Part shown: in pieces, positions 1-64,000 of the stretch
Numbering within the stretch: the first letter of the stretch is position 1
Layout: each line of letters opens with the position of its first letter
NCBI GenBank assembly: GCA_903882745.1
Contig: CAIRYG010000002.1
Span: forward strand, 62,001 to 126,000
Origin: an uncultured Gemmatimonadota bacterium
GTDB lineage: Bacteria > Gemmatimonadota > Gemmatimonadetes > Gemmatimonadales > Gemmatimonadaceae
Reading direction: 5' to 3'
Length of the DNA stretch: 64,000 nucleotides
Notes under the pieces: model-generated
What the model was told of the DNA's origin: nothing
What the model saw: only the letters and a program-made list of their open reading frames with translations
The model's database searches: none
Translations under genes and position numbers: made by a program

Positions 1-34
1 TGGAACATAAGTCGCATGAACCAGTGAATCAATG

Positions 35-922
35 CTAGACATATCGAAGTAACACACCGGCCAAAGGCGCGGCAGTTGCGTGGAGCCCAACGGAGCCTAT
101 AACCTCGCCGTCAGCTTGGGCATGGGCGCCGTTAACTGCCACGAGCGAAATGGTCCGTCCACGGGCAAAGTGCATCGCCGGATGCGGGGTGAAGTCATTG
201 CGAATACAACGGACCAGCAACGACGCGGCATCCGCCACTGACCGAGGAAAGAACAGGCACAAATCGAGCTGCCCATCATCGGTGCGAATATTCGGCCCAG
301 TGGAAATAAAACCGTCAAGCAACGAGCCGACGTTGGCGATCATCGCCATGCCGCAGCGACGCTCAACCGTGACACCATCGACAGTGGCCCTAATAAGAAC
401 CTGATCGTTTCGAAGCAGCGCACGAAACCCGGACCAGAGGTACGCCCCCACGCCGAACCGCCGTTTGAGGGCTGGAGAGGCGTCGCGCATCATGGCGACA
501 TCCATACCAAAGCCCGCCGTGAGCGCAAAGTGACGGCCATCGGACAGACGGCCCAGGTCAATCCGCACCTCGGTCCCCGCGAGCAGCCGGTGAACCGCAC
601 GACCGATGTGCAGGGGCGTCCCGAGATGGCGCGCGAGCTGATTACCGGTCCCGCCTGGCAGCACCCCAACAGGAGGCCCGGACACGGCGAGTTCGCCCAC
701 GACCTCCATTGCCGTACCGTCGCCACCGAGGGTGAACACCGCGTCGTACCGCGAGCCGTGCGCCGCGGCAAAGCGCGCCGCATCCCCAGCAGCGGTCGTA
801 CGCATCAGTTCCACGCGCACGCCAGCCTTGGCGAAGGCGCGGAGTGCCTCGCCTTCTCCGGTCCGACCCCGCCGAGCGGCGGGGTTGACCACGAGTAACA
901 CGGATCGGATTAGAATCGCCAT
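35..922 (-). CDS. Diacylglycerol kinase family lipid kinase (YegS/DagK-like)
   Basis: A 295-residue protein with the diacylglycerol/sphingosine kinase catalytic signature: GGDGT at residues 66-70 and the nucleotide-binding PGGTGN at 89-94, preceded by an N-terminal VVNPAARRG strand-loop typical of the fold. The family phosphorylates a lipid hydroxyl (diacylglycerol, phosphatidylglycerol or a sphingoid base) with ATP on the inner membrane face; the substrate here cannot be read from sequence. Its ATG at 922 lies 13 bases inside the end of tamB, so it is probably translated from the same transcript as tamA-tamB. Length is normal for the family. Family call firm, substrate unknown. Confidence 0.9.
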   Translation of the reverse strand: MAILIRSVLLVVNPAARRGRTGEGEALRAFAKAGVRVELMRTTAAGDAARFAAAHGSRYDAVFTLGGDGTAMEVVGELAVSGPPVGVLPGGTGNQLARHLGTPLHIGRAVHRLLAGTEVRIDLGRLSDGRHFALTAGFGMDVAMMRDASPALKRRFGVGAYLWSGFRALLRNDQVLIRATVDGVTVERRCGMAMIANVGSLLDGFISTGPNIRTDDGQLDLCLFFPRSVADAASLLVRCIRNDFTPHPAMHFARGRTISLVAVNGAHAQADGEVIGSVGLHATAAPLAGVLLRYV

Positions 923-3900
923 AACCTGAAGAGGTCGAGGCCGAACTGCCGCGGCGTTGGCGCAAACCCGCGGGCGTTCGCGTCGCGGGAACAGAGTACG
1001 GCGCTCGTCGGCGGTTCGATACCGAACGAGAATGTCAGATTGGACCGGACCCGATAGTCCACCTTGACGCCGAGCGCATCGGCAAAGGTCGGGGCTTCAG
1101 CGGACGAACTGCCCGGTGCGAGCAACTGTCCAACTTGGCAGAGGCCCGCATCGAGGCGCACAAAGGTGTTCACCCCCACCTGTTTGGCGCAGTTGAATCG
1201 GGTGCCGCTCAGGAGACCGGCGCCGACATCCGCAATCTTCCCCTGATAGGCATCGAGCCCCGCGGTGCTGATTTGCGCATCGTCACACAGCGTGCCGGTG
1301 GCCTTGCCGCCGAGGAATGTCCCGAACGACGAGACGAAAACTCGCGCCGCGGTCGAGCCGATGTCGCCGTTGCGACCACCGATTTCGTCGCTGGGACCGC
1401 CGGTCACGAGATAGCTGATCAGATCGCCATTCGTGACCCGCAGCGAGTCGGGGCTCGAGAGTTCGGCGGTCGGCGAGGAGAGCGTACCGCCGATATGTAC
1501 ACGGACCCGGACATCGGGACGCGCCGACTGCGTGCTATACTGCCGCACGGTATGCATCGCGTTGATGCTAAGGGTTGGGTTGAGATCGACATCCCCGAAG
1601 AACCGCACATCGCCGGTCTCCACGTCGAACGCCCGCTGCACACCGGGGCCGACGCTGAGCCGATACGAACCGCGGACCGTTTGCAGCGTGCCGACGAGCG
1701 CGAGCTGTGACCCAACATTGGCATTGACGGTCCCGCGCTGCAGGCGGCTACGGGTGATGTTGAGCTGACCCCCGAGGTTGATATTGGCTTCCTCGGACCG
1801 CAGCCACACATCGCGGCCCATGGTGACCTGAAGGCCGTTCATCGTCAAGTTGTCGACGAATCGCCCAGAGCTCTGCGCAAACAATCGGCGGTCGGCGAAG
1901 GCAGACGTATCAATGATGCCAGCGATCTCATTGTCATCCAGCGCAATCAGCTTCTTCTGAAAGAGATTGCTCACATTGAGCACGCCGCGATCCACGGTGA
2001 GGCTATCACCGGAGAGTACGGCTCGGTCGAGACTACCGGTGAGCGCAAGCGACCCGCTGACGTCGAGGTCGGCAAACCCCACCCGGTTCAACACATTGAA
2101 GTTGCGTGCGGTCAGGCCAAGGTTGAACACCGGGTTCTCGATGTCGCTGATCTTCATGGCGCCGGTGATGCTGGCCTGCGCGCCGCGCGTGGGGCCGGCC
2201 CGCGCTGACAGTTTGCGCACCGCGACGCTGTCGCCGAGGAACCGAATGTCGGCTTCGATGCCGGTGAGCGAGGCGCGACCCATCGGCGCGAGCGTCAGGG
2301 CACCATCGCGCACGCTCATCTCGCCAAGGAGACGCGGATGCTTCCACGTGCCCGAGACATCGAGATTCACGGCCATCCCGCCCCGCGCGCCGGTGATGGC
2401 GCGTGAGAACGATTCCAACAGCACCAGGCCAACGGTATCGGTGCGCACCTGCACACTGATCGGGTCCTCAAGGAAGCGCACCACCCCAGGGCGAAGCGCG
2501 AGATCCATCGGCAGTTTCCCTGTCACGCGAAGTGCGGGGATTCCGAGCCTCGTGTACTCCAGCGACGTGGTCAGCCGCTGCGCAGCATACGTGCCCTGTG
2601 CCTGCACATGATCCAGCCGGAGTCCTGCGACCTGCGCATCCTCGGCTTGTGCTGTGAGGCGCATCACCGGCTCGCTCCGGGTTCCCGTCAACTCTGCTTG
2701 CAACGAGGCCGCGCCTTTGAGTGCGGTCTCGAGCTGCAACAGTTCGCCGAAATCCGCGAGCGGAATGCGGTCGGCACGCAGACTCACCGCGAGCGGCCCC
2801 TGATCTGGGACCGCGCCTCGAGCGAGAAAGTGTCCACCCGTGGCGCCCGTGAGCGCGAGCGTGTCGAACGAGAGCGAGGTCCCCACCAGTCGGGCTGCGG
2901 CGCCGCGATCGAGCGACCAGGCGTCGGCCGCGGTCACCACCGACAGACTGTCGAGGCGGACGTCGGTCGTGTCGCCGTTCCGCGTGCCCGACAGCGAGGC
3001 GCGGGCGCGCGCACCATGGGGCATCTCGCCGGCAATCGTGCCAGAGGCGCGTCGGTCGGGGAGCAGGGCCACGTTCGCCGAGACGCGAACGAACGAGAGC
3101 TCCGAGGCGCGCAATGTGTCGAGCCGAATCGTGAGCGGTCCGAGCGGCTGCTTAAGGACATCGCGCAATGCAGCGCTCGCGACGACATGCCGTGCCGTGG
3201 TCGCGCCGACGCGCAGGTCGCGCCCGTCGGCACGTAGCTGCAGATCGAGGCGATCGAGCGACCCCACGAGCGCACCCTCGACGCGTGCGGTGCCCTCGAG
3301 CGAATCCGCCAACGCGATCGCCTCGGCGCTTCCTCCTGCCGCCGCACCCCGGGCGAGATACCGCCGAAACCCACCGAGCGAATCGACCTCGAACGCGAAC
3401 GTGATCGAGTCACGCGCGGCCGCGGTGAGCCCGAGTGCGTCGGCTTGGCCCGTTTTGGTGAGCAGGCCGGCCATCGTCTCGAGTCGGAGCGAATCGATGC
3501 GTACCTTGCCATCACCGAAGCGCAGCTGCGCGAGGCCGTTGTAGACGCGGACACTGTCCACGACTGAGCGATCGGCGTTGAAGCGGGCGCTCCCGACCAG
3601 GTTCGCGAGTGAGTCGCCGGACAGATCGACCGCGAAACGGCCGTTGAGGAAGCTGCTTGGAAGCGTGGGTTTCCCAAATCCCGTGCGCAAATCGAAGCCG
3701 CTGAGGGATCCATTTGCGACGGCCCGGACGGTCGGCGCGACGGCATCGAACGCGCCATCGAGCTGTACCCGCCCCGCCTCGCCGGCAAGATCGGTGGTCA
3801 CGGAGAGGTCGCTGGCGGTGCCCTTCACGCGGAGCGCGCCCGAGAAGTCGCCGCGGAGCGGGATACTCGGATACGACTTCGCGACGGTCGACACTGCGAG

Positions 3901-5505
3901 GGGAAGCGCGACCGCCGACACATCGAAGATCACGTTCTGCGCCATCGTGATGCGACCGTTCCCCTTAAATCGCGAGACAGGAGAATCCTCGCCATCGCGG
4001 TGGGTGAGATCGCCGTCGCGAAAGCGCACGTCCGTCCAGACGGAATCGAGCGTCGCGGTGCCAGACACGAGTCCGTGGATCGACGGGAAGTCCGGGTTGA
4101 CGAACTGCGCGGTACGCAGGTCGAACTGCGCGACATCAATCTTGAATCCACGAAACTTGGCGTCACCGGGATGCAGAATATTGAGCTCCCCACGCCCCGT
4201 GCCCCTCGTAAATGCGCCGGGGACATTCGCGTCGCGGAAGGTGAGACGAGCCTCGTCGACAACAAATCGATGCACCGGTCCCCCGCGTGCGCGCACGGTT
4301 CCGGAAATATCTCCGCGCCAGGGATACGGGAACGGTTGGCCGTTGAGCGTCTCGAGCAATGCGAAGTTGGCGGGGAGCAGCTGCATATTGACGTCTTTCA
4401 GCACGAGCACCGGGCCGCCGACGGCGTACGTCATGTTGCCGCGCAACCGCGATCCGTTACTCCGCAGGTCCATGTTGGTGATGGCGTAGTCAATCACCCG
4501 GGGATCCTTCGGCTCATTCTTGATGAGCAGGTCCATCTTGCCGCCGCCCGTGCGCGGCAGTGTTTCGTAGATCCACGCGATGTCCCGCATCCCGGTGGAG
4601 TCACTATGGATCTTGATGTCGTACCGAACGGGTCCGGTCCCCCACCGAATGGTGCCCTTCGCGCGGGCAACCGAGTTGGGCAGCTCGAAGTGCGGGAGCT
4701 TGAGCCAGATGGTGTCGCCGAGCCAGTAGAGGCCGCCATTCATGTTGCGGAAGTCGAAGGGCGGGATTTTCTCTACCACATCGAGTCGGGCAATGTCGAA
4801 CTGTCGGCCGGTGCTGTCGGGATGCCGGAACCGGATGCGATTCAGCGTGGCGTTGGCGTCGGTCCAGCGCCAGGTGCGCTGGAACCCTGGCACGCCCATC
4901 GTGGTCACGCGACGAATTTCCAGCTGCTCCTGACCAACGTTGTAGGCGGCTGCACTGTCTCGGCGCGCGCCTTTCAGGGAGTCGTCGGGTTCCCACGGCA
5001 ACGTCAGTTGGAAGTGGAGTCCATGCACCTGCACGTTTTTGAACAGCACCAACGAACCGAACGCCGTGCGCGGCCCTCGAGGGCGCGGCGGCCCCTCCGC
5101 CTCCAGGGGAAACACCTTTCGGAAATTCCAGCGGTGGTCGTTTTCCTCACGGAAAATGACTTTGGGATGCTGAATGTCCGCCGAGCGAACAATGATGCGT
5201 CCGTCGAGAATGTCGCGCGGGTCGTAGGTGAAGCGCGCGGGACCGCTCGCAATGAACAGCGAATCGTCTGGGTCGGTGATGTTGAGCGAATCGATCCGAA
5301 TGTCGGTCAGGAATGACCCACTCATGCGCCCGATGTGCACGCGCCCCTTCATGCCAGTTACGAACTGCCGCTCGAGTTGCCGGCGGATCCAGTCGCGCCC
5401 TCCTTCGCTCTGGGTGGCCGCCACCAGTCCGCCAATTGCCCCCGCGCCGATCACAAACATCAGCAGCGCGCTATAGAGGACGACGAGTTGGCGGCGAGGC
5501 TGCAT
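910..5505 (-). CDS. tamB: TamB-family translocation/assembly module protein (AsmA/VPS13-like bridge)
   Basis: A 1531-residue protein with one N-terminal membrane anchor (about residues 8-30, hydrophobic LYSALLMFVIGAGAIGGL), then a very long region of repetitive beta-strand AsmA/TamB type and a C-terminal DUF490-like region (roughly 1200-1531) ending in an aromatic residue (LWRF). Family members span the periplasm, help insert outer-membrane proteins with TamA, and are thought to form a groove that carries phospholipids. The start ATG at 5505 sits one base from the tamA stop, so tamA and tamB form a coupled pair. The lipid kinase overlaps the 3' end. Length and architecture are normal for the family. 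Confidence 0.92.
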   Translation of the reverse strand: MQPRRQLVVLYSALLMFVIGAGAIGGLVAATQSEGGRDWIRRQLERQFVTGMKGRVHIGRMSGSFLTDIRIDSLNITDPDDSLFIASGPARFTYDPRDILDGRIIVRSADIQHPKVIFREENDHRWNFRKVFPLEAEGPPRPRGPRTAFGSLVLFKNVQVHGLHFQLTLPWEPDDSLKGARRDSAAAYNVGQEQLEIRRVTTMGVPGFQRTWRWTDANATLNRIRFRHPDSTGRQFDIARLDVVEKIPPFDFRNMNGGLYWLGDTIWLKLPHFELPNSVARAKGTIRWGTGPVRYDIKIHSDSTGMRDIAWIYETLPRTGGGKMDLLIKNEPKDPRVIDYAITNMDLRSNGSRLRGNMTYAVGGPVLVLKDVNMQLLPANFALLETLNGQPFPYPWRGDISGTVRARGGPVHRFVVDEARLTFRDANVPGAFTRGTGRGELNILHPGDAKFRGFKIDVAQFDLRTAQFVNPDFPSIHGLVSGTATLDSVWTDVRFRDGDLTHRDGEDSPVSRFKGNGRITMAQNVIFDVSAVALPLAVSTVAKSYPSIPLRGDFSGALRVKGTASDLSVTTDLAGEAGRVQLDGAFDAVAPTVRAVANGSLSGFDLRTGFGKPTLPSSFLNGRFAVDLSGDSLANLVGSARFNADRSVVDSVRVYNGLAQLRFGDGKVRIDSLRLETMAGLLTKTGQADALGLTAAARDSITFAFEVDSLGGFRRYLARGAAAGGSAEAIALADSLEGTARVEGALVGSLDRLDLQLRADGRDLRVGATTARHVVASAALRDVLKQPLGPLTIRLDTLRASELSFVRVSANVALLPDRRASGTIAGEMPHGARARASLSGTRNGDTTDVRLDSLSVVTAADAWSLDRGAAARLVGTSLSFDTLALTGATGGHFLARGAVPDQGPLAVSLRADRIPLADFGELLQLETALKGAASLQAELTGTRSEPVMRLTAQAEDAQVAGLRLDHVQAQGTYAAQRLTTSLEYTRLGIPALRVTGKLPMDLALRPGVVRFLEDPISVQVRTDTVGLVLLESFSRAITGARGGMAVNLDVSGTWKHPRLLGEMSVRDGALTLAPMGRASLTGIEADIRFLGDSVAVRKLSARAGPTRGAQASITGAMKISDIENPVFNLGLTARNFNVLNRVGFADLDVSGSLALTGSLDRAVLSGDSLTVDRGVLNVSNLFQKKLIALDDNEIAGIIDTSAFADRRLFAQSSGRFVDNLTMNGLQVTMGRDVWLRSEEANINLGGQLNITRSRLQRGTVNANVGSQLALVGTLQTVRGSYRLSVGPGVQRAFDVETGDVRFFGDVDLNPTLSINAMHTVRQYSTQSARPDVRVRVHIGGTLSSPTAELSSPDSLRVTNGDLISYLVTGGPSDEIGGRNGDIGSTAARVFVSSFGTFLGGKATGTLCDDAQISTAGLDAYQGKIADVGAGLLSGTRFNCAKQVGVNTFVRLDAGLCQVGQLLAPGSSSAEAPTFADALGVKVDYRVRSNLTFSFGIEPPTSAVLCSRDANARGFAPTPRQFGLDLFRLWRF

Positions 5506-5506
5506 C

Positions 5507-7765
5507 CTAGAATGCCTGCCCGATCGAGAAGTTCAGCGTGAGCTGGCGGAAGAACGACGACTCCCGCGACGGCTGAAATGCCGCGGGACAACTGCCAGCG
5601 GCCTGCGACAGTTGTCCGCTCTTGTTCGCCGTCACGCGCAGCGTATTGCCCGGACTCACACAGAATAGGGCACCACCCTGTGAGAGCGGCGCGTCAAAGT
5701 ACGCCGCACCTGAGGCCCGCTGATACGGGTTGTGCGCGACATCCATGCGAATGAAGCCGATCAGTGTGGAGACGCGCACCCCGAGCCCCGGGGTGAGCAC
5801 AAACGATTTGAAAGCGAGCGTCGAGCCCGGCGTGCCGCGGTTCCACACTTGGCCGAGGTCGGCGAACGCCGTCCACTGGATGAGCTCCGGATAGAACGGA
5901 CTCCGGATGCGCGCTTCGAGATTCGCAACGACCAACGCATTGCCGCCCGTGGGCACGGTGCGAATGCTGGTCGAGTCCGCGCGGGCGCGGAAGTACACGG
6001 TGTCGGTGGCGTTCGCTGGGTTCCCGCCGCGCGTTCCGTTGGCGCGCACGGTGTCGTACGCACTGGGAATGTAGACCGCAGGGCCAAGTTCGTTCTGTCG
6101 GAATCCGCGCACCGTTGTTGGGCCGCCGCCGAACAGGCGTTCCTGCGGCGGCACGCTGAACGCGGCATCCGAAAACGAGAGCGAGGGCCCCACCACCGCG
6201 CCAATACGAATCCGCGCCGCGAGGATGATATCCGACGAGAGCGGATAGTAGATCGCGCCGTCGGCGAGAAATTTGTTGAACCGCAACGAATCTTCGGCGC
6301 CGGTGTACCGGCCCGCCGTGCGGAGTTCAAGCCGCACCGCGCTTCCGCGCGTGGGATTCTCGGGACTGTCGCCCGTCTCTCGCGAGAGCGAGACGCTGGC
6401 CACCCCGAGGCGCCTGAAGTTGTTGAACGAGGCTTGGTCGGCCTGCGTGCAGGCGTTGAACACCGCACAGAGCAGCGCTGGCTGCGCCTGGGTGCGACCA
6501 TACTCCACGGTGTACGAGAGCGACTGCGACAACCGCCCGAGGGCGCGCGTGAAATTCACATTGCCGCCCACCGGCGTCGTCCGCAGGTAGGCGTTGTATT
6601 CGCTCCGTCGCTCGCTAAAAACCGAGACCGATGGGAGAAAATCACGCCACCCCGCGAGTGCGGTCACGGTGGCATTCACGGTGTAGTTGAGATCACCGCT
6701 GTAGGCGTCGCTCTTGGCCTGCGGGCAGAGATTCTCCAGCCCGGTCACTGGCTCGCCGACGCCGAGTTTGGAGACCCGCGTACGGACGTCGAGGCGCGTG
6801 GCACCCTTGAGCAGATTGAACTTGGTGAGATCCGCGCTCGCACGAAAACAGTCGAGCGTTCCCCATCCGAGTCCGGCGCGGACCGCGTGCATCTGCCCCT
6901 CGGTTAGCTCCAAGCGCACACCGATCGTGGAGTCGCGAGGATTCACCACGCTGTCGGGTGTAACGCGCACGAAGTTGAACGCCTCGGTGCGGTACAGTGC
7001 CCGCTTGACGGCCTCTAGGTCACGTTCGGCGTACAGATCGCCCGTCGACACGCGCGCGACCCTGCGGATTGCCTCGTCGGTGATCCCGCGCGGCACACCG
7101 GGGAGCGGCGTTACGCGAAGGTCGACAGCGCCGATCCGCGCACGTGGACCAACGGCCACCTTGAACGAGAGATCGGCGCGCCGATCCAGGGTGTGCGTGT
7201 CGTATCCGACAAACGCTTCGGCATCGGGGTACCCCGTGTTCCGGAGTCGCCGCACGATTGTATCACGCGCGGCATACATCGAGATGGTATCGAACGGCTC
7301 GCCTCGGCTCAGCGGCAGGTCGCGTAGGAGCGCCTGATTGTTGGGCACCGAATCGAGACCGTCGACAAAAAAGTCGCGCACGCGAACCGGCTCCCCTTCA
7401 CGAATCAGGAACCGCACGGTCACGCGCCCGGGGCCCATCGCGGTCACGACCGTGTCGACCGTCGCTTCGCGGTAGCCGTGCACGCGATACCACTTCAGCA
7501 GTCGTGCCACGTCGAGCGGGAAGGCTTGCCGGTCAAGGCAACGCCGCGTCCCCAACACCTTGAGCGTGCGACGCGCCCAGCTACTGGGAGCGGTCACAAT
7601 GCCGGCCTCGAGCGTCGCCGCGGGAAAGGAGCGATTGCCGTCGAATTCGAGCCGGCCAACCTCCACGCTCGCCGCGCCACAGATGCCCGCCTGTGCCCGC
7701 GCCGTCGGCGCCGCTATGCTGAGCAGCGCCGCCATCACACAGAGTGCGCGTGGTGCGCTAATCAT
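5507..7765 (-). CDS. tamA: TamA/BamA-family outer-membrane protein (Omp85)
   Basis: About 752 residues beginning with a Sec signal peptide (MISAPRALCVMAALLSIAAP, cleavage near TARA-QA), then about three POTRA-like domains (roughly 30-300) and a C-terminal 16-strand barrel (about 305-752). The barrel contains the Omp85 hallmark VRGF in PTTVRGFRQNELGP and ends in phenylalanine, as expected for recognition by the BAM machinery. I prefer the ATG at 7765, which overlaps the last codons of the upstream reductase, over an in-frame TTG at 7777. Adjacency to tamB and three rather than five POTRA domains favour TamA over BamA. Role: assembly or lipid traffic at the outer membrane. Confidence 0.9.
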   Translation of the reverse strand: MISAPRALCVMAALLSIAAPTARAQAGICGAASVEVGRLEFDGNRSFPAATLEAGIVTAPSSWARRTLKVLGTRRCLDRQAFPLDVARLLKWYRVHGYREATVDTVVTAMGPGRVTVRFLIREGEPVRVRDFFVDGLDSVPNNQALLRDLPLSRGEPFDTISMYAARDTIVRRLRNTGYPDAEAFVGYDTHTLDRRADLSFKVAVGPRARIGAVDLRVTPLPGVPRGITDEAIRRVARVSTGDLYAERDLEAVKRALYRTEAFNFVRVTPDSVVNPRDSTIGVRLELTEGQMHAVRAGLGWGTLDCFRASADLTKFNLLKGATRLDVRTRVSKLGVGEPVTGLENLCPQAKSDAYSGDLNYTVNATVTALAGWRDFLPSVSVFSERRSEYNAYLRTTPVGGNVNFTRALGRLSQSLSYTVEYGRTQAQPALLCAVFNACTQADQASFNNFRRLGVASVSLSRETGDSPENPTRGSAVRLELRTAGRYTGAEDSLRFNKFLADGAIYYPLSSDIILAARIRIGAVVGPSLSFSDAAFSVPPQERLFGGGPTTVRGFRQNELGPAVYIPSAYDTVRANGTRGGNPANATDTVYFRARADSTSIRTVPTGGNALVVANLEARIRSPFYPELIQWTAFADLGQVWNRGTPGSTLAFKSFVLTPGLGVRVSTLIGFIRMDVAHNPYQRASGAAYFDAPLSQGGALFCVSPGNTLRVTANKSGQLSQAAGSCPAAFQPSRESSFFRQLTLNFSIGQAF

Positions 7766-8774
7766 CCTTCTGGCCAAACACCGCCAGATTGGATGAGTGT
7801 CCGGGATTTACCTTCTTCTCCGGATAGATATGGTGCACCGCCTGATTCACCGCGGTTGCGGCTTCGGCGAATCCGCTCGCAATGAGCTTGAGCTTTCCGG
7901 CATAGGTCGTGACATCGCCGCAGGCATAGATCCCCGCGCGCCCCGTTTCCATCTCGGAGTTCACCACAATCTCATCCTTGGCGAGATTGAGCCCCCACTC
8001 GAGGAGCGGGCCCATATCACTCACAAAGCCCAGCATCGGGAGCACCACATCGGCGGGAATGCGCTTTGTCGTCTTGGCCTTGATGTCCTTGAGCTCGAGC
8101 GCCACGATCCGCCCATCCTCGGCGATCACATCCGCCAGCTCATGGAACGTGTGCAAGGACGTGGTACCCGATGCGACCGCGGCCTGCACCTCGGCGACCG
8201 TCGCGGCGTGCGCGCGGAATCGGTCGCTCCGGTGCACCAGCGCCACACTCGCGGCAACGCCGCGTAACTGATGCGCCCAGTCGAACGCCGAGTCGCCGCC
8301 GCCAATGATGACCACATGTTTCCCCTCGTACACCGAGAGGCTGCCGACGCGATCGTCGATCCCCTTGCCGTACCAGGGCTCGGCGCAGGCCTGTGGTAAG
8401 CGCCGTGGCGAGAACGCGCCGATTCCCGCCGCGAGGACAACCGCGCGTGTTGGGAACTCATCGGTCTCGGTGACGAGCACGAAGTGCCCGTCTTCTTCAC
8501 GCAGCGCGATCACGCGTTGGTTGCAGTGCACGGGCGCGTTGAACTGTCCCTGCTGCGCGACGAGCGCCTTCACGAGATCCTTCGCTAAGACCTTGGGGAA
8601 TCCCGCCACGTCGAAGATAAATTTTTCTGGATACAGCGCCGCCAACTGCCCGCCGGGCTCGGAGAGCGCGTCGAGGATCTGTGAGGTCGCGCCGCGCATC
8701 CCGGCGTAGAACTGGGCGAACAGACCAGCGGGTCCGGCGCCAATGATTGTCACGTCTCGAATGTCATGTCGCAT
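7758..8774 (-). CDS. Thioredoxin-reductase-like ferredoxin--NADP reductase (FNR type 2)
   Basis: A 338-residue flavoprotein with an FAD-binding GAGPAG at residues 12-17 and an NADPH-binding GGGDSAFDWA near residue 160, in the thioredoxin reductase fold but without the redox CxxC of true thioredoxin reductase. This matches YumC-type ferredoxin/flavodoxin-NADP+ reductases, which pass electrons between NADPH and ferredoxin. It is first in the minus-strand block with tamA-tamB, overlapping tamA by about 8 bases, though no functional link is known. It is divergent from the adenosyltransferase, with 66 bases between the starts. Family call firm; ferredoxin versus flavodoxin partner unknown. Confidence 0.9.
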   Translation of the reverse strand: MRHDIRDVTIIGAGPAGLFAQFYAGMRGATSQILDALSEPGGQLAALYPEKFIFDVAGFPKVLAKDLVKALVAQQGQFNAPVHCNQRVIALREEDGHFVLVTETDEFPTRAVVLAAGIGAFSPRRLPQACAEPWYGKGIDDRVGSLSVYEGKHVVIIGGGDSAFDWAHQLRGVAASVALVHRSDRFRAHAATVAEVQAAVASGTTSLHTFHELADVIAEDGRIVALELKDIKAKTTKRIPADVVLPMLGFVSDMGPLLEWGLNLAKDEIVVNSEMETGRAGIYACGDVTTYAGKLKLIASGFAEAATAVNQAVHHIYPEKKVNPGHSSNLAVFGQKDD

Positions 8775-8787
8775 CTGTTAATACTCG

Positions 8788-8817
8788 CCGCCCGCCAACG
8801 GCGAATCAACCGGGCGG
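8788..8817. promoter_or_regulatory. Inverted repeat between divergent reductase and adenosyltransferase genes
   Basis: CCGCCCG at 8788-8794 is exactly complementary to CGGGCGG at 8811-8817, separated by 16 bases, in the 66-base gap between the divergent starts at 8774 and 8841. It could be an operator or a hairpin in the adenosyltransferase leader. No matching -35/-10 pair was convincing in this gap. Confidence 0.3.
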
Positions 8818-8840
8818 ATCAGGTTTGGTTAGATTTGTGG

Positions 8841-9395
8841 ATGGCCCTCAAGATCTACACCAAGACCGGCGACGATGGTCGCACGGGACTATACGGCGGC
8901 GGACGCGTCCCAAAGGACGACGCCCGCGTTTCTGCCTACGGCGACGTTGACGAGCTCAACGCCATCATCGGCATGGCACGCTCCACCGACATGATGCCCC
9001 GCATCGACGAAGTGCTGGCCCCCGTGCAACGCGATTTGTTCGCGATCGGGGCGCTCCTGGCGACGCCAAATCGCGAGAAGCACAAAGAACAACTCGAAAA
9101 AGCGCGCATCTCCGATAAGCGAATCGCCCAGCTCGAGCAGGCAATTGACGACGCCGAAGACGAACTGGACCCGCTCAAGGCCTTCATTCTCCCCGGCGGC
9201 ACCGCCAAGGCGTCGGCGCTCCATGTCGCACGCACCGTCTGCCGTCGCGCAGAGCGCGCGATCATCAGCCTGCAACACACCGGGGCGGATGTGCCGCAGG
9301 TCATTATCGTCTACCTGAATCGTCTCTCCGATCTGCTCTTCGTGCTGGCGCGCGTCGCCAACAAGCGAGCGGGTGCGGGCGAGGTGACCTGGTAG
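8841..9395 (+). CDS. pduO: PduO-type cob(I)alamin adenosyltransferase
   Basis: A 184-residue protein of the PduO-type ATP:corrinoid adenosyltransferase family, which makes adenosylcobalamin from cob(I)alamin and ATP. Seen: the N-terminal ATP-binding signature TKTGDDGRTGLYGG, the following AYGDVDELNA helix, a central CRRAER and the C-terminal LNRLSDLLFVLAR. An in-frame ATG exists at 8766, but ATG 8841 puts the conserved MxxKIYTKTGD at the very N-terminus, as in the family. It lies 34 bases before aroB. Adenosylcobalamin is not the cofactor of the MetH in this window, which uses methylcobalamin, so its client enzymes must lie elsewhere. Confidence 0.92.
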   Translation: MALKIYTKTGDDGRTGLYGGGRVPKDDARVSAYGDVDELNAIIGMARSTDMMPRIDEVLAPVQRDLFAIGALLATPNREKHKEQLEKARISDKRIAQLEQAIDDAEDELDPLKAFILPGGTAKASALHVARTVCRRAERAIISLQHTGADVPQVIIVYLNRLSDLLFVLARVANKRAGAGEVTW

Positions 9396-9429
9396 CGCGA
9401 CCCCCCGCGCCACACACCGAGAACCGGAC

Positions 9430-10548
9430 GTGACCCCCGAACTCCCGAGCCTCGAACCCACGTTCGAGCTGCACGGATCGCGCATCTACATCGGCGCCGC
9501 CCTGCTCGACGAGGTCGGGCCGTTGGTGCGTCGCGCGCTCGGGACACGCCGCCTGGTGATCCTGAGTGACGACACCGTGGCGCCGCTCTACGCCGCGGGC
9601 GTGGCCGAACGCTGCGGGGTCGACGCGCAGGCGATACTCACGATGCCGGCCGGCGAAGCGCACAAGACCCGTGAGAGCTGGTCGCGCTTTACCGACATCA
9701 TGCTCGACGCCGGTTACGGACGCGACTCGGCGGTCCTCGCCCTCGGCGGTGGCGTCGTCGGCGATATGGCAGGGTTTGTGGCCGCGACTTACATGCGCGG
9801 AATTCCGGTGGTGCAGCTCCCCACCACGCTCCTCGCCATGATCGACGCCGCCGTCGGTGGAAAGACCGGCGTCGACACGCGCGCCGGGAAGAACCTGGTC
9901 GGGGCCTTTCATCACCCGACGTTGGTGATCGCCGATCCGCGCACCTTCCGGACGCTCCCCGTGGAGCAGCTGCGCAACGGGCTCGCCGAAGCGGTGAAAC
10001 ACGGGGTGGTGGCCAGCGCCGAGAACTTCGCCTTTATTGGCGCCAATGCCGCACAGATTGTGCAGGCCGGAGGCCCCGACGACCTCCTCGGTACCGAACT
10101 CGTGCGCCGGAATATCGAGATCAAAGCGGGAGTCGTCGCAGCAGACGAGAAGGAATCCGGGATTCGGAAGATCCTGAACTTTGGGCATACGATTGGCCAT
10201 GCCGTGGAAACTCTGAGCGGTTACACGCTGCTCCACGGGGAATGCGTGGCGATCGGCATGGTGGTCGAAGCGCGGATCGCTGCGGCGTTGGGACTCGCCG
10301 ATGCATCGGTCGCTGCGCAGATCACGCACGTGCTGCGCGAGGTAGGACTTCCGGTGACTGTGCCGAGCGCGATTGACGGACACGCGGTGCTCAACGCCAC
10401 ACGCACCGACAAGAAGGCGCGCGATGGTGCCGTGGAATACGCACTCCCGTCGCACATCGGTGCGATGGCGGGCGGCGATCGCGATTGGGGCACCCCCGTT
10501 CCGGACGCTGTGGTTCTCGACGCATTGCGCGAAACTGGACGGAAGTAG
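9430..10548 (+). CDS. aroB: 3-dehydroquinate synthase
   Basis: A 372-residue NAD-dependent enzyme of the shikimate pathway, converting DAHP to 3-dehydroquinate in the cytoplasm. Motifs seen: PAGEAHK at 73-79, the NAD-binding GGGVVGD at 106-112, the substrate region around QLPTTLLAMIDAAVGGKTG, and metal-ligand histidines in GHTIGHAVE and LLHGECVAIGM. The start is GTG at 9430; no in-frame ATG gives a better N-terminus. Length is typical (about 360). It follows the adenosyltransferase gene by 34 bases and is followed by a weak hairpin at 10556-10572. Confidence 0.95.
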   Translation: MTPELPSLEPTFELHGSRIYIGAALLDEVGPLVRRALGTRRLVILSDDTVAPLYAAGVAERCGVDAQAILTMPAGEAHKTRESWSRFTDIMLDAGYGRDSAVLALGGGVVGDMAGFVAATYMRGIPVVQLPTTLLAMIDAAVGGKTGVDTRAGKNLVGAFHHPTLVIADPRTFRTLPVEQLRNGLAEAVKHGVVASAENFAFIGANAAQIVQAGGPDDLLGTELVRRNIEIKAGVVAADEKESGIRKILNFGHTIGHAVETLSGYTLLHGECVAIGMVVEARIAAALGLADASVAAQITHVLREVGLPVTVPSAIDGHAVLNATRTDKKARDGAVEYALPSHIGAMAGGDRDWGTPVPDAVVLDALRETGRK

Positions 10549-10555
10549 GCCCTCT

Positions 10556-10576
10556 TCTGCGATTACCGCAGATTTG
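10556..10576 (+). terminator. Weak hairpin after aroB
   Basis: TCTGCG (10556-10561) and CGCAGA (10567-10572) form a 6-bp stem with a 5-nt loop, followed by TTTG. This is a short stem with a poor T-tract, so it is only a possible rho-independent terminator for aroB. Confidence 0.35.
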
Positions 10577-10657
10577 TGATAATCCCGTAAGCGTATCCCC
10601 TACAACATCTTAGGCGATTTCACGCTGCCTCAACCGCAAGACTCCGGTTCGCGGGTG

Positions 10658-10687
10658 TTGACCGTTGGCTCCCCCCCTGCATATCCT
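10658..10687 (+). promoter_or_regulatory. Sigma-70 type promoter for the sigma factor gene
   Basis: TTGACC at 10658-10663 and TATCCT at 10682-10687 with an 18-base spacer. It stands about 115 bases before the chosen ATG at 10803, giving a leader of roughly 110 bases. Matches to consensus are 5/6 at -35 and 4/6 at -10. Confidence 0.5.
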
Positions 10688-10802
10688 GACCCGTCAGAGT
10701 ATTTGGCACGCACGAGTCCAGAAGAGCACCACGAAGACCTGCCCGCGACCCAATCCAGCCATGGATCGGGTGTTCACTACCCAACGCCGTACCGGGGTGT
10801 GT

Positions 10803-11696
10803 ATGCAGCATGTGACTCAGCCGAAATCGAAGGGGTTCTTCCGTTCGTCCGCATCGTCGGCGTTCGATCAGTACCTCTTGGACATCCAGAAGCTCCCGCT
10901 CATCAAGGATGTGCAAGAAGAACGCCGCCTCGCCCGCCTCGCCCAGAAGGGTGACGAGGCCGCGGCAGAGCGATTGGTGACAGCGAATCTTCGATTCGTC
11001 ATCTCGTACGTCAAGAAGTATCAGGGCCACGGACTCGACCTGTCCGAACTCGTGGCCATCGGCAACGAAGGACTCCTCAAGGCGGTCCGTAAGTTCGACC
11101 CCGAGCAAGGCGTGAAGTTCATCTCCTACGCCGTGTGGTGGGTGCGCCAGGCCGTCCTCAAGGCGCTCGCCGAACAGACGCGCTCCGTGCGCATCCCGCT
11201 CAACCAGAACTCCCAGCTGATCCGCCTGTCGCGCGCCGAAACGGTGCTGGCGCAGGTGCTCAAGCGTGACCCGACCGACCACGAACTGGGTCGCCTGCTC
11301 GACGAGACGCCGGAGCAGGTCCGCGCGGCCAAGCAGATGTCCGCCACCGAGATCTCGCTCGACGCCCCCGTGGACCGCAGTGACCGCGAAGCCAGCACCC
11401 TCGGCGAACGTTTTGCCGGACAGGATGGCCTCGAGATCGAAGAAGTCACCGACTTCAAGCTTATGCGCGAGACCATCGACAAGGTCTTCCAGCGCTACCT
11501 CACGCCCCGTGAGCGCAAGATTCTTCAGCTCTACTACGGCCTCGACGATGGTGCCGAAGCGATGACCTTGGAGAAGATTGGCGCGCTGATGGGCGTGACC
11601 CGCGAACGCATCCGCCAGATTCGCGAACGTGCCTTTGAGAAGTTGCGCTCCTCGCCGGAAGGACGCTCGCTCATGGGCTTCTGGTCGCCGACCTGA
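10803..11696 (+). CDS. RNA polymerase sigma factor, primary-type (RpoD/SigA group)
   Basis: About 297 residues of the sigma-70 family. Region 1.2 (DQYLLDIQKLPLI) is followed by region 2 (LVTANLRFVISYVKKYQ, LDLSELVAIGNEGLLKAVRKFD, then the promoter-melting ISYAVWWVRQAVLKALAEQ), region 3 (IRLSRAETVLAQVLKRDPT) and region 4 with the -35-binding helix-turn-helix (MTLEKIGALMGVTRERIRQI). It lacks the long acidic region 1.1 of Escherichia coli RpoD, so it is a short primary or group 2 factor. ATG 10803 places region 1.2 about 20 residues in; an upstream in-frame ATG at 10665 would add a low-complexity tail and overlap the candidate promoter. A strong hairpin follows the gene. Confidence 0.88.
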   Translation: MQHVTQPKSKGFFRSSASSAFDQYLLDIQKLPLIKDVQEERRLARLAQKGDEAAAERLVTANLRFVISYVKKYQGHGLDLSELVAIGNEGLLKAVRKFDPEQGVKFISYAVWWVRQAVLKALAEQTRSVRIPLNQNSQLIRLSRAETVLAQVLKRDPTDHELGRLLDETPEQVRAAKQMSATEISLDAPVDRSDREASTLGERFAGQDGLEIEEVTDFKLMRETIDKVFQRYLTPRERKILQLYYGLDDGAEAMTLEKIGALMGVTRERIRQIRERAFEKLRSSPEGRSLMGFWSPT

Positions 11697-11747
11697 CCGA
11701 GATTTTCCCCGCCGCTGAACCTCCCGAGAGGGTTCCGTGACGGAACA

Positions 11748-11782
11748 CGAAGGGCCGAGCCTTTGATTGGCTCGGCCCTTCG
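11748..11782. terminator. Perfect 14-bp hairpin between sigma factor gene and glcD
   Basis: Bases 11748-11761 are fully complementary to 11769-11782, leaving a 7-nt loop (TTTGATT). No T-tract follows. A smaller hairpin (GTTCCG/CGGAAC, 11732-11746) precedes it. It probably ends the sigma factor transcript, but it lies only 13 bases before the glcD start, so any read-through glc transcript would carry it in its leader. Confidence 0.7.
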
Positions 11783-11795
11783 CGCATCTTAGAGG

Positions 11796-13205
11796 GTGCC
11801 CGTGGAAACCCTCCGCCGAATCGTCGGCGACCGCCATGTTCTCACCCGTAGCAGCGAGCTACTGGTGTACGAGAACGATGCCCTCCCGGGCTATCACAAA
11901 CGTCCCTCGCTGGTGGTGCTCCCGGGAACGGCAGACGAGGTGGTGGCGGTTGTGCGGGCGCTCTACGCCGCCGGCCGGCAATGGGTGGCACGTGGCGCCG
12001 GCACTGGCCTCTCGGGAGGCGCACTCGCCGATGATGTGGTGCTCTTGGGCCTGCATCGCCTCAAGAAAATCATTTCGGTTGATCCCATCGCGCGGCTCGC
12101 CGTGGTAGAGCCTGGCGTGGTGAACGCCAATCTCACCAAAGCCGCCACGCCGTTCGGACTTCACTACGCCCCGGATCCCTCGAGTCAGACCGCCTGCACC
12201 ATTGGCGGGAACGTGGCCGAGAACGCTGGGGGGCCCCATTGCCTGAAGTACGGCGTGACGCTGAATCACGTACACGCGGCAACGGTCGTACTCCCCGACG
12301 GCGAGATCGTGAAGCTCGCGGTACCCGCGGACCACGAGGCAGCGCTCGATCTGATGGGCGCGTTCGTCGGGAGCGAAGGGTGCTTCGGCGTGGCACTCGA
12401 CGTCACCGTGCGTCTCACCCCGAATCCCGAGGGGATCCGCACCATGCTCGCGGACTTCTCGAGCATGGACGATGCAGCGCATGCCACAAGCGCGATTATC
12501 GCGGCGGGTATTCTGCCGGCAGCGCTCGAGCTCATGGACGACGCCACGATCGCAGCGGTCGAAGCCTCCGTGTACGCCGCGGGTTATCCCACCGACTGTG
12601 CCGCGGTGCTGCTCGTGGAGGTCGATGGCCCGGAGTGCGGCCTCGACGACGATGCCGCGGCGATTGCGGCACTCTGCCGCGAGTGCGGCGCGCGCGACGT
12701 TCGTACCGCGCGCGATGCAACCGACCGCGCCCGACTTTGGCAGGGACGCAAGAAAGCCTTTGGCGCTATGGGGCGCGTCGCCTCGCACCTCGCCGTGCAG
12801 GACGCCGTGGTGCCGCGCACGCGCCTGGCGCCGATCCTCGCGCGTATTTCCGCGATTGGCACAAAATACGGCGTGCACGTGTGCAACGTCTTCCACGCGG
12901 GCGATGGCAACCTGCACCCGAACGTCCCGTACAACGCGGACGATCCGGACGAAAACGCGCGCGTCCACTCAGCCATGAAAGAGATCATGGAGCTCTGTAT
13001 CGCCGAGGGTGGGACGATCAGTGGTGAGCATGGCGTGGGGTTTGATAAGTTGCCATACATGGAGAAGCTCTTTCCCGGCGACTCGCTCGACGCCATGTGC
13101 CGCCTGCGCGACGCGTTCGATCCGCTACGGCGTGCCAATCCAGGGAAGGTCGTGCCATCGCACGCCTGTCGTGAATGGATTTCGGCACCGGGGTTCGAGG
13201 CATGA
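11796..13205 (+). CDS. glcD: Glycolate oxidase FAD-linked subunit GlcD
   Basis: A 469-residue flavoprotein of the FAD-binding type 4 family, with the dinucleotide-binding RGAGTGLSGGA near residues 68-78, a second FAD segment CTIGGNVAENAGGPHCLKYG and the C-terminal family signature GTISGEHGVG. With GlcE and GlcF it oxidises glycolate to glyoxylate, passing electrons to the membrane. The start is GTG at 11796 with AGAGG just upstream. The stop overlaps the glcE ATG by four bases (ATGA). D-lactate dehydrogenase is the main alternative, but the three-gene glcDEF order favours glycolate oxidase. No glcC-type regulator is adjacent. Confidence 0.9.
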   Translation: MPVETLRRIVGDRHVLTRSSELLVYENDALPGYHKRPSLVVLPGTADEVVAVVRALYAAGRQWVARGAGTGLSGGALADDVVLLGLHRLKKIISVDPIARLAVVEPGVVNANLTKAATPFGLHYAPDPSSQTACTIGGNVAENAGGPHCLKYGVTLNHVHAATVVLPDGEIVKLAVPADHEAALDLMGAFVGSEGCFGVALDVTVRLTPNPEGIRTMLADFSSMDDAAHATSAIIAAGILPAALELMDDATIAAVEASVYAAGYPTDCAAVLLVEVDGPECGLDDDAAAIAALCRECGARDVRTARDATDRARLWQGRKKAFGAMGRVASHLAVQDAVVPRTRLAPILARISAIGTKYGVHVCNVFHAGDGNLHPNVPYNADDPDENARVHSAMKEIMELCIAEGGTISGEHGVGFDKLPYMEKLFPGDSLDAMCRLRDAFDPLRRANPGKVVPSHACREWISAPGFEA

Positions 13206-14122
13206 GCACCGTGCTCACACCGTCGACCACCGACGAGCTCGCAACGATTGTGCGCGAGAGCCTGGCCGCGCACCGCTCGCTTGCGGTTCGTGGAGCTGGG
13301 CGCTGGGCACTGGCACTCACTCGTGCATCGGGAGCGGCGACGCCGCTCTCGATGGCGACGATGTCCGGCATCGTCGAATACGTCCCTGGCGACCTGACGC
13401 TCACAGCGCGAGCAGGAACGACGCTCGCCGAGATCGAGGGCGCCACTCGCGCCAATGGGCAGTGGTGTCCACTGCTGCCGTGGGGAACCGACGACGGGAC
13501 GCTCGGGGCAACATTCGCGACCGCAACGACTGGGCCCTTCCGCACTGCTCTTGGTGCGCCTCGCGACATCGCGCTCGGGGTCGAGTTCGTGGACGGCACC
13601 GGCGCCATCGCGCGCGGTGGTGGACGTGTGGTGAAGAACGTCGCTGGCTTTGACCTCACCCGCCTGATCGTAGGATCGTGGGGAACGCTCGGTGTCATCA
13701 CTGAGATCAGCATGCGATTGCGCGCACGTCCCGCGCTCGACCGTACCCTCGCGGTGCAGTGCGACGTCGACGACCCCGCCGTGCTGGAGCGCATCGACGC
13801 ATTCCGGCGCGGGCCGTACGTTCCGCTCGCGTGCGAAGTGCTGAGCGCCGAGCATGCAGGCGCGCTCGGACTCGGCGCGGCACGACTCGTGGTGCGGGTT
13901 GGCGGCAACAGCGCGTTTGTGGCGGAGAGTGTGCGGCGTATTGCGGAGTTGGGCACAATCGACGAGCGCGCCGCGGAGCTCTGGACCCAGTACCGCGCGC
14001 TCGACCCGCAGCGGCGGCATTTCACCAACGCCTATAGCTCACCACTTGCCGCTCGGATCAAACAAAAGTTTGACCCACACGGGATTTTGAATCCGAACGT
14101 CCTCGGCGAGGTCGCAGTATGA
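13202..14122 (+). CDS. glcE: Glycolate oxidase FAD-binding subunit GlcE
   Basis: A 306-residue protein of the same FAD-binding fold as GlcD but shorter, as normal for GlcE. Seen: an N-terminal RGAGRWALAL pyrophosphate loop and the conserved GRVVKNVAGFDLTRLIVGSWGTLGVITE block near the middle (KNVAGFD and GTLGVI are family hallmarks), and a C-terminal DPHGILNPN, which recurs in glycolate oxidase subunits. ATG 13202 overlaps the glcD stop (ATGA) and its stop overlaps the glcF start, so all three subunits are translationally coupled. Confidence 0.88.
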   Translation: MSTVLTPSTTDELATIVRESLAAHRSLAVRGAGRWALALTRASGAATPLSMATMSGIVEYVPGDLTLTARAGTTLAEIEGATRANGQWCPLLPWGTDDGTLGATFATATTGPFRTALGAPRDIALGVEFVDGTGAIARGGGRVVKNVAGFDLTRLIVGSWGTLGVITEISMRLRARPALDRTLAVQCDVDDPAVLERIDAFRRGPYVPLACEVLSAEHAGALGLGAARLVVRVGGNSAFVAESVRRIAELGTIDERAAELWTQYRALDPQRRHFTNAYSSPLAARIKQKFDPHGILNPNVLGEVAV

Positions 14123-15390
14123 GCGTGCCGGCGAGCGAAGCCGCAAAGCGGTTGCTCCCAGGCGCGGAGCTGTGTGTGCATTGCGGCTTCTGCCTGCAAG
14201 CGTGCCCCACCTATCTCGCGCTCGACGACGAGAACGATTCGCCGCGTGGTCGCATTGTGCTGATGAAGGCACTCGCCGACGGGTCCATCAGCACCACCGA
14301 TACAGCGGCGCTTGAGCATCTCGACCGGTGTCTCGGCTGCCGCGCGTGTGAGACCGCCTGTCCGTCAGGGGTGCCCTACGGACAGATGCTCGAGTCGACA
14401 CGGGAAAGACTGGCCCCCGAACGCCCGTTGCCGCTCATTGCACGCACGATTCTGTGGACCTTTGCACGACAGTGGTCGCTGCTCGTGGCGATGGCCGGCG
14501 CACGCCTCCTCCGCGCCACCGGAATCGCGAAGCTCCTGTCCAACCTCCCAGGAAGCGCTGGGTTCGGGATGGCCATGCTCCATTCCACGCGTCGTAGCGC
14601 ACATCCGCAGCCGTGGACACCGCGCGTCGGTGGCGAGCGTGGGACGGTTGCAACGCTGGACGGCTGCGTGATGGAAGGTCTGTTCAGCGATGTGAATCGC
14701 GCCACGGAACGCACCCTGAGCGAGAATGGCTACCGGGTGCAGCACGCGAGCGGTCAACGGTGCTGCGGCGCGCTGCATGCCCACGCGGGCGATGCCACAA
14801 CGGCGCGCGAACTCGCGCGCACCAACATCGTCGCCTTCGAACAGAGCGGTGCGGAATTCGTGGCGGTCAACTCCGCGGGCTGCGGCTCGATGCTCAAGGA
14901 ATACGGACACTTGCTGCAGGACGACGCGGCATGGCGCGATCGTGCCGTAGCGTTTTCGGCGAAGGTGCGCGACGTGAGCGAGCTGCTCGCGGTGGCAGGC
15001 CCGCTACAGGGCGCAGCCATCGGAAAGCGTGTGACCTATGACGCGCCGTGTCACTTGATGCACGGACAACGCATCCTGAATCCACCCCTCGCAGTGCTCG
15101 GCGCGATCGAGGGGCTGCATCTCGTGCCGCTCAACGACTGCGAGCAGTGCTGTGGGAGTGCCGGCATTTATAACCTGATCGAACCCGACGTGTCCGACCG
15201 CGTGCTTGCGCCGAAACTCGCAAACATTGAAGCAACCCACGCTCAGATTGTCGCGACGGGGAATCCGGGATGCTTGATGCAGATTGGCGCTGGGCTTGCG
15301 CGCTCCGGGAGCGACATCGTGGCGCGCCATCCGATTGAGTTGCTTGACGCGTCCTATGGCCGCCGGGCCCGGAACGGGCAGCCCACGTGA
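14119..15390 (+). CDS. glcF: Glycolate oxidase iron-sulfur subunit GlcF
   Basis: A 423-residue protein with two N-terminal [4Fe-4S] ferredoxin motifs, cysteines 19/22/25/29 and 71/74/77/81, each with the final Cys-Pro. Two C-terminal CCG domains follow (CCGALHAHAGD and CCGSAGIYNL), as in GlcF and heterodisulfide-reductase-like proteins. It carries electrons from the GlcD/E flavins to the quinone pool. A hydrophobic stretch around IARTILWTFARQWSLLVAMA may associate with the membrane. Its ATG overlaps glcE, and its TGA overlaps the GTG of the following HAD-like gene. Confidence 0.92.
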   Translation: MSVPASEAAKRLLPGAELCVHCGFCLQACPTYLALDDENDSPRGRIVLMKALADGSISTTDTAALEHLDRCLGCRACETACPSGVPYGQMLESTRERLAPERPLPLIARTILWTFARQWSLLVAMAGARLLRATGIAKLLSNLPGSAGFGMAMLHSTRRSAHPQPWTPRVGGERGTVATLDGCVMEGLFSDVNRATERTLSENGYRVQHASGQRCCGALHAHAGDATTARELARTNIVAFEQSGAEFVAVNSAGCGSMLKEYGHLLQDDAAWRDRAVAFSAKVRDVSELLAVAGPLQGAAIGKRVTYDAPCHLMHGQRILNPPLAVLGAIEGLHLVPLNDCEQCCGSAGIYNLIEPDVSDRVLAPKLANIEATHAQIVATGNPGCLMQIGAGLARSGSDIVARHPIELLDASYGRRARNGQPT

Positions 15391-16076
15391 CACGTCCGGT
15401 GTTCTTGCTCGAGTTCCATGACCTGCTCGTCGATACGCGAGCGGCCCGATTCGCCGCGCTCCGCGAGGCACTGCAGCACGAAGGCATCGCGATTGACGAT
15501 GATGTGTACGATGCCCGATTCGCCGGGCTGTCCATTGCAGATGCGGTGCGCGCTGCGGCGCAGGGCACCGCACTGGAACTTGACGAGACCGGACTCGACC
15601 TTGCCACGATGCGCGCCACCGCGGCCCAGATGGCAGCCGCGTCGCGCGGCATCACCTTGATGCCTGGCGCCGCCGAGTTTGTGCGGAATGCCGCATCGCG
15701 GGCCGTGGTGGGGCTTGTTGCGGCCACGTCGCGCACCGAAACGATGCACGTCGTGGAACTCGCAGGCCTCGCTGATCAGTTCAGCCATATCGGGTGCGAG
15801 GATGATGGAGGGGCACACACGACGCTCGCCGAGCGGTGGCAGGGCGTGCGGCGTCGGCTCGTGGCCCGGGTGTCGGCCAGTGAGGGCAATGCCGCGGTGA
15901 TGATTGCGCTGTGTGGAACGGGAGCTGGAATCGATGCCGCAAAGGGACCCGGGGTCCGGGTCTTTGCGACCGGAGCGGTTGCCGCCTCGATTGCGTTCCG
16001 TTCCGATGGATGGATCCCCACGCTCGAACGATTGACGGTATCTGAGTTGTTGGCCTTGGAGGCCCATTCCGAATGA
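15387..16076 (+). CDS. HAD-superfamily protein with non-canonical catalytic motif I
   Basis: A 229-residue protein with the layout of phosphoglycolate-phosphatase/CbbY-type HAD hydrolases. The usual DxDGTLVDT at the N-terminus reads LLEFHDLLVDTR. Aligned on the trailing VDT, the nucleophile Asp is replaced by Glu9, the acid/base Asp by His11, and the Gly-Thr by Asp-Leu. The motif II strand (LVAATSR) and the helical cap remain recognisable. The family dephosphorylates 2-phosphoglycolate and similar substrates, but with these changes the protein may be inactive or have another role. GTG 15387 overlaps glcF, and the stop overlaps the next ATG, so it is expressed with glycolate oxidase. Confidence 0.75.
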   Translation: MTRPVFLLEFHDLLVDTRAARFAALREALQHEGIAIDDDVYDARFAGLSIADAVRAAAQGTALELDETGLDLATMRATAAQMAAASRGITLMPGAAEFVRNAASRAVVGLVAATSRTETMHVVELAGLADQFSHIGCEDDGGAHTTLAERWQGVRRRLVARVSASEGNAAVMIALCGTGAGIDAAKGPGVRVFATGAVAASIAFRSDGWIPTLERLTVSELLALEAHSE

Positions 16077-17104
16077 TCACGCCCACTGCACTGGCCCCTG
16101 GCTTTGCGTCACAGGATGATTTTGGCGATGTCGGCGCCGAATATCACGCGCTCCGCGATACGGCTGGTTTGGTCGACCGGAGCAACCGTTTACGCATGCT
16201 CTTCACCGGCGGACAGCCAGCTGCGACGCTCACGGGACTCGTGACCAACGACGTGGTGTCCCTGCGCGCGGGAGAGGGACAGTTCGCGGGGGCGCTCACG
16301 GCCAAGGGAAAGATCATCGCCGACCTCCGCATCTTGGCTCGCACCGACGACGTGCTGGTTGACTGCGGCGAAGACTGTGGACCCGCATTTGCCGCGATGA
16401 TCCGACGGTATGTGAATCCACGACTCGCCAAGTACACCGACCTTTCGGCCGTGCTCCGCTGCGTTGGCGTGTACGGTCCAAACAGTGCGGCGGCCGTCGC
16501 CGCCGTCCTCTCGTGCGACACACAGGCGGTCATTGCGCTCGCGCCGCACCATCACCTCCGCACACAGTTCAACGACACCCCCGTCCATCTCCTGCGCTCG
16601 GTGGCAATCGGCAGCGACGGATTCGACTGTTTGGTGCCGGTGGAACAGGCCGCCGCACTGTGGACAGCGCTCGCGCACCAAGGCGCGCATCCGGTGGGAC
16701 GCTCAGCCTTTGAGATTGCGCGCGTCGAAGCAGGGATCCCTCGCTGGGGAATCGACATGACGGACGAGACCCTAGCGCACGAAGCAGGCCTCGACACACT
16801 CGGCGGTATTTCCTATACCAAAGGGTGCTACACCGGGCAGGAGACGGTCGCGCGGCTGCACTTCCGCGGTCATGTCAACAAACTGCTGCGCGTGGTGCGT
16901 GCCACCGCGCCACTTACCACCGGAGCGTCGATCGTGAACGCGGCCGGTGATGTCGTGGGAGATATCCGCAGCGTGGCTGTTTCTCCGCGTGAAGGGCACA
17001 TCGCGATTGCGATGGTGCGCCTTGCACATGGCGAGGGGCTGATGGCGGTGTCCGCGAGCGGTGCACAGACGCCACTCACGATCGACGCGCCGCCGACACC
17101 CTGA
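16073..17104 (+). CDS. ygfZ: YgfZ/GcvT-like folate-binding protein
   Basis: A 343-residue protein with the YgfZ signature KGCYTGQE at about residues 250-257, followed by VARLHFRGHVNK, and an N-terminal GcvT-like fold (GLVDRSNRLRMLFTG). YgfZ proteins bind folate and support the repair or activity of certain [4Fe-4S] enzymes; some members are named as tRNA-modifying proteins. Coupling by ATGA to the HAD-like gene and, through it, to the Fe-S protein GlcF fits an Fe-S maintenance role. The alternative, an aminomethyltransferase, is less likely because of the YgfZ cysteine motif and the absence of gcvH or gcvP nearby. Confidence 0.88.
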   Translation: MITPTALAPGFASQDDFGDVGAEYHALRDTAGLVDRSNRLRMLFTGGQPAATLTGLVTNDVVSLRAGEGQFAGALTAKGKIIADLRILARTDDVLVDCGEDCGPAFAAMIRRYVNPRLAKYTDLSAVLRCVGVYGPNSAAAVAAVLSCDTQAVIALAPHHHLRTQFNDTPVHLLRSVAIGSDGFDCLVPVEQAAALWTALAHQGAHPVGRSAFEIARVEAGIPRWGIDMTDETLAHEAGLDTLGGISYTKGCYTGQETVARLHFRGHVNKLLRVVRATAPLTTGASIVNAAGDVVGDIRSVAVSPREGHIAIAMVRLAHGEGLMAVSASGAQTPLTIDAPPTP

Positions 17105-17106
17105 CC

Positions 17107-18333
17107 GTGCAGACGCTCGCGAGGTGGCCAGTCGCGACGAAATCGGCGCTGGCACTACTACAGGCACTACCACCGGCACTACCACCGGCACTACTACCGG
17201 CACTACTACCGGCACTGCTTCTGGTGACTGCGTGCGCTCCCGGCAGCAGTGCACGTCCGAGCAACATCGCGCCCGAGGTACCGTACACACAGCGCGTGCT
17301 CGCGCGCAGCGGCGAGGGTGCGCCCGTGTATCGGATCCCCGCCCTTACGATGACAAAAGCTGGAAGCGTGCTCGCGTCGTACGATGCGCGCCCCTCTGGC
17401 AACGACCTCCCATCGCACATCGCCGTGATGCTGCGCCGTAGCACGGACGGAGGGCGCACCTTCGCGCCGCCGATCACGGTGCTGGCCGACACCGCACCCT
17501 TCGGCTTCGGCGATCCGAGCTTCGTCGTCGATCGCGTCACGGGGCGCATATTTCTGTTCTACGCAGCCGGGGTACGGCAAGGATTCTTCGGCGCACACGC
17601 CGGCGTCGGGGAGACGGACCCAGAAGTCCTCCACGCGGACTACAGCTACTCCGATGACGATGGTCGCTCCTGGCGCCACCGCCGCATCACGGCGCAGATC
17701 AAGGACAGTGTGTGGGGCGGGCTCTTTGCCTCGTCAGGTGAGGGGATCCAACTGCGCCACGGACCGCATGCAGGGCGGCTCATTCAGCAGTACGCCATTC
17801 GTTACAAAGGCGCCAACTGGGCGGCGAGCGCCTACAGCGACGATCATGGCGAGCACTGGCGCATGGGCCAGCTCGTCGGCCCCGGGAGTGATGAGAACAA
17901 AGTCGTCGAACTCGCCGACGGCACCGTCATGCTCAACATTCGCGCGAAGCCCATGCGACGCACCGCACTCTCGCATGATGGCGGTGCCACATGGTCCCTT
18001 CCGCGTGACGAGCCGCTCCTCCCCGACCCCGGAAACAACGGGTCCATCATTCGCGTCGCCCCAGATGCGGCCACAACCGATGCTCGCGCGCACTGGCTGC
18101 TCTTCAGTAACACCGAGAGCACAACCGCTCGCGTGAATCTCACCGTGAAACTCTCGTGCGACGACGGCCGCACCTGGCCTGTCCGTCGTACCATCGAGGC
18201 GGGCCCGTCGGCGTACTCCACGCTCACGCCGCTCGGCAACGGCCGCTTCGGACTCCTCTACGAAGGAGGAGACTACGCGACCATCACCCTCGCCCTCTTT
18301 GACGAGCGCTGGCTCGGCGCGGGCTGCCGCTGA
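17107..18333 (+). CDS. Lipoprotein exo-alpha-sialidase (BNR-repeat, GH33-like)
   Basis: A 408-residue protein with a lipoprotein signal peptide (lipobox LVTAC, Cys43) and a six-bladed sialidase propeller. The family YRIPAL motif with its catalytic Arg is at 75-80, and a possible catalytic Asp follows in ASYDAR at 93. Five Asp-box repeats are visible: STDGGRTF, SDDDGRSW, SDDHGEHW, SHDGGATW and SCDDGRTW. The C-terminal GLLYEGGDYATI holds the usual LYEGG. It probably releases sialic acid or a related sugar at the cell surface. Start GTG 17107 is two bases after the ygfZ stop. The signal peptide core is encoded by a 12-base tandem repeat. Substrate is not certain. Confidence 0.85.
   Translation: MQTLARWPVATKSALALLQALPPALPPALLPALLPALLLVTACAPGSSARPSNIAPEVPYTQRVLARSGEGAPVYRIPALTMTKAGSVLASYDARPSGNDLPSHIAVMLRRSTDGGRTFAPPITVLADTAPFGFGDPSFVVDRVTGRIFLFYAAGVRQGFFGAHAGVGETDPEVLHADYSYSDDDGRSWRHRRITAQIKDSVWGGLFASSGEGIQLRHGPHAGRLIQQYAIRYKGANWAASAYSDDHGEHWRMGQLVGPGSDENKVVELADGTVMLNIRAKPMRRTALSHDGGATWSLPRDEPLLPDPGNNGSIIRVAPDAATTDARAHWLLFSNTESTTARVNLTVKLSCDDGRTWPVRRTIEAGPSAYSTLTPLGNGRFGLLYEGGDYATITLALFDERWLGAGCR
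17151..17222 (+). repeat. 12-bp tandem repeat in the sialidase signal peptide
   Basis: Six consecutive 12-base units (GGCACTACYACM-like, the last one divergent) lie at 17151-17162, 17163-17174, 17175-17186, 17187-17198, 17199-17210 and 17211-17222. Units two and three are identical, as are four and five. They encode the ALPP/ALLP hydrophobic core of the signal peptide (residues about 16-39). Unit length is a multiple of three, so slippage changes length but not frame. Confidence 0.9.
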
Positions 18334-18339
18334 ACAACC

Positions 18340-19308
18340 TCAAGGGTCGAGCAAATCCGCGGCGTCTCGAGTCTCAGATAGGCGCTTCGGCTCGGGAGCG
18401 CGAACGCCCGGCGGAACAATCAGCGTTGCGCGGCCTCCTTCGCGGAGCACCTTGTCCGCAACGCTGCCGAGCAAGAGTCGCGACAGGCCACGCCCGTGGG
18501 TTGAGATCGCCACGACATCCGGATCGCTTGCGTGAATGTGACTGAGAATCGCGCGACTTGGGGTCGCATCAACGGCAACCGCCGACTTGGCCTTGAGCCC
18601 AGACGCGTGGAGCTGGGTGCACAGTGCGTCGAGAGCCGCCTTGGCATGCTCGGCAGCGGGACTGACACCAAAGTGATTGTGCGTCGGCTCAACAGCGAGC
18701 GCGATCCCATCCCCGGACCACTCCGGGGCCACCACATGCAACAACTCCATCTCGGCATCAAACGTGCGCGCGAGCCACATCGCGTACGGGAATACCTCCT
18801 CGGCGACGTCGGACCCGTCGGTCAGCACGAGGAGGCGCTGCACGCCCGGTGTGCGCGCGGCCGCAACTGGGGACATCGCAATCACAGGACAGGGTGCATG
18901 GCGCACGACCGCATCGGTCACGCTCCCAATCCAGTTCGGCGCCCAGCCACTCGCATGCTTGGTGCAACAGACAATCGCGAGCACTGCGAGCTCAGTGGCA
19001 ACGTCGACGATCGATTCCGACAGCGACCCCACGCGGAATTCCGTGACGACCAGCAATCCCGATGTTCGCCGTACATCATCCGCGCGTTGTAACAGCCACG
19101 CCTCGGCATCATTGCAGACCAACGCCTCGACGTCAGGGTCGGGAAGAATCGGTCCGAGCTCCGGTGGTCCCGCCATCATCGCCATCGGCTGATGCACACG
19201 AACCAGCGCAATCCCAGCGCTCATGCGGCGCGCAATTTCGACCGCGTGAGGAATCGCGGCAGCCGCTTCGGCCGAGCCGTCAAGGGGAACAAGCAACAGG
19301 TTGGGCAT
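18340..19308 (-). CDS. Tandem universal stress protein (two UspA domains)
   Basis: A 322-residue protein of two UspA domains: the first begins LLLVPLDGSAEAAAAIPHA and the second RLLVLTDGSDVAEEVFPYA near residue 165. Domain 2 keeps the ATP-binding loop G-x2-G-x(9-10)-G-S as STHGRGLSRLLLGSVADKVL. Domain 1 has a weaker version (ASGWAPNWIGSV). Tandem Usp proteins act in stress adaptation, sometimes as nucleotide-dependent switches; the partner here is unknown. ATG 19308 is preceded by GGGAGG at 6 bases. A long inverted-repeat element lies just upstream (19325-19419). The gene converges with the sialidase gene only 6 bases away. Confidence 0.92.
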   Translation of the reverse strand: MPNLLLVPLDGSAEAAAAIPHAVEIARRMSAGIALVRVHQPMAMMAGPPELGPILPDPDVEALVCNDAEAWLLQRADDVRRTSGLLVVTEFRVGSLSESIVDVATELAVLAIVCCTKHASGWAPNWIGSVTDAVVRHAPCPVIAMSPVAAARTPGVQRLLVLTDGSDVAEEVFPYAMWLARTFDAEMELLHVVAPEWSGDGIALAVEPTHNHFGVSPAAEHAKAALDALCTQLHASGLKAKSAVAVDATPSRAILSHIHASDPDVVAISTHGRGLSRLLLGSVADKVLREGGRATLIVPPGVRAPEPKRLSETRDAADLLDP

Positions 19309-19324
19309 CGGAGCCTCCCGACTC

Positions 19325-19419
19325 GCGGTATCGCTGCTCGACGCTCACGTCCGTGGCGTCAGCGCACGCGTACCCGAATAGTGCCCCCGCGCGACCGCCG
19401 AGCGTGTCAGCGATACCGC
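19325..19419. repeat. Long inverted-repeat element upstream of the universal stress gene
   Basis: A perfect 12-base inverted repeat, GCGGTATCGCTG (19325-19336) and CAGCGATACCGC (19408-19419), flanks 71 bases. Inside it ACGCTC (19341-19346) pairs with GAGCGT (19400-19405), and GGCG (19355-19358) with CGCC (19396-19399), so the whole 95 bases can fold into one interrupted stem. It fills most of the gap between the exported amidohydrolase stop (19466) and the stress-gene start (19308), both on the minus strand. It could be a transcript-end structure, a leader, or a small repeat element. I see no target-site duplication. Confidence 0.65.
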
Positions 19420-19465
19420 CCGCCAACCCAAGCGAAAAACCCTACAGTGGCTGTCCTACCTCACC

Positions 19466-20722
19466 CTACTTTGGCCAGCCAGCCTGCGGCAGCGCCTTGG
19501 TGATGCGCAGCGCATTCTGGAAATAGAGCTTTTTGAGGACCGCGTCTGGGAGATCAACACCGTAGAGCTTCCAGAAGGCGTGGTAACCCCTGTAGTAGTC
19601 GAAGTACTCGTCGGCGGTCTCAAACACACGCCAATAGTAGGGATACTCCTCGGGATAGTAGGCATCCTTGCCGAAGAGGATCCGATCTTGGTACTTCACA
19701 AAGAAGTCGTGCGCGCCGCGTGGTTGGCGCCCGATGTCATAGAGCACCGCACCCACCTCCGCGTACAGATTCGGCATGGCGTCAAACATCTTGCCGAGTC
19801 GCGCCAGATTGTTGGCGTGCCAGCCGAGGTGTGCAGCTACGAACGTCGTCTTGGAGTGCTTACGGAACAGGTTATCGCGCTCCGTCATTAGCGCTTCGAA
19901 CTTCGGGAAACGATCGCTCGGATACCGGCGATCGCCAAAGAGCGCGATCTCCAGCCAGCGCTCGTTGTTCAGGTCCATCGCTTCAAAGAACTCCTGCGGA
20001 TCGGCGGTGTGAATGAACACCGGGATCCCAAGACGGGCGCAGGCGTCCCACACCGGATCGAGCTCCGGGTCATCGATCTTCAGGCGCGTGCCGTCCGCCT
20101 TTTTGATGGTAAGACCGAGGCTCTTGGCGATTTCGCCAACGCCGACCGCCCCGGCTTTCACGTCGGCTTCGAGCTGGGCGACAGCCTTCTCCGCCCAGCC
20201 GGGCCCGACATTTCGGAAGTCGATTCCGGCGAGGACTCGGATGCGGTCCTTGGATTTTGGATTCGCATTCACGGCGGCCATCGCGCGCACAATGCGATCG
20301 CCCGACATGTTGTCGACGGCGACCATCATGCGGACGTTCAGCGTGTCGAGTTGCGCGACCAGCCCGGCGACCGACTCTGGCGAGTTGAGCAGTCCCTGCG
20401 GATGCCCGTGATAATCGATCGCCGGGTACTTGGCGCTCTTCACCATGTGCACTGGGGTGACGAGGGTCGAGTGCGGACGGTAGTCCACGATGCTCGGCGC
20501 GGGGAACTGCGGTGCCATGCAGCTGCGCGGGCGAATCTCCGCCATTCCTGGTGGGCAGCTCTCACCGGCGGGAATCGTCATGCCGCGTCCCGCGCCCTGC
20601 CCGCGGCCGCTCGCGGGTGCCCCCTGTCGTCCACTCGTCGGGTCCTGGGCGAGCACGACAGCCGCAGGGAATACGCAGGTGATGAGCAGCAGCAGCGAGC
20701 GACAAGTCAGCGGGCGACGCAT
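19466..20722 (-). CDS. Exported metal-dependent amidohydrolase (amidohydrolase 2 family)
   Basis: A 418-residue protein with a Sec signal peptide (SLLLLITCVFPAAVVLAQ), then a Gly/Arg/Ala-rich linker (about residues 28-48) and a TIM-barrel of the ACMSD/amidohydrolase 2 type. Likely metal ligands are HxH in DYHGHP, the His of VFIHTAD, the His of AAHLGWH and the late Asp of GKDAYYP. It should hydrolyse or decarboxylate a small substrate in the periplasm; the substrate is not evident. ATG 20722 has TAGGAG five bases upstream. The next gene downstream (stress protein) is 157 bases away beyond the inverted-repeat element. Confidence 0.82.
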   Translation of the reverse strand: MRRPLTCRSLLLLITCVFPAAVVLAQDPTSGRQGAPASGRGQGAGRGMTIPAGESCPPGMAEIRPRSCMAPQFPAPSIVDYRPHSTLVTPVHMVKSAKYPAIDYHGHPQGLLNSPESVAGLVAQLDTLNVRMMVAVDNMSGDRIVRAMAAVNANPKSKDRIRVLAGIDFRNVGPGWAEKAVAQLEADVKAGAVGVGEIAKSLGLTIKKADGTRLKIDDPELDPVWDACARLGIPVFIHTADPQEFFEAMDLNNERWLEIALFGDRRYPSDRFPKFEALMTERDNLFRKHSKTTFVAAHLGWHANNLARLGKMFDAMPNLYAEVGAVLYDIGRQPRGAHDFFVKYQDRILFGKDAYYPEEYPYYWRVFETADEYFDYYRGYHAFWKLYGVDLPDAVLKKLYFQNALRITKALPQAGWPK

Positions 20723-20771
20723 GGAAACTCCTAGATGATGTCGAGGTGCTCTAATTTGATGATAGAACGGC

Positions 20772-20805
20772 GAAGGGCGCGACCACCGAGGTGATCGCGC
20801 CCTTC
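20772..20805 (-). terminator. Hairpin terminator after the small lipoprotein gene
   Basis: GAAGGGCGCGA (20772-20782) and TCGCGCCCTTC (20795-20805) form an 11-bp stem. The loop can pair further (CACC with GGTG), so the helix is nearly continuous. It lies between the small lipoprotein stop (20831) and the amidohydrolase start (20722), both on the minus strand. Confidence 0.75.
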
Positions 20806-20830
20806 TGCTGTCTGAGGAAGAGAGCCGAGA

Positions 20831-21034
20831 TTACGGCTTCTTCGGGGCCGGAGCAGCGGCCGGGGCAGCGGCCGGAGCGGCAGCCTTGGCGGCCATGGCC
20901 GTCGTGTCCTTCTTGGTGGTGTCAGCAGCCGGGGCAGCAGCAGCGGCTTCCGGAGCCTTCGGGGCTTCTTCCTTCTTCGCTTCGCCGCAGGCCGTGATGG
21001 CGAGCACCGACGCAACAAGCGCGATCTTCTTCAT
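20831..21034 (-). CDS. Small Ala/Pro/Lys-rich lipoprotein
   Basis: A 67-residue predicted lipoprotein: MKKIALVASVLAITAC gives a typical signal peptide with lipobox ITAC and lipidated Cys16. The mature part (about 52 residues) is almost entirely Ala, Pro, Lys, Glu and Thr and is probably disordered or extended. ATG 21034 has AAGGAG seven bases upstream, and a well-placed promoter (TTGACC/TACTAT) and terminator flank it, so it is a stand-alone transcription unit. No family is recognised. A cell-wall or envelope spacer role, like short lipoproteins of other diderms, is speculation. Confidence 0.8.
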   Translation of the reverse strand: MKKIALVASVLAITACGEAKKEEAPKAPEAAAAAPAADTTKKDTTAMAAKAAAPAAAPAAAPAPKKP

Positions 21035-21071
21035 GAGGAATCTCCTTACGAGTACTGGTTGGCACAGTCGA

Positions 21072-21092
21072 GACTGCGCCAAATACGCAGTC
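21072..21092 (-). promoter_or_regulatory. Leader hairpin of the small lipoprotein mRNA
   Basis: GACTGCG (21072-21078) and CGCAGTC (21086-21092) form a perfect 7-bp stem with a 7-nt loop, immediately after the predicted transcription start (about 21101) and 38 bases before the start codon. It may protect the 5' end of the mRNA; that is inference. Confidence 0.5.
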
Positions 21093-21107
21093 CTCGGACA
21101 GCACAGA

Positions 21108-21136
21108 ATAGTACACATTTTCGAGGGCGAGGTCAA
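21108..21136 (-). promoter_or_regulatory. Sigma-70 promoter for the small lipoprotein gene
   Basis: On the minus strand TTGACC (21136-21131) and TACTAT (21113-21108) are separated by exactly 17 bases. The expected start point is near 21101, giving a leader of about 67 bases before ATG 21034. Confidence 0.7.
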
Positions 21137-21403
21137 GTGTTAGCAAATCGCCCAAGTCCAATGACTGCAAGACGTTCGCTCGGGGGAAGCTTAGCGCAGG
21201 GGGCACCGAGTAACGTTCCCGACTCGGCGGCTCCTGATAATTGGGTACACATCGCGTCCAAGTTGTTGATTGAAAAGCACTTATGTCGCCTCACCCGGAG
21301 CACGCGCTGGCGGCAGACTCGCGGCCGAACTGCGGTAAAACAGCGGCGCCACACCCACGGTTAGATTTCCTGACGTCCACCACCGCCTCGGCGAGGTACC
21401 GCA
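21137..21403. other. Gap before the molybdopterin oxidoreductase, no gene seen
   Basis: The part of the 369-base divergent gap not used by the lipoprotein promoter. I see no coding region. The only structure is a 6-bp inverted repeat (CCGAGT 21206-21211, ACTCGG 21222-21227). No convincing -35/-10 pair for the plus-strand oxidoreductase was found. GAGG lies about nine bases before its ATG. Confidence 0.6.
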
Positions 21404-23497
21404 ATGACGAATCCCCTGCCGACCCTCGACTCGACGCCACACACCGTGCGCGGGGCCTGTCCGCACGACTGCCCTGATACCTGCGCCACGCTCGTAACGG
21501 TCGAGAATGGACGCGCCACGCGCATCCAGGGTGATCCGGATCATCCGGTCACGAGTGGATTTCTGTGCGCGAAGGTGAATCGCTACCTCGAACGCACCTA
21601 CCACAAAGATCGTCTCACCACGCCACTCAAGCGCGTGGGACCGAAAGGCAGTGGACAGTTCGCGCCCGCCACCTGGGACGAAGCGCTCACCGACATCGCC
21701 GCTAAGCTCAACGCAATTCGCACGAGCGCGCACGGACCGGAATCGATCCTTCCGTACTCGTACGCGGGGACCATGGGCTACGTGCAGTCGCAGTCCATGG
21801 ACCGACGCTTCTTTCACCTCATCGGCGCGTCCAAGCTCGATCGCACGATCTGCGCGACAGCCGGCGCGACGGGGATGCAGATGACGGTCGGCGCCAACCT
21901 CGGCGCAGACTCCGAAGGGGTGAGTGAGAGCGATCTGATTCTGCTGTGGGGAACGAACACCCTCACGTCAAATCCGCACCTCTGGCCGTTTGTGCTTCAG
22001 GCGCGAGCCAAAGGCGCGCGCGTGCTCTGCATTGACCCAATCCGCACGCGCACGGCTGACCAGTGCGACGAATGGATTGCGATTCGTCCGGGCACCGACG
22101 CTGCGCTCGCCCTGGGAATGATGCATGTGCTGTTCGCCGACGGCCTTCAAGACGACGATTACATCGCCCAGTACACCCTCGGCGGTGATGCGCTCCGAGA
22201 GCGCGTGCGCGAGTATCCACCGGCGCGCGTTGCCCAGATCACGGGGCTCGCCGAGGAGCGTATTGTGGCGCTCGCGCGGGAGTATGGACGCGCGAAGGCT
22301 GCGTTTATTCGCGTGAACTACGGCCTTCAGCGTCATGCCGGCGGCGGGATGGCGGTGCGTACCATCGCCTGCTTGCCGGCCGTCACCGGACACTGGCGCC
22401 GGCCGGGTGGTGGCGTGCTGCTCTCGAGCAGCGCGAATTTTCAGTTCAACAAGCAACGGCTCGAGCGCCCAGAGCTGTCGCCCGCGGTGCGCACGATCAA
22501 CATGATCCGGCTCGGCGAGGCGCTCAACGCCCCCGACGCTGGCGTTGGGGGCCCGCCGGTGCAGGCGCTGATCGTGTACAACTCGAATCCCGCGGCGGTC
22601 GCACCGGACACCAACGACGTGCGCCGCGGGCTCGCACGAGACGATCTGTTCACTGTGGTGCTCGAGCACTTCCAGACTGACACCGCCGACTGGGCCGACT
22701 GGGTGCTTCCCGCGACGACGCAGCTCGAGCATTGGGATGTGCACTTCGCCTACGGACATCTGTACGCGACGCTCAACCAACCGGCGATTGCGCCGATGGG
22801 CGAGGCCAAGTCGAACGCCGAGATCTTCCGCCTGCTCGCGGCCACGATGGGGCTCGACCACGAGTGCCTGCGCGACGACGATATCACGCTGGTCAAGCAG
22901 GCGCTCGACACCACAGGGGAGCGCATGCACGGGGTGACCTTTGACGCGCTCCTGGAGCACGGCTGGGTGCGGCTCAATGTGCCGCGGCCCTATCTGCCGT
23001 ATGCGGAAGGTGGATTCACAACGCCTAGCGGGAAATGTGAGTTCTACTCGGAGCGGATGGCGCAGATGGGGCTCGACCCCCTCCCCGCTTTCACCGCACC
23101 CTACGAGTTCCCCGATATCGCGACGGAGCTCGCGGCCAAGTATCCACTCACGCTGATTTCAAGCCCGCGGCATCAGTTCTTGAATTCGACGTTCGTGAAT
23201 GTGGAGTCGCTCCGTTGGAACGCCCAGCCGGAGGTAATGATTCATCCGGTAGATGCCGCGCGTCGCGGGATCATGAATGGGGCCCGCGTGACGATTGCAA
23301 ACGATCGTGGCGGTTTTACCGCTATCGCACAGGTGACCGATGCCGTGCGCGAGACCGTGGTGTGGGCCCCGTCGATTTGGTGGACCAAGCTGGCCGGCGA
23401 TGGCGAGAATGCCAACGCCACAACCTCGCAACGCGAGACCGACCTAGGGCATGGCCCTGTGTTTTACGACAACCTGGTAGAGGTATCAGCCGCGTGA
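21404..23497 (+). CDS. Molybdopterin-dependent oxidoreductase (DMSO reductase family)
   Basis: A 697-residue catalytic subunit of the bis-MGD molybdenum/tungsten family. The N-terminal [4Fe-4S] motif has cysteines 19, 23, 27 and 55 (CPHDCPDTC, then FLCAK). Cys150 in RTICATAG is the likely metal-ligand position. The C-terminal molybdopterin-dinucleotide-binding domain includes LISSPRHQFLNSTF. There is no Tat signal, so it should be cytoplasmic, and no electron-transfer or membrane subunit is encoded nearby. The substrate cannot be predicted. Its TGA overlaps the GTG of the AAA+ ATPase gene (GTGA), an unusual and suggestive coupling. Confidence 0.88.
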   Translation: MTNPLPTLDSTPHTVRGACPHDCPDTCATLVTVENGRATRIQGDPDHPVTSGFLCAKVNRYLERTYHKDRLTTPLKRVGPKGSGQFAPATWDEALTDIAAKLNAIRTSAHGPESILPYSYAGTMGYVQSQSMDRRFFHLIGASKLDRTICATAGATGMQMTVGANLGADSEGVSESDLILLWGTNTLTSNPHLWPFVLQARAKGARVLCIDPIRTRTADQCDEWIAIRPGTDAALALGMMHVLFADGLQDDDYIAQYTLGGDALRERVREYPPARVAQITGLAEERIVALAREYGRAKAAFIRVNYGLQRHAGGGMAVRTIACLPAVTGHWRRPGGGVLLSSSANFQFNKQRLERPELSPAVRTINMIRLGEALNAPDAGVGGPPVQALIVYNSNPAAVAPDTNDVRRGLARDDLFTVVLEHFQTDTADWADWVLPATTQLEHWDVHFAYGHLYATLNQPAIAPMGEAKSNAEIFRLLAATMGLDHECLRDDDITLVKQALDTTGERMHGVTFDALLEHGWVRLNVPRPYLPYAEGGFTTPSGKCEFYSERMAQMGLDPLPAFTAPYEFPDIATELAAKYPLTLISSPRHQFLNSTFVNVESLRWNAQPEVMIHPVDAARRGIMNGARVTIANDRGGFTAIAQVTDAVRETVVWAPSIWWTKLAGDGENANATTSQRETDLGHGPVFYDNLVEVSAA

Positions 23498-24963
23498 CCG
23501 CTCCGACCCTTCCGACCACACTGGGCGCCCTTCGGCGCTCCCCCTTCGCGACTCCTGACCGTGCGCACCGCACGGTGAAGGACGAGATGCGCAAGAACCT
23601 CATCGCCAAGCTCGCCGCCGGCGGCCCTCTGTTTGACGGAGTGCTCGGCTACGAAGACACGGTGATGCCGCAGATCGTGAACGCGCTGCTGTCGAAGCAC
23701 AACTTTATCCTGCTCGGACTGCGCGGGCAGGCCAAGTCGCGCATTCTGCGTGCGCTCACCACGCTGCTCGATGACGTGATGCCGATTGTGGCGGGCAGCG
23801 AGATCAACGATTCGCCGTTCCATCCGATCTCAAAGTTCTCACGCGAACTCATTGCCAAGATGGGCGACGACACGCCCATCGCCTGGGTGAACCGTGACCA
23901 GCGCTACGTGGAGAAGCTTGCGACCCCCGACGTCACAGTGGCCGACCTGATTGGCGACCTGGATCCGATCAAGGCCGCGCGCGGCGGGCACATGCTGGCC
24001 GACGAGCTGACGATCCACTACGGCATGCTCCCGCGTGCGAACCGCGGAATCTTTGCGCTCAACGAGTTGCCAGACCTTGCGGGGAAGGTGCAGGTCGGCC
24101 TGTTCAACATCATGCAGGAAGGGGATGTCCAGATCAAAGGCTACCCCGTGCGCTTGGAGCTCGACGTACTGCTCTGCTTCACCGCGAACCCCGAGGATTA
24201 CACCGCGCGCGGCAAGATCATCACGCCGCTCAAGGACCGCATCGGAAGCGAGATCATTACGCACTACCCGGAAACGGTGGAGCTCGGCATGAGCATCACC
24301 GCGCAGGAGGCGTGGACCGCGCGTGGCGCCGACCGTCCGGTGCGGCTATCGCCGCTGCTCAGCGAGTTGGTGGAGCGTGTCGCGTTCGAAGCGCGTAACG
24401 ACAAGCGGATCGACAAGCGCAGCGGCGTAAGCCAGCGCATGCCGATCACGGTGGTTGAAAATGTGGTGAGCAACGCGGAGCGCCGTGCGATTCGAAATAA
24501 TGAGAACGAGATCGTGCCGCGCTTGGCGGACGTCTATGCCGCGCTCCCCGCGATCACCGGCAAGATCGAGCTCGAGTATGAGGGAGAGCTTGTCGGTGGT
24601 GCCGCGATTGCGCGCGAGCTGATTCGTCGCGCGGCTGATGGCGTGCTCAAGGAGCACGCGCCGGGAGCGGATACCGACAATATCGTGATCTGGTTCGACG
24701 GTGGCTCGGCGCTGCAGGTGAGCGAGGATGCCAGCGCGAGCGTGATGCGGAAGGCCTTCGAGGTGGTGCCCGGCTTGATCGATTTGGTTACGAACAACGG
24801 GCTCGCGAATCCCAAGGACGATGCCTTTACCGCGGGTGCCTGCGAGCTCGTGCTGGAGGCGCTCGTAGCGCGTCGAAAGCTGAGCCGGAGCGATCAGGGG
24901 CAGTATGCTCGGGCGGCACGGGAGGAAGGACGCCGCCGGCGCGGGAATCCGGAGGAGATGTAA
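23494..24963 (+). CDS. MoxR/Mg-chelatase-like AAA+ ATPase
   Basis: About 489 residues. The nucleotide-binding loop is GLRGQAKS at 75-82 (Ala where most P-loops have Gly before Lys) and the Walker B segment reads GIFALNELPD (Asn-Glu rather than Asp-Glu). From memory these are habitual in this Mg-chelatase-related family rather than signs of decay. A sensor/arginine-finger region (KIITPLKDRIGSEIITHYP) and a helical C-terminal domain follow. Such ATPases work with a VWA protein to remodel or insert metals into client enzymes (CoxD/E, NorQ/D, CbbQ/O). The start is GTG 23494 overlapping the molybdoenzyme stop. A VWA protein is encoded at 26419. Confidence 0.85.
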   Translation: MTAPTLPTTLGALRRSPFATPDRAHRTVKDEMRKNLIAKLAAGGPLFDGVLGYEDTVMPQIVNALLSKHNFILLGLRGQAKSRILRALTTLLDDVMPIVAGSEINDSPFHPISKFSRELIAKMGDDTPIAWVNRDQRYVEKLATPDVTVADLIGDLDPIKAARGGHMLADELTIHYGMLPRANRGIFALNELPDLAGKVQVGLFNIMQEGDVQIKGYPVRLELDVLLCFTANPEDYTARGKIITPLKDRIGSEIITHYPETVELGMSITAQEAWTARGADRPVRLSPLLSELVERVAFEARNDKRIDKRSGVSQRMPITVVENVVSNAERRAIRNNENEIVPRLADVYAALPAITGKIELEYEGELVGGAAIARELIRRAADGVLKEHAPGADTDNIVIWFDGGSALQVSEDASASVMRKAFEVVPGLIDLVTNNGLANPKDDAFTAGACELVLEALVARRKLSRSDQGQYARAAREEGRRRRGNPEEM

Positions 24964-24980
24964 GCGCTCATGCGCATAAC

Positions 24981-25013
24981 CAAATGGGCGCCTCAAGTTG
25001 GGGCGCCCATTTG
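24981..25013. terminator. Bidirectional terminator between ATPase and MFS genes
   Basis: CAAATGGGCGCC (24981-24992) and GGCGCCCATTTG (25002-25013) form a perfect 12-bp stem with a 9-nt loop between two convergent genes (stops at 24963 and 25015). A/T pairs at the base supply T-rich tails in both directions. Confidence 0.85.
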
Positions 25014-25014
25014 C

Positions 25015-26250
25015 TTACGCCTCCCGCACCTCCGGATACCGCCGAAACGCCCAGAGCGTGAAGGCGAACATGGCCGCCGCCATTCCACCAATTGCCCAGG
25101 CGGAACTACTCTGCCGCGCCACCCAGCCGGCGAAGAACGACCCGATCGGGTTCATCCCCACATACACCATCACGTAGATCGACATCACGCGCCCGCGGAG
25201 CGCGTCGGGGACACGCGACTGTAGCAGTGAGTTAATCAGCGCGTTGTTCGTGATGGCCGCGAGACCACAGAGAAAGAGCATCAGCCCACTCAGCACCGGC
25301 GACGAACTCGCGGCAAACACCATGATCGCGATTCCCATACCGATCGTCGAGATAGTGAGCATCTGCCCGCGCGGGAGCAACTGCCCCGCCCCAGCAATCG
25401 CGAGCGCTCCTGCCAGTGCGCCAGCGCCAAAGCACATCATTAGGGCGCCGTAACCGCCGGCGTCGAGATGCAGGTGATCGCGCGCCATCACGGGGAGCAG
25501 CGTCAGCACCGGGATGCTCAACAGTGAAAAGACGGTCACCATGCGCATCAGGATCCACATCACCCGATCGCCGCGCACATAGCGCACCGCTTCCTTGAGC
25601 CCCTCGATCGGTGAACCATGCGCCACCACCGGAACCGACGGATCGCGGGGCGGCAGTTTGATCAACGTCAGCCCAATCAGCACCGAGAGATAGCTCAGCG
25701 CATTGAACCCAAAGCACCAGGCCAATCCCAGCTGCGCAATCACCAACGCCGCGATACTCGGCCCCACAATACGTGCCAAGTTGAACCCACCGGAGTTCAA
25801 GGCGATAGCGTCGAGCAAATCATCCTTGTTCACCAAATCAATAATCAGGCTCTGACGTGCGGGAATCTCAAAGGCCGCGAGTGTCCCGCCGAGCAATGAG
25901 AGCGCGACCAGCCAGTGGATCGTCATGTGTCCCGACCAGGCGAACCACCAGATAACCGTCGCTTCGATCAGCATTGCGCCCTGCGCTAAGCGCACGAGCT
26001 TCAGCTTGTGCGTGCGATCCGCGAGGACCCCCGCCGGAAGCGAGAGCAAGAGAATCGGGAAGGAACCCGCCGCGCTCACCAATCCCACCATGAAGGGATC
26101 GTTGGAGAGCTCAAGGGCGAGCCAGCCGACAGCAACCTGCTGCATCCAGGTGCCAATCAGCGAGATCGTCTGCCCGACAAAAAAGAGCCGAAAATTCCGA
26201 TGCCGCCCAAGAATCCTGAATGGGTTGAATGCGCGGGCGGAGGTGGCCAT
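25015..26250 (-). CDS. MFS transporter (EntS-like drug/siderophore exporter type)
   Basis: A 411-residue membrane protein of the major facilitator superfamily with about 12 hydrophobic segments. Seen are the N-terminal RNFRLFFVGQTISLIGTW start typical of the EntS/DUF894-type subfamily, the loop-2/3 signature GVLADRTHK and a central hydrophilic loop after residue 190. It probably exports a small molecule by proton antiport; the substrate is unknown. It sits on the opposite strand between the AAA+ ATPase and the VWA gene, which normally neighbour each other. ATG 26250 has GGGAG about a dozen bases upstream. Confidence 0.88.
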   Translation of the reverse strand: MATSARAFNPFRILGRHRNFRLFFVGQTISLIGTWMQQVAVGWLALELSNDPFMVGLVSAAGSFPILLLSLPAGVLADRTHKLKLVRLAQGAMLIEATVIWWFAWSGHMTIHWLVALSLLGGTLAAFEIPARQSLIIDLVNKDDLLDAIALNSGGFNLARIVGPSIAALVIAQLGLAWCFGFNALSYLSVLIGLTLIKLPPRDPSVPVVAHGSPIEGLKEAVRYVRGDRVMWILMRMVTVFSLLSIPVLTLLPVMARDHLHLDAGGYGALMMCFGAGALAGALAIAGAGQLLPRGQMLTISTIGMGIAIMVFAASSSPVLSGLMLFLCGLAAITNNALINSLLQSRVPDALRGRVMSIYVMVYVGMNPIGSFFAGWVARQSSSAWAIGGMAAAMFAFTLWAFRRYPEVREA

Positions 26251-26418
26251 GGTTCGTAATCTCGCTCCCCGGAGTCACAGTTTGCAGGGTTCGCGCGCAA
26301 GTCATTGCAAGACAAGGAATTACGCCGCACCTATACCCCCGAGCCGGGAACTAGATAACGGGTGCATCGGTTTGCCTTACAGACACAATCCGCTTGATTT
26401 AGGGTAGAAAGGAGACGC

Positions 26419-27699
26419 ATGCGCGCACATACCTACACCAAGTTCAGTCCCGAGGCCGCCGATCAGGTGGACCTCCAGTCGCTGTTGGACAACTTGGCTG
26501 ATTTCCTCCTGCAGTCTGGCTTCGCCGGCGGCACGCAGTATCACCCCTACTGGGGCGAAACGGGCGACGACGCCGACAAGTCGCTCGACGGACTTCGCCA
26601 AGCGATTCTCGACGCACTGATTCAAAGCGGACAGTTCACCCCGGAGATGCTCGAAGCGCTGCGCGGCGACGGCGACGACCTCTCCGAGGAGAAACTCGCG
26701 CAGCTGCTGGACGACATCGTCAAGCGCCTGATGGAAGAAGGGTTCCTCAAGATGGAGAACCCACCCGAGCTGCCCGCTGGGCACCAAGCAGTAACCGGCA
26801 AAGGCGGGCTCGCGCAGCAGGCAGCGAAAGACGTCCAGTTCAATCTCACCGACAAAGGCGTCGACTTCCTGGGCTACAAAGCGCTGCGCGGCATTCTGTC
26901 CTCACTCGGCAAGGCGAGCTTCGGCTCGCACGACACGCCGTGGCTCTCCACGGGCATCGAGTCGGACGGATGGAGTAAGCCGTACGAGTTTGGCGACGTG
27001 CTCAACCTCGACGTGAACGAAACGCTGAAGAACGCCCTGGTGCGCAACGGGAATCTCGACGTGCCGATCGACCTCGACTACGGCGACCTGATGGTGCGCC
27101 AAGCCGAGTATCGCTCGAGCTGCGCCACGGTACTGATGCTCGACTGCTCGCACTCGATGATTCTCTATGGCGAAGACCGCTTTACCCCCGCCAAGAAGGT
27201 CGCGCTGGCACTTACGCATCTCATCCGCACGCAGTTTCCGGGCGACACACTGAAAGTGGTGCTCTTTCACGACTCGGCTGAGGAGATTCCGCTGGCCGCG
27301 CTCGCTGGGGCACAGGTGGGACCGTATCACACGAATACCGCCGAGGGGCTGAAGATTGCCCGTCGGTTACTGATGGCGCAGAAGAAGGACATGCGGCAGA
27401 TCGTGATGATCACCGACGGCAAGCCAAGCGCGTTGACTATGCCCGACGGGCAGATCTACAAGAACGCGATGGGGCTCGACGCGTGGGTGCTGCAGGAAAC
27501 GCTCAAGGAGGTCACAGATTGCCGACGGTCCGGCATTATGGTGAACACCTTCATGCTCGCGCGCGACCCAGCACTGATTCAGTTCGTGAAGATGGTCTCG
27601 AGCATCACGCGTGGCCGGGCCTATTTCACGAACACAATGTCGCTCGGGCAGTTCATCCTGATGGACTTCCTGAAACGAAAGACCAAGTCGGTCTCGTAG
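26419..27699 (+). CDS. VWA-domain protein, partner of AAA+ ATPase
   Basis: A 426-residue protein: a helical acidic N-terminal half (1-230) and a C-terminal von Willebrand A domain with a complete MIDAS, DxSxS as LDCSHSM (about 241), Thr in HTNTAEG and Asp in MITDGKPS. This is the arrangement of the VWA partners of MoxR-type ATPases, which bridge the ATPase to its client through a metal ion. ATG 26419 follows AAAGGAGAC. Seven bases separate it from the alpha/beta hydrolase gene downstream. It is probably the functional partner of the ATPase at 23494, about 1.5 kb away. Confidence 0.85.
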
Positions 27700-27706
27700 G
27701 GATTGT

Positions 27707-28879
27707 GTGAAACGTCCGCTCCTCGCCCTGACCTTCCTACTGACGACAGCGATGAGCGTCGCCGAGGCGGCGCCTAGGCGTCCGGAGTGGGCTGGGGGTC
27801 CGAAGGTGAAGCCGGATACCGTCGCGGACACGACGTTCTACATCACGAATCGTGTTCGGCGCGCGGGCATCCTGCAGAAGGCCCGCAGCGACTCGTTGGA
27901 ATTCGGCTTGATGGTGGTACGTTTTGCCGATTTTCCCTCGACCGCGCTGGCGGACCAGTTGCTGCGGCCACTGACGTCAAAGATTGTAGACTCCGTGCGA
28001 TTATCCCGCGAGGAGTTCGTGCGGGCGCTCGCTGAGGCTGACGCACGCAGTGCGCCCACCGGCGATGGCGCGGTGATGTACGTGCACGGCTACGCGACCT
28101 CGTTCCGGCGAGGCATCTCACAGGCGTCGGAAATCATGCATCGCGGGCGTACCGAAGGGCCGCTCATTGTGTTCTCGTGGCCGGCGAACCGCGCGCTGGC
28201 CACGCTGCCAACGCGCCGTGCGCTGATCTCCGGGGCGTATCGTGAGGACTCAGCAACGGCGGTCGCGAGTCAACCCGCGTTGCGAGAGGCCATTGGGCTG
28301 GTGCTGAGCGCCGTGCGCCCTGGCACCCTCACGCTCCTTGGGCACAGCATGGGAGCGCAGTTGCTGGCGGAGTCGCTACGAGGAGCGTCGCCCCTTCGCG
28401 CTGCGCTCACCGCGCAACCGGCTCGGGCGCTCGTGTTCTTTGCTGCCGATATCTCTGCGCAACGGTTCCGTGATTCACTCGCGGTCCCGGTGGTGGCTCT
28501 CGCGCAGCGCCGCGTGATTTACGCGGCGAACAACGACCGGATGCTCTCGATTTCGCACTTGGTAAACCGCACCCCGCGCGTGGGCCAAGCGAACGCCGCC
28601 AAAGAGCTCGGCGCCGAGGACATCGAGGTTGTGGATGTCACCTCTGGCGTGCGCTCCGACGGCTTCTGGCGGTCGTTTGTGGACCCGCACCATGGCATGC
28701 GGTTCGCGGGGAGTGCGCTGTACGACTTCTTTGGTGTGATCCGCGGAATGCCCGCGAGTTGTCGCGTGAACAATGGGATCGCCAACCTGATGGGTGAGCG
28801 GGTGTGGCGACTCACCCGTACTCCGATTCCGCCGACCCTGGGTGCGTGCAGTGTCACGGATAACGACCTCCGCCAATGA
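27707..28879 (+). CDS. Exported alpha/beta hydrolase (DUF900-like)
   Basis: A 390-residue protein with a signal peptide (LLALTFLLTTAMSVAEA) and an alpha/beta hydrolase core: oxyanion strand VMYVHGYATSFRRG, nucleophile elbow GHSMGAQL and a late His region DPHHGMRF. The arrangement resembles DUF900 hydrolases of unknown substrate. Start GTG 27707 is seven bases after the VWA stop, and its TGA overlaps the ATG of the NicO-like gene, so it belongs to a three-gene unit. Esterase or peptidase activity in the periplasm is likely but unproven. Confidence 0.78.
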   Translation: MKRPLLALTFLLTTAMSVAEAAPRRPEWAGGPKVKPDTVADTTFYITNRVRRAGILQKARSDSLEFGLMVVRFADFPSTALADQLLRPLTSKIVDSVRLSREEFVRALAEADARSAPTGDGAVMYVHGYATSFRRGISQASEIMHRGRTEGPLIVFSWPANRALATLPTRRALISGAYREDSATAVASQPALREAIGLVLSAVRPGTLTLLGHSMGAQLLAESLRGASPLRAALTAQPARALVFFAADISAQRFRDSLAVPVVALAQRRVIYAANNDRMLSISHLVNRTPRVGQANAAKELGAEDIEVVDVTSGVRSDGFWRSFVDPHHGMRFAGSALYDFFGVIRGMPASCRVNNGIANLMGERVWRLTRTPIPPTLGACSVTDNDLRQ

Positions 28880-29550
28880 TCGATAGCTCGGTCATTCCCT
28901 CAGCGATTTCGGCGGCGGTTCTTGGATTCCTGCTCGGCCTTCGTCACGCGACCGACGCCGACCATGTGGTGGCGGTAACGACGATCGTCGCGCGCGAACG
29001 TACGCTGGCGCGCGCCGCCCGTGTGGGGGCGCTCTGGGGCGTTGGCCACTCCCTTACTCTGTTTGTGGTCGGCGGCGCGATTGTGCTGTTCCGGCTGGTC
29101 ATTCCGCCGCGCATTGGACTCGGTCTCGAGTTCGGTGTTGCGCTGATGTTGATCTTGCTTGGGTTCGACAACCTCCGCGGCAAGGCTTCGCAGCACTCAC
29201 ACGATGCTGAGGTGACGTCGTCGGGCATTCGGCCGCTGGTCATTGGCGTCGTGCATGGACTCGCGGGCTCGGCTGCGATCGCACTCTTGGTGCTTGCGAC
29301 CATTCGTGATACGGGATGGGCGCTGGCCTATCTCGCAGTCTTCGGCATCGGCACGATCGCGGGAATGATGATTGTTACGGCGCTGCTCGCCGCACCTGCG
29401 CTCTATGCGACCACGCGAGTTGTGCGGTTCCAGCGCGGCATCCGACTCGCAGCGGGCGCGCTCAGTTTGATCTTTGGCGCGCTACTCGCGCACGAGATCA
29501 TTGTGACCAACGGATTGTTCAGCACGACGCCGAGCTGGACCCCGCGCTAG
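28876..29550 (+). CDS. NicO/UreH-like metal transporter family membrane protein
   Basis: A 224-residue protein with about six membrane segments. It carries the Ni/Co-transporter signature H-x4-DH as LRHATDADHV in the first helix, a second GHSLTLF in helix 2 and a HGLAGSAA repeat-like motif in helix 4. Such proteins move nickel or cobalt, or in some members other metals or sulfur compounds. A short His-bearing loop (QHSHDAE) may bind metal. ATG 28876 overlaps the hydrolase stop (ATGA). Because cobalt feeds B12 and nickel feeds few enzymes, the metal cannot be assigned from context. Confidence 0.78.
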   Translation: MIDSSVIPSAISAAVLGFLLGLRHATDADHVVAVTTIVARERTLARAARVGALWGVGHSLTLFVVGGAIVLFRLVIPPRIGLGLEFGVALMLILLGFDNLRGKASQHSHDAEVTSSGIRPLVIGVVHGLAGSAAIALLVLATIRDTGWALAYLAVFGIGTIAGMMIVTALLAAPALYATTRVVRFQRGIRLAAGALSLIFGALLAHEIIVTNGLFSTTPSWTPR

Positions 29551-29567
29551 CGACGGGGGGAGTGGCG

Positions 29568-30260
29568 TCAGGGACGATGATGCTCGTCCGTAGATGCCGC
29601 TCTCCAGTTCCCGGTATGAAGCCAGTGCGGCCGCGGGAGTGTGGTGCCCTGCCAGAGCGCGCTGAGCCGGAGCAACACGGTGATCGTGACGGCAATCAAG
29701 GCCGACCGCGAGTCGCTCGTCCACCCGAGGTGTAGGAGGCCGAGGTAGATCGAGGCACCGACCAATGCGGCGGCCGACTGCAATCGCCCATGCTTGAAGA
29801 GCTGCGGAATCTCGTTGATCACCACATCGCGGATAACGCCGCCACCACTGCTTGTGACGACACCAAGCAGCGCACAAATCACCGCCGGCATCCCAGCGCG
29901 CACCGCGAGCGCCGTTCCCGAGACCGTAAAGAATCCCAGGCCGAGTGCGTCAATGATATCCGCGCGAGCCACAAGGGTGCGACTCCACAGGTACAAACGA
30001 CGGCTGTACACGAACGGGATGCACAACGCCATAATGAGGACGACGTACTCCCAGCGTTGCACGAAAAAGAATGGCCGACGATCGAGGATCAGATCGCGGA
30101 TAGCACCGCCGCCGAAGGATGTGACAAGAGCCAGGATGTAAACCCCGACCAGATCCATCTCCTTCTTGGCGGCTGTAATCATCGCCGAAAGGGCGGCCGT
30201 GACGACAGCGGCGCTCTCGAGGAGGAGTACGGGGTTCACATTCGGGATGGGGATGCCCAT
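29568..30260 (-). CDS. TRIC/UPF0126-type cation channel family membrane protein
   Basis: A 230-residue protein of two repeated UPF0126 units, each with three helices and the glycine-rich signature GGGAIRDLILDRRPFF (residues about 50-65) and GGGVIRDVVINEIPQLF (about 135-151). Bacterial homologues form trimeric cation channels related to eukaryotic TRIC; physiological ions are not settled. It converges with the NicO-like gene (17-base gap) and is divergent from mutY with only 38 bases between starts. A TATGTT/TATACA-like stretch just before ATG 30260 hints at a very short leader. Confidence 0.88.
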   Translation of the reverse strand: MGIPIPNVNPVLLLESAAVVTAALSAMITAAKKEMDLVGVYILALVTSFGGGAIRDLILDRRPFFFVQRWEYVVLIMALCIPFVYSRRLYLWSRTLVARADIIDALGLGFFTVSGTALAVRAGMPAVICALLGVVTSSGGGVIRDVVINEIPQLFKHGRLQSAAALVGASIYLGLLHLGWTSDSRSALIAVTITVLLRLSALWQGTTLPRPHWLHTGNWRAASTDEHHRP

Positions 30261-30298
30261 CTGTATAACATAGCGGGTCCGGGTTTACTTTCTGCGTA

Positions 30299-31105
30299 AT
30301 GCCCCGCCCCCGTTCCTCACGCCCCTCGAAGGCCGCCCTTCGGACGCCCGTTGAGCACCCCGCCAAGCGGAGTGCCCGCCGGCCGGCTCCCGTGGCACTC
30401 CCCGACGATGAATCGGCCCGCGACTTCAGCGCACGCCTCCGGCGCTGGTTCAAGCGCAACAGTCGCGACCTCCCGTGGCGCCGCACCCGCGATCCGTACC
30501 ACGTGCTCGTGTCAGAACTGATGTTGCAGCAAACGCAGGTCTCTCGCGTGCTCGACTATTACGCGCGATTTTTGCAGCGCTTTCCGACGCTCGAAGTGCT
30601 GGCGGACGCACCCCCCAAGCGGGTTATGGAGTCCTGGGAAGGGCTGGGTTACTACGCGCGGGCGCGGAACCTGCATGCCTTATCCAAGCAGGTCACCGGC
30701 CCCGAGGGCACGGGCACACTCCCTGCACACCACGAAGAACTGCGAAAACTTCCCGGTATCGGGGCCTATACCGCGGGGGCGGTCTCGAGCTTTGCCTTTG
30801 AGCGGCGAGCCGCGCTCGTGGACACCAACGTGGCTCGGGTGCTCGCCCGTGTCTTTGCCCCCACGCTCAACCCCAAGCGGCCGCGCGATCTTACCCAACT
30901 CTGGACGATTGCCGAATCGGTGCTTCCGCGCACGGGTACGGCGACCTGGGTGCACAATCAGGCTGTGATGGAACTCGGTGCCCTAGTCTGCACCGCGCGC
31001 GTCAAGCGCTGCGACGTTTGTCCGCTCAGTACAGTCTGCGCGACCTATGCCGCCGATCACGCCGCATCGAAGCCTCGTGCAAAACGAAAGGCCCCGGCGC
31101 GTTAG
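30299..31105 (+). CDS. mutY: A/G-specific adenine glycosylase, short form
   Basis: A 268-residue HhH-GPD glycosylase that removes adenine mispaired with 8-oxoguanine. Seen: catalytic Glu in SELMLQQTQV, the helix-hairpin-helix LPGIGAYTAGAV, catalytic Asp in ALVDTNVARVL and a [4Fe-4S] loop with cysteines 231, 238, 241 and 247 (C-x6-C-x2-C-x5-C). The protein ends 21 residues after the last cysteine with a basic tail, so it lacks the C-terminal MutT-like domain that recognises 8-oxoguanine in standard MutY (about 350 residues). Endonuclease III is the alternative, but QQTQV and VDTNV are MutY-like. About 45 extra residues precede the catalytic domain. Confidence 0.85.
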   Translation: MPRPRSSRPSKAALRTPVEHPAKRSARRPAPVALPDDESARDFSARLRRWFKRNSRDLPWRRTRDPYHVLVSELMLQQTQVSRVLDYYARFLQRFPTLEVLADAPPKRVMESWEGLGYYARARNLHALSKQVTGPEGTGTLPAHHEELRKLPGIGAYTAGAVSSFAFERRAALVDTNVARVLARVFAPTLNPKRPRDLTQLWTIAESVLPRTGTATWVHNQAVMELGALVCTARVKRCDVCPLSTVCATYAADHAASKPRAKRKAPAR

Positions 31106-31120
31106 CGCCGAGGCCTTCGT
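31084..31120. terminator. Bidirectional terminator between mutY and gltA
   Basis: CGGCGC (31095-31100) pairs with GCGCCG (31105-31110) around a GTTA loop. The stem continues as AAGGCC/GGCCTT with one mismatch, then ACG/CGT after a bulged A. It lies between convergent genes, and the mutY stop codon is inside the loop and stem. Confidence 0.75.
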
Positions 31121-31135
31121 CACAGCGGTCGGACG

Positions 31136-32470
31136 TTACTTCGTGATCGTGTGCCGATAGTCGAGCGTCGACTTGTACGGACGCTCGGCATACCCCGTGA
31201 AGATCTGACGCGGACGAGCGATCTTCTGCTCCTTGTCGAGCACCATCTCCTCCCACTGCGCCATCCACCCCGACGTGCGGGCGATCGCGAAGAGCACCGT
31301 GAAGTAGTCGGTCGGGAAGTGCATCGCGCGATAGATCAGCCCGGTGTAGAAATCGACATTCGGGTAGAGCTTGCGCTTGATGAAGTACTCGTCGGAGAGG
31401 GCGATCCGCTCGAGCTCGAGCGCGATCTCCATGTCCTTGGTCATGCCGGAGATGGCGAGCACCTCGTCGCACAGCTTCTTCACGATCTTGGCGCGCGGGT
31501 CGTAGCTCTTGTAGACGCGGTGACCGAAGCCCATCAGGCGGCTCTCGCCCTTGCCGCTCTTCACGGCTTCGATGAATGCGGGGATGTTCTTCACATCGCC
31601 GATCTCGTCGAGCATGCGGAGCACGGCTTCGTTGGCGCCGCCGTGCAACGGGCCGTAGAGCGCCGCAACGCCGGCCGCGACCGCCGAGAACGGATCGACG
31701 TGGCTGGAGCCCACGGCGCGCACGGCGTTGGTCGAGCAGTTCTGCTCGTGGTCCGCGTGCAGGATGAACAGGATGTCGATGGCGCGGGCGTAGACCGGAT
31801 GCGCCTCGTACTTCGGCTCCGACATGCGCGCGATCATCGAGAGGAAGTTCTCGGCGTACGGCAGCGAGTTGTCGGGATAGACGTAGGGCATCCCCTTCAC
31901 GTGACGGTACGCGAAGGCGGCGATCGTGGGCATCTTGGCGATCAGGCGGATGAACGCGATGTCGCGCTCACGCGGATCGTGGATGTTCTTGGCGCTCGGG
32001 TAGAACGACGAGAGCGCGGCGACACCGGCCGTGAGCATGGACATCGGGTGCGCGTCGTAGCGGAACCCTTCCATGAAGCGGCGGATGTTCTCGTGCACGT
32101 AGGTGTGGTACGTGACGTCCTGCACGAACTGATTGTACTCGGCCTGCGTCGGGAGCTCGCCGTGACGCAACAGCCACGCAACCTCAAGGAAGCTCGCCTT
32201 CTCCGCGAGCTGATCGATGGGATAGCCGCGATAGCGGAGAATCCCCTTGTCGCCGTCGATGAAGGTGATGGCGCTGCGGCACGATGCGGTGTTCATAAAC
32301 GCCGGGTCGTAGCCCATGATCCCGAAATCTTCAGGATTGACTTTGATTTGCTTGAGGTCGGCCGTGCGGATCGTCTCGTCGGTGATCGGGGCGTAGTAAA
32401 TCTTGCCCGTGCGCGAGTCCTTGATCTCGAGGTGGTCGCCGATGGGTGCCTTTGCTTCCGTGCCAGACAT
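31136..32470 (-). CDS. gltA: Citrate synthase
   Basis: A 444-residue type II-like bacterial citrate synthase, first enzyme of the TCA cycle, condensing acetyl-CoA and oxaloacetate. Seen: the N-terminal small beta domain (residues about 1-55, DSRTGKIYYAPI), then the helical core with HADHEQNCSTNAVRAVGSS (active-site His), the second His in GFGHRVYKSYDPRA and the catalytic Asp region near the C-terminus (RPRQIFTGYAERPY). Length and layout match the hexameric, NADH-sensitive proteobacterial type, but allostery is not readable here. It is monocistronic. A TACTAT element at 32554-32549 on the minus strand could be its -10; no -35 was convincing. Confidence 0.96.
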   Translation of the reverse strand: MSGTEAKAPIGDHLEIKDSRTGKIYYAPITDETIRTADLKQIKVNPEDFGIMGYDPAFMNTASCRSAITFIDGDKGILRYRGYPIDQLAEKASFLEVAWLLRHGELPTQAEYNQFVQDVTYHTYVHENIRRFMEGFRYDAHPMSMLTAGVAALSSFYPSAKNIHDPRERDIAFIRLIAKMPTIAAFAYRHVKGMPYVYPDNSLPYAENFLSMIARMSEPKYEAHPVYARAIDILFILHADHEQNCSTNAVRAVGSSHVDPFSAVAAGVAALYGPLHGGANEAVLRMLDEIGDVKNIPAFIEAVKSGKGESRLMGFGHRVYKSYDPRAKIVKKLCDEVLAISGMTKDMEIALELERIALSDEYFIKRKLYPNVDFYTGLIYRAMHFPTDYFTVLFAIARTSGWMAQWEEMVLDKEQKIARPRQIFTGYAERPYKSTLDYRHTITK

Positions 32471-32623
32471 TGTTCGATTCCGTTATGCATCGGGTGAGTG
32501 GCTCTAGCGGCGGTCGCAGTGCTTCCGCGAATGGCCGAGCCATGCTTAATAGTATCGACCGTTTCTGCCGCTAGGGATGGCTCCCGGGGACCGGCCGCGC
32601 GGGGGGCGTCAGGCGGACTCTGA

Positions 32624-32652
32624 TTGACACTCCCCGGTCCCTTCCCTACCTT
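32624..32652 (+). promoter_or_regulatory. Sigma-70 promoter for the Mg2+ ATPase gene
   Basis: A consensus TTGACA at 32624-32629, a 17-base spacer and TACCTT at 32647-32652. The expected start point is near 32659, which gives the ATPase mRNA a leader of about 145 bases. The preceding part of the gap (32471-32623) holds only the upstream region of the divergent gltA. Confidence 0.65.
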
Positions 32653-32660
32653 TGGCAGGA

Positions 32661-32699
32661 ATGCACCCAACCGGAGCCACGCTTGGACGTAGACAGTAG
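32661..32699 (+). CDS. Possible 12-residue leader peptide before the Mg2+ ATPase
   Basis: An ATG placed one or two bases after the predicted transcription start opens a 12-codon frame reading MHPTGATLGRRQ, ending in TAG at 32697-32699. If translated it would be essentially leaderless. Some Mg2+ transporter mRNAs (enterobacterial mgtL) carry a short upstream peptide that couples ribosome progress to downstream control, which is why it is recorded. It has only one proline codon, and there is no independent evidence of translation. Confidence 0.25.
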   Translation: MHPTGATLGRRQ

Positions 32700-32741
32700 C
32701 ACGACGCTGTCGGGGATCGCCGCGACGAAGTAGTCGCGCGC

Positions 32742-32797
32742 CTCCCGCCGACATCGAAATTCGACGCGGGGAGCCCTTCCGGGGCCCTTGGCGGGAG
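32742..32797 (+). promoter_or_regulatory. Switch-like leader sequestering the Mg2+ ATPase ribosome-binding site
   Basis: CTCCCGCCGA (32742-32751) can pair with TTGGCGGGAG (32788-32797), a 10-bp helix (one G-U) that buries the ribosome-binding GGGAG seven bases before ATG 32805. The same CTCCCGC can instead pair with the internal GCGGGGAG (32766-32773), freeing the start. Smaller hairpins lie within (TCGA/TCGA 32754-32764, GCCC/GGGC 32773-32785) and upstream (CGCGAC/GTCGCG 32721-32738; GACAG/CTGTC 32692-32711). The two pairings exclude each other, as in translational riboswitches. It does not look like the known M-box (ykoK) element. Confidence 0.55.
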
Positions 32798-32804
32798 TAT
32801 CAAA

Positions 32805-35444
32805 ATGGCTACAATCATCCGTCCGACCCCCCCGAAAGGGGGCGTGCTCTCGGACCTCCTCAAGGATGCGGCGGCGCTCGGCGCCGACGAGGTCCTCGCA
32901 CGACTTGAGACCCGTCGCACGGGGCTCACCGAGGCCGAGGTAGCGACCCGCCGAGCCAAGAATGGGCGCAACGAGGTCGCCCACGAGCGTCCTCCGGCCT
33001 GGTACGCCCAGCTCTGGCACGCGTTCTCCACCCCATTCACGGTGGTGCTGGTCGTGCTGGCGGGCCTCTCGTTCGCCACGGGAGACCACGACGCCGCGTA
33101 CATAGTGGCCGTGATGGTGGCGCTCGCGACCTTTGTCCGGTTCTCCCAGGAATATCGGTCGAGCCAGGCTGCCCAGGCGCTGCGCGCGATGGTCCGGACC
33201 AGCGCCAACGTGGAGCGCGCGGACGAGACCGTCGGGGCGGCGGCCGGATCGTCGAAGCGAACGGAACGCCCCATCGAGGAACTCGTTCCGGGCGACATCG
33301 TCCACCTCGCCGCGGGCGATATGATCCCGGCCGACGTCCGCCTGCTCACGGCGAAGGATGTGTTCGTGAGCCAGTCGTCGCTCACGGGCGAGGCCATTCC
33401 CGTGGAGAAGAGCGACGTTCCGTCGGCGACCCCTCCCGCGGTGCCGACCGACGCCCCGACGCTCTGTTTCATGGGAACGAGCGTCGTGACCGGATCGGCG
33501 ACCGCGGTGATCGTCTGCACCGGACCGAAGACGCTGTTCGGATCGATGGCCCACGGACTCACGGGCCAGCGCGTGTCCACCGCGTTCGATATCGGCGTCA
33601 ACAAGGTCAGCTGGCTCCTGATCAGGTTCATGGTAGTGATGGTGCCGATCGTGTTCCTGATCAACGGGCTCACCAAACACGACTGGCTCGAAGCGTTCCT
33701 GTTCGGCCTCGCGGTGGCGGTAGGACTCACGCCCGAGATGTTGCCGATGATCGTGACCGCGAACCTGGCCAAGGGCGCGGTGGCGATGTCCAAGCACAAG
33801 ACGATCGTGAAGCGCCTGAACGCCATCCAGAACTTCGGCGCGATGGACGTGCTCTGCACCGACAAGACCGGCACGCTCACGCAGGACAAGATCGTCCTCG
33901 AGCAGCATCTGAACGTGGTAGGCGAGGACGATGATGAGGTCCTGAACCTCGCGTATCTCAACAGCTACTACCAGACCGGCCTGCGCAATCTGCTCGACGT
34001 GGCGATCCTCGAGCATGGCGAGCTGCACGACCTGCTCGGCGTGGATACCATCTACAAGAAGGTCGACGAGATCCCGTTCGACTTCTCACGGCGCCGGATG
34101 AGCGTGGTAGTGGACCGCGATCTGCAGGTACACGAGCTCATCTGCAAAGGCGCGTTCGAGGAGATCCTCGCCGTGTGCACGCACGTGCGCGACGAGGATC
34201 GGGTGGTCCCGCTGGACAAGGACTGCGCGTCCACCGCGCAGGATGTGGTGCGCGAGCTGAACGAGGACGGACTGCGCGTCGTGGCCGTCGCGTATCGCGA
34301 GTTCCCCACGCGCGAGCAGCCGTTCACGGTGGCCGACGAATCGGAGCTGATCCTGGCCGGATTCGTCGCCTTCCTCGATCCGCCGAAGGAGTCGGCGGCA
34401 CCGGCGCTCAAGGCGCTCCGTGACAGCGGCGTGCGCGTGAAGATCCTCACCGGCGACAACGACGTGGTGACCCGCAAGGTGTGTCGCGATGTGGGGTTGC
34501 AGGTCGACCGCGTGATCCTCGGCAGCGAGGTCGCGGCGGCCGATGACACCGCGCTGGAGACGATCGCCGATCAAGGCACCGTGTTCGCGAAGCTCACGCC
34601 GGCCGACAAGGCGCGCGTGGTTCGGGCGCTACGACGTCGCGGACACACCGTGGGCTTCATGGGCGACGGGATCAACGACGCCTCGGCCCTCCGCGAGGCC
34701 GACGTCGGGATCTCGGTGGACACGGCCGTGGATATCGCGAAGGAATCGGCCGACATCATTCTGCTCGAGAAGAGCCTGATGGTGCTCGAAGAAGGCGTGA
34801 TCGAGGGGCGCAAGACGTTCGGCAACACGATCAAGTACATCAAGATGACGGCGAGCTCGAACTTCGGGAACGTGTTCAGCGTGCTCGCGGCGAGCGCGTT
34901 CCTGCCGTTCCTGCCGATGCTCCCGGTGCAGCTCCTCACGCAGAACCTGCTCTACGATTTCTCGCAGATCGCGATCCCCTTCGACGATCTCGACCCCGAT
35001 TACATCGCCGTCCCACGGCAGTGGAAGGCGGACGATATCGGCCGGTTCATGCTCTTCATCGGACCGATCAGTTCGGTGTTCGACATCATCACCTTCCTGG
35101 TGCTCTGGTTCGTGTTCGGGGCCGACGGCAAGGAACATGCGTCGCTCTTCCAGGCGGGGTGGTTCATCGAGGGCCTGCTCTCGCAGACGCTGATCGTGCA
35201 CATGATCCGCACGGCGAAGATCCCATTCGTGCAAAGCCGGGCGTCGTGGCCGGTACTGATCACGACCGCCGTGGTGATGACGGTGGGGATCGGGATCGCG
35301 ATGTTGCCGATCGGGGCGAAGCTCGGGTTCGAGGCGCCACCGCCGCTGTATCTGGTGTTCGTGTCGATCATCCTGCTTGCGTACATGTTGCTGACACAGA
35401 TCGTGAAGCGGTGGTACATCCGGAAGTTCGCGTCCTGGCTGTGA
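32805..35444 (+). CDS. mgtA: Magnesium-translocating P-type ATPase (MgtA/MgtB type)
   Basis: An 879-residue P3B-type ATPase importing Mg2+ (possibly Ni2+). Seen: actuator TGEA in QSSLTGEAIPVEK, the phosphorylation site DKTGT with Asp353, the ion-site helix GLTPEMLPMIV, the nucleotide domain, KILTGDN and the hinge MGDGINDA, with about ten membrane helices. The PEMLPMIVT segment is characteristic of MgtA-type Mg2+ pumps. ATG 32805 is preceded by GGGAG at seven bases, itself part of a potentially sequestered leader. A consensus promoter and a strong terminator delimit a single-gene unit, and no mgtC or regulator gene is adjacent. Confidence 0.95.
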   Translation: MATIIRPTPPKGGVLSDLLKDAAALGADEVLARLETRRTGLTEAEVATRRAKNGRNEVAHERPPAWYAQLWHAFSTPFTVVLVVLAGLSFATGDHDAAYIVAVMVALATFVRFSQEYRSSQAAQALRAMVRTSANVERADETVGAAAGSSKRTERPIEELVPGDIVHLAAGDMIPADVRLLTAKDVFVSQSSLTGEAIPVEKSDVPSATPPAVPTDAPTLCFMGTSVVTGSATAVIVCTGPKTLFGSMAHGLTGQRVSTAFDIGVNKVSWLLIRFMVVMVPIVFLINGLTKHDWLEAFLFGLAVAVGLTPEMLPMIVTANLAKGAVAMSKHKTIVKRLNAIQNFGAMDVLCTDKTGTLTQDKIVLEQHLNVVGEDDDEVLNLAYLNSYYQTGLRNLLDVAILEHGELHDLLGVDTIYKKVDEIPFDFSRRRMSVVVDRDLQVHELICKGAFEEILAVCTHVRDEDRVVPLDKDCASTAQDVVRELNEDGLRVVAVAYREFPTREQPFTVADESELILAGFVAFLDPPKESAAPALKALRDSGVRVKILTGDNDVVTRKVCRDVGLQVDRVILGSEVAAADDTALETIADQGTVFAKLTPADKARVVRALRRRGHTVGFMGDGINDASALREADVGISVDTAVDIAKESADIILLEKSLMVLEEGVIEGRKTFGNTIKYIKMTASSNFGNVFSVLAASAFLPFLPMLPVQLLTQNLLYDFSQIAIPFDDLDPDYIAVPRQWKADDIGRFMLFIGPISSVFDIITFLVLWFVFGADGKEHASLFQAGWFIEGLLSQTLIVHMIRTAKIPFVQSRASWPVLITTAVVMTVGIGIAMLPIGAKLGFEAPPPLYLVFVSIILLAYMLLTQIVKRWYIRKFASWL

Positions 35445-35464
35445 GCGGGGACGGGAAGAAGCGA

Positions 35465-35497
35465 CGAGGGCGCTCCCGGTTGCCGGGAGCGCCCTCG
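35465..35497. terminator. Perfect 15-bp hairpin between mgtA and the tricorn-like gene
   Basis: CGAGGGCGCTCCCGG (35465-35479) is fully complementary to bases 35483-35497 with a TTG loop, between convergent stops at 35444 and 35514. No long T-tract follows, but the stem is very strong. Confidence 0.85.
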
Positions 35498-35513
35498 ATC
35501 GTTCAACAGTCCC

Positions 35514-38500
35514 TCACTCCGTGGGCGGCTTCCCGCGCTTGCCCCACGTCGGCGACGGCGGCTCCTTGGTCGCGCGCTGCACCGGCTTGGCTGCGAGCTG
35601 CTTCAGCCCCTCGGCCACGGCACGCTCCAGCTGGGCATCGTGCCCGGCCGCCATATCCTTCGGCCAGTTCTCGACGTCGATATCTGGCGCCTGCCCGACG
35701 TTCTCGACATCCCACTGATTGTCGCGGCGGAAGAAGCCGCCACGCGGCGCAATCATGGACCCACCATCGATAAACCCTGGCGTGTCGGCGGTATGCACGA
35801 GGCCGCCCCAGGTCCGCTTGCCCACCAGCGTTCCAATCTTGCGATAGTGGAACATCCAGGGCATAAGATCGCCACCAGAGCCCGCCATCTCATTGATGAT
35901 CATGATCTTGGGGCCCCAGATGCCGGCCGCAGGACTCGTGAACGGCATACGGTCGCCAGCCACGTTGTTGAAGTAGCCGTCAAAGTCGCGCTGCAGCACG
36001 TCGATGATGTAGTCCGCAGCCTGACCGCCGCCGTTGAACCGCTCATCGATGATCGCGCCCTTCCGGTCCTGTTGCGCGAAGTAATAGCGATTGAAACTCG
36101 TGTAGCCCGGCTGCCCGGTGTTCGGCAGGTACACATAGGCGAGCTGCCCCTTGGAGAGGGAGTCGACCACATGTCGATTGTGCTCCACCCAGGCGCGGGT
36201 GCGGAGCCCCTGATCGTTTGCCACGGGAATCACGGTCACGCGGCGTGCACCATCCATCGAGGCGCGCGAGTTGAGCGTGAGTACCACCTGATGGTTCGCG
36301 GTCCCGTCGAGCATGCGATACAGATTGTCGGGCGTCTGCAGCTCCTCGCCGTTGACGGCAAGGATGTAGTCGCCGACGCGCACATCAACACCAGGACCCG
36401 CCAACGGCGCGCGCAAATCAGGGTTCCAGCTTTCGGCGTCATAGATCTTGGTGATCTTGTACCGCCCCTGATCAATCGTGAAATCAGCACCGAGCTGGCC
36501 ACCACTCGCAGCTGGAACTTCCGGGATGTCGCCGCCGCGGACATACGAGTGTCCGATGGCAATCTCCGCACCCATTTGGTCGAGCAGGTAGTTGAGATCC
36601 GCGCGATGCATCACGAAGGGGAGCAACTGCTCGTACATCGTGCGCATCTTGGGCCAGTCGGACCCGTGCATGTTCGGCACGTACAGATAGTCCCGCTGAT
36701 TCCGCCATCCCTCATAGAAGATCTGCTTAAACTCGGCCTTCGGATCGATGTTCGCCCGCAACGCGATGTTGAGCCGGCCCGCGCCAGCCTGCGGAACGGC
36801 ACGATCTGCATCGACGACAAAGACGGACGGACCACCGGCGGCCGCCGCGCCACCGCGCCCGCCACCAGCGCCAGCGGTGCGATAGATCAGCTTGTGACCA
36901 TCGGCGCTCACATCGTAGTCAGCAACGCCTGTCACAAACGATGTCGCGCGACGATCACGGAGCTGGTAGCGGTGCAGCGTGGCGCTTGCACCACCGGCCG
37001 TGCCCGACGCGGCTACGGTCTCAGTGAAGTAGACCGTACCGGCCACGCCTGCCTTGAGGCGGCCATACTGACGGTTGGTCACCCCCGGCACCGCGATGAT
37101 GCGCCCGGCAAGTCCATCCCAATCGATGGTGACTGGGCCCGACGCCGCACGCGGCGCAGCATCCGCACCTTCGGCATTGGCACCACCACGTCCGCCGCGG
37201 CCACCGGCACCGGCTGCCGCGACACCCGTCTCCTCGTCGCTTTCGGGGAGGAACGGCGATGGCTCATTCTTGCTCAGGACCGCGAGATACAGTGCGAACG
37301 TTTCGTCGTGGTCGTAGTTCGACATGTCGAGCCACTGCGACTTCAGCCCGTAGTCCGTGCTGGCAAAGAACCAGAGATACTTGCCGCTTGCGTCCCACGC
37401 TGGCGAAATCACGTCGGAGAGTCCGTCCGTGACCTGCTTGGTCACACCGGTCTCCACGTTGTACGCGGCAATCGCCTTGTAGAGCGAGTTCAGGTGCTTC
37501 ACGTACGCGATCCACTTGGAGTCGGGGCTCCACACGGGATTCATCGTACGCGTCGGCACCATCCAGGGATCTTCGCCAACACTCTTGGCCTGTCCGCTGG
37601 CGACATCGAGTACCCAGAGCTTCAGGTCGGTGTCGGTATAGAGAATTTTCTTGCTGTCCGGCGACCAGGCCGGTGTGTAGTAGTGCTTGTTATTCGGCAG
37701 CGAGATTTCACGCGCTGGCGTGAGGCCGTCCTGCGCTTCGATGTAGAGCTTGTACTCACCGCTCTTATCGCTGAAATACGAGATCGACTTGCCATCCGGC
37801 GACCACGCCGGATCACGCTCGGCGCTCGCACTGGAGTTGGTCAGATTGCGGACATCCCCCTTGTCGGCGGGAACCGTGAAGATCTCACCGCGCGCTTCGA
37901 TCAGCGCGCGCTTGCCGGTGGGCGACAACGTGATGGTCGAGATACGCCCTGTCACATCCTTCCACCCCGGCATCATCCACGGGAAATCGCCCGTCGCACT
38001 GATGCTCACAACCTTGTGCTTGTTGGTCTTCGGATCGAGCTCGTGAATGTAGCCCGCCTGCTCGAACACCACGGCCCCTGCACCGGCATCGAGTGTCTTG
38101 ACGTCGAAGTCCGAGAAGTCGGTGCATTGCGTGAGCTTCTTGCTCTTGGTGTCGTACGACCAGACGTTCGCGACGCCATCGCGGTCGGAGATGAAATACA
38201 CGACGTCGCCGAGCCAGGCGGGCTCCATGTCCTTGGAGTCTTTCCACGGTGGCGACTCAAGATCGAGGGTCTTGAGGTCAACAATCCAGATCGGACGGTT
38301 CTTGCCGCCACGATAGTTGCGACGCTCTTCGTCCCACGAGTTGTTCATGCGATACGCAGCTCGCTTGCCGTCGGGCGAGAGGCGTCCCTGAAAGGCACGA
38401 TTCAGCGGGAGCGCCACTTCCACACCGCCGGTCGCGGGCACCGTGTAGAACTTTGGGGCGGCCGTCGGTCCGTTGGTTTCACGGGTCGACGCAAAGAGCA

Positions 38501-38882
38501 CGCTCTTGCCGTCAGGGGTCCACCCCTGCACCACGTCGGGCGCACCATTCCACGTCAGTCGGCGCGGCTCGCCCCCATCAATGCTCACCACGTACACATC
38601 CACATTCCCGCCGTACTCGGCGCTGAACGCGACCGTCTTGCCGTCGGGGGAGATTTTGGGATACTCCGTGGCGCCCTGGAAGCTGGTGAGGCGTTTTGCC
38701 GGACCACCGGCACGCGACACCACCCAAATATTCTGGGCATAGGCGAAGGCGATGTTTGCCGCGCTCACCGAGGGTTGACGCAGCATCCGCGTCTGGGCGC
38801 CCAGCACCGATGCTACGAGCATCGGCGCTGCGACAGCCACGCGGGCGAGGAGCGAATAAGATCGATTCATGATTGAGGGCAT
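35514..38882 (-). CDS. Exported tricorn-protease-like S41 peptidase
   Basis: About 1122 residues: signal peptide (LLARVAVAAPMLVASVLG), an N-terminal beta-propeller built of TolB/PD40-type repeats recurring as ISPDGKTVAF, WTPDGKSVLFAS and WSPDSKKILY, a tricorn core domain, a PDZ domain (about 870-950, VGDYILAVNGEEL) and a C-terminal S41 peptidase with the nucleophile Ser1002 in AGSGGD. It probably degrades peptides in the periplasm. A Gly/Arg-rich insert (GGRGGRGG) interrupts a loop near 37175-37220. I chose ATG 38882, with GGAAG seven bases upstream; ATG 38870 is an alternative. It starts four bases after the stop of the next upstream gene. Confidence 0.88.
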   Translation of the reverse strand: MPSIMNRSYSLLARVAVAAPMLVASVLGAQTRMLRQPSVSAANIAFAYAQNIWVVSRAGGPAKRLTSFQGATEYPKISPDGKTVAFSAEYGGNVDVYVVSIDGGEPRRLTWNGAPDVVQGWTPDGKSVLFASTRETNGPTAAPKFYTVPATGGVEVALPLNRAFQGRLSPDGKRAAYRMNNSWDEERRNYRGGKNRPIWIVDLKTLDLESPPWKDSKDMEPAWLGDVVYFISDRDGVANVWSYDTKSKKLTQCTDFSDFDVKTLDAGAGAVVFEQAGYIHELDPKTNKHKVVSISATGDFPWMMPGWKDVTGRISTITLSPTGKRALIEARGEIFTVPADKGDVRNLTNSSASAERDPAWSPDGKSISYFSDKSGEYKLYIEAQDGLTPAREISLPNNKHYYTPAWSPDSKKILYTDTDLKLWVLDVASGQAKSVGEDPWMVPTRTMNPVWSPDSKWIAYVKHLNSLYKAIAAYNVETGVTKQVTDGLSDVISPAWDASGKYLWFFASTDYGLKSQWLDMSNYDHDETFALYLAVLSKNEPSPFLPESDEETGVAAAGAGGRGGRGGANAEGADAAPRAASGPVTIDWDGLAGRIIAVPGVTNRQYGRLKAGVAGTVYFTETVAASGTAGGASATLHRYQLRDRRATSFVTGVADYDVSADGHKLIYRTAGAGGGRGGAAAAGGPSVFVVDADRAVPQAGAGRLNIALRANIDPKAEFKQIFYEGWRNQRDYLYVPNMHGSDWPKMRTMYEQLLPFVMHRADLNYLLDQMGAEIAIGHSYVRGGDIPEVPAASGGQLGADFTIDQGRYKITKIYDAESWNPDLRAPLAGPGVDVRVGDYILAVNGEELQTPDNLYRMLDGTANHQVVLTLNSRASMDGARRVTVIPVANDQGLRTRAWVEHNRHVVDSLSKGQLAYVYLPNTGQPGYTSFNRYYFAQQDRKGAIIDERFNGGGQAADYIIDVLQRDFDGYFNNVAGDRMPFTSPAAGIWGPKIMIINEMAGSGGDLMPWMFHYRKIGTLVGKRTWGGLVHTADTPGFIDGGSMIAPRGGFFRRDNQWDVENVGQAPDIDVENWPKDMAAGHDAQLERAVAEGLKQLAAKPVQRATKEPPSPTWGKRGKPPTE

Positions 38883-38886
38883 TGGG

Positions 38887-41800
38887 TTACTTCCGCTTGG
38901 GAGCTTTATCCGGATCTTCCGCGGCCCACGGGAACACGCCCGCCGGCTTCTGTCGTGGATAGACCTCGTCCAGTGAATTCGCCTCATACATCCGGCCATT
39001 CTTCATGACGTACTTGATGGCCGTGCTGTTGCGAATGTTCTGCAAGGGGTTCTTGTCGAGCACCAACAGGTCGGCCAGCTTGCCCGTCTCGAGCGAGCCG
39101 ATGTCCTTGCCGAGTCCGATTGCTTCGGCGCCCATCTGGGTCGCGACACGGAGCGCGTCATGCGGATCCATGTTCGCCCACGCGACGTTCCATAGTTCCC
39201 AATGGAAGCCGATGCCCTGTTGCTGACCGTGCGAACCGATGCCGATTTTTCCGCCAGCGGCGAGGATGTTCTTCATGTCCTCCGAGATCACCTGCATGCC
39301 GTACTGCGAGTCGTGGAACCACCCCGCGCTCGCGCCGGTGGTTACCGCGCCCGGCGAACCGCCGCGGCGTAGGATCTTTCCTTCGAGATCGCTCCACGGT
39401 GTGAAGCGACGCAGCTTCATGTCGTTGAGCAGATCCATGTGCTCGTACCAGTAGTTCTCGCCCCAGGGGGCACCATACGCCACGATGATCGTGGGCGTGT
39501 AGACCATGCCCGATTCCTTGAGCAGGCGCAGCACGTCGCTCTGCAACGGGTAGGTCGGGATGGTGTGCTCGTGCCCGCTATAGCCGTCGATCGCTTCGGT
39601 GATGTTCATCTTGATGTCGAGCGACCCTTCGGTCGTCGGCATCAACTTGAGCTCGTTGGCCGCCTGGATGATCCACTGCCGCTGCTCGCGATTTCCAGTG
39701 GCGTACTCCTTGAGCGTCTTGGTGTCGTAGTACTCGGAGTAGCGCTTGAGCACCGTGCGTGCGTGCGCCAAGTCGCGGATGTTCTCGCCGTTGGCATTGC
39801 TCGCGCCAAAGAGCCCGGGGCCCGTGGAGTAGATACGGGGGCCGAGGATCTTGCCGGCGACGACCTGGTCTTCATACGAGAGGACATCGGTCGTACCCGT
39901 CTGCGGATCGCGCCCAGTGGTGACACCGTAGGCGAGGTTCGCGACGTAACTCCACACGGGCTCCCGGTGAACGCTGTTGGAGACGCGCAGGTGCGCATGC
40001 GTGTCGACGAAGCCCGGGATGATGGTCTTGCCGCTGACATCCATCACCTTTGCGCCAGCCGGCACGGTCACACTGCCCCGCTTGCCGACGCCAACGATGC
40101 GGTTGTTGGTGATGACAATGTCACCACCTTCGATGACTTCCTTGCCCTTCATGGTGACAATCCGCGCGCCGCGCAGCACCACGGAGCCCTGCGGAATGTC
40201 GCGCGGTGCCTGAATCCGAATGCGTTGCTCGGCCGGCTGGAACATTGGCGCGGCCGCTGCACCACCGCGTCCACCGCGTCCACCTGCTGCTGGCGCGCCC
40301 GTGCTGTCGGTCGCGACGGCGCCGCGGACACGTCGCACGGAATCGTCGAAGGCGCGCGCACGGTCGATGTCGTACACGACATGCGCATTGCCGATCGACC
40401 AGTGCACCGTCTTGCCGTCCATTCCCCAGGCGGGGAACTGCGCGCCAATATCGGAGAGCTTCTTGCTCGGGAAGTTTCCGCCGTCGCCGACCGTCACGGT
40501 GGGGGCATCGCCACCGAGGTACGGGATGGTGACGAGATAGACGTCGTTGCCGACCTGGGCCAGCGCTTGATCGCCGAGCGGCGAGATCTGTGCCCAGCTG
40601 GCGCCGCCGCCACGACCACCACCGCCGCCTGCATCAGCACCGCCGCCGCCCTTGGCAATTCGGAGATGCGTCTTCACATCGGTGCCGTCCCAGCGCATCG
40701 AGGCGAGCCCACGTTGGCCACCGTACAAGTAAATGCGGGTGCCGTCGCCGTTCACAAAGTGCGGATTGCTCAGGCCGCCGGACGGAGCGATCAAGGTGAA
40801 CGCGCCGCCCGAGGCCGGAATCCACACGAGGTCGGCGTTTCCACCACCACCACCGCCGCCCCCCGTCGACATCTCGGAGAAGCTCCGTGAGGGGCTCTTG
40901 AGGGCAACAACACGCTGTCCGTCTGGCGTGAACGCGGGGCGCTGCCAGAAGAAGCTCTGCGTCGTCAGTTTCTGCGGCGCGGCGCTCCCGTCACCACGGA
41001 CGCGGAAGAGTGCGCCGCCGTCGTTGGCGGTGAAGGTGGTGTACGCAATCCACTGACCATCGGCGCTCCAAGCTGGCTGGAACTCACCCAAGTCGCCCGT
41101 CGTCAGACGCTTGGGCGTGCCATTCGGGTAGTCCATCACATAGAGATGGTCGAGCGCCACGAACGCCAACCGACGCCCATCGGGCGAGGGCACCGCGTCG
41201 CGGATCTGCTTGATGGTAAAGGTCGACGAATCGGAGATCGGATAGTCGTGATGCACGGCCGGTCCGAGCGCCTGCTTCACATCGGCTTCGTACACAATCT
41301 CCGTTGCCGCGCTCCCGTCGATTGGCTGTTTCCAGAGCTTTCCATTCCAGGTCGCAATCAGGAACTTCGAGTCGGGCGTGAAGCTCATGCCCGGGTACAC
41401 GTCGAGCGACGCACGGGATTCCTGATCGTCGCGCGACACGGGGCCGACGAGCCACTTGTCTTCGCCGCTCGCCAAGTCACGAATGCGGAGATACGTCTGA
41501 TCGATATGGCGCGTGCCGTACACGAGCCACTTTCCGTCGGGCGACAGCGTGGGGCGGAACGCCGAGCCCCAGCGGCTCTCGCGAACACTGACTTCACCGG
41601 ACTCGCGATCGTAGACGGCGAGCTGGTAATCACTCATCGGCGTGTTGTAGATCCACGAGCCACGCCGCTCGGCGAACCAGAGGTAGCGCGGATCCTTCCC
41701 GAACGCGGCGCCAATTTCGCGCATCACGTCGGTGCCCGCGGCGCCACCACGTCCACCGGCGGCATCGCGGCGGATGAGTGCTTGCCCAGTGCCACCGTCC

Positions 41801-42285
41801 GTGTGGTAGATCCAGAGCTTGGTGCCGCGGGCGGTCACGATGTACTTCCCGTCGGGCGTGAACTCAGGCGACTGATAGTCGTTGGTTTTGCCGCGCGTGA
41901 TCTGCACGGTGTCCTTCTTGTCGAGCGACATCGTGAAGATGTTCCAGCCGCCGTCGCGGTCGCTCACGAAGGTGATCTTCTTTCCGTCCGGCGAGTAGCG
42001 CGGCTGACCGTCGAAGGCCATCCCCTGCGTCAGCGGCGTAGCCTTGCCGCCGGTGATCGGCATTGTGTAGATGTCGCCGAGCAAGTCAAAGACAATCGAC
42101 TTGCCGTCCGGCGACACGTCGAGCGAGGTCCAGTTCCCCGTTTTCGTCGTGAACGAGAATGTCCGATCAGGACGGAGCGGCAATCCCTCTTGCATGGGAT
42201 CGCGAGGGGGTTGGGCGCCGCGCTGAGCCAGCAACGTGACGGGGAGCGCGAGTAAGGCGAGGAGCCGCGAAGGGCGCAATGCCAT
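38887..42285 (-). CDS. Exported beta-propeller amidohydrolase (TolB-like repeats plus amidohydrolase)
   Basis: About 1132 residues: a signal peptide (LLALLALPVTLLAQ), a long PD40/TolB-like propeller (repeats such as VSPDGKSIVFDLLG, YSPDGKKITFVSDRDGG and FTPDGKYIVTARG), then a composite-barrel amidohydrolase from about residue 730 with metal ligands in VDTHAHLRVS and His in GYSGHEHT and IGSHGQQQG. Several Gly-rich loops (an eight-glycine run, GGRGGRGG) are inserted. Probably a periplasmic imidazolonepropionase- or dipeptidase-like hydrolase acting on peptides. ATG 42285 starts the signal peptide; an in-frame upstream start would add a basic tail. Followed by the tricorn-like gene, so the two are co-expressed. 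Confidence 0.85.
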   Translation of the reverse strand: MALRPSRLLALLALPVTLLAQRGAQPPRDPMQEGLPLRPDRTFSFTTKTGNWTSLDVSPDGKSIVFDLLGDIYTMPITGGKATPLTQGMAFDGQPRYSPDGKKITFVSDRDGGWNIFTMSLDKKDTVQITRGKTNDYQSPEFTPDGKYIVTARGTKLWIYHTDGGTGQALIRRDAAGGRGGAAGTDVMREIGAAFGKDPRYLWFAERRGSWIYNTPMSDYQLAVYDRESGEVSVRESRWGSAFRPTLSPDGKWLVYGTRHIDQTYLRIRDLASGEDKWLVGPVSRDDQESRASLDVYPGMSFTPDSKFLIATWNGKLWKQPIDGSAATEIVYEADVKQALGPAVHHDYPISDSSTFTIKQIRDAVPSPDGRRLAFVALDHLYVMDYPNGTPKRLTTGDLGEFQPAWSADGQWIAYTTFTANDGGALFRVRGDGSAAPQKLTTQSFFWQRPAFTPDGQRVVALKSPSRSFSEMSTGGGGGGGGNADLVWIPASGGAFTLIAPSGGLSNPHFVNGDGTRIYLYGGQRGLASMRWDGTDVKTHLRIAKGGGGADAGGGGGRGGGASWAQISPLGDQALAQVGNDVYLVTIPYLGGDAPTVTVGDGGNFPSKKLSDIGAQFPAWGMDGKTVHWSIGNAHVVYDIDRARAFDDSVRRVRGAVATDSTGAPAAGGRGGRGGAAAAPMFQPAEQRIRIQAPRDIPQGSVVLRGARIVTMKGKEVIEGGDIVITNNRIVGVGKRGSVTVPAGAKVMDVSGKTIIPGFVDTHAHLRVSNSVHREPVWSYVANLAYGVTTGRDPQTGTTDVLSYEDQVVAGKILGPRIYSTGPGLFGASNANGENIRDLAHARTVLKRYSEYYDTKTLKEYATGNREQRQWIIQAANELKLMPTTEGSLDIKMNITEAIDGYSGHEHTIPTYPLQSDVLRLLKESGMVYTPTIIVAYGAPWGENYWYEHMDLLNDMKLRRFTPWSDLEGKILRRGGSPGAVTTGASAGWFHDSQYGMQVISEDMKNILAAGGKIGIGSHGQQQGIGFHWELWNVAWANMDPHDALRVATQMGAEAIGLGKDIGSLETGKLADLLVLDKNPLQNIRNSTAIKYVMKNGRMYEANSLDEVYPRQKPAGVFPWAAEDPDKAPKRK

Positions 42286-42477
42286 GGCTGTGGACCAAGA
42301 GCGAGGGGGAAGGTTTTCCGAGATGTAGAGAAAGTGCGTCAGGCGGCCAGAATCGGCAATGTGCGCGCCTTGAACAGTTGGCACCCCGCCCCGGCATCGC
42401 CAGCACGGTTCGGCCGCCCGTCCGGCCGCGCGTCCGTCCGGGTCGCCCATGGCGGCAGCCCCGACTATCGTTCTCTG

Positions 42478-43944
42478 ATGCCTCTTCCGCGCCACGACGC
42501 CGACGCCTCACTCGACCCGCAGGACTGGGACGCCTTTCGAGCCCTCGCCCACCGCATGGTGGACGACTCGCTCGCCTTTATTCGCGACCTGCCCGATACG
42601 CGCCCCTGGCAGCCGATTCCGGGTGAGGTACGAGCCTCGCTGACGGGGGAGCCCCTCCCGATGGCTGCTCAGTCCCCGGAAGTGGCCTACGAGCAGTTCG
42701 TGCGGGAGATTCTCCCCTTCACCAATGGCAACCGACACCCCCGGTTCTGGGGCTGGATCCAAGGCAACGGCACCCCGCTGGGTATGATGGCCGACATGCT
42801 CGCCGCCGGCATGAATGCCCATCTGGCCGGGTTGGATCAGTCGCCCAAGCTGGTGGAGCTGCAGGTGATCACCTGGCTCGCCGAGTTGATGGGGATGCCC
42901 ACGACGTCGAGTGGACTGCTGGTCAGTGGCGGCTCGATGGCGAACATCCTGAGTCTCGCGGTGGCGCGGCACGCGAAGGCGGGTTTTGACGTGCGAACCG
43001 AGGGGCTGCACGCGCAGCCGCGCCTCACGGTCTACGCCTCGGTCGAAGTGCATTCGTGGGCCCAGAAGGGGGTGGAACTCTTTGGAATGGGGAGCGCCTC
43101 GCTCCGAAAGATTCCCGTCGGTGCGGATATGCGGATGGACCTCTCCGCCCTGCGCGCCACCATTGCGGCCGACCGCGCCGCCGGCATGCGCCCCATCTGT
43201 GTGATTGGCACCGCTGGAACCGTCAATAGCGGTGCCACCGACGACCTGAACGCGCTGGCTGACCTCTGTGCGGCCGAGTCGCTCTGGTTCCACGTGGACG
43301 GCGCCTTTGGCGCACTGGCGCGCCTCTCGCCCGAACTGGCGCCGATGGTGCATGGCATGGAGCGGGCTGATTCGCTCGCGTTCGACCTCCACAAGTGGAT
43401 GTACCTCCCCTACGAGATTGCCTGCTTTTTGGTGCGCGACCCCGAGGTACATCGTGCGACGTTTGCGCTGACGCCCAGCTATTTGCGCGACGAAGGGCGC
43501 GGGGTGATCGCTGGAGGGATCCCCTTTGCTGACCGGGGGCCGGAGCTCACCCGCGGGTTCAAGGCGCTCAAGGTCTGGATGTCGCTTAAGGCGCACGGGG
43601 TGGACGCTTTTACGCAGCTCATTGAGCAGAATGTGGCGCAGGCTCGGGAACTCGAGCGGCGACTGCGGCTGATGCCGGAGGTGGAGGTGGTCACCCCCGT
43701 CACGCTCAACATCGTCTGTTTCCGCCTGGTTCGTCCCGGACTCACGGGCGAGCAGGAGGATGCGCTCACCAAGGAGCTTTTGCTGCGCATCCAGGAGGAG
43801 GGGACCGCGGTGCCCAGTGGGTCGCAGTTCGATGGGCGGTATATCATCCGAGTAGCCTGTTCGAACCATCGGGCGAAGTGGGAGGATTTTGAACTTTTCC
43901 TGCGCGCGGTCTCGAGAATCAGCGGGTCGCTCGTTCCTCACTGA
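42478..43944 (+). CDS. PLP-dependent aromatic-L-amino-acid/glutamate decarboxylase family protein
   Basis: A 488-residue group II decarboxylase. Seen: RHPRFWGWIQGNGTPLG near the N-terminus, the cofactor-contacting HVDGAFGALA and the lysine that binds PLP in DLHKWMYLP (about residue 310), then the mobile-loop region and ADRGPELTRGFKALKVWM. Family members decarboxylate aromatic amino acids, glutamate or aspartate; substrate is not predictable here. ATG 42478 was chosen because upstream in-frame sequence is compositionally unlike a protein start. It is divergent from the amidohydrolase gene across 192 bases in which I found no firm promoter. Confidence 0.88.
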   Translation: MPLPRHDADASLDPQDWDAFRALAHRMVDDSLAFIRDLPDTRPWQPIPGEVRASLTGEPLPMAAQSPEVAYEQFVREILPFTNGNRHPRFWGWIQGNGTPLGMMADMLAAGMNAHLAGLDQSPKLVELQVITWLAELMGMPTTSSGLLVSGGSMANILSLAVARHAKAGFDVRTEGLHAQPRLTVYASVEVHSWAQKGVELFGMGSASLRKIPVGADMRMDLSALRATIAADRAAGMRPICVIGTAGTVNSGATDDLNALADLCAAESLWFHVDGAFGALARLSPELAPMVHGMERADSLAFDLHKWMYLPYEIACFLVRDPEVHRATFALTPSYLRDEGRGVIAGGIPFADRGPELTRGFKALKVWMSLKAHGVDAFTQLIEQNVAQARELERRLRLMPEVEVVTPVTLNIVCFRLVRPGLTGEQEDALTKELLLRIQEEGTAVPSGSQFDGRYIIRVACSNHRAKWEDFELFLRAVSRISGSLVPH

Positions 43945-44017
43945 GGTTGCTGTGCATTGCAGTGCCGTTCACAGGTCTGAGTCAGAACAGGTCCGCGCCC
44001 ACCCGTAAGGAGCCCTC

Positions 44018-45568
44018 ATGCTGTCACGTGTTCGCGTCCTCAGGCCGCTCGCGGCCGGTGCCCTGCTGCTCGCTGCGGCCGCCTTTCCGCACGCCGCCCC
44101 GTCGGTGGATCCGGTGATGGTCGCCAAAATCCGCGAAGAGGGACTCCAACACTCCAAAGTCATGGAGTTCGAGAGTTACATCGCCGACGTACTCGGCGCG
44201 CGCCTCACCATGTCCAACGACATGAAGCGGGCCCAGAACTGGGTGCAGAGCGAACTCAAAAGCATGGGACTCGCGAATGTCGCCGCCGAACCCTTCATGG
44301 ACTACGGCGTCACGTGGGACAACGAGTTCGTCTCGCTCCATCTGCTCGAGCCAGACTACACGCCGATGGTCGGCTACCCGATCGCACATACGGCGAGCAC
44401 GGCAGGAAAGCTTGATGTGTCGGCGGTGATCGTCGACCTGCAGTCGCGCGACGACCTCGCCAAGTACCGCGGTACGATCAAGGGCAAAGCCATCCTGGTC
44501 ACGCCGCCTGCGGCCGTTGATCTCGCCGTGCTCACCAACGGCGTGCCGCGGCTCACCGACAAAGATCTCGCGGCAATCGAACAGGTCACCATTGTGCCGG
44601 CACGTCCGGCAGCGGCACGCACCGTTCGCAACCCCGACCTCCTGAACGCCGAGGAGAAAATGGCGTTCTACAAGGCCGAAGGGGTGGCGGTCGTGCTCCA
44701 ATGCGAGAGCGGATGGCTCGGCGCGGTGCGCGGGTATTCACGTCCGGGCTCCGCGCGAGACGGCTGGTCACGCGAGGGGATGCTCAACTCGGTGCCGCTC
44801 GTTGCCATCACCCCCGAGCATTACAACCGGATGTATCGGATTCTGAAGCGCGGCATCCCCGTCAAGGTTGAAGTGGACGTGCGCAATAAGATCGGTGATC
44901 GGGTGGAGCAGGCCATGAACATCGTGGCCGAGATTCCGGGATCAGACTTGAAGGATGAAATCGTGATGATGGGCGCGCACCTCGATACCTGGCACGCGAG
45001 CCCGAATGCGAGCGACAACACCTCCGGCGTGGCCGTGGTGATGGAAGCGGCGCGCATCCTCAAGGCGGTGGGGGCCAAGCCGCGGCGCACGATCCGCATT
45101 GCCCTCTGGGCCGGTGAGGAGCAGGGACTCTTTGGATCACGCGCGTACGTCAAGAAGCATTTCGGGAATCCCAAGGATTCGACCGTCGGTGCAAAGGCGG
45201 ACTACAACAAACTCTCCGCCTACTTCAATCAGGACTACGGCGCGGCGCAGTACCGTGGCATCTATCTGCAAGGCAACGAACAGGCCCGTGCAGAGCTCAC
45301 CGCATGGATGGAGCCCTTCCGCGACCTCGGCATGACAACCGTGTCGAACCAAGGCGTGGGGAGCACCGACCATGTGTCGTTCGACGAAGTCGGGCTCCCG
45401 GGGTTTCAGTTCCTTCAGGATCACACCCCAGGCACCGGTGGCCACACCAATATGGATTTCCTCGAAGGAATCCAAGCCAACGACCTGATGAAGAATGCGA
45501 CGATCATGGCATCGTACGTCTACCACGCCGCGATGGCCGACAACCGCATCCCGCGCAAGGCGCATTAG
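44018..45568 (+). CDS. Exported M28-family zinc aminopeptidase with PA domain
   Basis: A 516-residue protein with a signal peptide (LAAGALLLAAAAFPHAAP), a protease-associated (PA) insert in the middle (about 120-280) and an M28 peptidase core. The metal ligands are visible as His and Asp of GAHLDTWH, Asp of ASDNTSGVAVVME and the paired Glu of WAGEEQGLFGS, with a later Asp in GSTDHVSF and a final His in GTGGHTNMD. It should release N-terminal residues from peptides in the periplasm or outside. ATG 44018 follows AAGGAG at six bases. It precedes the SGNH hydrolase gene by 48 bases in the same direction. Confidence 0.92.
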   Translation: MLSRVRVLRPLAAGALLLAAAAFPHAAPSVDPVMVAKIREEGLQHSKVMEFESYIADVLGARLTMSNDMKRAQNWVQSELKSMGLANVAAEPFMDYGVTWDNEFVSLHLLEPDYTPMVGYPIAHTASTAGKLDVSAVIVDLQSRDDLAKYRGTIKGKAILVTPPAAVDLAVLTNGVPRLTDKDLAAIEQVTIVPARPAAARTVRNPDLLNAEEKMAFYKAEGVAVVLQCESGWLGAVRGYSRPGSARDGWSREGMLNSVPLVAITPEHYNRMYRILKRGIPVKVEVDVRNKIGDRVEQAMNIVAEIPGSDLKDEIVMMGAHLDTWHASPNASDNTSGVAVVMEAARILKAVGAKPRRTIRIALWAGEEQGLFGSRAYVKKHFGNPKDSTVGAKADYNKLSAYFNQDYGAAQYRGIYLQGNEQARAELTAWMEPFRDLGMTTVSNQGVGSTDHVSFDEVGLPGFQFLQDHTPGTGGHTNMDFLEGIQANDLMKNATIMASYVYHAAMADNRIPRKAH

Positions 45569-45616
45569 TCGTCCGCCGATAACTCCACACCAGCTACCCA
45601 CTCTCGCACGATCCCC

Positions 45617-46423
45617 ATGTCGAATCGTACTCGCGCGCTCTTTCTCGGATTGACCCTCGCTCTCACCGCACCGTTCGGCGTCTCGATGGGTGCGCAGGAG
45701 GTGACCCCACTCCGGGTCCTGTTCGTCGGGAACAGCTACATCTACTACAACGACCTCCCGAGCGTGATTGGCGATTTGGCCACCGCGGCGCATGAATCCC
45801 GGCCATTCGTTGCCGAACAGGTGCTCGTTGGCGCCGCAACACTCGAGCGACACCTGGCACTCGGCGACGCTATGACGGCGATTCGGCGTGGCGGCTGGGA
45901 TGTGGTTGTGCTGCAGGAACAGAGCACGCGACCGATCAATAATCCGGCGCTGATGCTTCGCGACGCGCGCACGCTCGCCGACGCAGTCAAGAAAATCGGC
46001 GCCAAGCTCGTGTGGTACGAGACCTGGGCCAAGGAGATTGACCCGTCGACCCAGGATTCACTCACGCGCGGCTATCATCGTGCCGCGGCGGCGACGGGCG
46101 GCAAGGTCGCGCACGTTGGCGAAGCGTGGGCGGCGTTCCGCGCAGCAGAGACCGTGCCAACCGGCACGCATTCCGCCCTGTTCGTGGCGGACGGCAGCCA
46201 CCCGAGCGAAGCAGGCACATATCTCGCGGCCTCGGTCTTCTACGCCACACTCTACGGGAAAAGCCCCATTGGGCTCCCCGCGACCTCACGGACCACGCAC
46301 GAACAGCCCCCACATGGTCCGCCCGCAGGTGCACCCAAGGTCGAGATCTCGAAAGAGATGGCGGCCCGCCTGCAGGCGCTCGCCTGGAGCACGACCAACG
46401 CCGTAGGTTCGACCGACCGCTAA
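45617..46423 (+). CDS. Exported SGNH-fold hydrolase
   Basis: A 268-residue protein with a signal peptide (LFLGLTLALTAPFGVSMGA). The SGNH blocks are present in altered form: VLFVGNSYIYYND (GNS instead of GDS, nucleophile Ser), a Gly in LVGAATLERHL and the C-terminal DGSHPSEAGTYLAA carrying the catalytic Asp and His. This resembles DUF4886-type SGNH hydrolases. Probable esterase, deacetylase or lipase in the periplasm; substrate unknown. Likely co-transcribed with the M28 peptidase gene upstream. Confidence 0.82.
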   Translation: MSNRTRALFLGLTLALTAPFGVSMGAQEVTPLRVLFVGNSYIYYNDLPSVIGDLATAAHESRPFVAEQVLVGAATLERHLALGDAMTAIRRGGWDVVVLQEQSTRPINNPALMLRDARTLADAVKKIGAKLVWYETWAKEIDPSTQDSLTRGYHRAAAATGGKVAHVGEAWAAFRAAETVPTGTHSALFVADGSHPSEAGTYLAASVFYATLYGKSPIGLPATSRTTHEQPPHGPPAGAPKVEISKEMAARLQALAWSTTNAVGSTDR

Positions 46424-46435
46424 CCGTCGGTTGCG

Positions 46436-46470
46436 ATCAGCGCAGCGAATCAGCGCAGCGAATCAGCGCG
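46436..46470. repeat. 13-bp direct repeat between convergent genes
   Basis: ATCAGCGCAGCGA occurs twice in tandem (46436-46448, 46449-46461) and a third copy starts at 46462 (ATCAGCGCG). It fills the short gap between the SGNH hydrolase and amidohydrolase stops and runs into the latter's stop codon. Confidence 0.85.
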
Positions 46471-47779
46471 GGGTGCGTTTATCGACCACCACCGCCCCGC
46501 CTTTCATCACCCAGCGCACCTTGTTGATCGCCACGTCGATATCGTTCAGCGGATTTCCTTCAACCGCAACGATATCGGCGTAGTAGCCTGGAGCGATACG
46601 CCCAATCTTGTCGCTCAGCCCGAGGAGTTCGGCGCCACCGGTTGTCGCCGAGGCAAGCGCCTGCGCCGGCGTCATCCCGGCCTTTACGAGCCACGCGAGT
46701 TCGCGGGTGTTCTCGCCGAACATCCAGTACACGGCGTCCGACCCCATCGCGATTTTCACACCGGCCTTCACCGCACGTCGAGCGGTTTCGAGGTTCAGAA
46801 GCCGGAACGAATCGAGCCCTGCGACCTGCTCTGGCGTGTAGCCGAGCAACACGGCGTTCTCGGCGTAGAAGCGGTTGTGGTCGATGGTTGGCACATAGTA
46901 GGTGCCCTTCCGTGCCCATTCCGCGAGCGTCACGTCGGCCATCCCCGAGACGTGCTCGACCGATTCCGCCCCCGCGCGCATGGCCGCCCGTCCGCCGGTG
47001 TCACCGTAGGAATGAATCGCGATGCGTCGTCCGAGTGCGTGGGCGGCATCGACGGCCACCTGCATTTCGCGGTCGGTGAAGGTTTGACGCCCCGTCACGT
47101 TCGCGTAGGTGCCGGTCGAACCGTACATCTTGATCCAGTCGGCGCCCGCGGCGACCTGCGTGCGCACCGCTTCGGCAATGTCGAGCGTGTCGACAATGCG
47201 CCCCGTGGCGGGACTGCGCGCCGGCGGCCCGCCGTTGCGGCCGGCGGTGGCGCGTGAGAGTCCGTAGCCAACGACATACATCCGGGGCCCGACCATCACG
47301 CCCTTGTTGATAGAATCGCGCAGTGCGATATCGACGTAGTTTGACGCGCCCAGGTCGCGCACGGTTGTGACGCCAGTTTCCAGCGTCTTCCGCAGATTCT
47401 CGACGGCGAGCATCACCACAGAGTCTTTGTTGCGCGTGACGCCCGTGCCGAGTGGGTTCTCGCGACTCCGCCAGAACGACATGTGCGTGTGCACGTCCAC
47501 CATGCCTGGCATCGCGGTGTACGGCCGCAGGTCGCGAACCGTCGCACCCTTGGGCACGGCACGATCGCCGGCTCCGACACTCACGATACGATCGCCGTCC
47601 ACCACGATCACCGCGTCGCGTACGACGCGCCCCGACGCCTCCACGAGCGAACCAAAGCGCAGCGCGACGGGATGCGCGGGCGCGGTTTGCGCCTGTACGG
47701 CCATCGCACAGGACGCGACAACGGTGAGAGCACGAGTGATGTGGCGGCGCGGCGCAATTTGCACAGGAGAACTCAGCAC
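46463..47779 (-). CDS. Exported amidohydrolase (imidazolonepropionase/prolidase-like)
   Basis: A 438-residue protein with a signal peptide (HITRALTVVASCAMAVQA) and a composite-domain amidohydrolase: N-terminal beta-sandwich (LRFGSLVEASGRVVRDAVIV), metal site HxH in MVDVHTHMSFW, carboxylated-Lys position in DWIKMYG, His in IAIHSYGD and SVEHVSGM, and the catalytic Asp in AMGSDAVYW. Related enzymes hydrolyse Xaa-Pro or cyclic amides. The start is GTG 47779, 14 bases after the M48 gene; GTG 47764 is an alternative. It is the last gene of the eight-gene run beginning with the ECF sigma factor. Confidence 0.85.
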   Translation of the reverse strand: MLSSPVQIAPRRHITRALTVVASCAMAVQAQTAPAHPVALRFGSLVEASGRVVRDAVIVVDGDRIVSVGAGDRAVPKGATVRDLRPYTAMPGMVDVHTHMSFWRSRENPLGTGVTRNKDSVVMLAVENLRKTLETGVTTVRDLGASNYVDIALRDSINKGVMVGPRMYVVGYGLSRATAGRNGGPPARSPATGRIVDTLDIAEAVRTQVAAGADWIKMYGSTGTYANVTGRQTFTDREMQVAVDAAHALGRRIAIHSYGDTGGRAAMRAGAESVEHVSGMADVTLAEWARKGTYYVPTIDHNRFYAENAVLLGYTPEQVAGLDSFRLLNLETARRAVKAGVKIAMGSDAVYWMFGENTRELAWLVKAGMTPAQALASATTGGAELLGLSDKIGRIAPGYYADIVAVEGNPLNDIDVAINKVRWVMKGGAVVVDKRTPR

Positions 47780-47793
47780 GAGGGAAAGCAGAT

Positions 47794-48834
47794 TCAGCGT
47801 GGGGTCGAGCGATCGTCCATGCGAATAATCCGCGGCATGCTGAGCGGATGATTCCGGGGATACGGGGCGCTGCTGGGGTCGAGCAACTGCAAGCGGCGCC
47901 AGAAATCATGCGAGGTAGCGGCATGCCCCGTCTGTACGAGCAGCTGTCGCGTGAGATCGTCGGCACGCTGCTCGTCGGCATCGCTGAACGGTCCCTCCGG
48001 GCGCGCGCTCTTCATACGCAGCCATTGGTCGTCGGTCGCAAACGCGACCGCAGCCGTGGCGACATCAACGGTCGCATCGAGCAGCCGATCCCGCCCACTC
48101 CGCGGCGCACTCTGCCGCATGATGGCGTGCGCAATCTCATGGGCGAGGACGACCGCCAGATCGTCGTCCGCACTTACATAGGCCAGCATTCCCGTGGTGA
48201 CGGCAATCGTACGCCCATCACTCCAGGCATTTGGCGCATCGTCGCGCCAGGACATCAAGGTCATCGCACAGCTGCTGTCGAGCGGAACGGTCAGCGCCAA
48301 CTCTTTCCCGTCCCGGCGCACCACCACCCCGACGCTCGGCGCGCCGCTCGCCGCCGCAGCAGCTACGCGTGCGCGCATCGACTGCACGATACGCCCACCG
48401 GGCGTTGCCGGTACGCCGTCGATCGACACAATACGATCAGCCGCCCGCACACCGGCGCGATCTGCGCCGCTGCCTTTGGCGACCGACACCACCTGCACGG
48501 TATCGGTAAAGCCGAGTGTCGTGGCAGCCAACTGCCAGGGCTTGGTGAAGGTGGGATTGTTCGCCAATCGGAATCCCGCGCGACGCGGGCTCTCCGTGCA
48601 TTGCGACTTGGCCGCTCGGAGCAGCGAAAGGCCGACGTTGTCCAGTCGCGCGTCATCGGTCAGTTGCTGCTGGAGTAGCCCAGCGGATGGCGGATCTCCA
48701 GCGCCCGACAAATCGGGGACCAGCGGTGCCTTCCGCACACCCGGAATCGCGCACGCTGTGCTCAACACCGCGACGGTCAAGACCATCGCGCATACCTGTG
48801 ATCGTGCCCGCATTCGCAGCTCCTGCGGATTCAT
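47794..48834 (-). CDS. Lipoprotein M48-family metallopeptidase with PDZ domain
   Basis: About 346 residues: lipoprotein signal with lipobox LSTAC, a PDZ domain (about 110-195, SGADRAGVRAADRIVSIDG) and then an M48-like protease with the zinc motif HEIAH in VVLAHEIAHAIM and a distal Glu/Asp in DADEQRADDL. PDZ before the catalytic domain is the reverse of the common BepA order. It may act in envelope protein quality control. The ATG at 48834 overlaps the EVE gene stop (ATGA); a start nine codons upstream is possible but lies in the EVE gene. Confidence 0.85.
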   Translation of the reverse strand: MNPQELRMRARSQVCAMVLTVAVLSTACAIPGVRKAPLVPDLSGAGDPPSAGLLQQQLTDDARLDNVGLSLLRAAKSQCTESPRRAGFRLANNPTFTKPWQLAATTLGFTDTVQVVSVAKGSGADRAGVRAADRIVSIDGVPATPGGRIVQSMRARVAAAAASGAPSVGVVVRRDGKELALTVPLDSSCAMTLMSWRDDAPNAWSDGRTIAVTTGMLAYVSADDDLAVVLAHEIAHAIMRQSAPRSGRDRLLDATVDVATAAVAFATDDQWLRMKSARPEGPFSDADEQRADDLTRQLLVQTGHAATSHDFWRRLQLLDPSSAPYPRNHPLSMPRIIRMDDRSTPR

Positions 48835-49373
48835 TCCGCCATCCTCAGAATCGTCTTCCACTCGGTCGTGGATACCGGAATCACCGACAGTCGGCCGGTG
48901 CGGATCAACGCCATATTTGCCAGCGACTTGGTCGCTTTGATGGTGGCCAGCGTCACCGGCGTCTTGAGCGGCACCACCGCCTTGAGATCGACCATGAACC
49001 AGGTCGGCGCGGCGGGGTTGGACTTCTCGTCAAAATGATCGTGGGTCGCATCGAGCGCCGTGTGATCAGGATACCCTTCCTTCACGACTTCGCAGATCCC
49101 AACGATGGCCTGCGGGGTCGTGTTCGAGTGATACCAGAAAACTTGGTCACCCGTTTTCATGCCATCGCGCAAAAAGTTGCGTGCAGAAAAATTCCGCACA
49201 CCGTCCCAGCACGTTGTTTGCTTGGGCGCCTTGAGCAGTTGTTCAAACGAAAACACATCGGGCTCACTCTTCACGAGCCAATACCGCGTTTCCCCTGACT
49301 TGCGCACGAACCACTCGGCCCACGCACCATCTTGGTGCGGGGCCGAGGTCACCGCTTGCGTCTTCGCTGCCAA
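48831..49373 (-). CDS. EVE-domain protein (PUA-like)
   Basis: A 180-residue protein whose core is an EVE domain (residues about 30-178): RYWLVKSEPDVFSFEQLL at the start, then DGVRNFSARNFLRDGMKTGDQVFWYHS, both hallmarks of the family. EVE domains bind modified bases in RNA or DNA. The start is TTG 49373: AAGGAG (49386-49381 on the minus strand, overlapping the preceding gene's stop) stands exactly seven bases before it, while no ATG or GTG is as well placed. It lies inside the sigma-factor operon, between an exported transaminase and a lipoprotein protease, so its role there is unclear. Confidence 0.9.
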   Translation of the reverse strand: MAAKTQAVTSAPHQDGAWAEWFVRKSGETRYWLVKSEPDVFSFEQLLKAPKQTTCWDGVRNFSARNFLRDGMKTGDQVFWYHSNTTPQAIVGICEVVKEGYPDHTALDATHDHFDEKSNPAAPTWFMVDLKAVVPLKTPVTLATIKATKSLANMALIRTGRLSVIPVSTTEWKTILRMAE

Positions 49374-49385
49374 AATGAAACTCCT

Positions 49386-50678
49386 TTATGCGATGCCCTT
49401 CTGGATGGCCTTGAGCACGGCCTCCGAGAAGATGTCGATTTCGTCAATGCTGGTGTAGACGTTGGGCGTAATGCGAATTCCCTGGAACTCGGGATGTACG
49501 ATTGGCGTGTTGACGATGCGATAGTTCGCCATCAGCCAGCCGCCGAGCTTCACCGAATCGATGCCGTCGACGCTGAACATGCAGATGGCACCCGACTTGT
49601 CTGGGCCCAACGGGGTGAGAACCTTCACGCGATCGCTCGCGGCAAGGAGGCGGTTCGCCCACCGGTCCCGGAGGTAGCGCAGACGCGCAATCTTGCGATC
49701 GGCACCGATGCCACGGCTGAACGCCAGCGCCGCGCTCACCGCATTGAAGTTCGCCTGCGGGTGGGTGCCAATCTCCTCGTACTTCCGGATGTTGGCCACA
49801 TTCCCTTCGCCCGATCCCATGAGCGACCACAGCTTCGGGATTTTTTCCTTGCGCACATAGAGAAAGCCCGTGCCGATTGGCGCGAGCGTCCACTTATGGA
49901 GCGACGTCCCGTAGTAATCGACTTCGAGGTCGTCGCGCTTGAAGGGGAAATGATTGAAGGCGTGCGCGCCGTCGACGAACACTTCAATACCCAGCGGCCG
50001 CGCCATGCGCACAATATCGCGCACCGGCATGATCTGCCCGCTGAGGTTCGTGATATGCGTCACCTCAATGACCTTCGTCCGCGGAGTAATCGCTTTCCGG
50101 AACTGCTCGACGATATACTCGTCCGACGGCGGCGGCACCTTGAAGGAGATCTGCTTGAGCACGATCCCCTCGCGACGCTCACGCTGCTGCCAGGAGTTGA
50201 TCATCCGGCCGTAGTTCTGATTCGTGGTCAGCACCTCGTCGCCGCGCTTGAGATCGATGCCGAAAATCATGATCTCGTTCGCTTCGGAGGCGTTGCGCAC
50301 CACCGCCATTTCTTCGATGTCACACCCGAACTCACGCGCGAGATCGCGGCGTGTGCTCTCCATGCGCGGCTCCAGCACACGCCACATGTGCTCCACCGGA
50401 AGCTCATTCACGAAGCGCTGATCGCGAATCAACTGCTCGAGCACGTGACTCGGCGTCGGCGAGATGCCGCCGTTGTTGAGATTGATCATGGTGCGGTCGC
50501 AGTCGAACGCGCGCTGGATCAGAGCCCAGTACTGTTCGTCTTCGGCCACCGCGAGCGCGGGACGGTCGCCGGCGATCGTGTTGGCCTTGAAGATCTGGCC
50601 GAATGCGTTCTCCCGCATGATCGGCAGTGCCACGCCGGCTCCAGCCAGCCCTTTCATGAACGTGCGACGGGTCGTCAT
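49386..50678 (-). CDS. Tat-exported class V aminotransferase
   Basis: A 430-residue PLP enzyme of aminotransferase class V (cysteine desulfurase/isopenicillin-N epimerase relatives). The N-terminus MTTRRTFMKGLAGAGVALP is a twin-arginine signal (RRTFMK), as expected for a protein exported folded with its cofactor. PLP is bound by the Lys in TSLHKWTLAP (about residue 260), with VDGAHAFNHFPF as the cofactor Asp/His segment. No active-site cysteine loop typical of desulfurases is seen. Role unknown. ATG 50678 is seven bases after the upstream stop; fifth gene of the sigma-factor operon. Confidence 0.85.
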   Translation of the reverse strand: MTTRRTFMKGLAGAGVALPIMRENAFGQIFKANTIAGDRPALAVAEDEQYWALIQRAFDCDRTMINLNNGGISPTPSHVLEQLIRDQRFVNELPVEHMWRVLEPRMESTRRDLAREFGCDIEEMAVVRNASEANEIMIFGIDLKRGDEVLTTNQNYGRMINSWQQRERREGIVLKQISFKVPPPSDEYIVEQFRKAITPRTKVIEVTHITNLSGQIMPVRDIVRMARPLGIEVFVDGAHAFNHFPFKRDDLEVDYYGTSLHKWTLAPIGTGFLYVRKEKIPKLWSLMGSGEGNVANIRKYEEIGTHPQANFNAVSAALAFSRGIGADRKIARLRYLRDRWANRLLAASDRVKVLTPLGPDKSGAICMFSVDGIDSVKLGGWLMANYRIVNTPIVHPEFQGIRITPNVYTSIDEIDIFSEAVLKAIQKGIA

Positions 50679-50685
50679 GTCGTCC

Positions 50686-51834
50686 TCAAGGAATAATGAT
50701 CAGGCCGTTTTGGCCGCCGAACTCATCCTTCATCTTCGCCAAGTTCCCGGGCGAGCGCCACGGGCCATTGTCGATTTTCACCGCCACCCGGTACCGACCG
50801 GGCTTGAGAAACCGCTCGGCCTCCCATCCGTCCGACACCCGACGAAGCTGGATCGGCTCCCAGCCCGAGAAGCTTCCGGCCACCGTGACGATAGCCGTCG
50901 CAGCAGCCGACACATGAATAAATACGGTGCCGCCCCCATCTGTGGGAACGATTCGGACAACAGCGCCGGCTCCGTCGTCGTCGGACTCACGTGCCGTCGC
51001 CCAGGTGTACCGGAGTGCCGCGGAGAGAATCCGCGCGTCAGGGGCACCGCGCACCGGGTCGGCCAGTTGTCGGCCACCCGATACGGTCACCGCGAAACGC
51101 GGGCTCAGCTTCAGGGCCATGGCACCGAAAAATGCGGACTGCGCCGCGTCGGTCGTCCGGGTGCCGTTCCGCCAGCTCTGCGAGGCGTCCAGCGTGAGAT
51201 CGCCGCGCTCATAATGGAGCGCAACGGTGGCATCGTTCACGTCGTACGCGGCGGCATCGCGATTCAAATAAATCCCGGCAGCCGCAAATAGGGGCCAGTC
51301 GTCGGTGCGATACCGGGCGAACATGACCGAACCCTGGAGCTCGCGACGTCGCCACCAGGCGCCCATGTCAACGCCCATGCCATGACTGACCGATTCGTCG
51401 CGCATGGAGCTTCCGAACCCACCGCCCCCCCACACTCCCCCCTCACCGATGAGCAGACGCTGGCGCAGGTAGCTGCTAGCGTTCCCCCCACGTCCAATAT
51501 TGGCGAGCCCGAAGATCGCGCCCGTGGCCCCCGTCTCGGTGATCAATCGGCTTTCTGCCGACGGTCGCCACACGAGCGCCGCCACGCTCTGGAACGCGGC
51601 CATGCTGTCGCGGGCCCAGGTAGCGCCCGCGGAGAACATCGAGGCGACGCGTGTGTCGGTGCGCTGCCACGAAAGGTTGACAAGCGTGGCGGTGCGAATG
51701 TCGCGTCCGAGTTGTTGTAACTCGGCGGCTCCTACCTCCACACGGAGTTCCTGAGGAGACTGCGCTCGTCCCGCCACTGGTGCGGTGAGCAGCCCCCCCA
51801 AGAACATCACCCGCGCGGCAAGCCGCGGGGTCAT
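50686..51834 (-). CDS. Exported beta-rich protein with C-terminal glycogen-binding (CBM48/AMPK-type) domain
   Basis: A 382-residue protein with a signal peptide (VMFLGGLLTAPVAGRAQ), a middle region of about 260 residues made of alternating beta-strand segments (WRPSAESRLITETG, WWRRRELQGSVMFAR, VALHYERGDLTLDAS) that could form an outer-membrane barrel, and a C-terminal early-set domain (about 305-382) with the carbohydrate-binding core GSFSGWEPIQL and a GRYRVAVKIDNG strand. Such domains bind alpha-glucans. Nine bases separate it from the small exported protein upstream. It shares its C-terminal domain type with the membrane protein at 52491. Confidence 0.75.
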   Translation of the reverse strand: MTPRLAARVMFLGGLLTAPVAGRAQSPQELRVEVGAAELQQLGRDIRTATLVNLSWQRTDTRVASMFSAGATWARDSMAAFQSVAALVWRPSAESRLITETGATGAIFGLANIGRGGNASSYLRQRLLIGEGGVWGGGGFGSSMRDESVSHGMGVDMGAWWRRRELQGSVMFARYRTDDWPLFAAAGIYLNRDAAAYDVNDATVALHYERGDLTLDASQSWRNGTRTTDAAQSAFFGAMALKLSPRFAVTVSGGRQLADPVRGAPDARILSAALRYTWATARESDDDGAGAVVRIVPTDGGGTVFIHVSAAATAIVTVAGSFSGWEPIQLRRVSDGWEAERFLKPGRYRVAVKIDNGPWRSPGNLAKMKDEFGGQNGLIIIP

Positions 51835-51843
51835 CGCAAGGCC

Positions 51844-52494
51844 TTAAGGCCTCGGCGTCGATCGAGGATTCAGCGTCGACACGGCAGAAGGCGGGGGAAG
51901 GAGGGACATGATGCCGCGCCCTCGCAGGTCGAGCGCCATGGCCGGAGCAAGTCCGGCCTCAACGTCTTCCTGAACGGCGCTGCTAAGTGCCGTAAGTTGC
52001 GTCCCTGTCGCCTTCCGCGCCATAAGCTCGAGCACCATTTTCGATGCCTGACCGGGCTCCACATTGCGGGCCACGAGCTGCGTCAACACCCCAATCTCCA
52101 GCGCAATCGACCGGCCGGGCGCCTGCTTTCGCAGCGCGCGGAGCGCGGATTCGGGGACGTTCTGCTGCAGTGCATCCGCGCCGGCGCTCAGCTCGTCGTC
52201 GGTCGGATTCGGCGCCAGCGCCTTCGCGGCGCGGTGCCAGTTCTCTTCCAACCGCGTCATCGCCGCCTTGATCGACTTGGAGCTGGCACGCTTGGCCACC
52301 CCTTCGAGTGCCTTGGCCATCATCGGCTCAACGGGCACCCCACGCGACAGCGCACCGCCGAGTTGCTGACGCACCACTTCACGGGTGGCGTCGTCGCGAA
52401 TCAGGGTCAGCCGCGAGTCCTGCTGCGCCGATGCCGTGGTGGCGACCGCAACAGCGAGGGCGGCGACCGCGGCACATCTGCGAATGAAAATCAT
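51844..52494 (-). CDS. Exported helical protein of unknown function
   Basis: A 216-residue protein with a signal peptide (CAAVAALAVAVATTASAQ, cleavage ASA-QQ) and a mature part that is mostly amphipathic helix (MAKALEGVAKRASSKSIKAA, AMTRLEENWHRAAKAL, MVLELMARKATGTQL) ending in a Pro-rich tail. I recognise no family or catalytic motif. Its ATG overlaps the stop of the anti-sigma-like gene (ATGA), and the glycogen-binding barrel gene follows, so it is likely a periplasmic component of the same system. Confidence 0.75.
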   Translation of the reverse strand: MIFIRRCAAVAALAVAVATTASAQQDSRLTLIRDDATREVVRQQLGGALSRGVPVEPMMAKALEGVAKRASSKSIKAAMTRLEENWHRAAKALAPNPTDDELSAGADALQQNVPESALRALRKQAPGRSIALEIGVLTQLVARNVEPGQASKMVLELMARKATGTQLTALSSAVQEDVEAGLAPAMALDLRGRGIMSLLPPPSAVSTLNPRSTPRP

Positions 52495-53114
52495 GGAGGC
52501 GTCACCATCAGCACGGAGGCATCGCCCCCGAAATCAAGGTCTTTTGCACGTGGAGCGCGGGGGTCGGCAACGAGCGTGGTCCCGTCCACCAAGAACGCGT
52601 AGACATGGCGACCGGGCTTTGCGAGCACCGTCGCCGTCCATGGGCCGTCCGTGCCGTAGCGCACCATCGGGGTCTTGGTGTCGTCCCATCCGTTGAAATC
52701 GCCAACGACGACGACACTTTTCGCGTTCCGTGCGTCGAACACGAGGGGCACCGGCACCGCCCGAACTTCATGCGAGTTACTGGCCGGCAGTACGCCGCCG
52801 GTCACAATCGGGAACTCGCCGGTCGGCTGTCCTTCGAGGGTCGACCGGGCACTCTGGTCAGACCCAGCATTGCCGAAGGCGCCGCGCGAGAAGAAGCCGA
52901 GCACCAAGGCTGCCGCGGCCAAAGCGCCCGCCGAGGCCACCGAGAACGCGGGCTGCCGCATCCATTCCATTACCAGCGTGAGTCGGCTGGGCCGCTGCGC
53001 CTTATGCGCGCGGACCGCCGCCATCACGCGCGACACGGCCTGCGCGTCGCGTGGCGGTACCACCGCCAGCGCCTGCGCTACCCGTTCGATTGTTTCGTCG
53101 CGTTCAAGATCCAT
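52491..53114 (-). CDS. Anti-sigma-like membrane protein with glycogen-binding (CBM48/AMPK-type) domain
   Basis: A 207-residue protein: cytoplasmic N-terminal helices (1-50, DETIERVAQALAVVPPRD), one membrane helix (about 56-75, ASAGALAAAALVLGFF), a linker, and a C-terminal early-set carbohydrate-binding domain (about 122-207) with VVVVGDFNGWDD and GRHVYAFLVDG. The layout is that of an anti-sigma factor whose outer sensor is a glucan-binding domain, and the gene overlaps the ECF sigma gene end by 11 bases. There is no zinc-finger HxxxCxxC anti-sigma motif, so the function is inferred from position and topology. ATG 53114 was chosen; TTG 53126 is possible. Confidence 0.75.
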   Translation of the reverse strand: MDLERDETIERVAQALAVVPPRDAQAVSRVMAAVRAHKAQRPSRLTLVMEWMRQPAFSVASAGALAAAALVLGFFSRGAFGNAGSDQSARSTLEGQPTGEFPIVTGGVLPASNSHEVRAVPVPLVFDARNAKSVVVVGDFNGWDDTKTPMVRYGTDGPWTATVLAKPGRHVYAFLVDGTTLVADPRAPRAKDLDFGGDASVLMVTPP

Positions 53115-53670
53115 TGCGTTTCTCAACCTCAGTCAACCGTATGCGGAGCGTGTCGCACGCCCGCTTCACTCGCATCCGCAATGCCGACAATCCCGCGCCG
53201 GTAATCACGGCAATATCCTCATAACTCAGATCTTCCACATGCCGGAGCAAAAAGGCTTCGCGTTGCTCTGGCGGAAGGGTCTCCAGCACCAACCGTACTT
53301 CCTCGGCCCAGTCGGCGCCGAATTCCTCTTCGATCTCTATGGGAGAGGCCGCCGACGCGATGGCCAGTTGGACCTCCCCATACTCAATCAGTTCCCGATG
53401 CCGCTTGGCACGCCCCAACAGCGTCCGGCAGCGATTCGCCAAGATGCGGAAGAGCCACGGATCAAACCGAGCGTCTTCACGGAACCGGTGGAAGCTGTCG
53501 TGCACCCGCACGAAGGCATCCTGAACCGCTTCCTCGGCATCCTGTTCGTTCCCCATCATGTTGCGGGCGAACCGGAGGCACCGCGGATAGTAGAACTCCA
53601 CGATCTCCAGAAACGCCTGTTCGTCGCCTCGCTGGGCACGAAGGGGGACACTTGGATCGATTTCCGTCAC
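53104..53670 (-). CDS. ECF-type RNA polymerase sigma factor
   Basis: About 188 residues with the two ECF domains. Region 2 is FLEIVEFYYPRCLRFARNMMGNEQDAEEAVQDAFVRVHDS, including the -10-contacting DAEEAVQDAFVR, then RFDPWLFRILANRC. Region 4 is LETLPPEQREAFLLRHVEDLSYEDIAVITGAGLSALRMRVKRA, a helix-turn-helix for the -35. The start is taken as GTG 53670, giving a normal ECF length; an upstream frame continues to 53784 without family similarity. It heads an eight-gene minus-strand run in which the next gene looks like its anti-sigma factor. Confidence 0.9.
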   Translation of the reverse strand: MTEIDPSVPLRAQRGDEQAFLEIVEFYYPRCLRFARNMMGNEQDAEEAVQDAFVRVHDSFHRFREDARFDPWLFRILANRCRTLLGRAKRHRELIEYGEVQLAIASAASPIEIEEEFGADWAEEVRLVLETLPPEQREAFLLRHVEDLSYEDIAVITGAGLSALRMRVKRACDTLRIRLTEVEKRNGS

Positions 53671-53734
53671 AAACTCGCGTTGGTCGGGGATGGGGGTCCC
53701 GCAGATTATCCCTGCGCCTAACAAACCGCCACCG

Positions 53735-53763
53735 CTACACCGCGTCGAGTTCGCTCTGGTTCC
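53735..53763 (-). promoter_or_regulatory. Possible ECF-type promoter before the sigma gene
   Basis: On the minus strand GGAACC (53763-53758) resembles the GGAAC core of ECF -35 elements, with GTGTAG (53740-53735) 17 bases on. It would place the start some 55 bases before GTG 53670 and suggest autoregulation. The -10 match is weak, so confidence is low. Confidence 0.25.
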
Positions 53764-53790
53764 TACACTTCTAATACTCGGCAAGACGCG

Positions 53791-53803
53791 ATGGTGTCAC
53801 CAT
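53791..53803. promoter_or_regulatory. Palindrome between the divergent sigma and aldehyde dehydrogenase genes
   Basis: ATGGTG-T-CACCAT is a perfect 13-base palindrome about 70 bases before the dehydrogenase ATG. It overlaps a wider inverted repeat GTGTC (53794-53798)/GACAC (53813-53817). It could be an operator; nothing identifies the regulator. Confidence 0.3.
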
Positions 53804-53871
53804 ATTGTATAAGACACGCGCGCGCGGGAGTTCCCCCTACCCCCAGCTGACCCAGCCCAGCCACCGCCCCA

Positions 53872-55515
53872 ATGACCCTGCCGATTTCCGCTCCTCCCGA
53901 CCCGACCGGCACCCCCTCGACCGGCACCCCCTCGACCGGCGCCCCCTCAACCGGCGCCCCGGCCCGGGCGGTCGAATCGCGTAACCCGGCCACTGGTGAG
54001 GTCTGGCGCCGGTTCGAGCCGGCCACCGCCAGCGAGGTCGCCGCGGCCGTTGCCAAGGCGCGGTCAGCCCAGCCCGCCTGGGCCGAGCGCCCATTGACGG
54101 AGCGGATTCGGGTCCTGCGGCGCTTTCACACCGCGCTGTACGCCCGACGCGCGGAGGTCGCCCTCGCGCTGACCCGCGAGAACGGCAAGCCTATTGCCGA
54201 AGCGATTGGGTCGGAGATCGCGATCTCGCTGGATTTCGCCAACTATTACGCCGCCGAGGCACCGGCGTTCCTGAAGGCCCCGTGGAAGACGGCGGGGCAG
54301 CTGTCCATGAAGCGGAAGCGGATTCGGATTGAGCACGAAGCCCATGGGGTGATTGGGGTGGTCTCGCCCTGGAACTATCCCTTTATGCTGTCGGCTGGAC
54401 TGATCATCCCCGCCCTGGTCACCGGGAACACGGTCCTGCTCAAGCCTTCGGAGTTCACCCCCACCTCAGGCGCGCTGCTGGCGGAGCTATTTGGTGAAGC
54501 GGGGGTCCCGAGCGATGTGTTTGCGGTCCTGCAGGGCGACGGTGCCGTGGGCGCCGCGCTGGTGAACGCCGGCGTCGACAAGGTGTTCTTCACCGGCAGC
54601 GTCGCCACTGGGCGAAAGGTCGCGATCGCATGTGCCCAGCAGTTGATCCCCTGTTCCCTTGAACTCGGGGGGAGCGATCCGGCGATTGTGCTCGCCGATG
54701 CCGACGTGGGCTACGCCGCGAGTGGCATCGCATGGGCGCGGTTCAGCAATGCGGGGCAAACCTGCGTGGCTCCCAAGCGGGTGTACGTCGAGGCGCCAGC
54801 CTACGATGCCTTTGTGACCGCACTTTCGGCCACCGTTCGTGCGCTACGCGTGGGCGATGGTGAGTCGAGCGACACCGAGGTGACCGGAGTGATCCGCCCC
54901 TCGTCACAGGCCACGCTCGAGGCGCAGCGCGCCGACGCGGTGGCGCGCGGCGCGACGATTGCCGCCGAGGCTGCCTGCCCCGCGGGAACCGGCGGGAGTT
55001 TCGTGAGCCCAACGGTGCTGACCAACGTGCCGAGCGATGCGCGAGTGCTGCTCGAGGAAACGTTCGGCCCGCTGCTGCCGGTGGTGAAGGTCACGAACGT
55101 GGACGAAGCCATTGCCCTCTCGAACGCCAGCGAATTTGGGCTGTCGGCGAGCATTTGGACCCGCGACTCTGCACGCGGCGCTGCCTTGGCTCGGCGCATT
55201 CAGGCGGGGACCGTTGCGGTGAACGATGCGATTATCGTGGCGGGCATGACCGATGTGCCACACGGCGGCGTGAAGCAAAGCGGACATGGGCGTGCCCACG
55301 GTCGTGCGGGGCTCGAGGAATGTGTGCGGAGCAAGACGACCGTCGTCGATCAATTCACCGCGTGGCGTCAGCCCTGGTGGTTCGGCTATGGTGGCGGCAC
55401 CAATGCCGGCATCGATGCCTTCGTGCGCTTTTCGCACGGCAGCGGCGTGATGGAACGGATCCGCGCGATTCCCGGGCTTCTGCGATTCCTGTTCGCGCCA
55501 CAGCGACCGCTCTAG
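53872..55515 (+). CDS. Aldehyde dehydrogenase family protein (succinate-semialdehyde dehydrogenase-like)
   Basis: A 547-residue NAD(P)-dependent aldehyde dehydrogenase. Seen: VVSPWNYPF, KPSEFTPTSG (cofactor Lys), the FTGSVATGRKV Rossmann turn, catalytic Glu in LELGGSDP and nucleophile Cys in FSNAGQTCVAPKR, then ETFGPLLPV. It oxidises an aldehyde to the acid; the substrate is unclear. It is longer than usual: a Thr/Pro/Gly/Ser-rich N-terminal tail (about 30 residues) is encoded by a 15-base tandem repeat, and a C-terminal extension of about 60 residues (after SKTTVVDQF) ends near a hydrophobic patch. No better start exists downstream of ATG 53872 before the conserved domain. Confidence 0.9.
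   Translation: MTLPISAPPDPTGTPSTGTPSTGAPSTGAPARAVESRNPATGEVWRRFEPATASEVAAAVAKARSAQPAWAERPLTERIRVLRRFHTALYARRAEVALALTRENGKPIAEAIGSEIAISLDFANYYAAEAPAFLKAPWKTAGQLSMKRKRIRIEHEAHGVIGVVSPWNYPFMLSAGLIIPALVTGNTVLLKPSEFTPTSGALLAELFGEAGVPSDVFAVLQGDGAVGAALVNAGVDKVFFTGSVATGRKVAIACAQQLIPCSLELGGSDPAIVLADADVGYAASGIAWARFSNAGQTCVAPKRVYVEAPAYDAFVTALSATVRALRVGDGESSDTEVTGVIRPSSQATLEAQRADAVARGATIAAEAACPAGTGGSFVSPTVLTNVPSDARVLLEETFGPLLPVVKVTNVDEAIALSNASEFGLSASIWTRDSARGAALARRIQAGTVAVNDAIIVAGMTDVPHGGVKQSGHGRAHGRAGLEECVRSKTTVVDQFTAWRQPWWFGYGGGTNAGIDAFVRFSHGSGVMERIRAIPGLLRFLFAPQRPL
53903..53962 (+). repeat. 15-bp tandem repeat at the start of the aldehyde dehydrogenase gene
   Basis: Four 15-base units (53903-53917, 53918-53932, 53933-53947, 53948-53962). 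The first two are identical (CGACCGGCACCCCCT), the third differs by one base and the fourth by a few. They encode a TGTPS/TGAPS pentapeptide repeated in frame, so copy-number change would alter only tail length. Confidence 0.9.
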
Positions 55516-55528
55516 GAGATTGGCATTC

Positions 55529-56119
55529 ATGCAGCCGTTGCTTGGCGTTTTCGATTTCTCACTCGCGCTCATTCGCCGCGGATTCTTTGCGGTCGCGCTG
55601 GCCCTTGCCGTCGTGTGCGGCATCGACTGGCTTGTGCGGACGCGTCGGATTGGTCCATTTAGCGCAATCGCACGGTTCATGCGGCACAATGTGGACCCAC
55701 TGTTCCGGCCGGTGGAACAGCGGATTGTGCGGATGGGAGGGCTCCCTAGCAGCGCACCCTGGTGGGGGCTGGTCTTTGTGGTGCTCGCTGGCGTTGTCGT
55801 GATTTCGTTGCTCGAGTTTATGCGGGATCAGCTGGCCTATGTTGTGGCTGCCGCGGCTGAAGGGCCGCGCGGCGCGTACCATGTGGTGGTCGCGTGGAGC
55901 TTTCTGGTGCTCCGCGCCGCAATCGTGGTGCGTGTGCTGAGTTCATGGATTCGCATCCGGCCCAGCAGCTGGCTCCTCCGGTGGAGCTATCGCCTGACGG
56001 AGCCGTTCCTGGCTCCGCTGCGTTCCATTGTGCCGTCGCTTGGGATGATGGACCTCACGCCGATGATCGCGTGGTTCGCGATGGGGCTGATTGAAGGGCT
56101 GTTGCATCGCGCCTTGTGA
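55529..56119 (+). CDS. YggT-family membrane protein
   Basis: About 196 residues with four to five membrane segments in two YggT-like repeats. The second holds the family signature SWIRIRPSSWLLRWSYRLTEP followed by FLAPLRSIVPSLGMMDLTPM, close to the conserved (Y/L)xxTEPxLxPxRRxxP of YggT. These proteins are linked to osmotic stress and to cell division or K+ uptake in various bacteria, without a settled mechanism. ATG 55529 follows TAGGAGA at nine bases. It stands 13 bases after the dehydrogenase and just before a YggU-family gene, the usual YggT-YggU pairing. Confidence 0.82.
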   Translation: MQPLLGVFDFSLALIRRGFFAVALALAVVCGIDWLVRTRRIGPFSAIARFMRHNVDPLFRPVEQRIVRMGGLPSSAPWWGLVFVVLAGVVVISLLEFMRDQLAYVVAAAAEGPRGAYHVVVAWSFLVLRAAIVVRVLSSWIRIRPSSWLLRWSYRLTEPFLAPLRSIVPSLGMMDLTPMIAWFAMGLIEGLLHRAL

Positions 56120-56165
56120 ACGGGCGTCAGGTTGCCTCTCGCGGTGCGCGAATGAGTGAGTGGCG

Positions 56166-56474
56166 ATGCCCGTAGTCTTTACCACGCGCCCGGACGGCGC
56201 CGTGCGCTTTGCCGTGCGGGTGCAACCGCGGTCGTCGCGCGCCTGCGTGGACGGTGAGCACGGCGACGCCGTGCGGGTCCGCGTGCACGCCGCTCCTGTA
56301 GATGGCGGAGCAAATGCCGACGTGATGGCGGTGCTTGCCGATGCACTCGACGTTCCGAAGCGTGACGTGCGGATCGTGAGCGGAGACACCGCGCGGCAGA
56401 AGGTGCTCGAGGTGGTCGGACTCACGGCTGATGCCGTGCGCGCACGGCTACTCCCGACGCCCCTCTCCGGCTGA
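56166..56474 (+). CDS. DUF167/YggU-family protein
   Basis: A protein of about 102 residues matching the small YggU (DUF167) fold: RFAVRVQPRSSRACVDGEHG, then VRVHAAPVDGGANADVMAVLAD, a signature of the family, and VRIVSGDTARQKVLEV. Function unknown; usually encoded next to yggT and the PLP-binding yggS. ATG 56166 is assumed; a GTG at 56160 would add two residues. The gene ends 3 bases before a strong bidirectional hairpin. Confidence 0.88.
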   Translation: MPVVFTTRPDGAVRFAVRVQPRSSRACVDGEHGDAVRVRVHAAPVDGGANADVMAVLADALDVPKRDVRIVSGDTARQKVLEVVGLTADAVRARLLPTPLSG

Positions 56475-56476
56475 GT

Positions 56477-56513
56477 CGCGCGACGCCGAGAGCGAACCCC
56501 TCGGCGCCGCGCG
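56477..56513. terminator. Bidirectional terminator after yggU
   Basis: Bases 56477-56490 pair with 56500-56513 (14 positions, one A-C mismatch) around a 9-nt loop. It separates the plus-strand yggU end (56474) from the minus-strand small membrane protein (stop 56535), supporting both as real transcript ends. Confidence 0.75.
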
Positions 56514-56534
56514 TGCTCCCTGGCCGTCGTGCGA

Positions 56535-56744
56535 TCAGTGCAGTCGAGCGTTGCCCGAGCGCCCATCGCCGGAACGAGCACCGTACCAACGCAGGACCGC
56601 CCAGCTCATCACGAGCGCAACGGCGATGGTCACCACCATCTCGCGCAGATCAAACCGATCCTCAATTCGGAAGAGTCCGTGGACCGCTAGAACATTCCAG
56701 ATTGTGGCGAGCGTTGCCCGCGCCCAGCGTGTGAAGGTGTTCAT
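56535..56744 (-). CDS. Small predicted membrane protein
   Basis: A 69-residue protein with an amphipathic N-terminus, one clear membrane helix (about 36-54, MVVTIAVALVMSWAVLRWY) and a polar C-terminal tail. No family recognised. It starts 22 bases after the lipoprotein gene stop and ends next to a bidirectional terminator, consistent with being the last gene of a CPBP-lipoprotein-small protein unit. The ribosome-binding site is weak (AAGAG directly before ATG), so it could be a chance frame. Confidence 0.5.
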   Translation of the reverse strand: MNTFTRWARATLATIWNVLAVHGLFRIEDRFDLREMVVTIAVALVMSWAVLRWYGARSGDGRSGNARLH

Positions 56745-56766
56745 CTCTTGGCCTGTGAGGGTGTAG

Positions 56767-57702
56767 TTAGATCACGAAATACGCGAGGCTGGCGACGACG
56801 CCGGTGAGCAAGCAGCCCGCCGCCATGGGGCGCCAATCGGGAAGGATCTTGCTGATGAAGGGCAACACCGCGGCGCATCCTTTCACATCCGTTTGAACAA
56901 ACCGACCGAATGTTTTTGGCGCGGTCGAGCGAAAGAGTGCCATCGCGTAGGGCGCCTCGCTCGCGAGTGTGCCTCCCGTCGCGGTCGTCTCGCTCCACAG
57001 TTCGGCGGAACCCTGTGCGAGCGAGGCCGCGCTGTACACCGCCACCTGATCCACACCGCTCATGGATGAAGCCTCCGCAGCCGCATCAGCAATCGCGGTA
57101 AAGACGGTCGCATCATCGGTGGCGGCCCCGAGTCGGTCGACCAGTCGATCGATCACCGCTTGGGCGGCTGCCGAGTACGAGTCGGTGCCCTGCGTGCTGC
57201 CAAACGCCGTGGCGAAGGGCGCGGTGAAGAGGGACAGCGCGGGGATGCGCTCGCCGCGGCACCGCGCGGCGGTACGGATTGCAGGAGCGAGGTTCCGCAT
57301 GGTCGCGTGCCCCTCGCCCTCCTTCATGCGCGCGCGCGGCATACTCGGCGCGAGTTCACGATCTACGAGCGCTATGGTCCACTCGCAGTCCTGCCGGATC
57401 CGACGTTCGAGTGCGGGATCCCCCTGTTTCGCGCGGCGGTATTCTTGGATGCCTGTGCGCAGGATGCGGTTGTGTTCTTCGCCGATCCAGCGGAACTCGT
57501 CTGGGATGCGACGGCGGGGATCGAGTTCCTGACGGCGCACGGAGGCGCGCCCGCCGGGCGCGACGGCGAGCGTCGGGGCATCGGCCCCAGCCGTGTTGCG
57601 GGCGGCGGCCGTTGGAGACGTGGAATCACTGCACGCGGCAACGACCAACACCGTCGCCGAGGCGACCAGGGCAACTCCGGTTGCGATTCTGAAGGTGTTC
57701 AT
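56767..57702 (-). CDS. Predicted lipoprotein of unknown function with C-terminal membrane segment
   Basis: A 311-residue protein: lipoprotein signal MNTFRIATGVALVASATVLV with lipobox VVAAC, a Thr/Ala linker, an Arg/Asp/Glu-rich helical region (DPALERRIRQDCEWTIALVD), an Ala-rich region around residues 160-240, and a hydrophobic C-terminal stretch (PMAAGCLLTGVVASLAYFVI) that could be a second membrane contact. ATG 57702 has GGAG about nine bases upstream; ATG 57717 is an alternative. It follows the CPBP protease gene by 46 bases. No known family was recognised. Confidence 0.65.
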   Translation of the reverse strand: MNTFRIATGVALVASATVLVVAACSDSTSPTAAARNTAGADAPTLAVAPGGRASVRRQELDPRRRIPDEFRWIGEEHNRILRTGIQEYRRAKQGDPALERRIRQDCEWTIALVDRELAPSMPRARMKEGEGHATMRNLAPAIRTAARCRGERIPALSLFTAPFATAFGSTQGTDSYSAAAQAVIDRLVDRLGAATDDATVFTAIADAAAEASSMSGVDQVAVYSAASLAQGSAELWSETTATGGTLASEAPYAMALFRSTAPKTFGRFVQTDVKGCAAVLPFISKILPDWRPMAAGCLLTGVVASLAYFVI

Positions 57703-57748
57703 AGGAGCATACTCCATGAGCAAAGGGTGGGGCGCAGGCGTTGCGCGA

Positions 57749-58462
57749 TCACGGACCGAACCCAGGGGCCAGCACCACGGCATTGAAGGCCGCGTGGGCG
57801 AACATGGGCGCGAGCAGTGACCGGCTCCGCAGCGCGACGAAGCCCAGCAAGAGCCCCGCTGTCCCGCGCTGAAGCGCGGCCGCGAGGGAACGATCTGGCG
57901 TGAGGAGCGGGTCATGGGCAGCCGCAAACGCGACACTGCCTAGAAGGAGCGCGAGCGCCGTCCGATAATCGGCGCGCACTTTACATGCGGGAAGCAGGCG
58001 GACCAACGCCACGAGCAACACACCCCGGTAGGCAAATTCCTCGGTCGCGGCGGGGAGTACGACTCCGGCGAGCGCAGCGGCCAGTGGTGGGGTGCCGAGG
58101 GCGAGGAGGGCGGCTGGAACAAAGAGCGCGATCGCGATGGCCACGCAGAGCACCGCATCGTGGGACCAGCGGACGACCTCGTCGAGATCGAGTCCTCCCC
58201 AGGTCGGATGGCCGCTGACTCCCCCCGCCACGGCCAGCGCGAGCGCGAAGGTGAGCATCGCCCCGCTGATGGCCGACGCGGTGGGGTCGGCGAGCCACGA
58301 CGCGGCGGCCATCCGAACTAGATGGGGCGTCAGCGCGAACCCGGTGACCAAGCAGGCCACCGCCGCGCGCGCGCGTGCGGAACGGGGCACACGAACCGAC
58401 GAGATCACCACGGGAATCGACGTCACAACAGGGCTCCGGGATCGGGACTGGGGGCGATGCAT
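57749..58462 (-). CDS. CPBP-family intramembrane metalloprotease
   Basis: About 237 residues with six to eight membrane helices and the CPBP (CAAX protease and bacteriocin-processing/Abi) motifs in order: EEFAYRG in ATEEFAYRGVLLVAL (EExxxR), FAAAHDP (motif 2 His) and HAAFNAVVL (motif 3 His/Asn). It cleaves within or next to membranes; natural substrates of bacterial members are mostly unknown. The start is uncertain: ATG 58462 is chosen, but it falls in a 12-base palindrome and has no ribosome-binding site. A lipoprotein gene follows on the same strand. Confidence 0.82.
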   Translation of the reverse strand: MHRPQSRSRSPVVTSIPVVISSVRVPRSARARAAVACLVTGFALTPHLVRMAAASWLADPTASAISGAMLTFALALAVAGGVSGHPTWGGLDLDEVVRWSHDAVLCVAIAIALFVPAALLALGTPPLAAALAGVVLPAATEEFAYRGVLLVALVRLLPACKVRADYRTALALLLGSVAFAAAHDPLLTPDRSLAAALQRGTAGLLLGFVALRSRSLLAPMFAHAAFNAVVLAPGFGP

Positions 58463-58478
58463 CGCAGGGGCGATGCAT
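58454..58478. repeat. Palindrome and direct repeat of GCGATGCAT near the CPBP start
   Basis: GCGATGCATCGC (58454-58465) is a perfect 12-base palindrome, and its first nine bases recur at 58470-58478, 16 bases apart. It overlaps the assumed start of the CPBP gene. It could be a regulator site, or show that the true start lies elsewhere. Confidence 0.4.
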
Positions 58479-58619
58479 GGCAGGGCACGCGACCACGGTG
58501 CGAGTATGCCACCGGGACCCCAGGATGTCGTCACCAAAACCACGCCGCGCGTATCAATCGAATGCGGGGCGCCCCGTCCCAATTTTCACCACGGCCCGGG
58601 CCCCTCCCCTGACCCGAAC

Positions 58620-58647
58620 TTGACATATCCGTTCATCCGGATATACT
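58620..58647 (+). promoter_or_regulatory. Promoter for metF-metH
   Basis: A consensus TTGACA (58620-58625), a 16-base spacer and TATACT (58642-58647, one mismatch from TATAAT). The expected start point is near 58654, about 12 bases before the SAM-II-like aptamer. Confidence 0.8.
58625..58644. promoter_or_regulatory. Operator-like inverted repeat inside the metF promoter
   Basis: ATATCCG (58625-58631) and CGGATAT (58638-58644) form a 7-bp inverted repeat with a 6-base centre, touching both the -35 and the -10. ATCCG also appears as a direct repeat at 58627 and 58635. A protein bound here would block the polymerase. The regulator is not identified and none is encoded nearby. Confidence 0.55.
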
Positions 58648-58667
58648 GATAGAAGACATCTGAAGAC

Positions 58668-58719
58668 CGTGGCGATTTCGAGGCAAATTGCGGCCACGTA
58701 AAACATCCGCTAAAGCGCC
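58668..58719 (+). promoter_or_regulatory. SAM-II-like riboswitch upstream of metF
   Basis: A 6-bp stem CGTGGC (58668-58673)/GCCACG (58693-58698) encloses a 19-nt loop starting GATTT and ending near ATTGC. An A-rich joint and GCTAAA (58709-58714) follow. GGC in the loop (58682-58684) can pair with GCC (58717-58719), as required for the H-type pseudoknot. Stem position, loop length, GATTT, TTGC and GCTAAA all agree with my memory of the SAM-II aptamer that controls methionine genes. The start codon is about 85 bases further on, more distant than usual, so the output mechanism is unclear. Confidence 0.75.
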
Positions 58720-58805
58720 GCCCCGGTGCGCCTCGTAGCCTGCCACCGTTGGCGATCTGTGGCCGGCCGTTCGGGGACTCGATCCCATCGCCGTGGCACG
58801 TGCTC

Positions 58806-59680
58806 GTGACAGCTCCCTACTCGGCACCACCGTTCAACATCTCCTTCGAATTCTTCCCGCCAAAGTCGGCGGAGATGGAGGAGAATCTGTGGCGTGCCAT
58901 CCAGCGCCTCGAGCCGCTCGCGCCGACCTTTGTGTCGGTGACCTACGGCGCCGGCGGAAGCACCCGTGAGCGCACGCACAACACGGTGCACCGGCTGCTG
59001 CAGGAGACCACACTGATCCCCGCCGCGCACCTGACCTGCGTCGCCGCCACCCGCGACGAAGTCAATGCCGTGGCTGACGACTACTGGAACTGCGGCGTCC
59101 GACACATTGTGGCCCTCCGCGGCGACCCGCCCGCCGACGGCGATCAGTACACCCCGCATCCCGGGGGCTATGCCTATGCCTCCGACTTGGTCGCGGGACT
59201 CAAGGCCCGCCACGATTTCGAAATCAGCGTCGCGACGAACCCCGAAGGGCACCCGCAGTCCGCGTCGCTCGACGACGAAATCGACAACCTGAAACGCAAA
59301 ATCGACGGCGGCGCGACTCGCGCGATCACGCAGTTCTTCTTTGACAATCGCGCCTACCTGCGTTTCCTCGATCGCGCGCGGAAGGCGGGGGTGAACATCC
59401 CGATCGTCCCCGGGATCATGCCGGTCTCAAACTTTGTGCGCACCGCACTCATGGCCGAAAAGGCCGGCGCCAGCGTGCCGCGCAGTGTCGCCAAACGCTT
59501 TGAAGGTCTCGAAAATGACATCGAGACACGGCGCCTGGTCGCAGTCGCCGTGGCCGCCGACCAGTGCCAGCAACTCGCCGAGGCCGGCGTGAGCGATTTC
59601 CACTTCTACACGCTCAACCGCGCTGACCTCACCTACGCACTCTGCCACTACCTGGGGCTGCGCCCCCGCCCCACGGCCTC

Positions 59681-59684
<4 letters not shown>
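58806..59684 (+). CDS. metF: Methylenetetrahydrofolate reductase
   Basis: A 292-residue TIM-barrel flavoenzyme that reduces 5,10-methylene-THF to 5-methyl-THF, the methyl donor for MetH. Seen: [11 protein letters not shown] with the catalytic Glu, [25 protein letters not shown] and ITQFFFDN. I take GTG 58806 as the start, eight residues before the conserved strand; GTG 58800 and TTG 58749 remain possible, and none has a clear ribosome-binding site. It lies behind a promoter, an operator-like repeat and a SAM-II-like element, and its TGA overlaps the metH ATG (ATGA). Confidence 0.93.
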
Positions 59685-63421
<3,737 letters not shown>

Positions 63422-63427
63422 TTAGGG

Positions 63428-64000
63428 ATGACTAATCCCTCCGCCGTGTCCCCAAACGCCCGTCGCGTCCTCGTCATCGATGATGAACTCGCTGTACTAC
63501 GGGTGGTGGGGTTACTGCTGGAGCGAAACGGGTTCTCAGTTGACACGGCATCGAGTGCTCCGGAAGGACTCGAACTCCTGAAGACGCGGCGGTACCACGT
63601 GGTGCTGTCGGACATCATCATGCCCGAACTCTCCGGTGTGGAGTTCCTGCGTGAGATGCGCCGCTACGACATGGATGTCCCCGTCATTTTGATGACCGCG
63701 GGTCCGACGCTCGATTCCGCGCTCGACGCGATCGCCTACGGTGCACAGCAGTATCTGCTGAAGCCGGTGGAGCCAGATGCCTTAGTGCAATCGGTGGGAC
63801 GTGCGGCTGCGCTCGGTGAGCTGGCCCGTCTCAAGCGCAGTGCGTTGGCCTCCGCCGCCAAGACGGGCATCGAACCGATGCCGTTCGGCGATCGCGCCAC
63901 GCTCGAAGTCATTCTCAAGCGTGCGTTTGACAGCATCACGGTGGTGTTCCAGCCGATCGTGTCGGTGAAGAACCGGACGGTCCTCGGCTACGAAGCATTT
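63428..64000 (+). CDS. Response regulator with EAL domain (partial, cut by window end)
   Basis: The reading frame from ATG 63428 stays open to the window edge (191 codons seen). The N-terminal receiver has the acidic pair at 18-19 (VIDDE), the phosphoacceptor Asp62 in VVLSDIIMPE, Thr in LMTAG and Lys in YLLKPVEP. After a helical linker comes the first strand of an EAL domain, VVFQPIVSVKNRTVLGYEAF, the usual substrate-binding start of c-di-GMP phosphodiesterases. Whether the catalytic residues are complete cannot be seen. It starts six bases after metH and may be co-transcribed with it. Confidence 0.85.
   Translation, partial: MTNPSAVSPNARRVLVIDDELAVLRVVGLLLERNGFSVDTASSAPEGLELLKTRRYHVVLSDIIMPELSGVEFLREMRRYDMDVPVILMTAGPTLDSALDAIAYGAQQYLLKPVEPDALVQSVGRAAALGELARLKRSALASAAKTGIEPMPFGDRATLEVILKRAFDSITVVFQPIVSVKNRTVLGYEAF

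Follow-up and report, generated by a model that had tools for sequence, protein, structure and literature searches.

A SAM-II-class riboswitch candidate before metF-metH in Gemmatimonadota, behind a promoter with a putative SahR-type operator

What controls the metF-metH operon of this uncultured Gemmatimonadota bacterium, and is the structured element in its leader a SAM-II riboswitch? A preliminary description, made from the letters alone, had proposed such a riboswitch outside its usual hosts and named metF-metH as its target. The target was borne out by profile matches to both genes in the window, by which we mean the whole 64,000-nucleotide stretch analysed:

58806-59684, plus strand: metF, methylenetetrahydrofolate reductase (TIGR00676, 344 bits; PF02219)
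59681-63421, plus strand: metH, B12-dependent methionine synthase (TIGR02082, 1681 bits)

The genes overlap by 4 nt, and the start of metF was placed at GTG 58806, with GTG 58800 or TTG 58749 also possible. Among named genomes, MAGs of Gemmatimonadetes/Gemmatimonadaceae encode the nearest MetF proteins, at no more than 77% identity, which places the window genome in Gemmatimonadota. Upstream of metF, the 6-bp stem, the 19-nt loop opening with GATTT, the TTGC and GCTAAA motifs and the GGC/GCC pairing were each found where they had first been described, within the following set of aptamer elements:

58660-58727, plus strand: predicted SAM-II aptamer, as the extent of the lineage covariance-model match
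58659-58733, plus strand: match to the Rfam model RF00521, 32.2 bits
58668-58673, plus strand: 5' strand of P1, CGTGGC, forming a standard pair in 111 of 111 aligned copies
58674-58692, plus strand: P1 loop of 19 nt, opening with GATTT, read from the sequence
58674-58678, plus strand: GATTT, conserved core, from the RF00521 match and the aligned copies, and within the pattern that picked those copies
58682-58684, plus strand: 5' strand of the P2a pseudoknot, GGC, from covariation in 111 copies
58688-58691, plus strand: TTGC, conserved pseudoknot core with GC(T)AA as expected partner, from the RF00521 match and the aligned copies
58693-58698, plus strand: 3' strand of P1, GCCACG, from pair counts in the aligned copies
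58709-58714, plus strand: GCTAAA, conserved core, from the RF00521 match and the aligned copies
58717-58719, plus strand: 3' strand of the P2a pseudoknot, GCC, from covariation in 111 copies

Among Rfam families, RF00521 (SAM_alpha) matched the region best and over the full model length (32.2 bits, E 1.9e-5), about 4 bits short of its gathering score of 36, which is a curated threshold and not a property of the molecule; because of this shortfall, no family was listed when the window was scanned with Rfam at its default gathering threshold. The RF00521 search proposed in the preliminary description thus singled out the expected family, but with a score under its cut-off. A lineage model, R1, built from 59 Gemmatimonadota copies with the window and its sister species left out, gave the window copy 69.1 bits (E 3.5e-15 in a search of the 64-kb window) and found only two sites in the whole genome, the metF leader (E 1.7e-13) and one before panB. 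A partial R1 match at 15704-15729 (E 0.042) was taken as chance. Orthologous metF leaders exceed the RF00521 cut-off, for example L116 with 43.2 bits and L137 with 44.5 bits. The long-loop SAM-II family RF01726, which has the core arrangement in common with RF00521, reached only 15.1 bits (E 5) on the region against a cut-off of 44. The Rfam scan of the region reported no match to SAM-V, a class that resembles the window element in its pseudoknot core and short P2a (PMC6061858) but differs in having other stem lengths and in being translational.

The pairing was examined in 111 aligned copies, and the result was repeated without the window. Because the Rfam model was used to retrieve these copies, and a pattern with ATTT, TTGC and GCTAA to excise them, the columns of these motifs owe part of their invariance to the selection; the pattern does not affect the P2a evidence. 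P1 is paired in all 111 copies and is nearly invariant, its variation amounting to a double change from U-A to A-U (L131) and one U-G/C-G change, so that most of the case for covariation comes from the three pairs of P2a. Of these, the outer one is G-C in 62 copies and C-G in 16, the covariation score of P2a was reached by none of 500 shuffles, and pairing fell from 96% to at most 42% when the partner strand was slid to other registers. The GGC/GCC pseudoknot that had been put forward as possible is one that covaries, and of the covariation looked for in related leaders that of the pseudoknot was found, whereas P1 contributed a single double change. P2a is mostly 3 bp long here (75/111), compared with 5 bp in 60% of SAM-II (PMC6061858). 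That the resemblance arose by chance, or marks conserved DNA with no function as RNA, is hardly credible: it could draw on a P1 that varies so little as to yield little covariation by itself, but it is opposed by the genome-wide E value from a model excluding the window, by a P2a covariation that no shuffle or slid register matched, and by recurrence of the element before methionine-pathway genes across the phylum. The SAM-II class is upheld by covariance models, orthologous leaders and pseudoknot covariation alike, and 58660-58727 (plus strand) is a supported SAM-II aptamer before metF-metH, which by homology would bind SAM.

MetF of the window type occurs in 30 of 138 Gemmatimonadaceae genomes, and 25 of these 30 loci, in the window's genus and in neighbouring genera, have a SAM-II leader before metF; the orthologous leaders keep the order promoter, aptamer, terminator. 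All five metF loci without SAM-II (L140-L144) carry an ArsR-methyltransferase gene upstream in the same locus. In the sister species (L145; MetF 98% identical), promoter, aptamer and the following ~40 nt are almost unchanged. The sister's aptamer and switching strands match those of the window letter for letter despite divergence upstream of the promoter, which weighs against the aptamer being the remnant of a decaying riboswitch whose control has passed to a SahR-like repressor. Such decay, which we consider improbable, would account for an RF00521 score under the cut-off, a linker one base shorter than in the majority of aligned copies, the lost T-run and the intact operator (see below for both), but not for the 69.1 bits with the lineage model or for the retention of all conserved core bases (GATTT, TTGC and GCTAAA).

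MetF of the window type is patchily distributed in Gemmatimonadaceae, and its closest relatives outside the phylum are alphaproteobacterial, at 62-69% identity; this distribution and identity suggest that the metF operon may have been transferred. Joint transfer of metF and SAM-II from the alphaproteobacterial lineages covered is unsupported, as none of their 67 metF loci has a SAM-II.

Upstream of the aptamer, a promoter scan found -35 and -10 elements, and a palindrome between them points to a second level of control:

58620-58625, plus strand: -35 element, TTGACA (promoter scan)
58642-58647, plus strand: -10 element, TATACT, with a 16-bp spacer (promoter scan)
58625-58644, no strand assigned: candidate operator, the palindrome ATATCCG-N6-CGGATAT (ATATCCG-TTCATC-CGGATAT), which fills the promoter spacer

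The -35 and -10 elements together match the consensus at 11 of 12 positions (0.1 expected in shuffles). The transcript would start near 58653, and the aptamer elements begin 20 nt downstream of this near-consensus promoter (58620-58647). The operator core, ATCCG-N6-CGGAT, at 58627-58642 in the window, is present in 21 of the 25 SAM-II-bearing metF leaders (in L123 with a single change), at a fixed 28-33 nt upstream of GATTT, and is absent from the other four. Four genomic sites carry the full palindrome with at most two mismatches, and one of the others, TTTCATCCGTATATCCGGATGAAA, lies at the start region of an arsR-methyltransferase gene (L221:564-1526, minus strand; 320 aa, PF01022 and PF08241), which is followed by ahcY (AdoHcyase). 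A 24-bp palindrome at L221:1500-1523 overlaps this start region. Strictly scored, the palindrome recurs at the arsR-methyltransferase/ahcY promoter in 26 of 30 relatives, with two more showing one or two changes and the remaining two loci cut by contig ends.

SahR, an ArsR-family regulator that responds to SAH, controls ahcY, metF and metH, and the window palindrome fits the SahR/SamR consensus ATC-N10-GAT (PMC4239095). The 1023-bp length of Ensifer sahR (PMC8877191) is that expected for an ArsR-methyltransferase fusion, and the fusion gene stands directly upstream of metF in nearly all alphaproteobacterial loci fetched (L048-L114) as well as in a few Gemmatimonadaceae genera (L140-L144). On these grounds the L221 ArsR-methyltransferase is a probable autoregulated SahR-like repressor of Gemmatimonadota, and the promoter palindrome at 58625-58644 a probable binding site of a SahR-like repressor. 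Alternatively, the palindrome might not be a SahR-type operator but a trace of shared promoter ancestry or the mark of a different regulator, which would leave the riboswitch as sole control. We judge this unlikely: occurrence of the bare palindrome at eight places in the genome and its absence from four SAM-II metF leaders would be in keeping with it, but not the fixed spacing before GATTT in 21 of 25 metF leaders, the palindrome at the arsR-methyltransferase/ahcY promoter of at least 26 of 30 relatives, or the position of the arsR-methyltransferase gene, which immediately precedes metF in alphaproteobacterial loci and in some of Gemmatimonadaceae. The locus resembles the proteobacterial SahR regulon (PMC4239095) in the ArsR domain, the ahcY or metF-metH neighbourhood, the ATC-N10-GAT motif and the targets ahcY, metF and metH; it differs in that the candidate site before metF is combined with a SAM-II riboswitch. 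Leyn et al. (2014) predicted both SAM_alpha and SahR in the hom-metXC leader of Oceanicaulis alexandrii (PMC4239095), a single alphaproteobacterial case with another target, whereas the arrangement in the window is conserved across two Gemmatimonadota genera.

We consider it likely that the metF-metH leader works as a SAM-II-class OFF switch responsive to SAM, located behind a promoter that is probably also under a SahR-like repressor. Judging from the sequence, metF-metH would probably form a two-input gate, with an SAH-sensing repressor acting at initiation and a SAM-sensing RNA afterwards. The ArsR-methyltransferase protein would bind the palindrome between -35 and -10 and block initiation unless SAH is high. 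At high SAM, the nascent leader would fold P1 and the P2 pseudoknot, an aptamer by homology, and bound SAM would keep the 5' strand of P1 and the loop engaged, which would let the downstream hairpin form and turn metF-metH off; without SAM, the P1 5' strand and loop would pair with the 3' arm of the hairpin and expression would continue. We infer the OFF direction from the class, since SAM-II is described as turning genes off and as having terminators (PMC1273637, PMC2258182). On balance, such a gate would make methyl-THF and methionine at low SAM and high SAH. In the window species, where the T-run has been lost, the final step may involve a non-canonical terminator, Rho or translation.

An intrinsic terminator follows the aptamer in 84 of 122 Gemmatimonadota leaders by a strict test, and in most Gemmatimonadota copies a G+C-rich hairpin with a T-run starts no more than ~10 nt after it. 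No intrinsic terminator with a T-run was found after the aptamer in the window or in the sister species (L145), and loss of the T-run within the genus is limited to these two. The earlier suggestion that the expression platform may be new therefore applies to this pair, but not to relatives, which have ordinary intrinsic terminators. The corresponding region of the window retains the following:

58724-58748, plus strand: remnant at the terminator position, CGGTG (58724-58728) / CACCG (58744-58748), with no T-run; relatives have an intrinsic terminator at this place
58730-58735, plus strand: GCCTCG, alternative partner of the loop segment CGAGGC at 58679-58684 (duplex prediction)
58741-58746, plus strand: TGCCAC, alternative partner of GTGGCG at 58669-58674 (duplex prediction)

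The terminator loop and 3' arm of metF leaders (GCCUCG-UCGCC-C-CGG) are a potential pairing partner of the P1 5' strand and loop (CCGUGGCGAUUUCGAGGC). The window keeps this alternative pairing with a different sequence, GUGGCG with UGCCAC, and the forced antiterminator state is predicted at -36.6 compared to -27.4 kcal/mol for the P1 state; the duplex is set apart from shuffled partners by a z of only -1.6. The fold of the whole window leader, no more stable than shuffled sequence (z 0.38), was not drawn on as evidence. Across the 30 metF leaders, the antiterminator state lies at most 2 kcal/mol above the P1 state, or is better, in 15, and is preferred in nine, the window among them. It is disfavoured by 10-23 kcal/mol in L128, L138, L129 and others, and several leaders of the second genus (L128, L138) do not support an antiterminator. 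Where the loop has changed to GGAGGC, a matching GCCTCC is found downstream in L121, L125, L136 and L037 and is missing in L120, L123 and L134. These predictions make an antiterminator likely in the window's genus and leave it unproven more widely.

A real SAM-II aptamer could also act, in the window species, through translation or Rho-dependent termination, altering ribosome access to the metF start, and we give this nearly an even chance. It would explain the hairpin without a T-run in the window and its sister, and precedents exist. In leaders L010, L011, L014, L017 and L019, the 3' strand of P2 abuts the start codon (GCTAAAACGCCAGGATG), with GCC adjoining AGG and the ATG of a gene for a homocysteine methyltransferase/MTHFR fusion, which is by its sequence a minimal translational SAM-II layout; and the metA SAM-II of S. 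meliloti controls translation from a start codon that lies 74 nt further on (PMC9373788). In the window, however, there is no clear Shine-Dalgarno sequence within or beside the pseudoknot, and the orthologous metF leaders of the genus have terminators. The distance to the start codon, 86 nt from the end of the aptamer to GTG 58806, had been regarded as a departure from the usual arrangement, which it is not, given the S. meliloti distance and a spacing of ~40-100 nt in relatives. Directly 5' of GTG 58800/58806, at 58741-58798, lies a long imperfect hairpin-capable stretch (TGCCACCGTTGGCGAT ... ATCGCCGTGGCA), and in the sister species one change weakens the corresponding stretch. A match to EAV_LTH at 58741-58798 was rejected, being under its cut-off and to a viral family, though it marks the hairpin-capable stretch.

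The SAM-II OFF switch that we favour for the leader resembles the known metA element (RF00521) in its 6-bp P1, GATTT loop, TTGC before the P1 3' strand, GCTAAA after it and P2 pseudoknot, and also in the near-consensus promoter shortly before P1, the downstream terminators of relatives and the methionine-pathway target; it differs in its Gemmatimonadota host, in having metF-metH as target and in scoring 4 bits below the Rfam cut-off. SAM-II has been reported in alpha-, beta- and gamma-Proteobacteria and Bacteroidetes (PMC1273637, PMC2258182, PMC2704228), and a search of non-subscription literature found none published in Gemmatimonadota. A host outside Alphaproteobacteria, as first suggested, is supported in that Gemmatimonadota are added, although sporadic cases elsewhere (Bacteroidetes, beta- and gamma-Proteobacteria) were already known (PMC1273637, PMC2258182). 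RF00521 matched in 283 of 395 sampled Gemmatimonadota genomes, above the cut-off in 221 of the 395, so that what was mainly an alphaproteobacterial class with scattered outliers is also common in a separate phylum.

Targets of the fetched loci were assigned by tblastn and NCBIfam. The largest group is metH-type methionine synthase, and further targets are bifunctional homocysteine methyltransferase/MTHFR, panB, metY, metX and threonine synthase (thrC), with aspartokinase and homoserine dehydrogenase in single or few cases; the published proteobacterial targets are metY, metA, metXW and hom-metXC (PMC4239095). The second SAM-II of the window genome (L209:3900-7819; G000:C3, about 154413-158320) precedes panB, a moeB/moeZ-type adenylyltransferase gene and thrC, and has a hairpin and T-run immediately after the aptamer; a SAM riboswitch upstream of the pantothenate gene panB looks unreported. 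Occurrence of SAM-II in Gemmatimonadota and its new targets are apparently likewise unreported. The targets added, metF-metH, metH, the homocysteine methyltransferase/MTHFR fusion, panB-moeZ-thrC and thrC, would put entire one-carbon and aspartate-family operons under SAM. A wider reading, in which SAM-II is the main methionine and one-carbon regulator of Gemmatimonadota, the metF-metH gate reads the SAM/SAH ratio and the window platform works with no canonical terminator, is tentative, and we hold it to be somewhat less probable than its negation.

The metF-metH leader offers a natural test case of an SAH-sensing protein repressor and a SAM-sensing RNA on one promoter-leader, and its relatives a set with nearly the same aptamer and differing terminator, antiterminator and start-codon arrangements; the composite leader and the platform lacking a T-run are the parts deserving experiments. 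Two RF00521 matches lie before genes other than those of methionine metabolism, namely MoxR-like ATPase-type and TonB-receptor-like frames (L199, L205), and that in L199 may be a false positive. In L150, L151, L202, L169, L178 and L187, SAM-II stands before threonine synthase, aspartokinase and homoserine dehydrogenase genes, a reach into the aspartate family.
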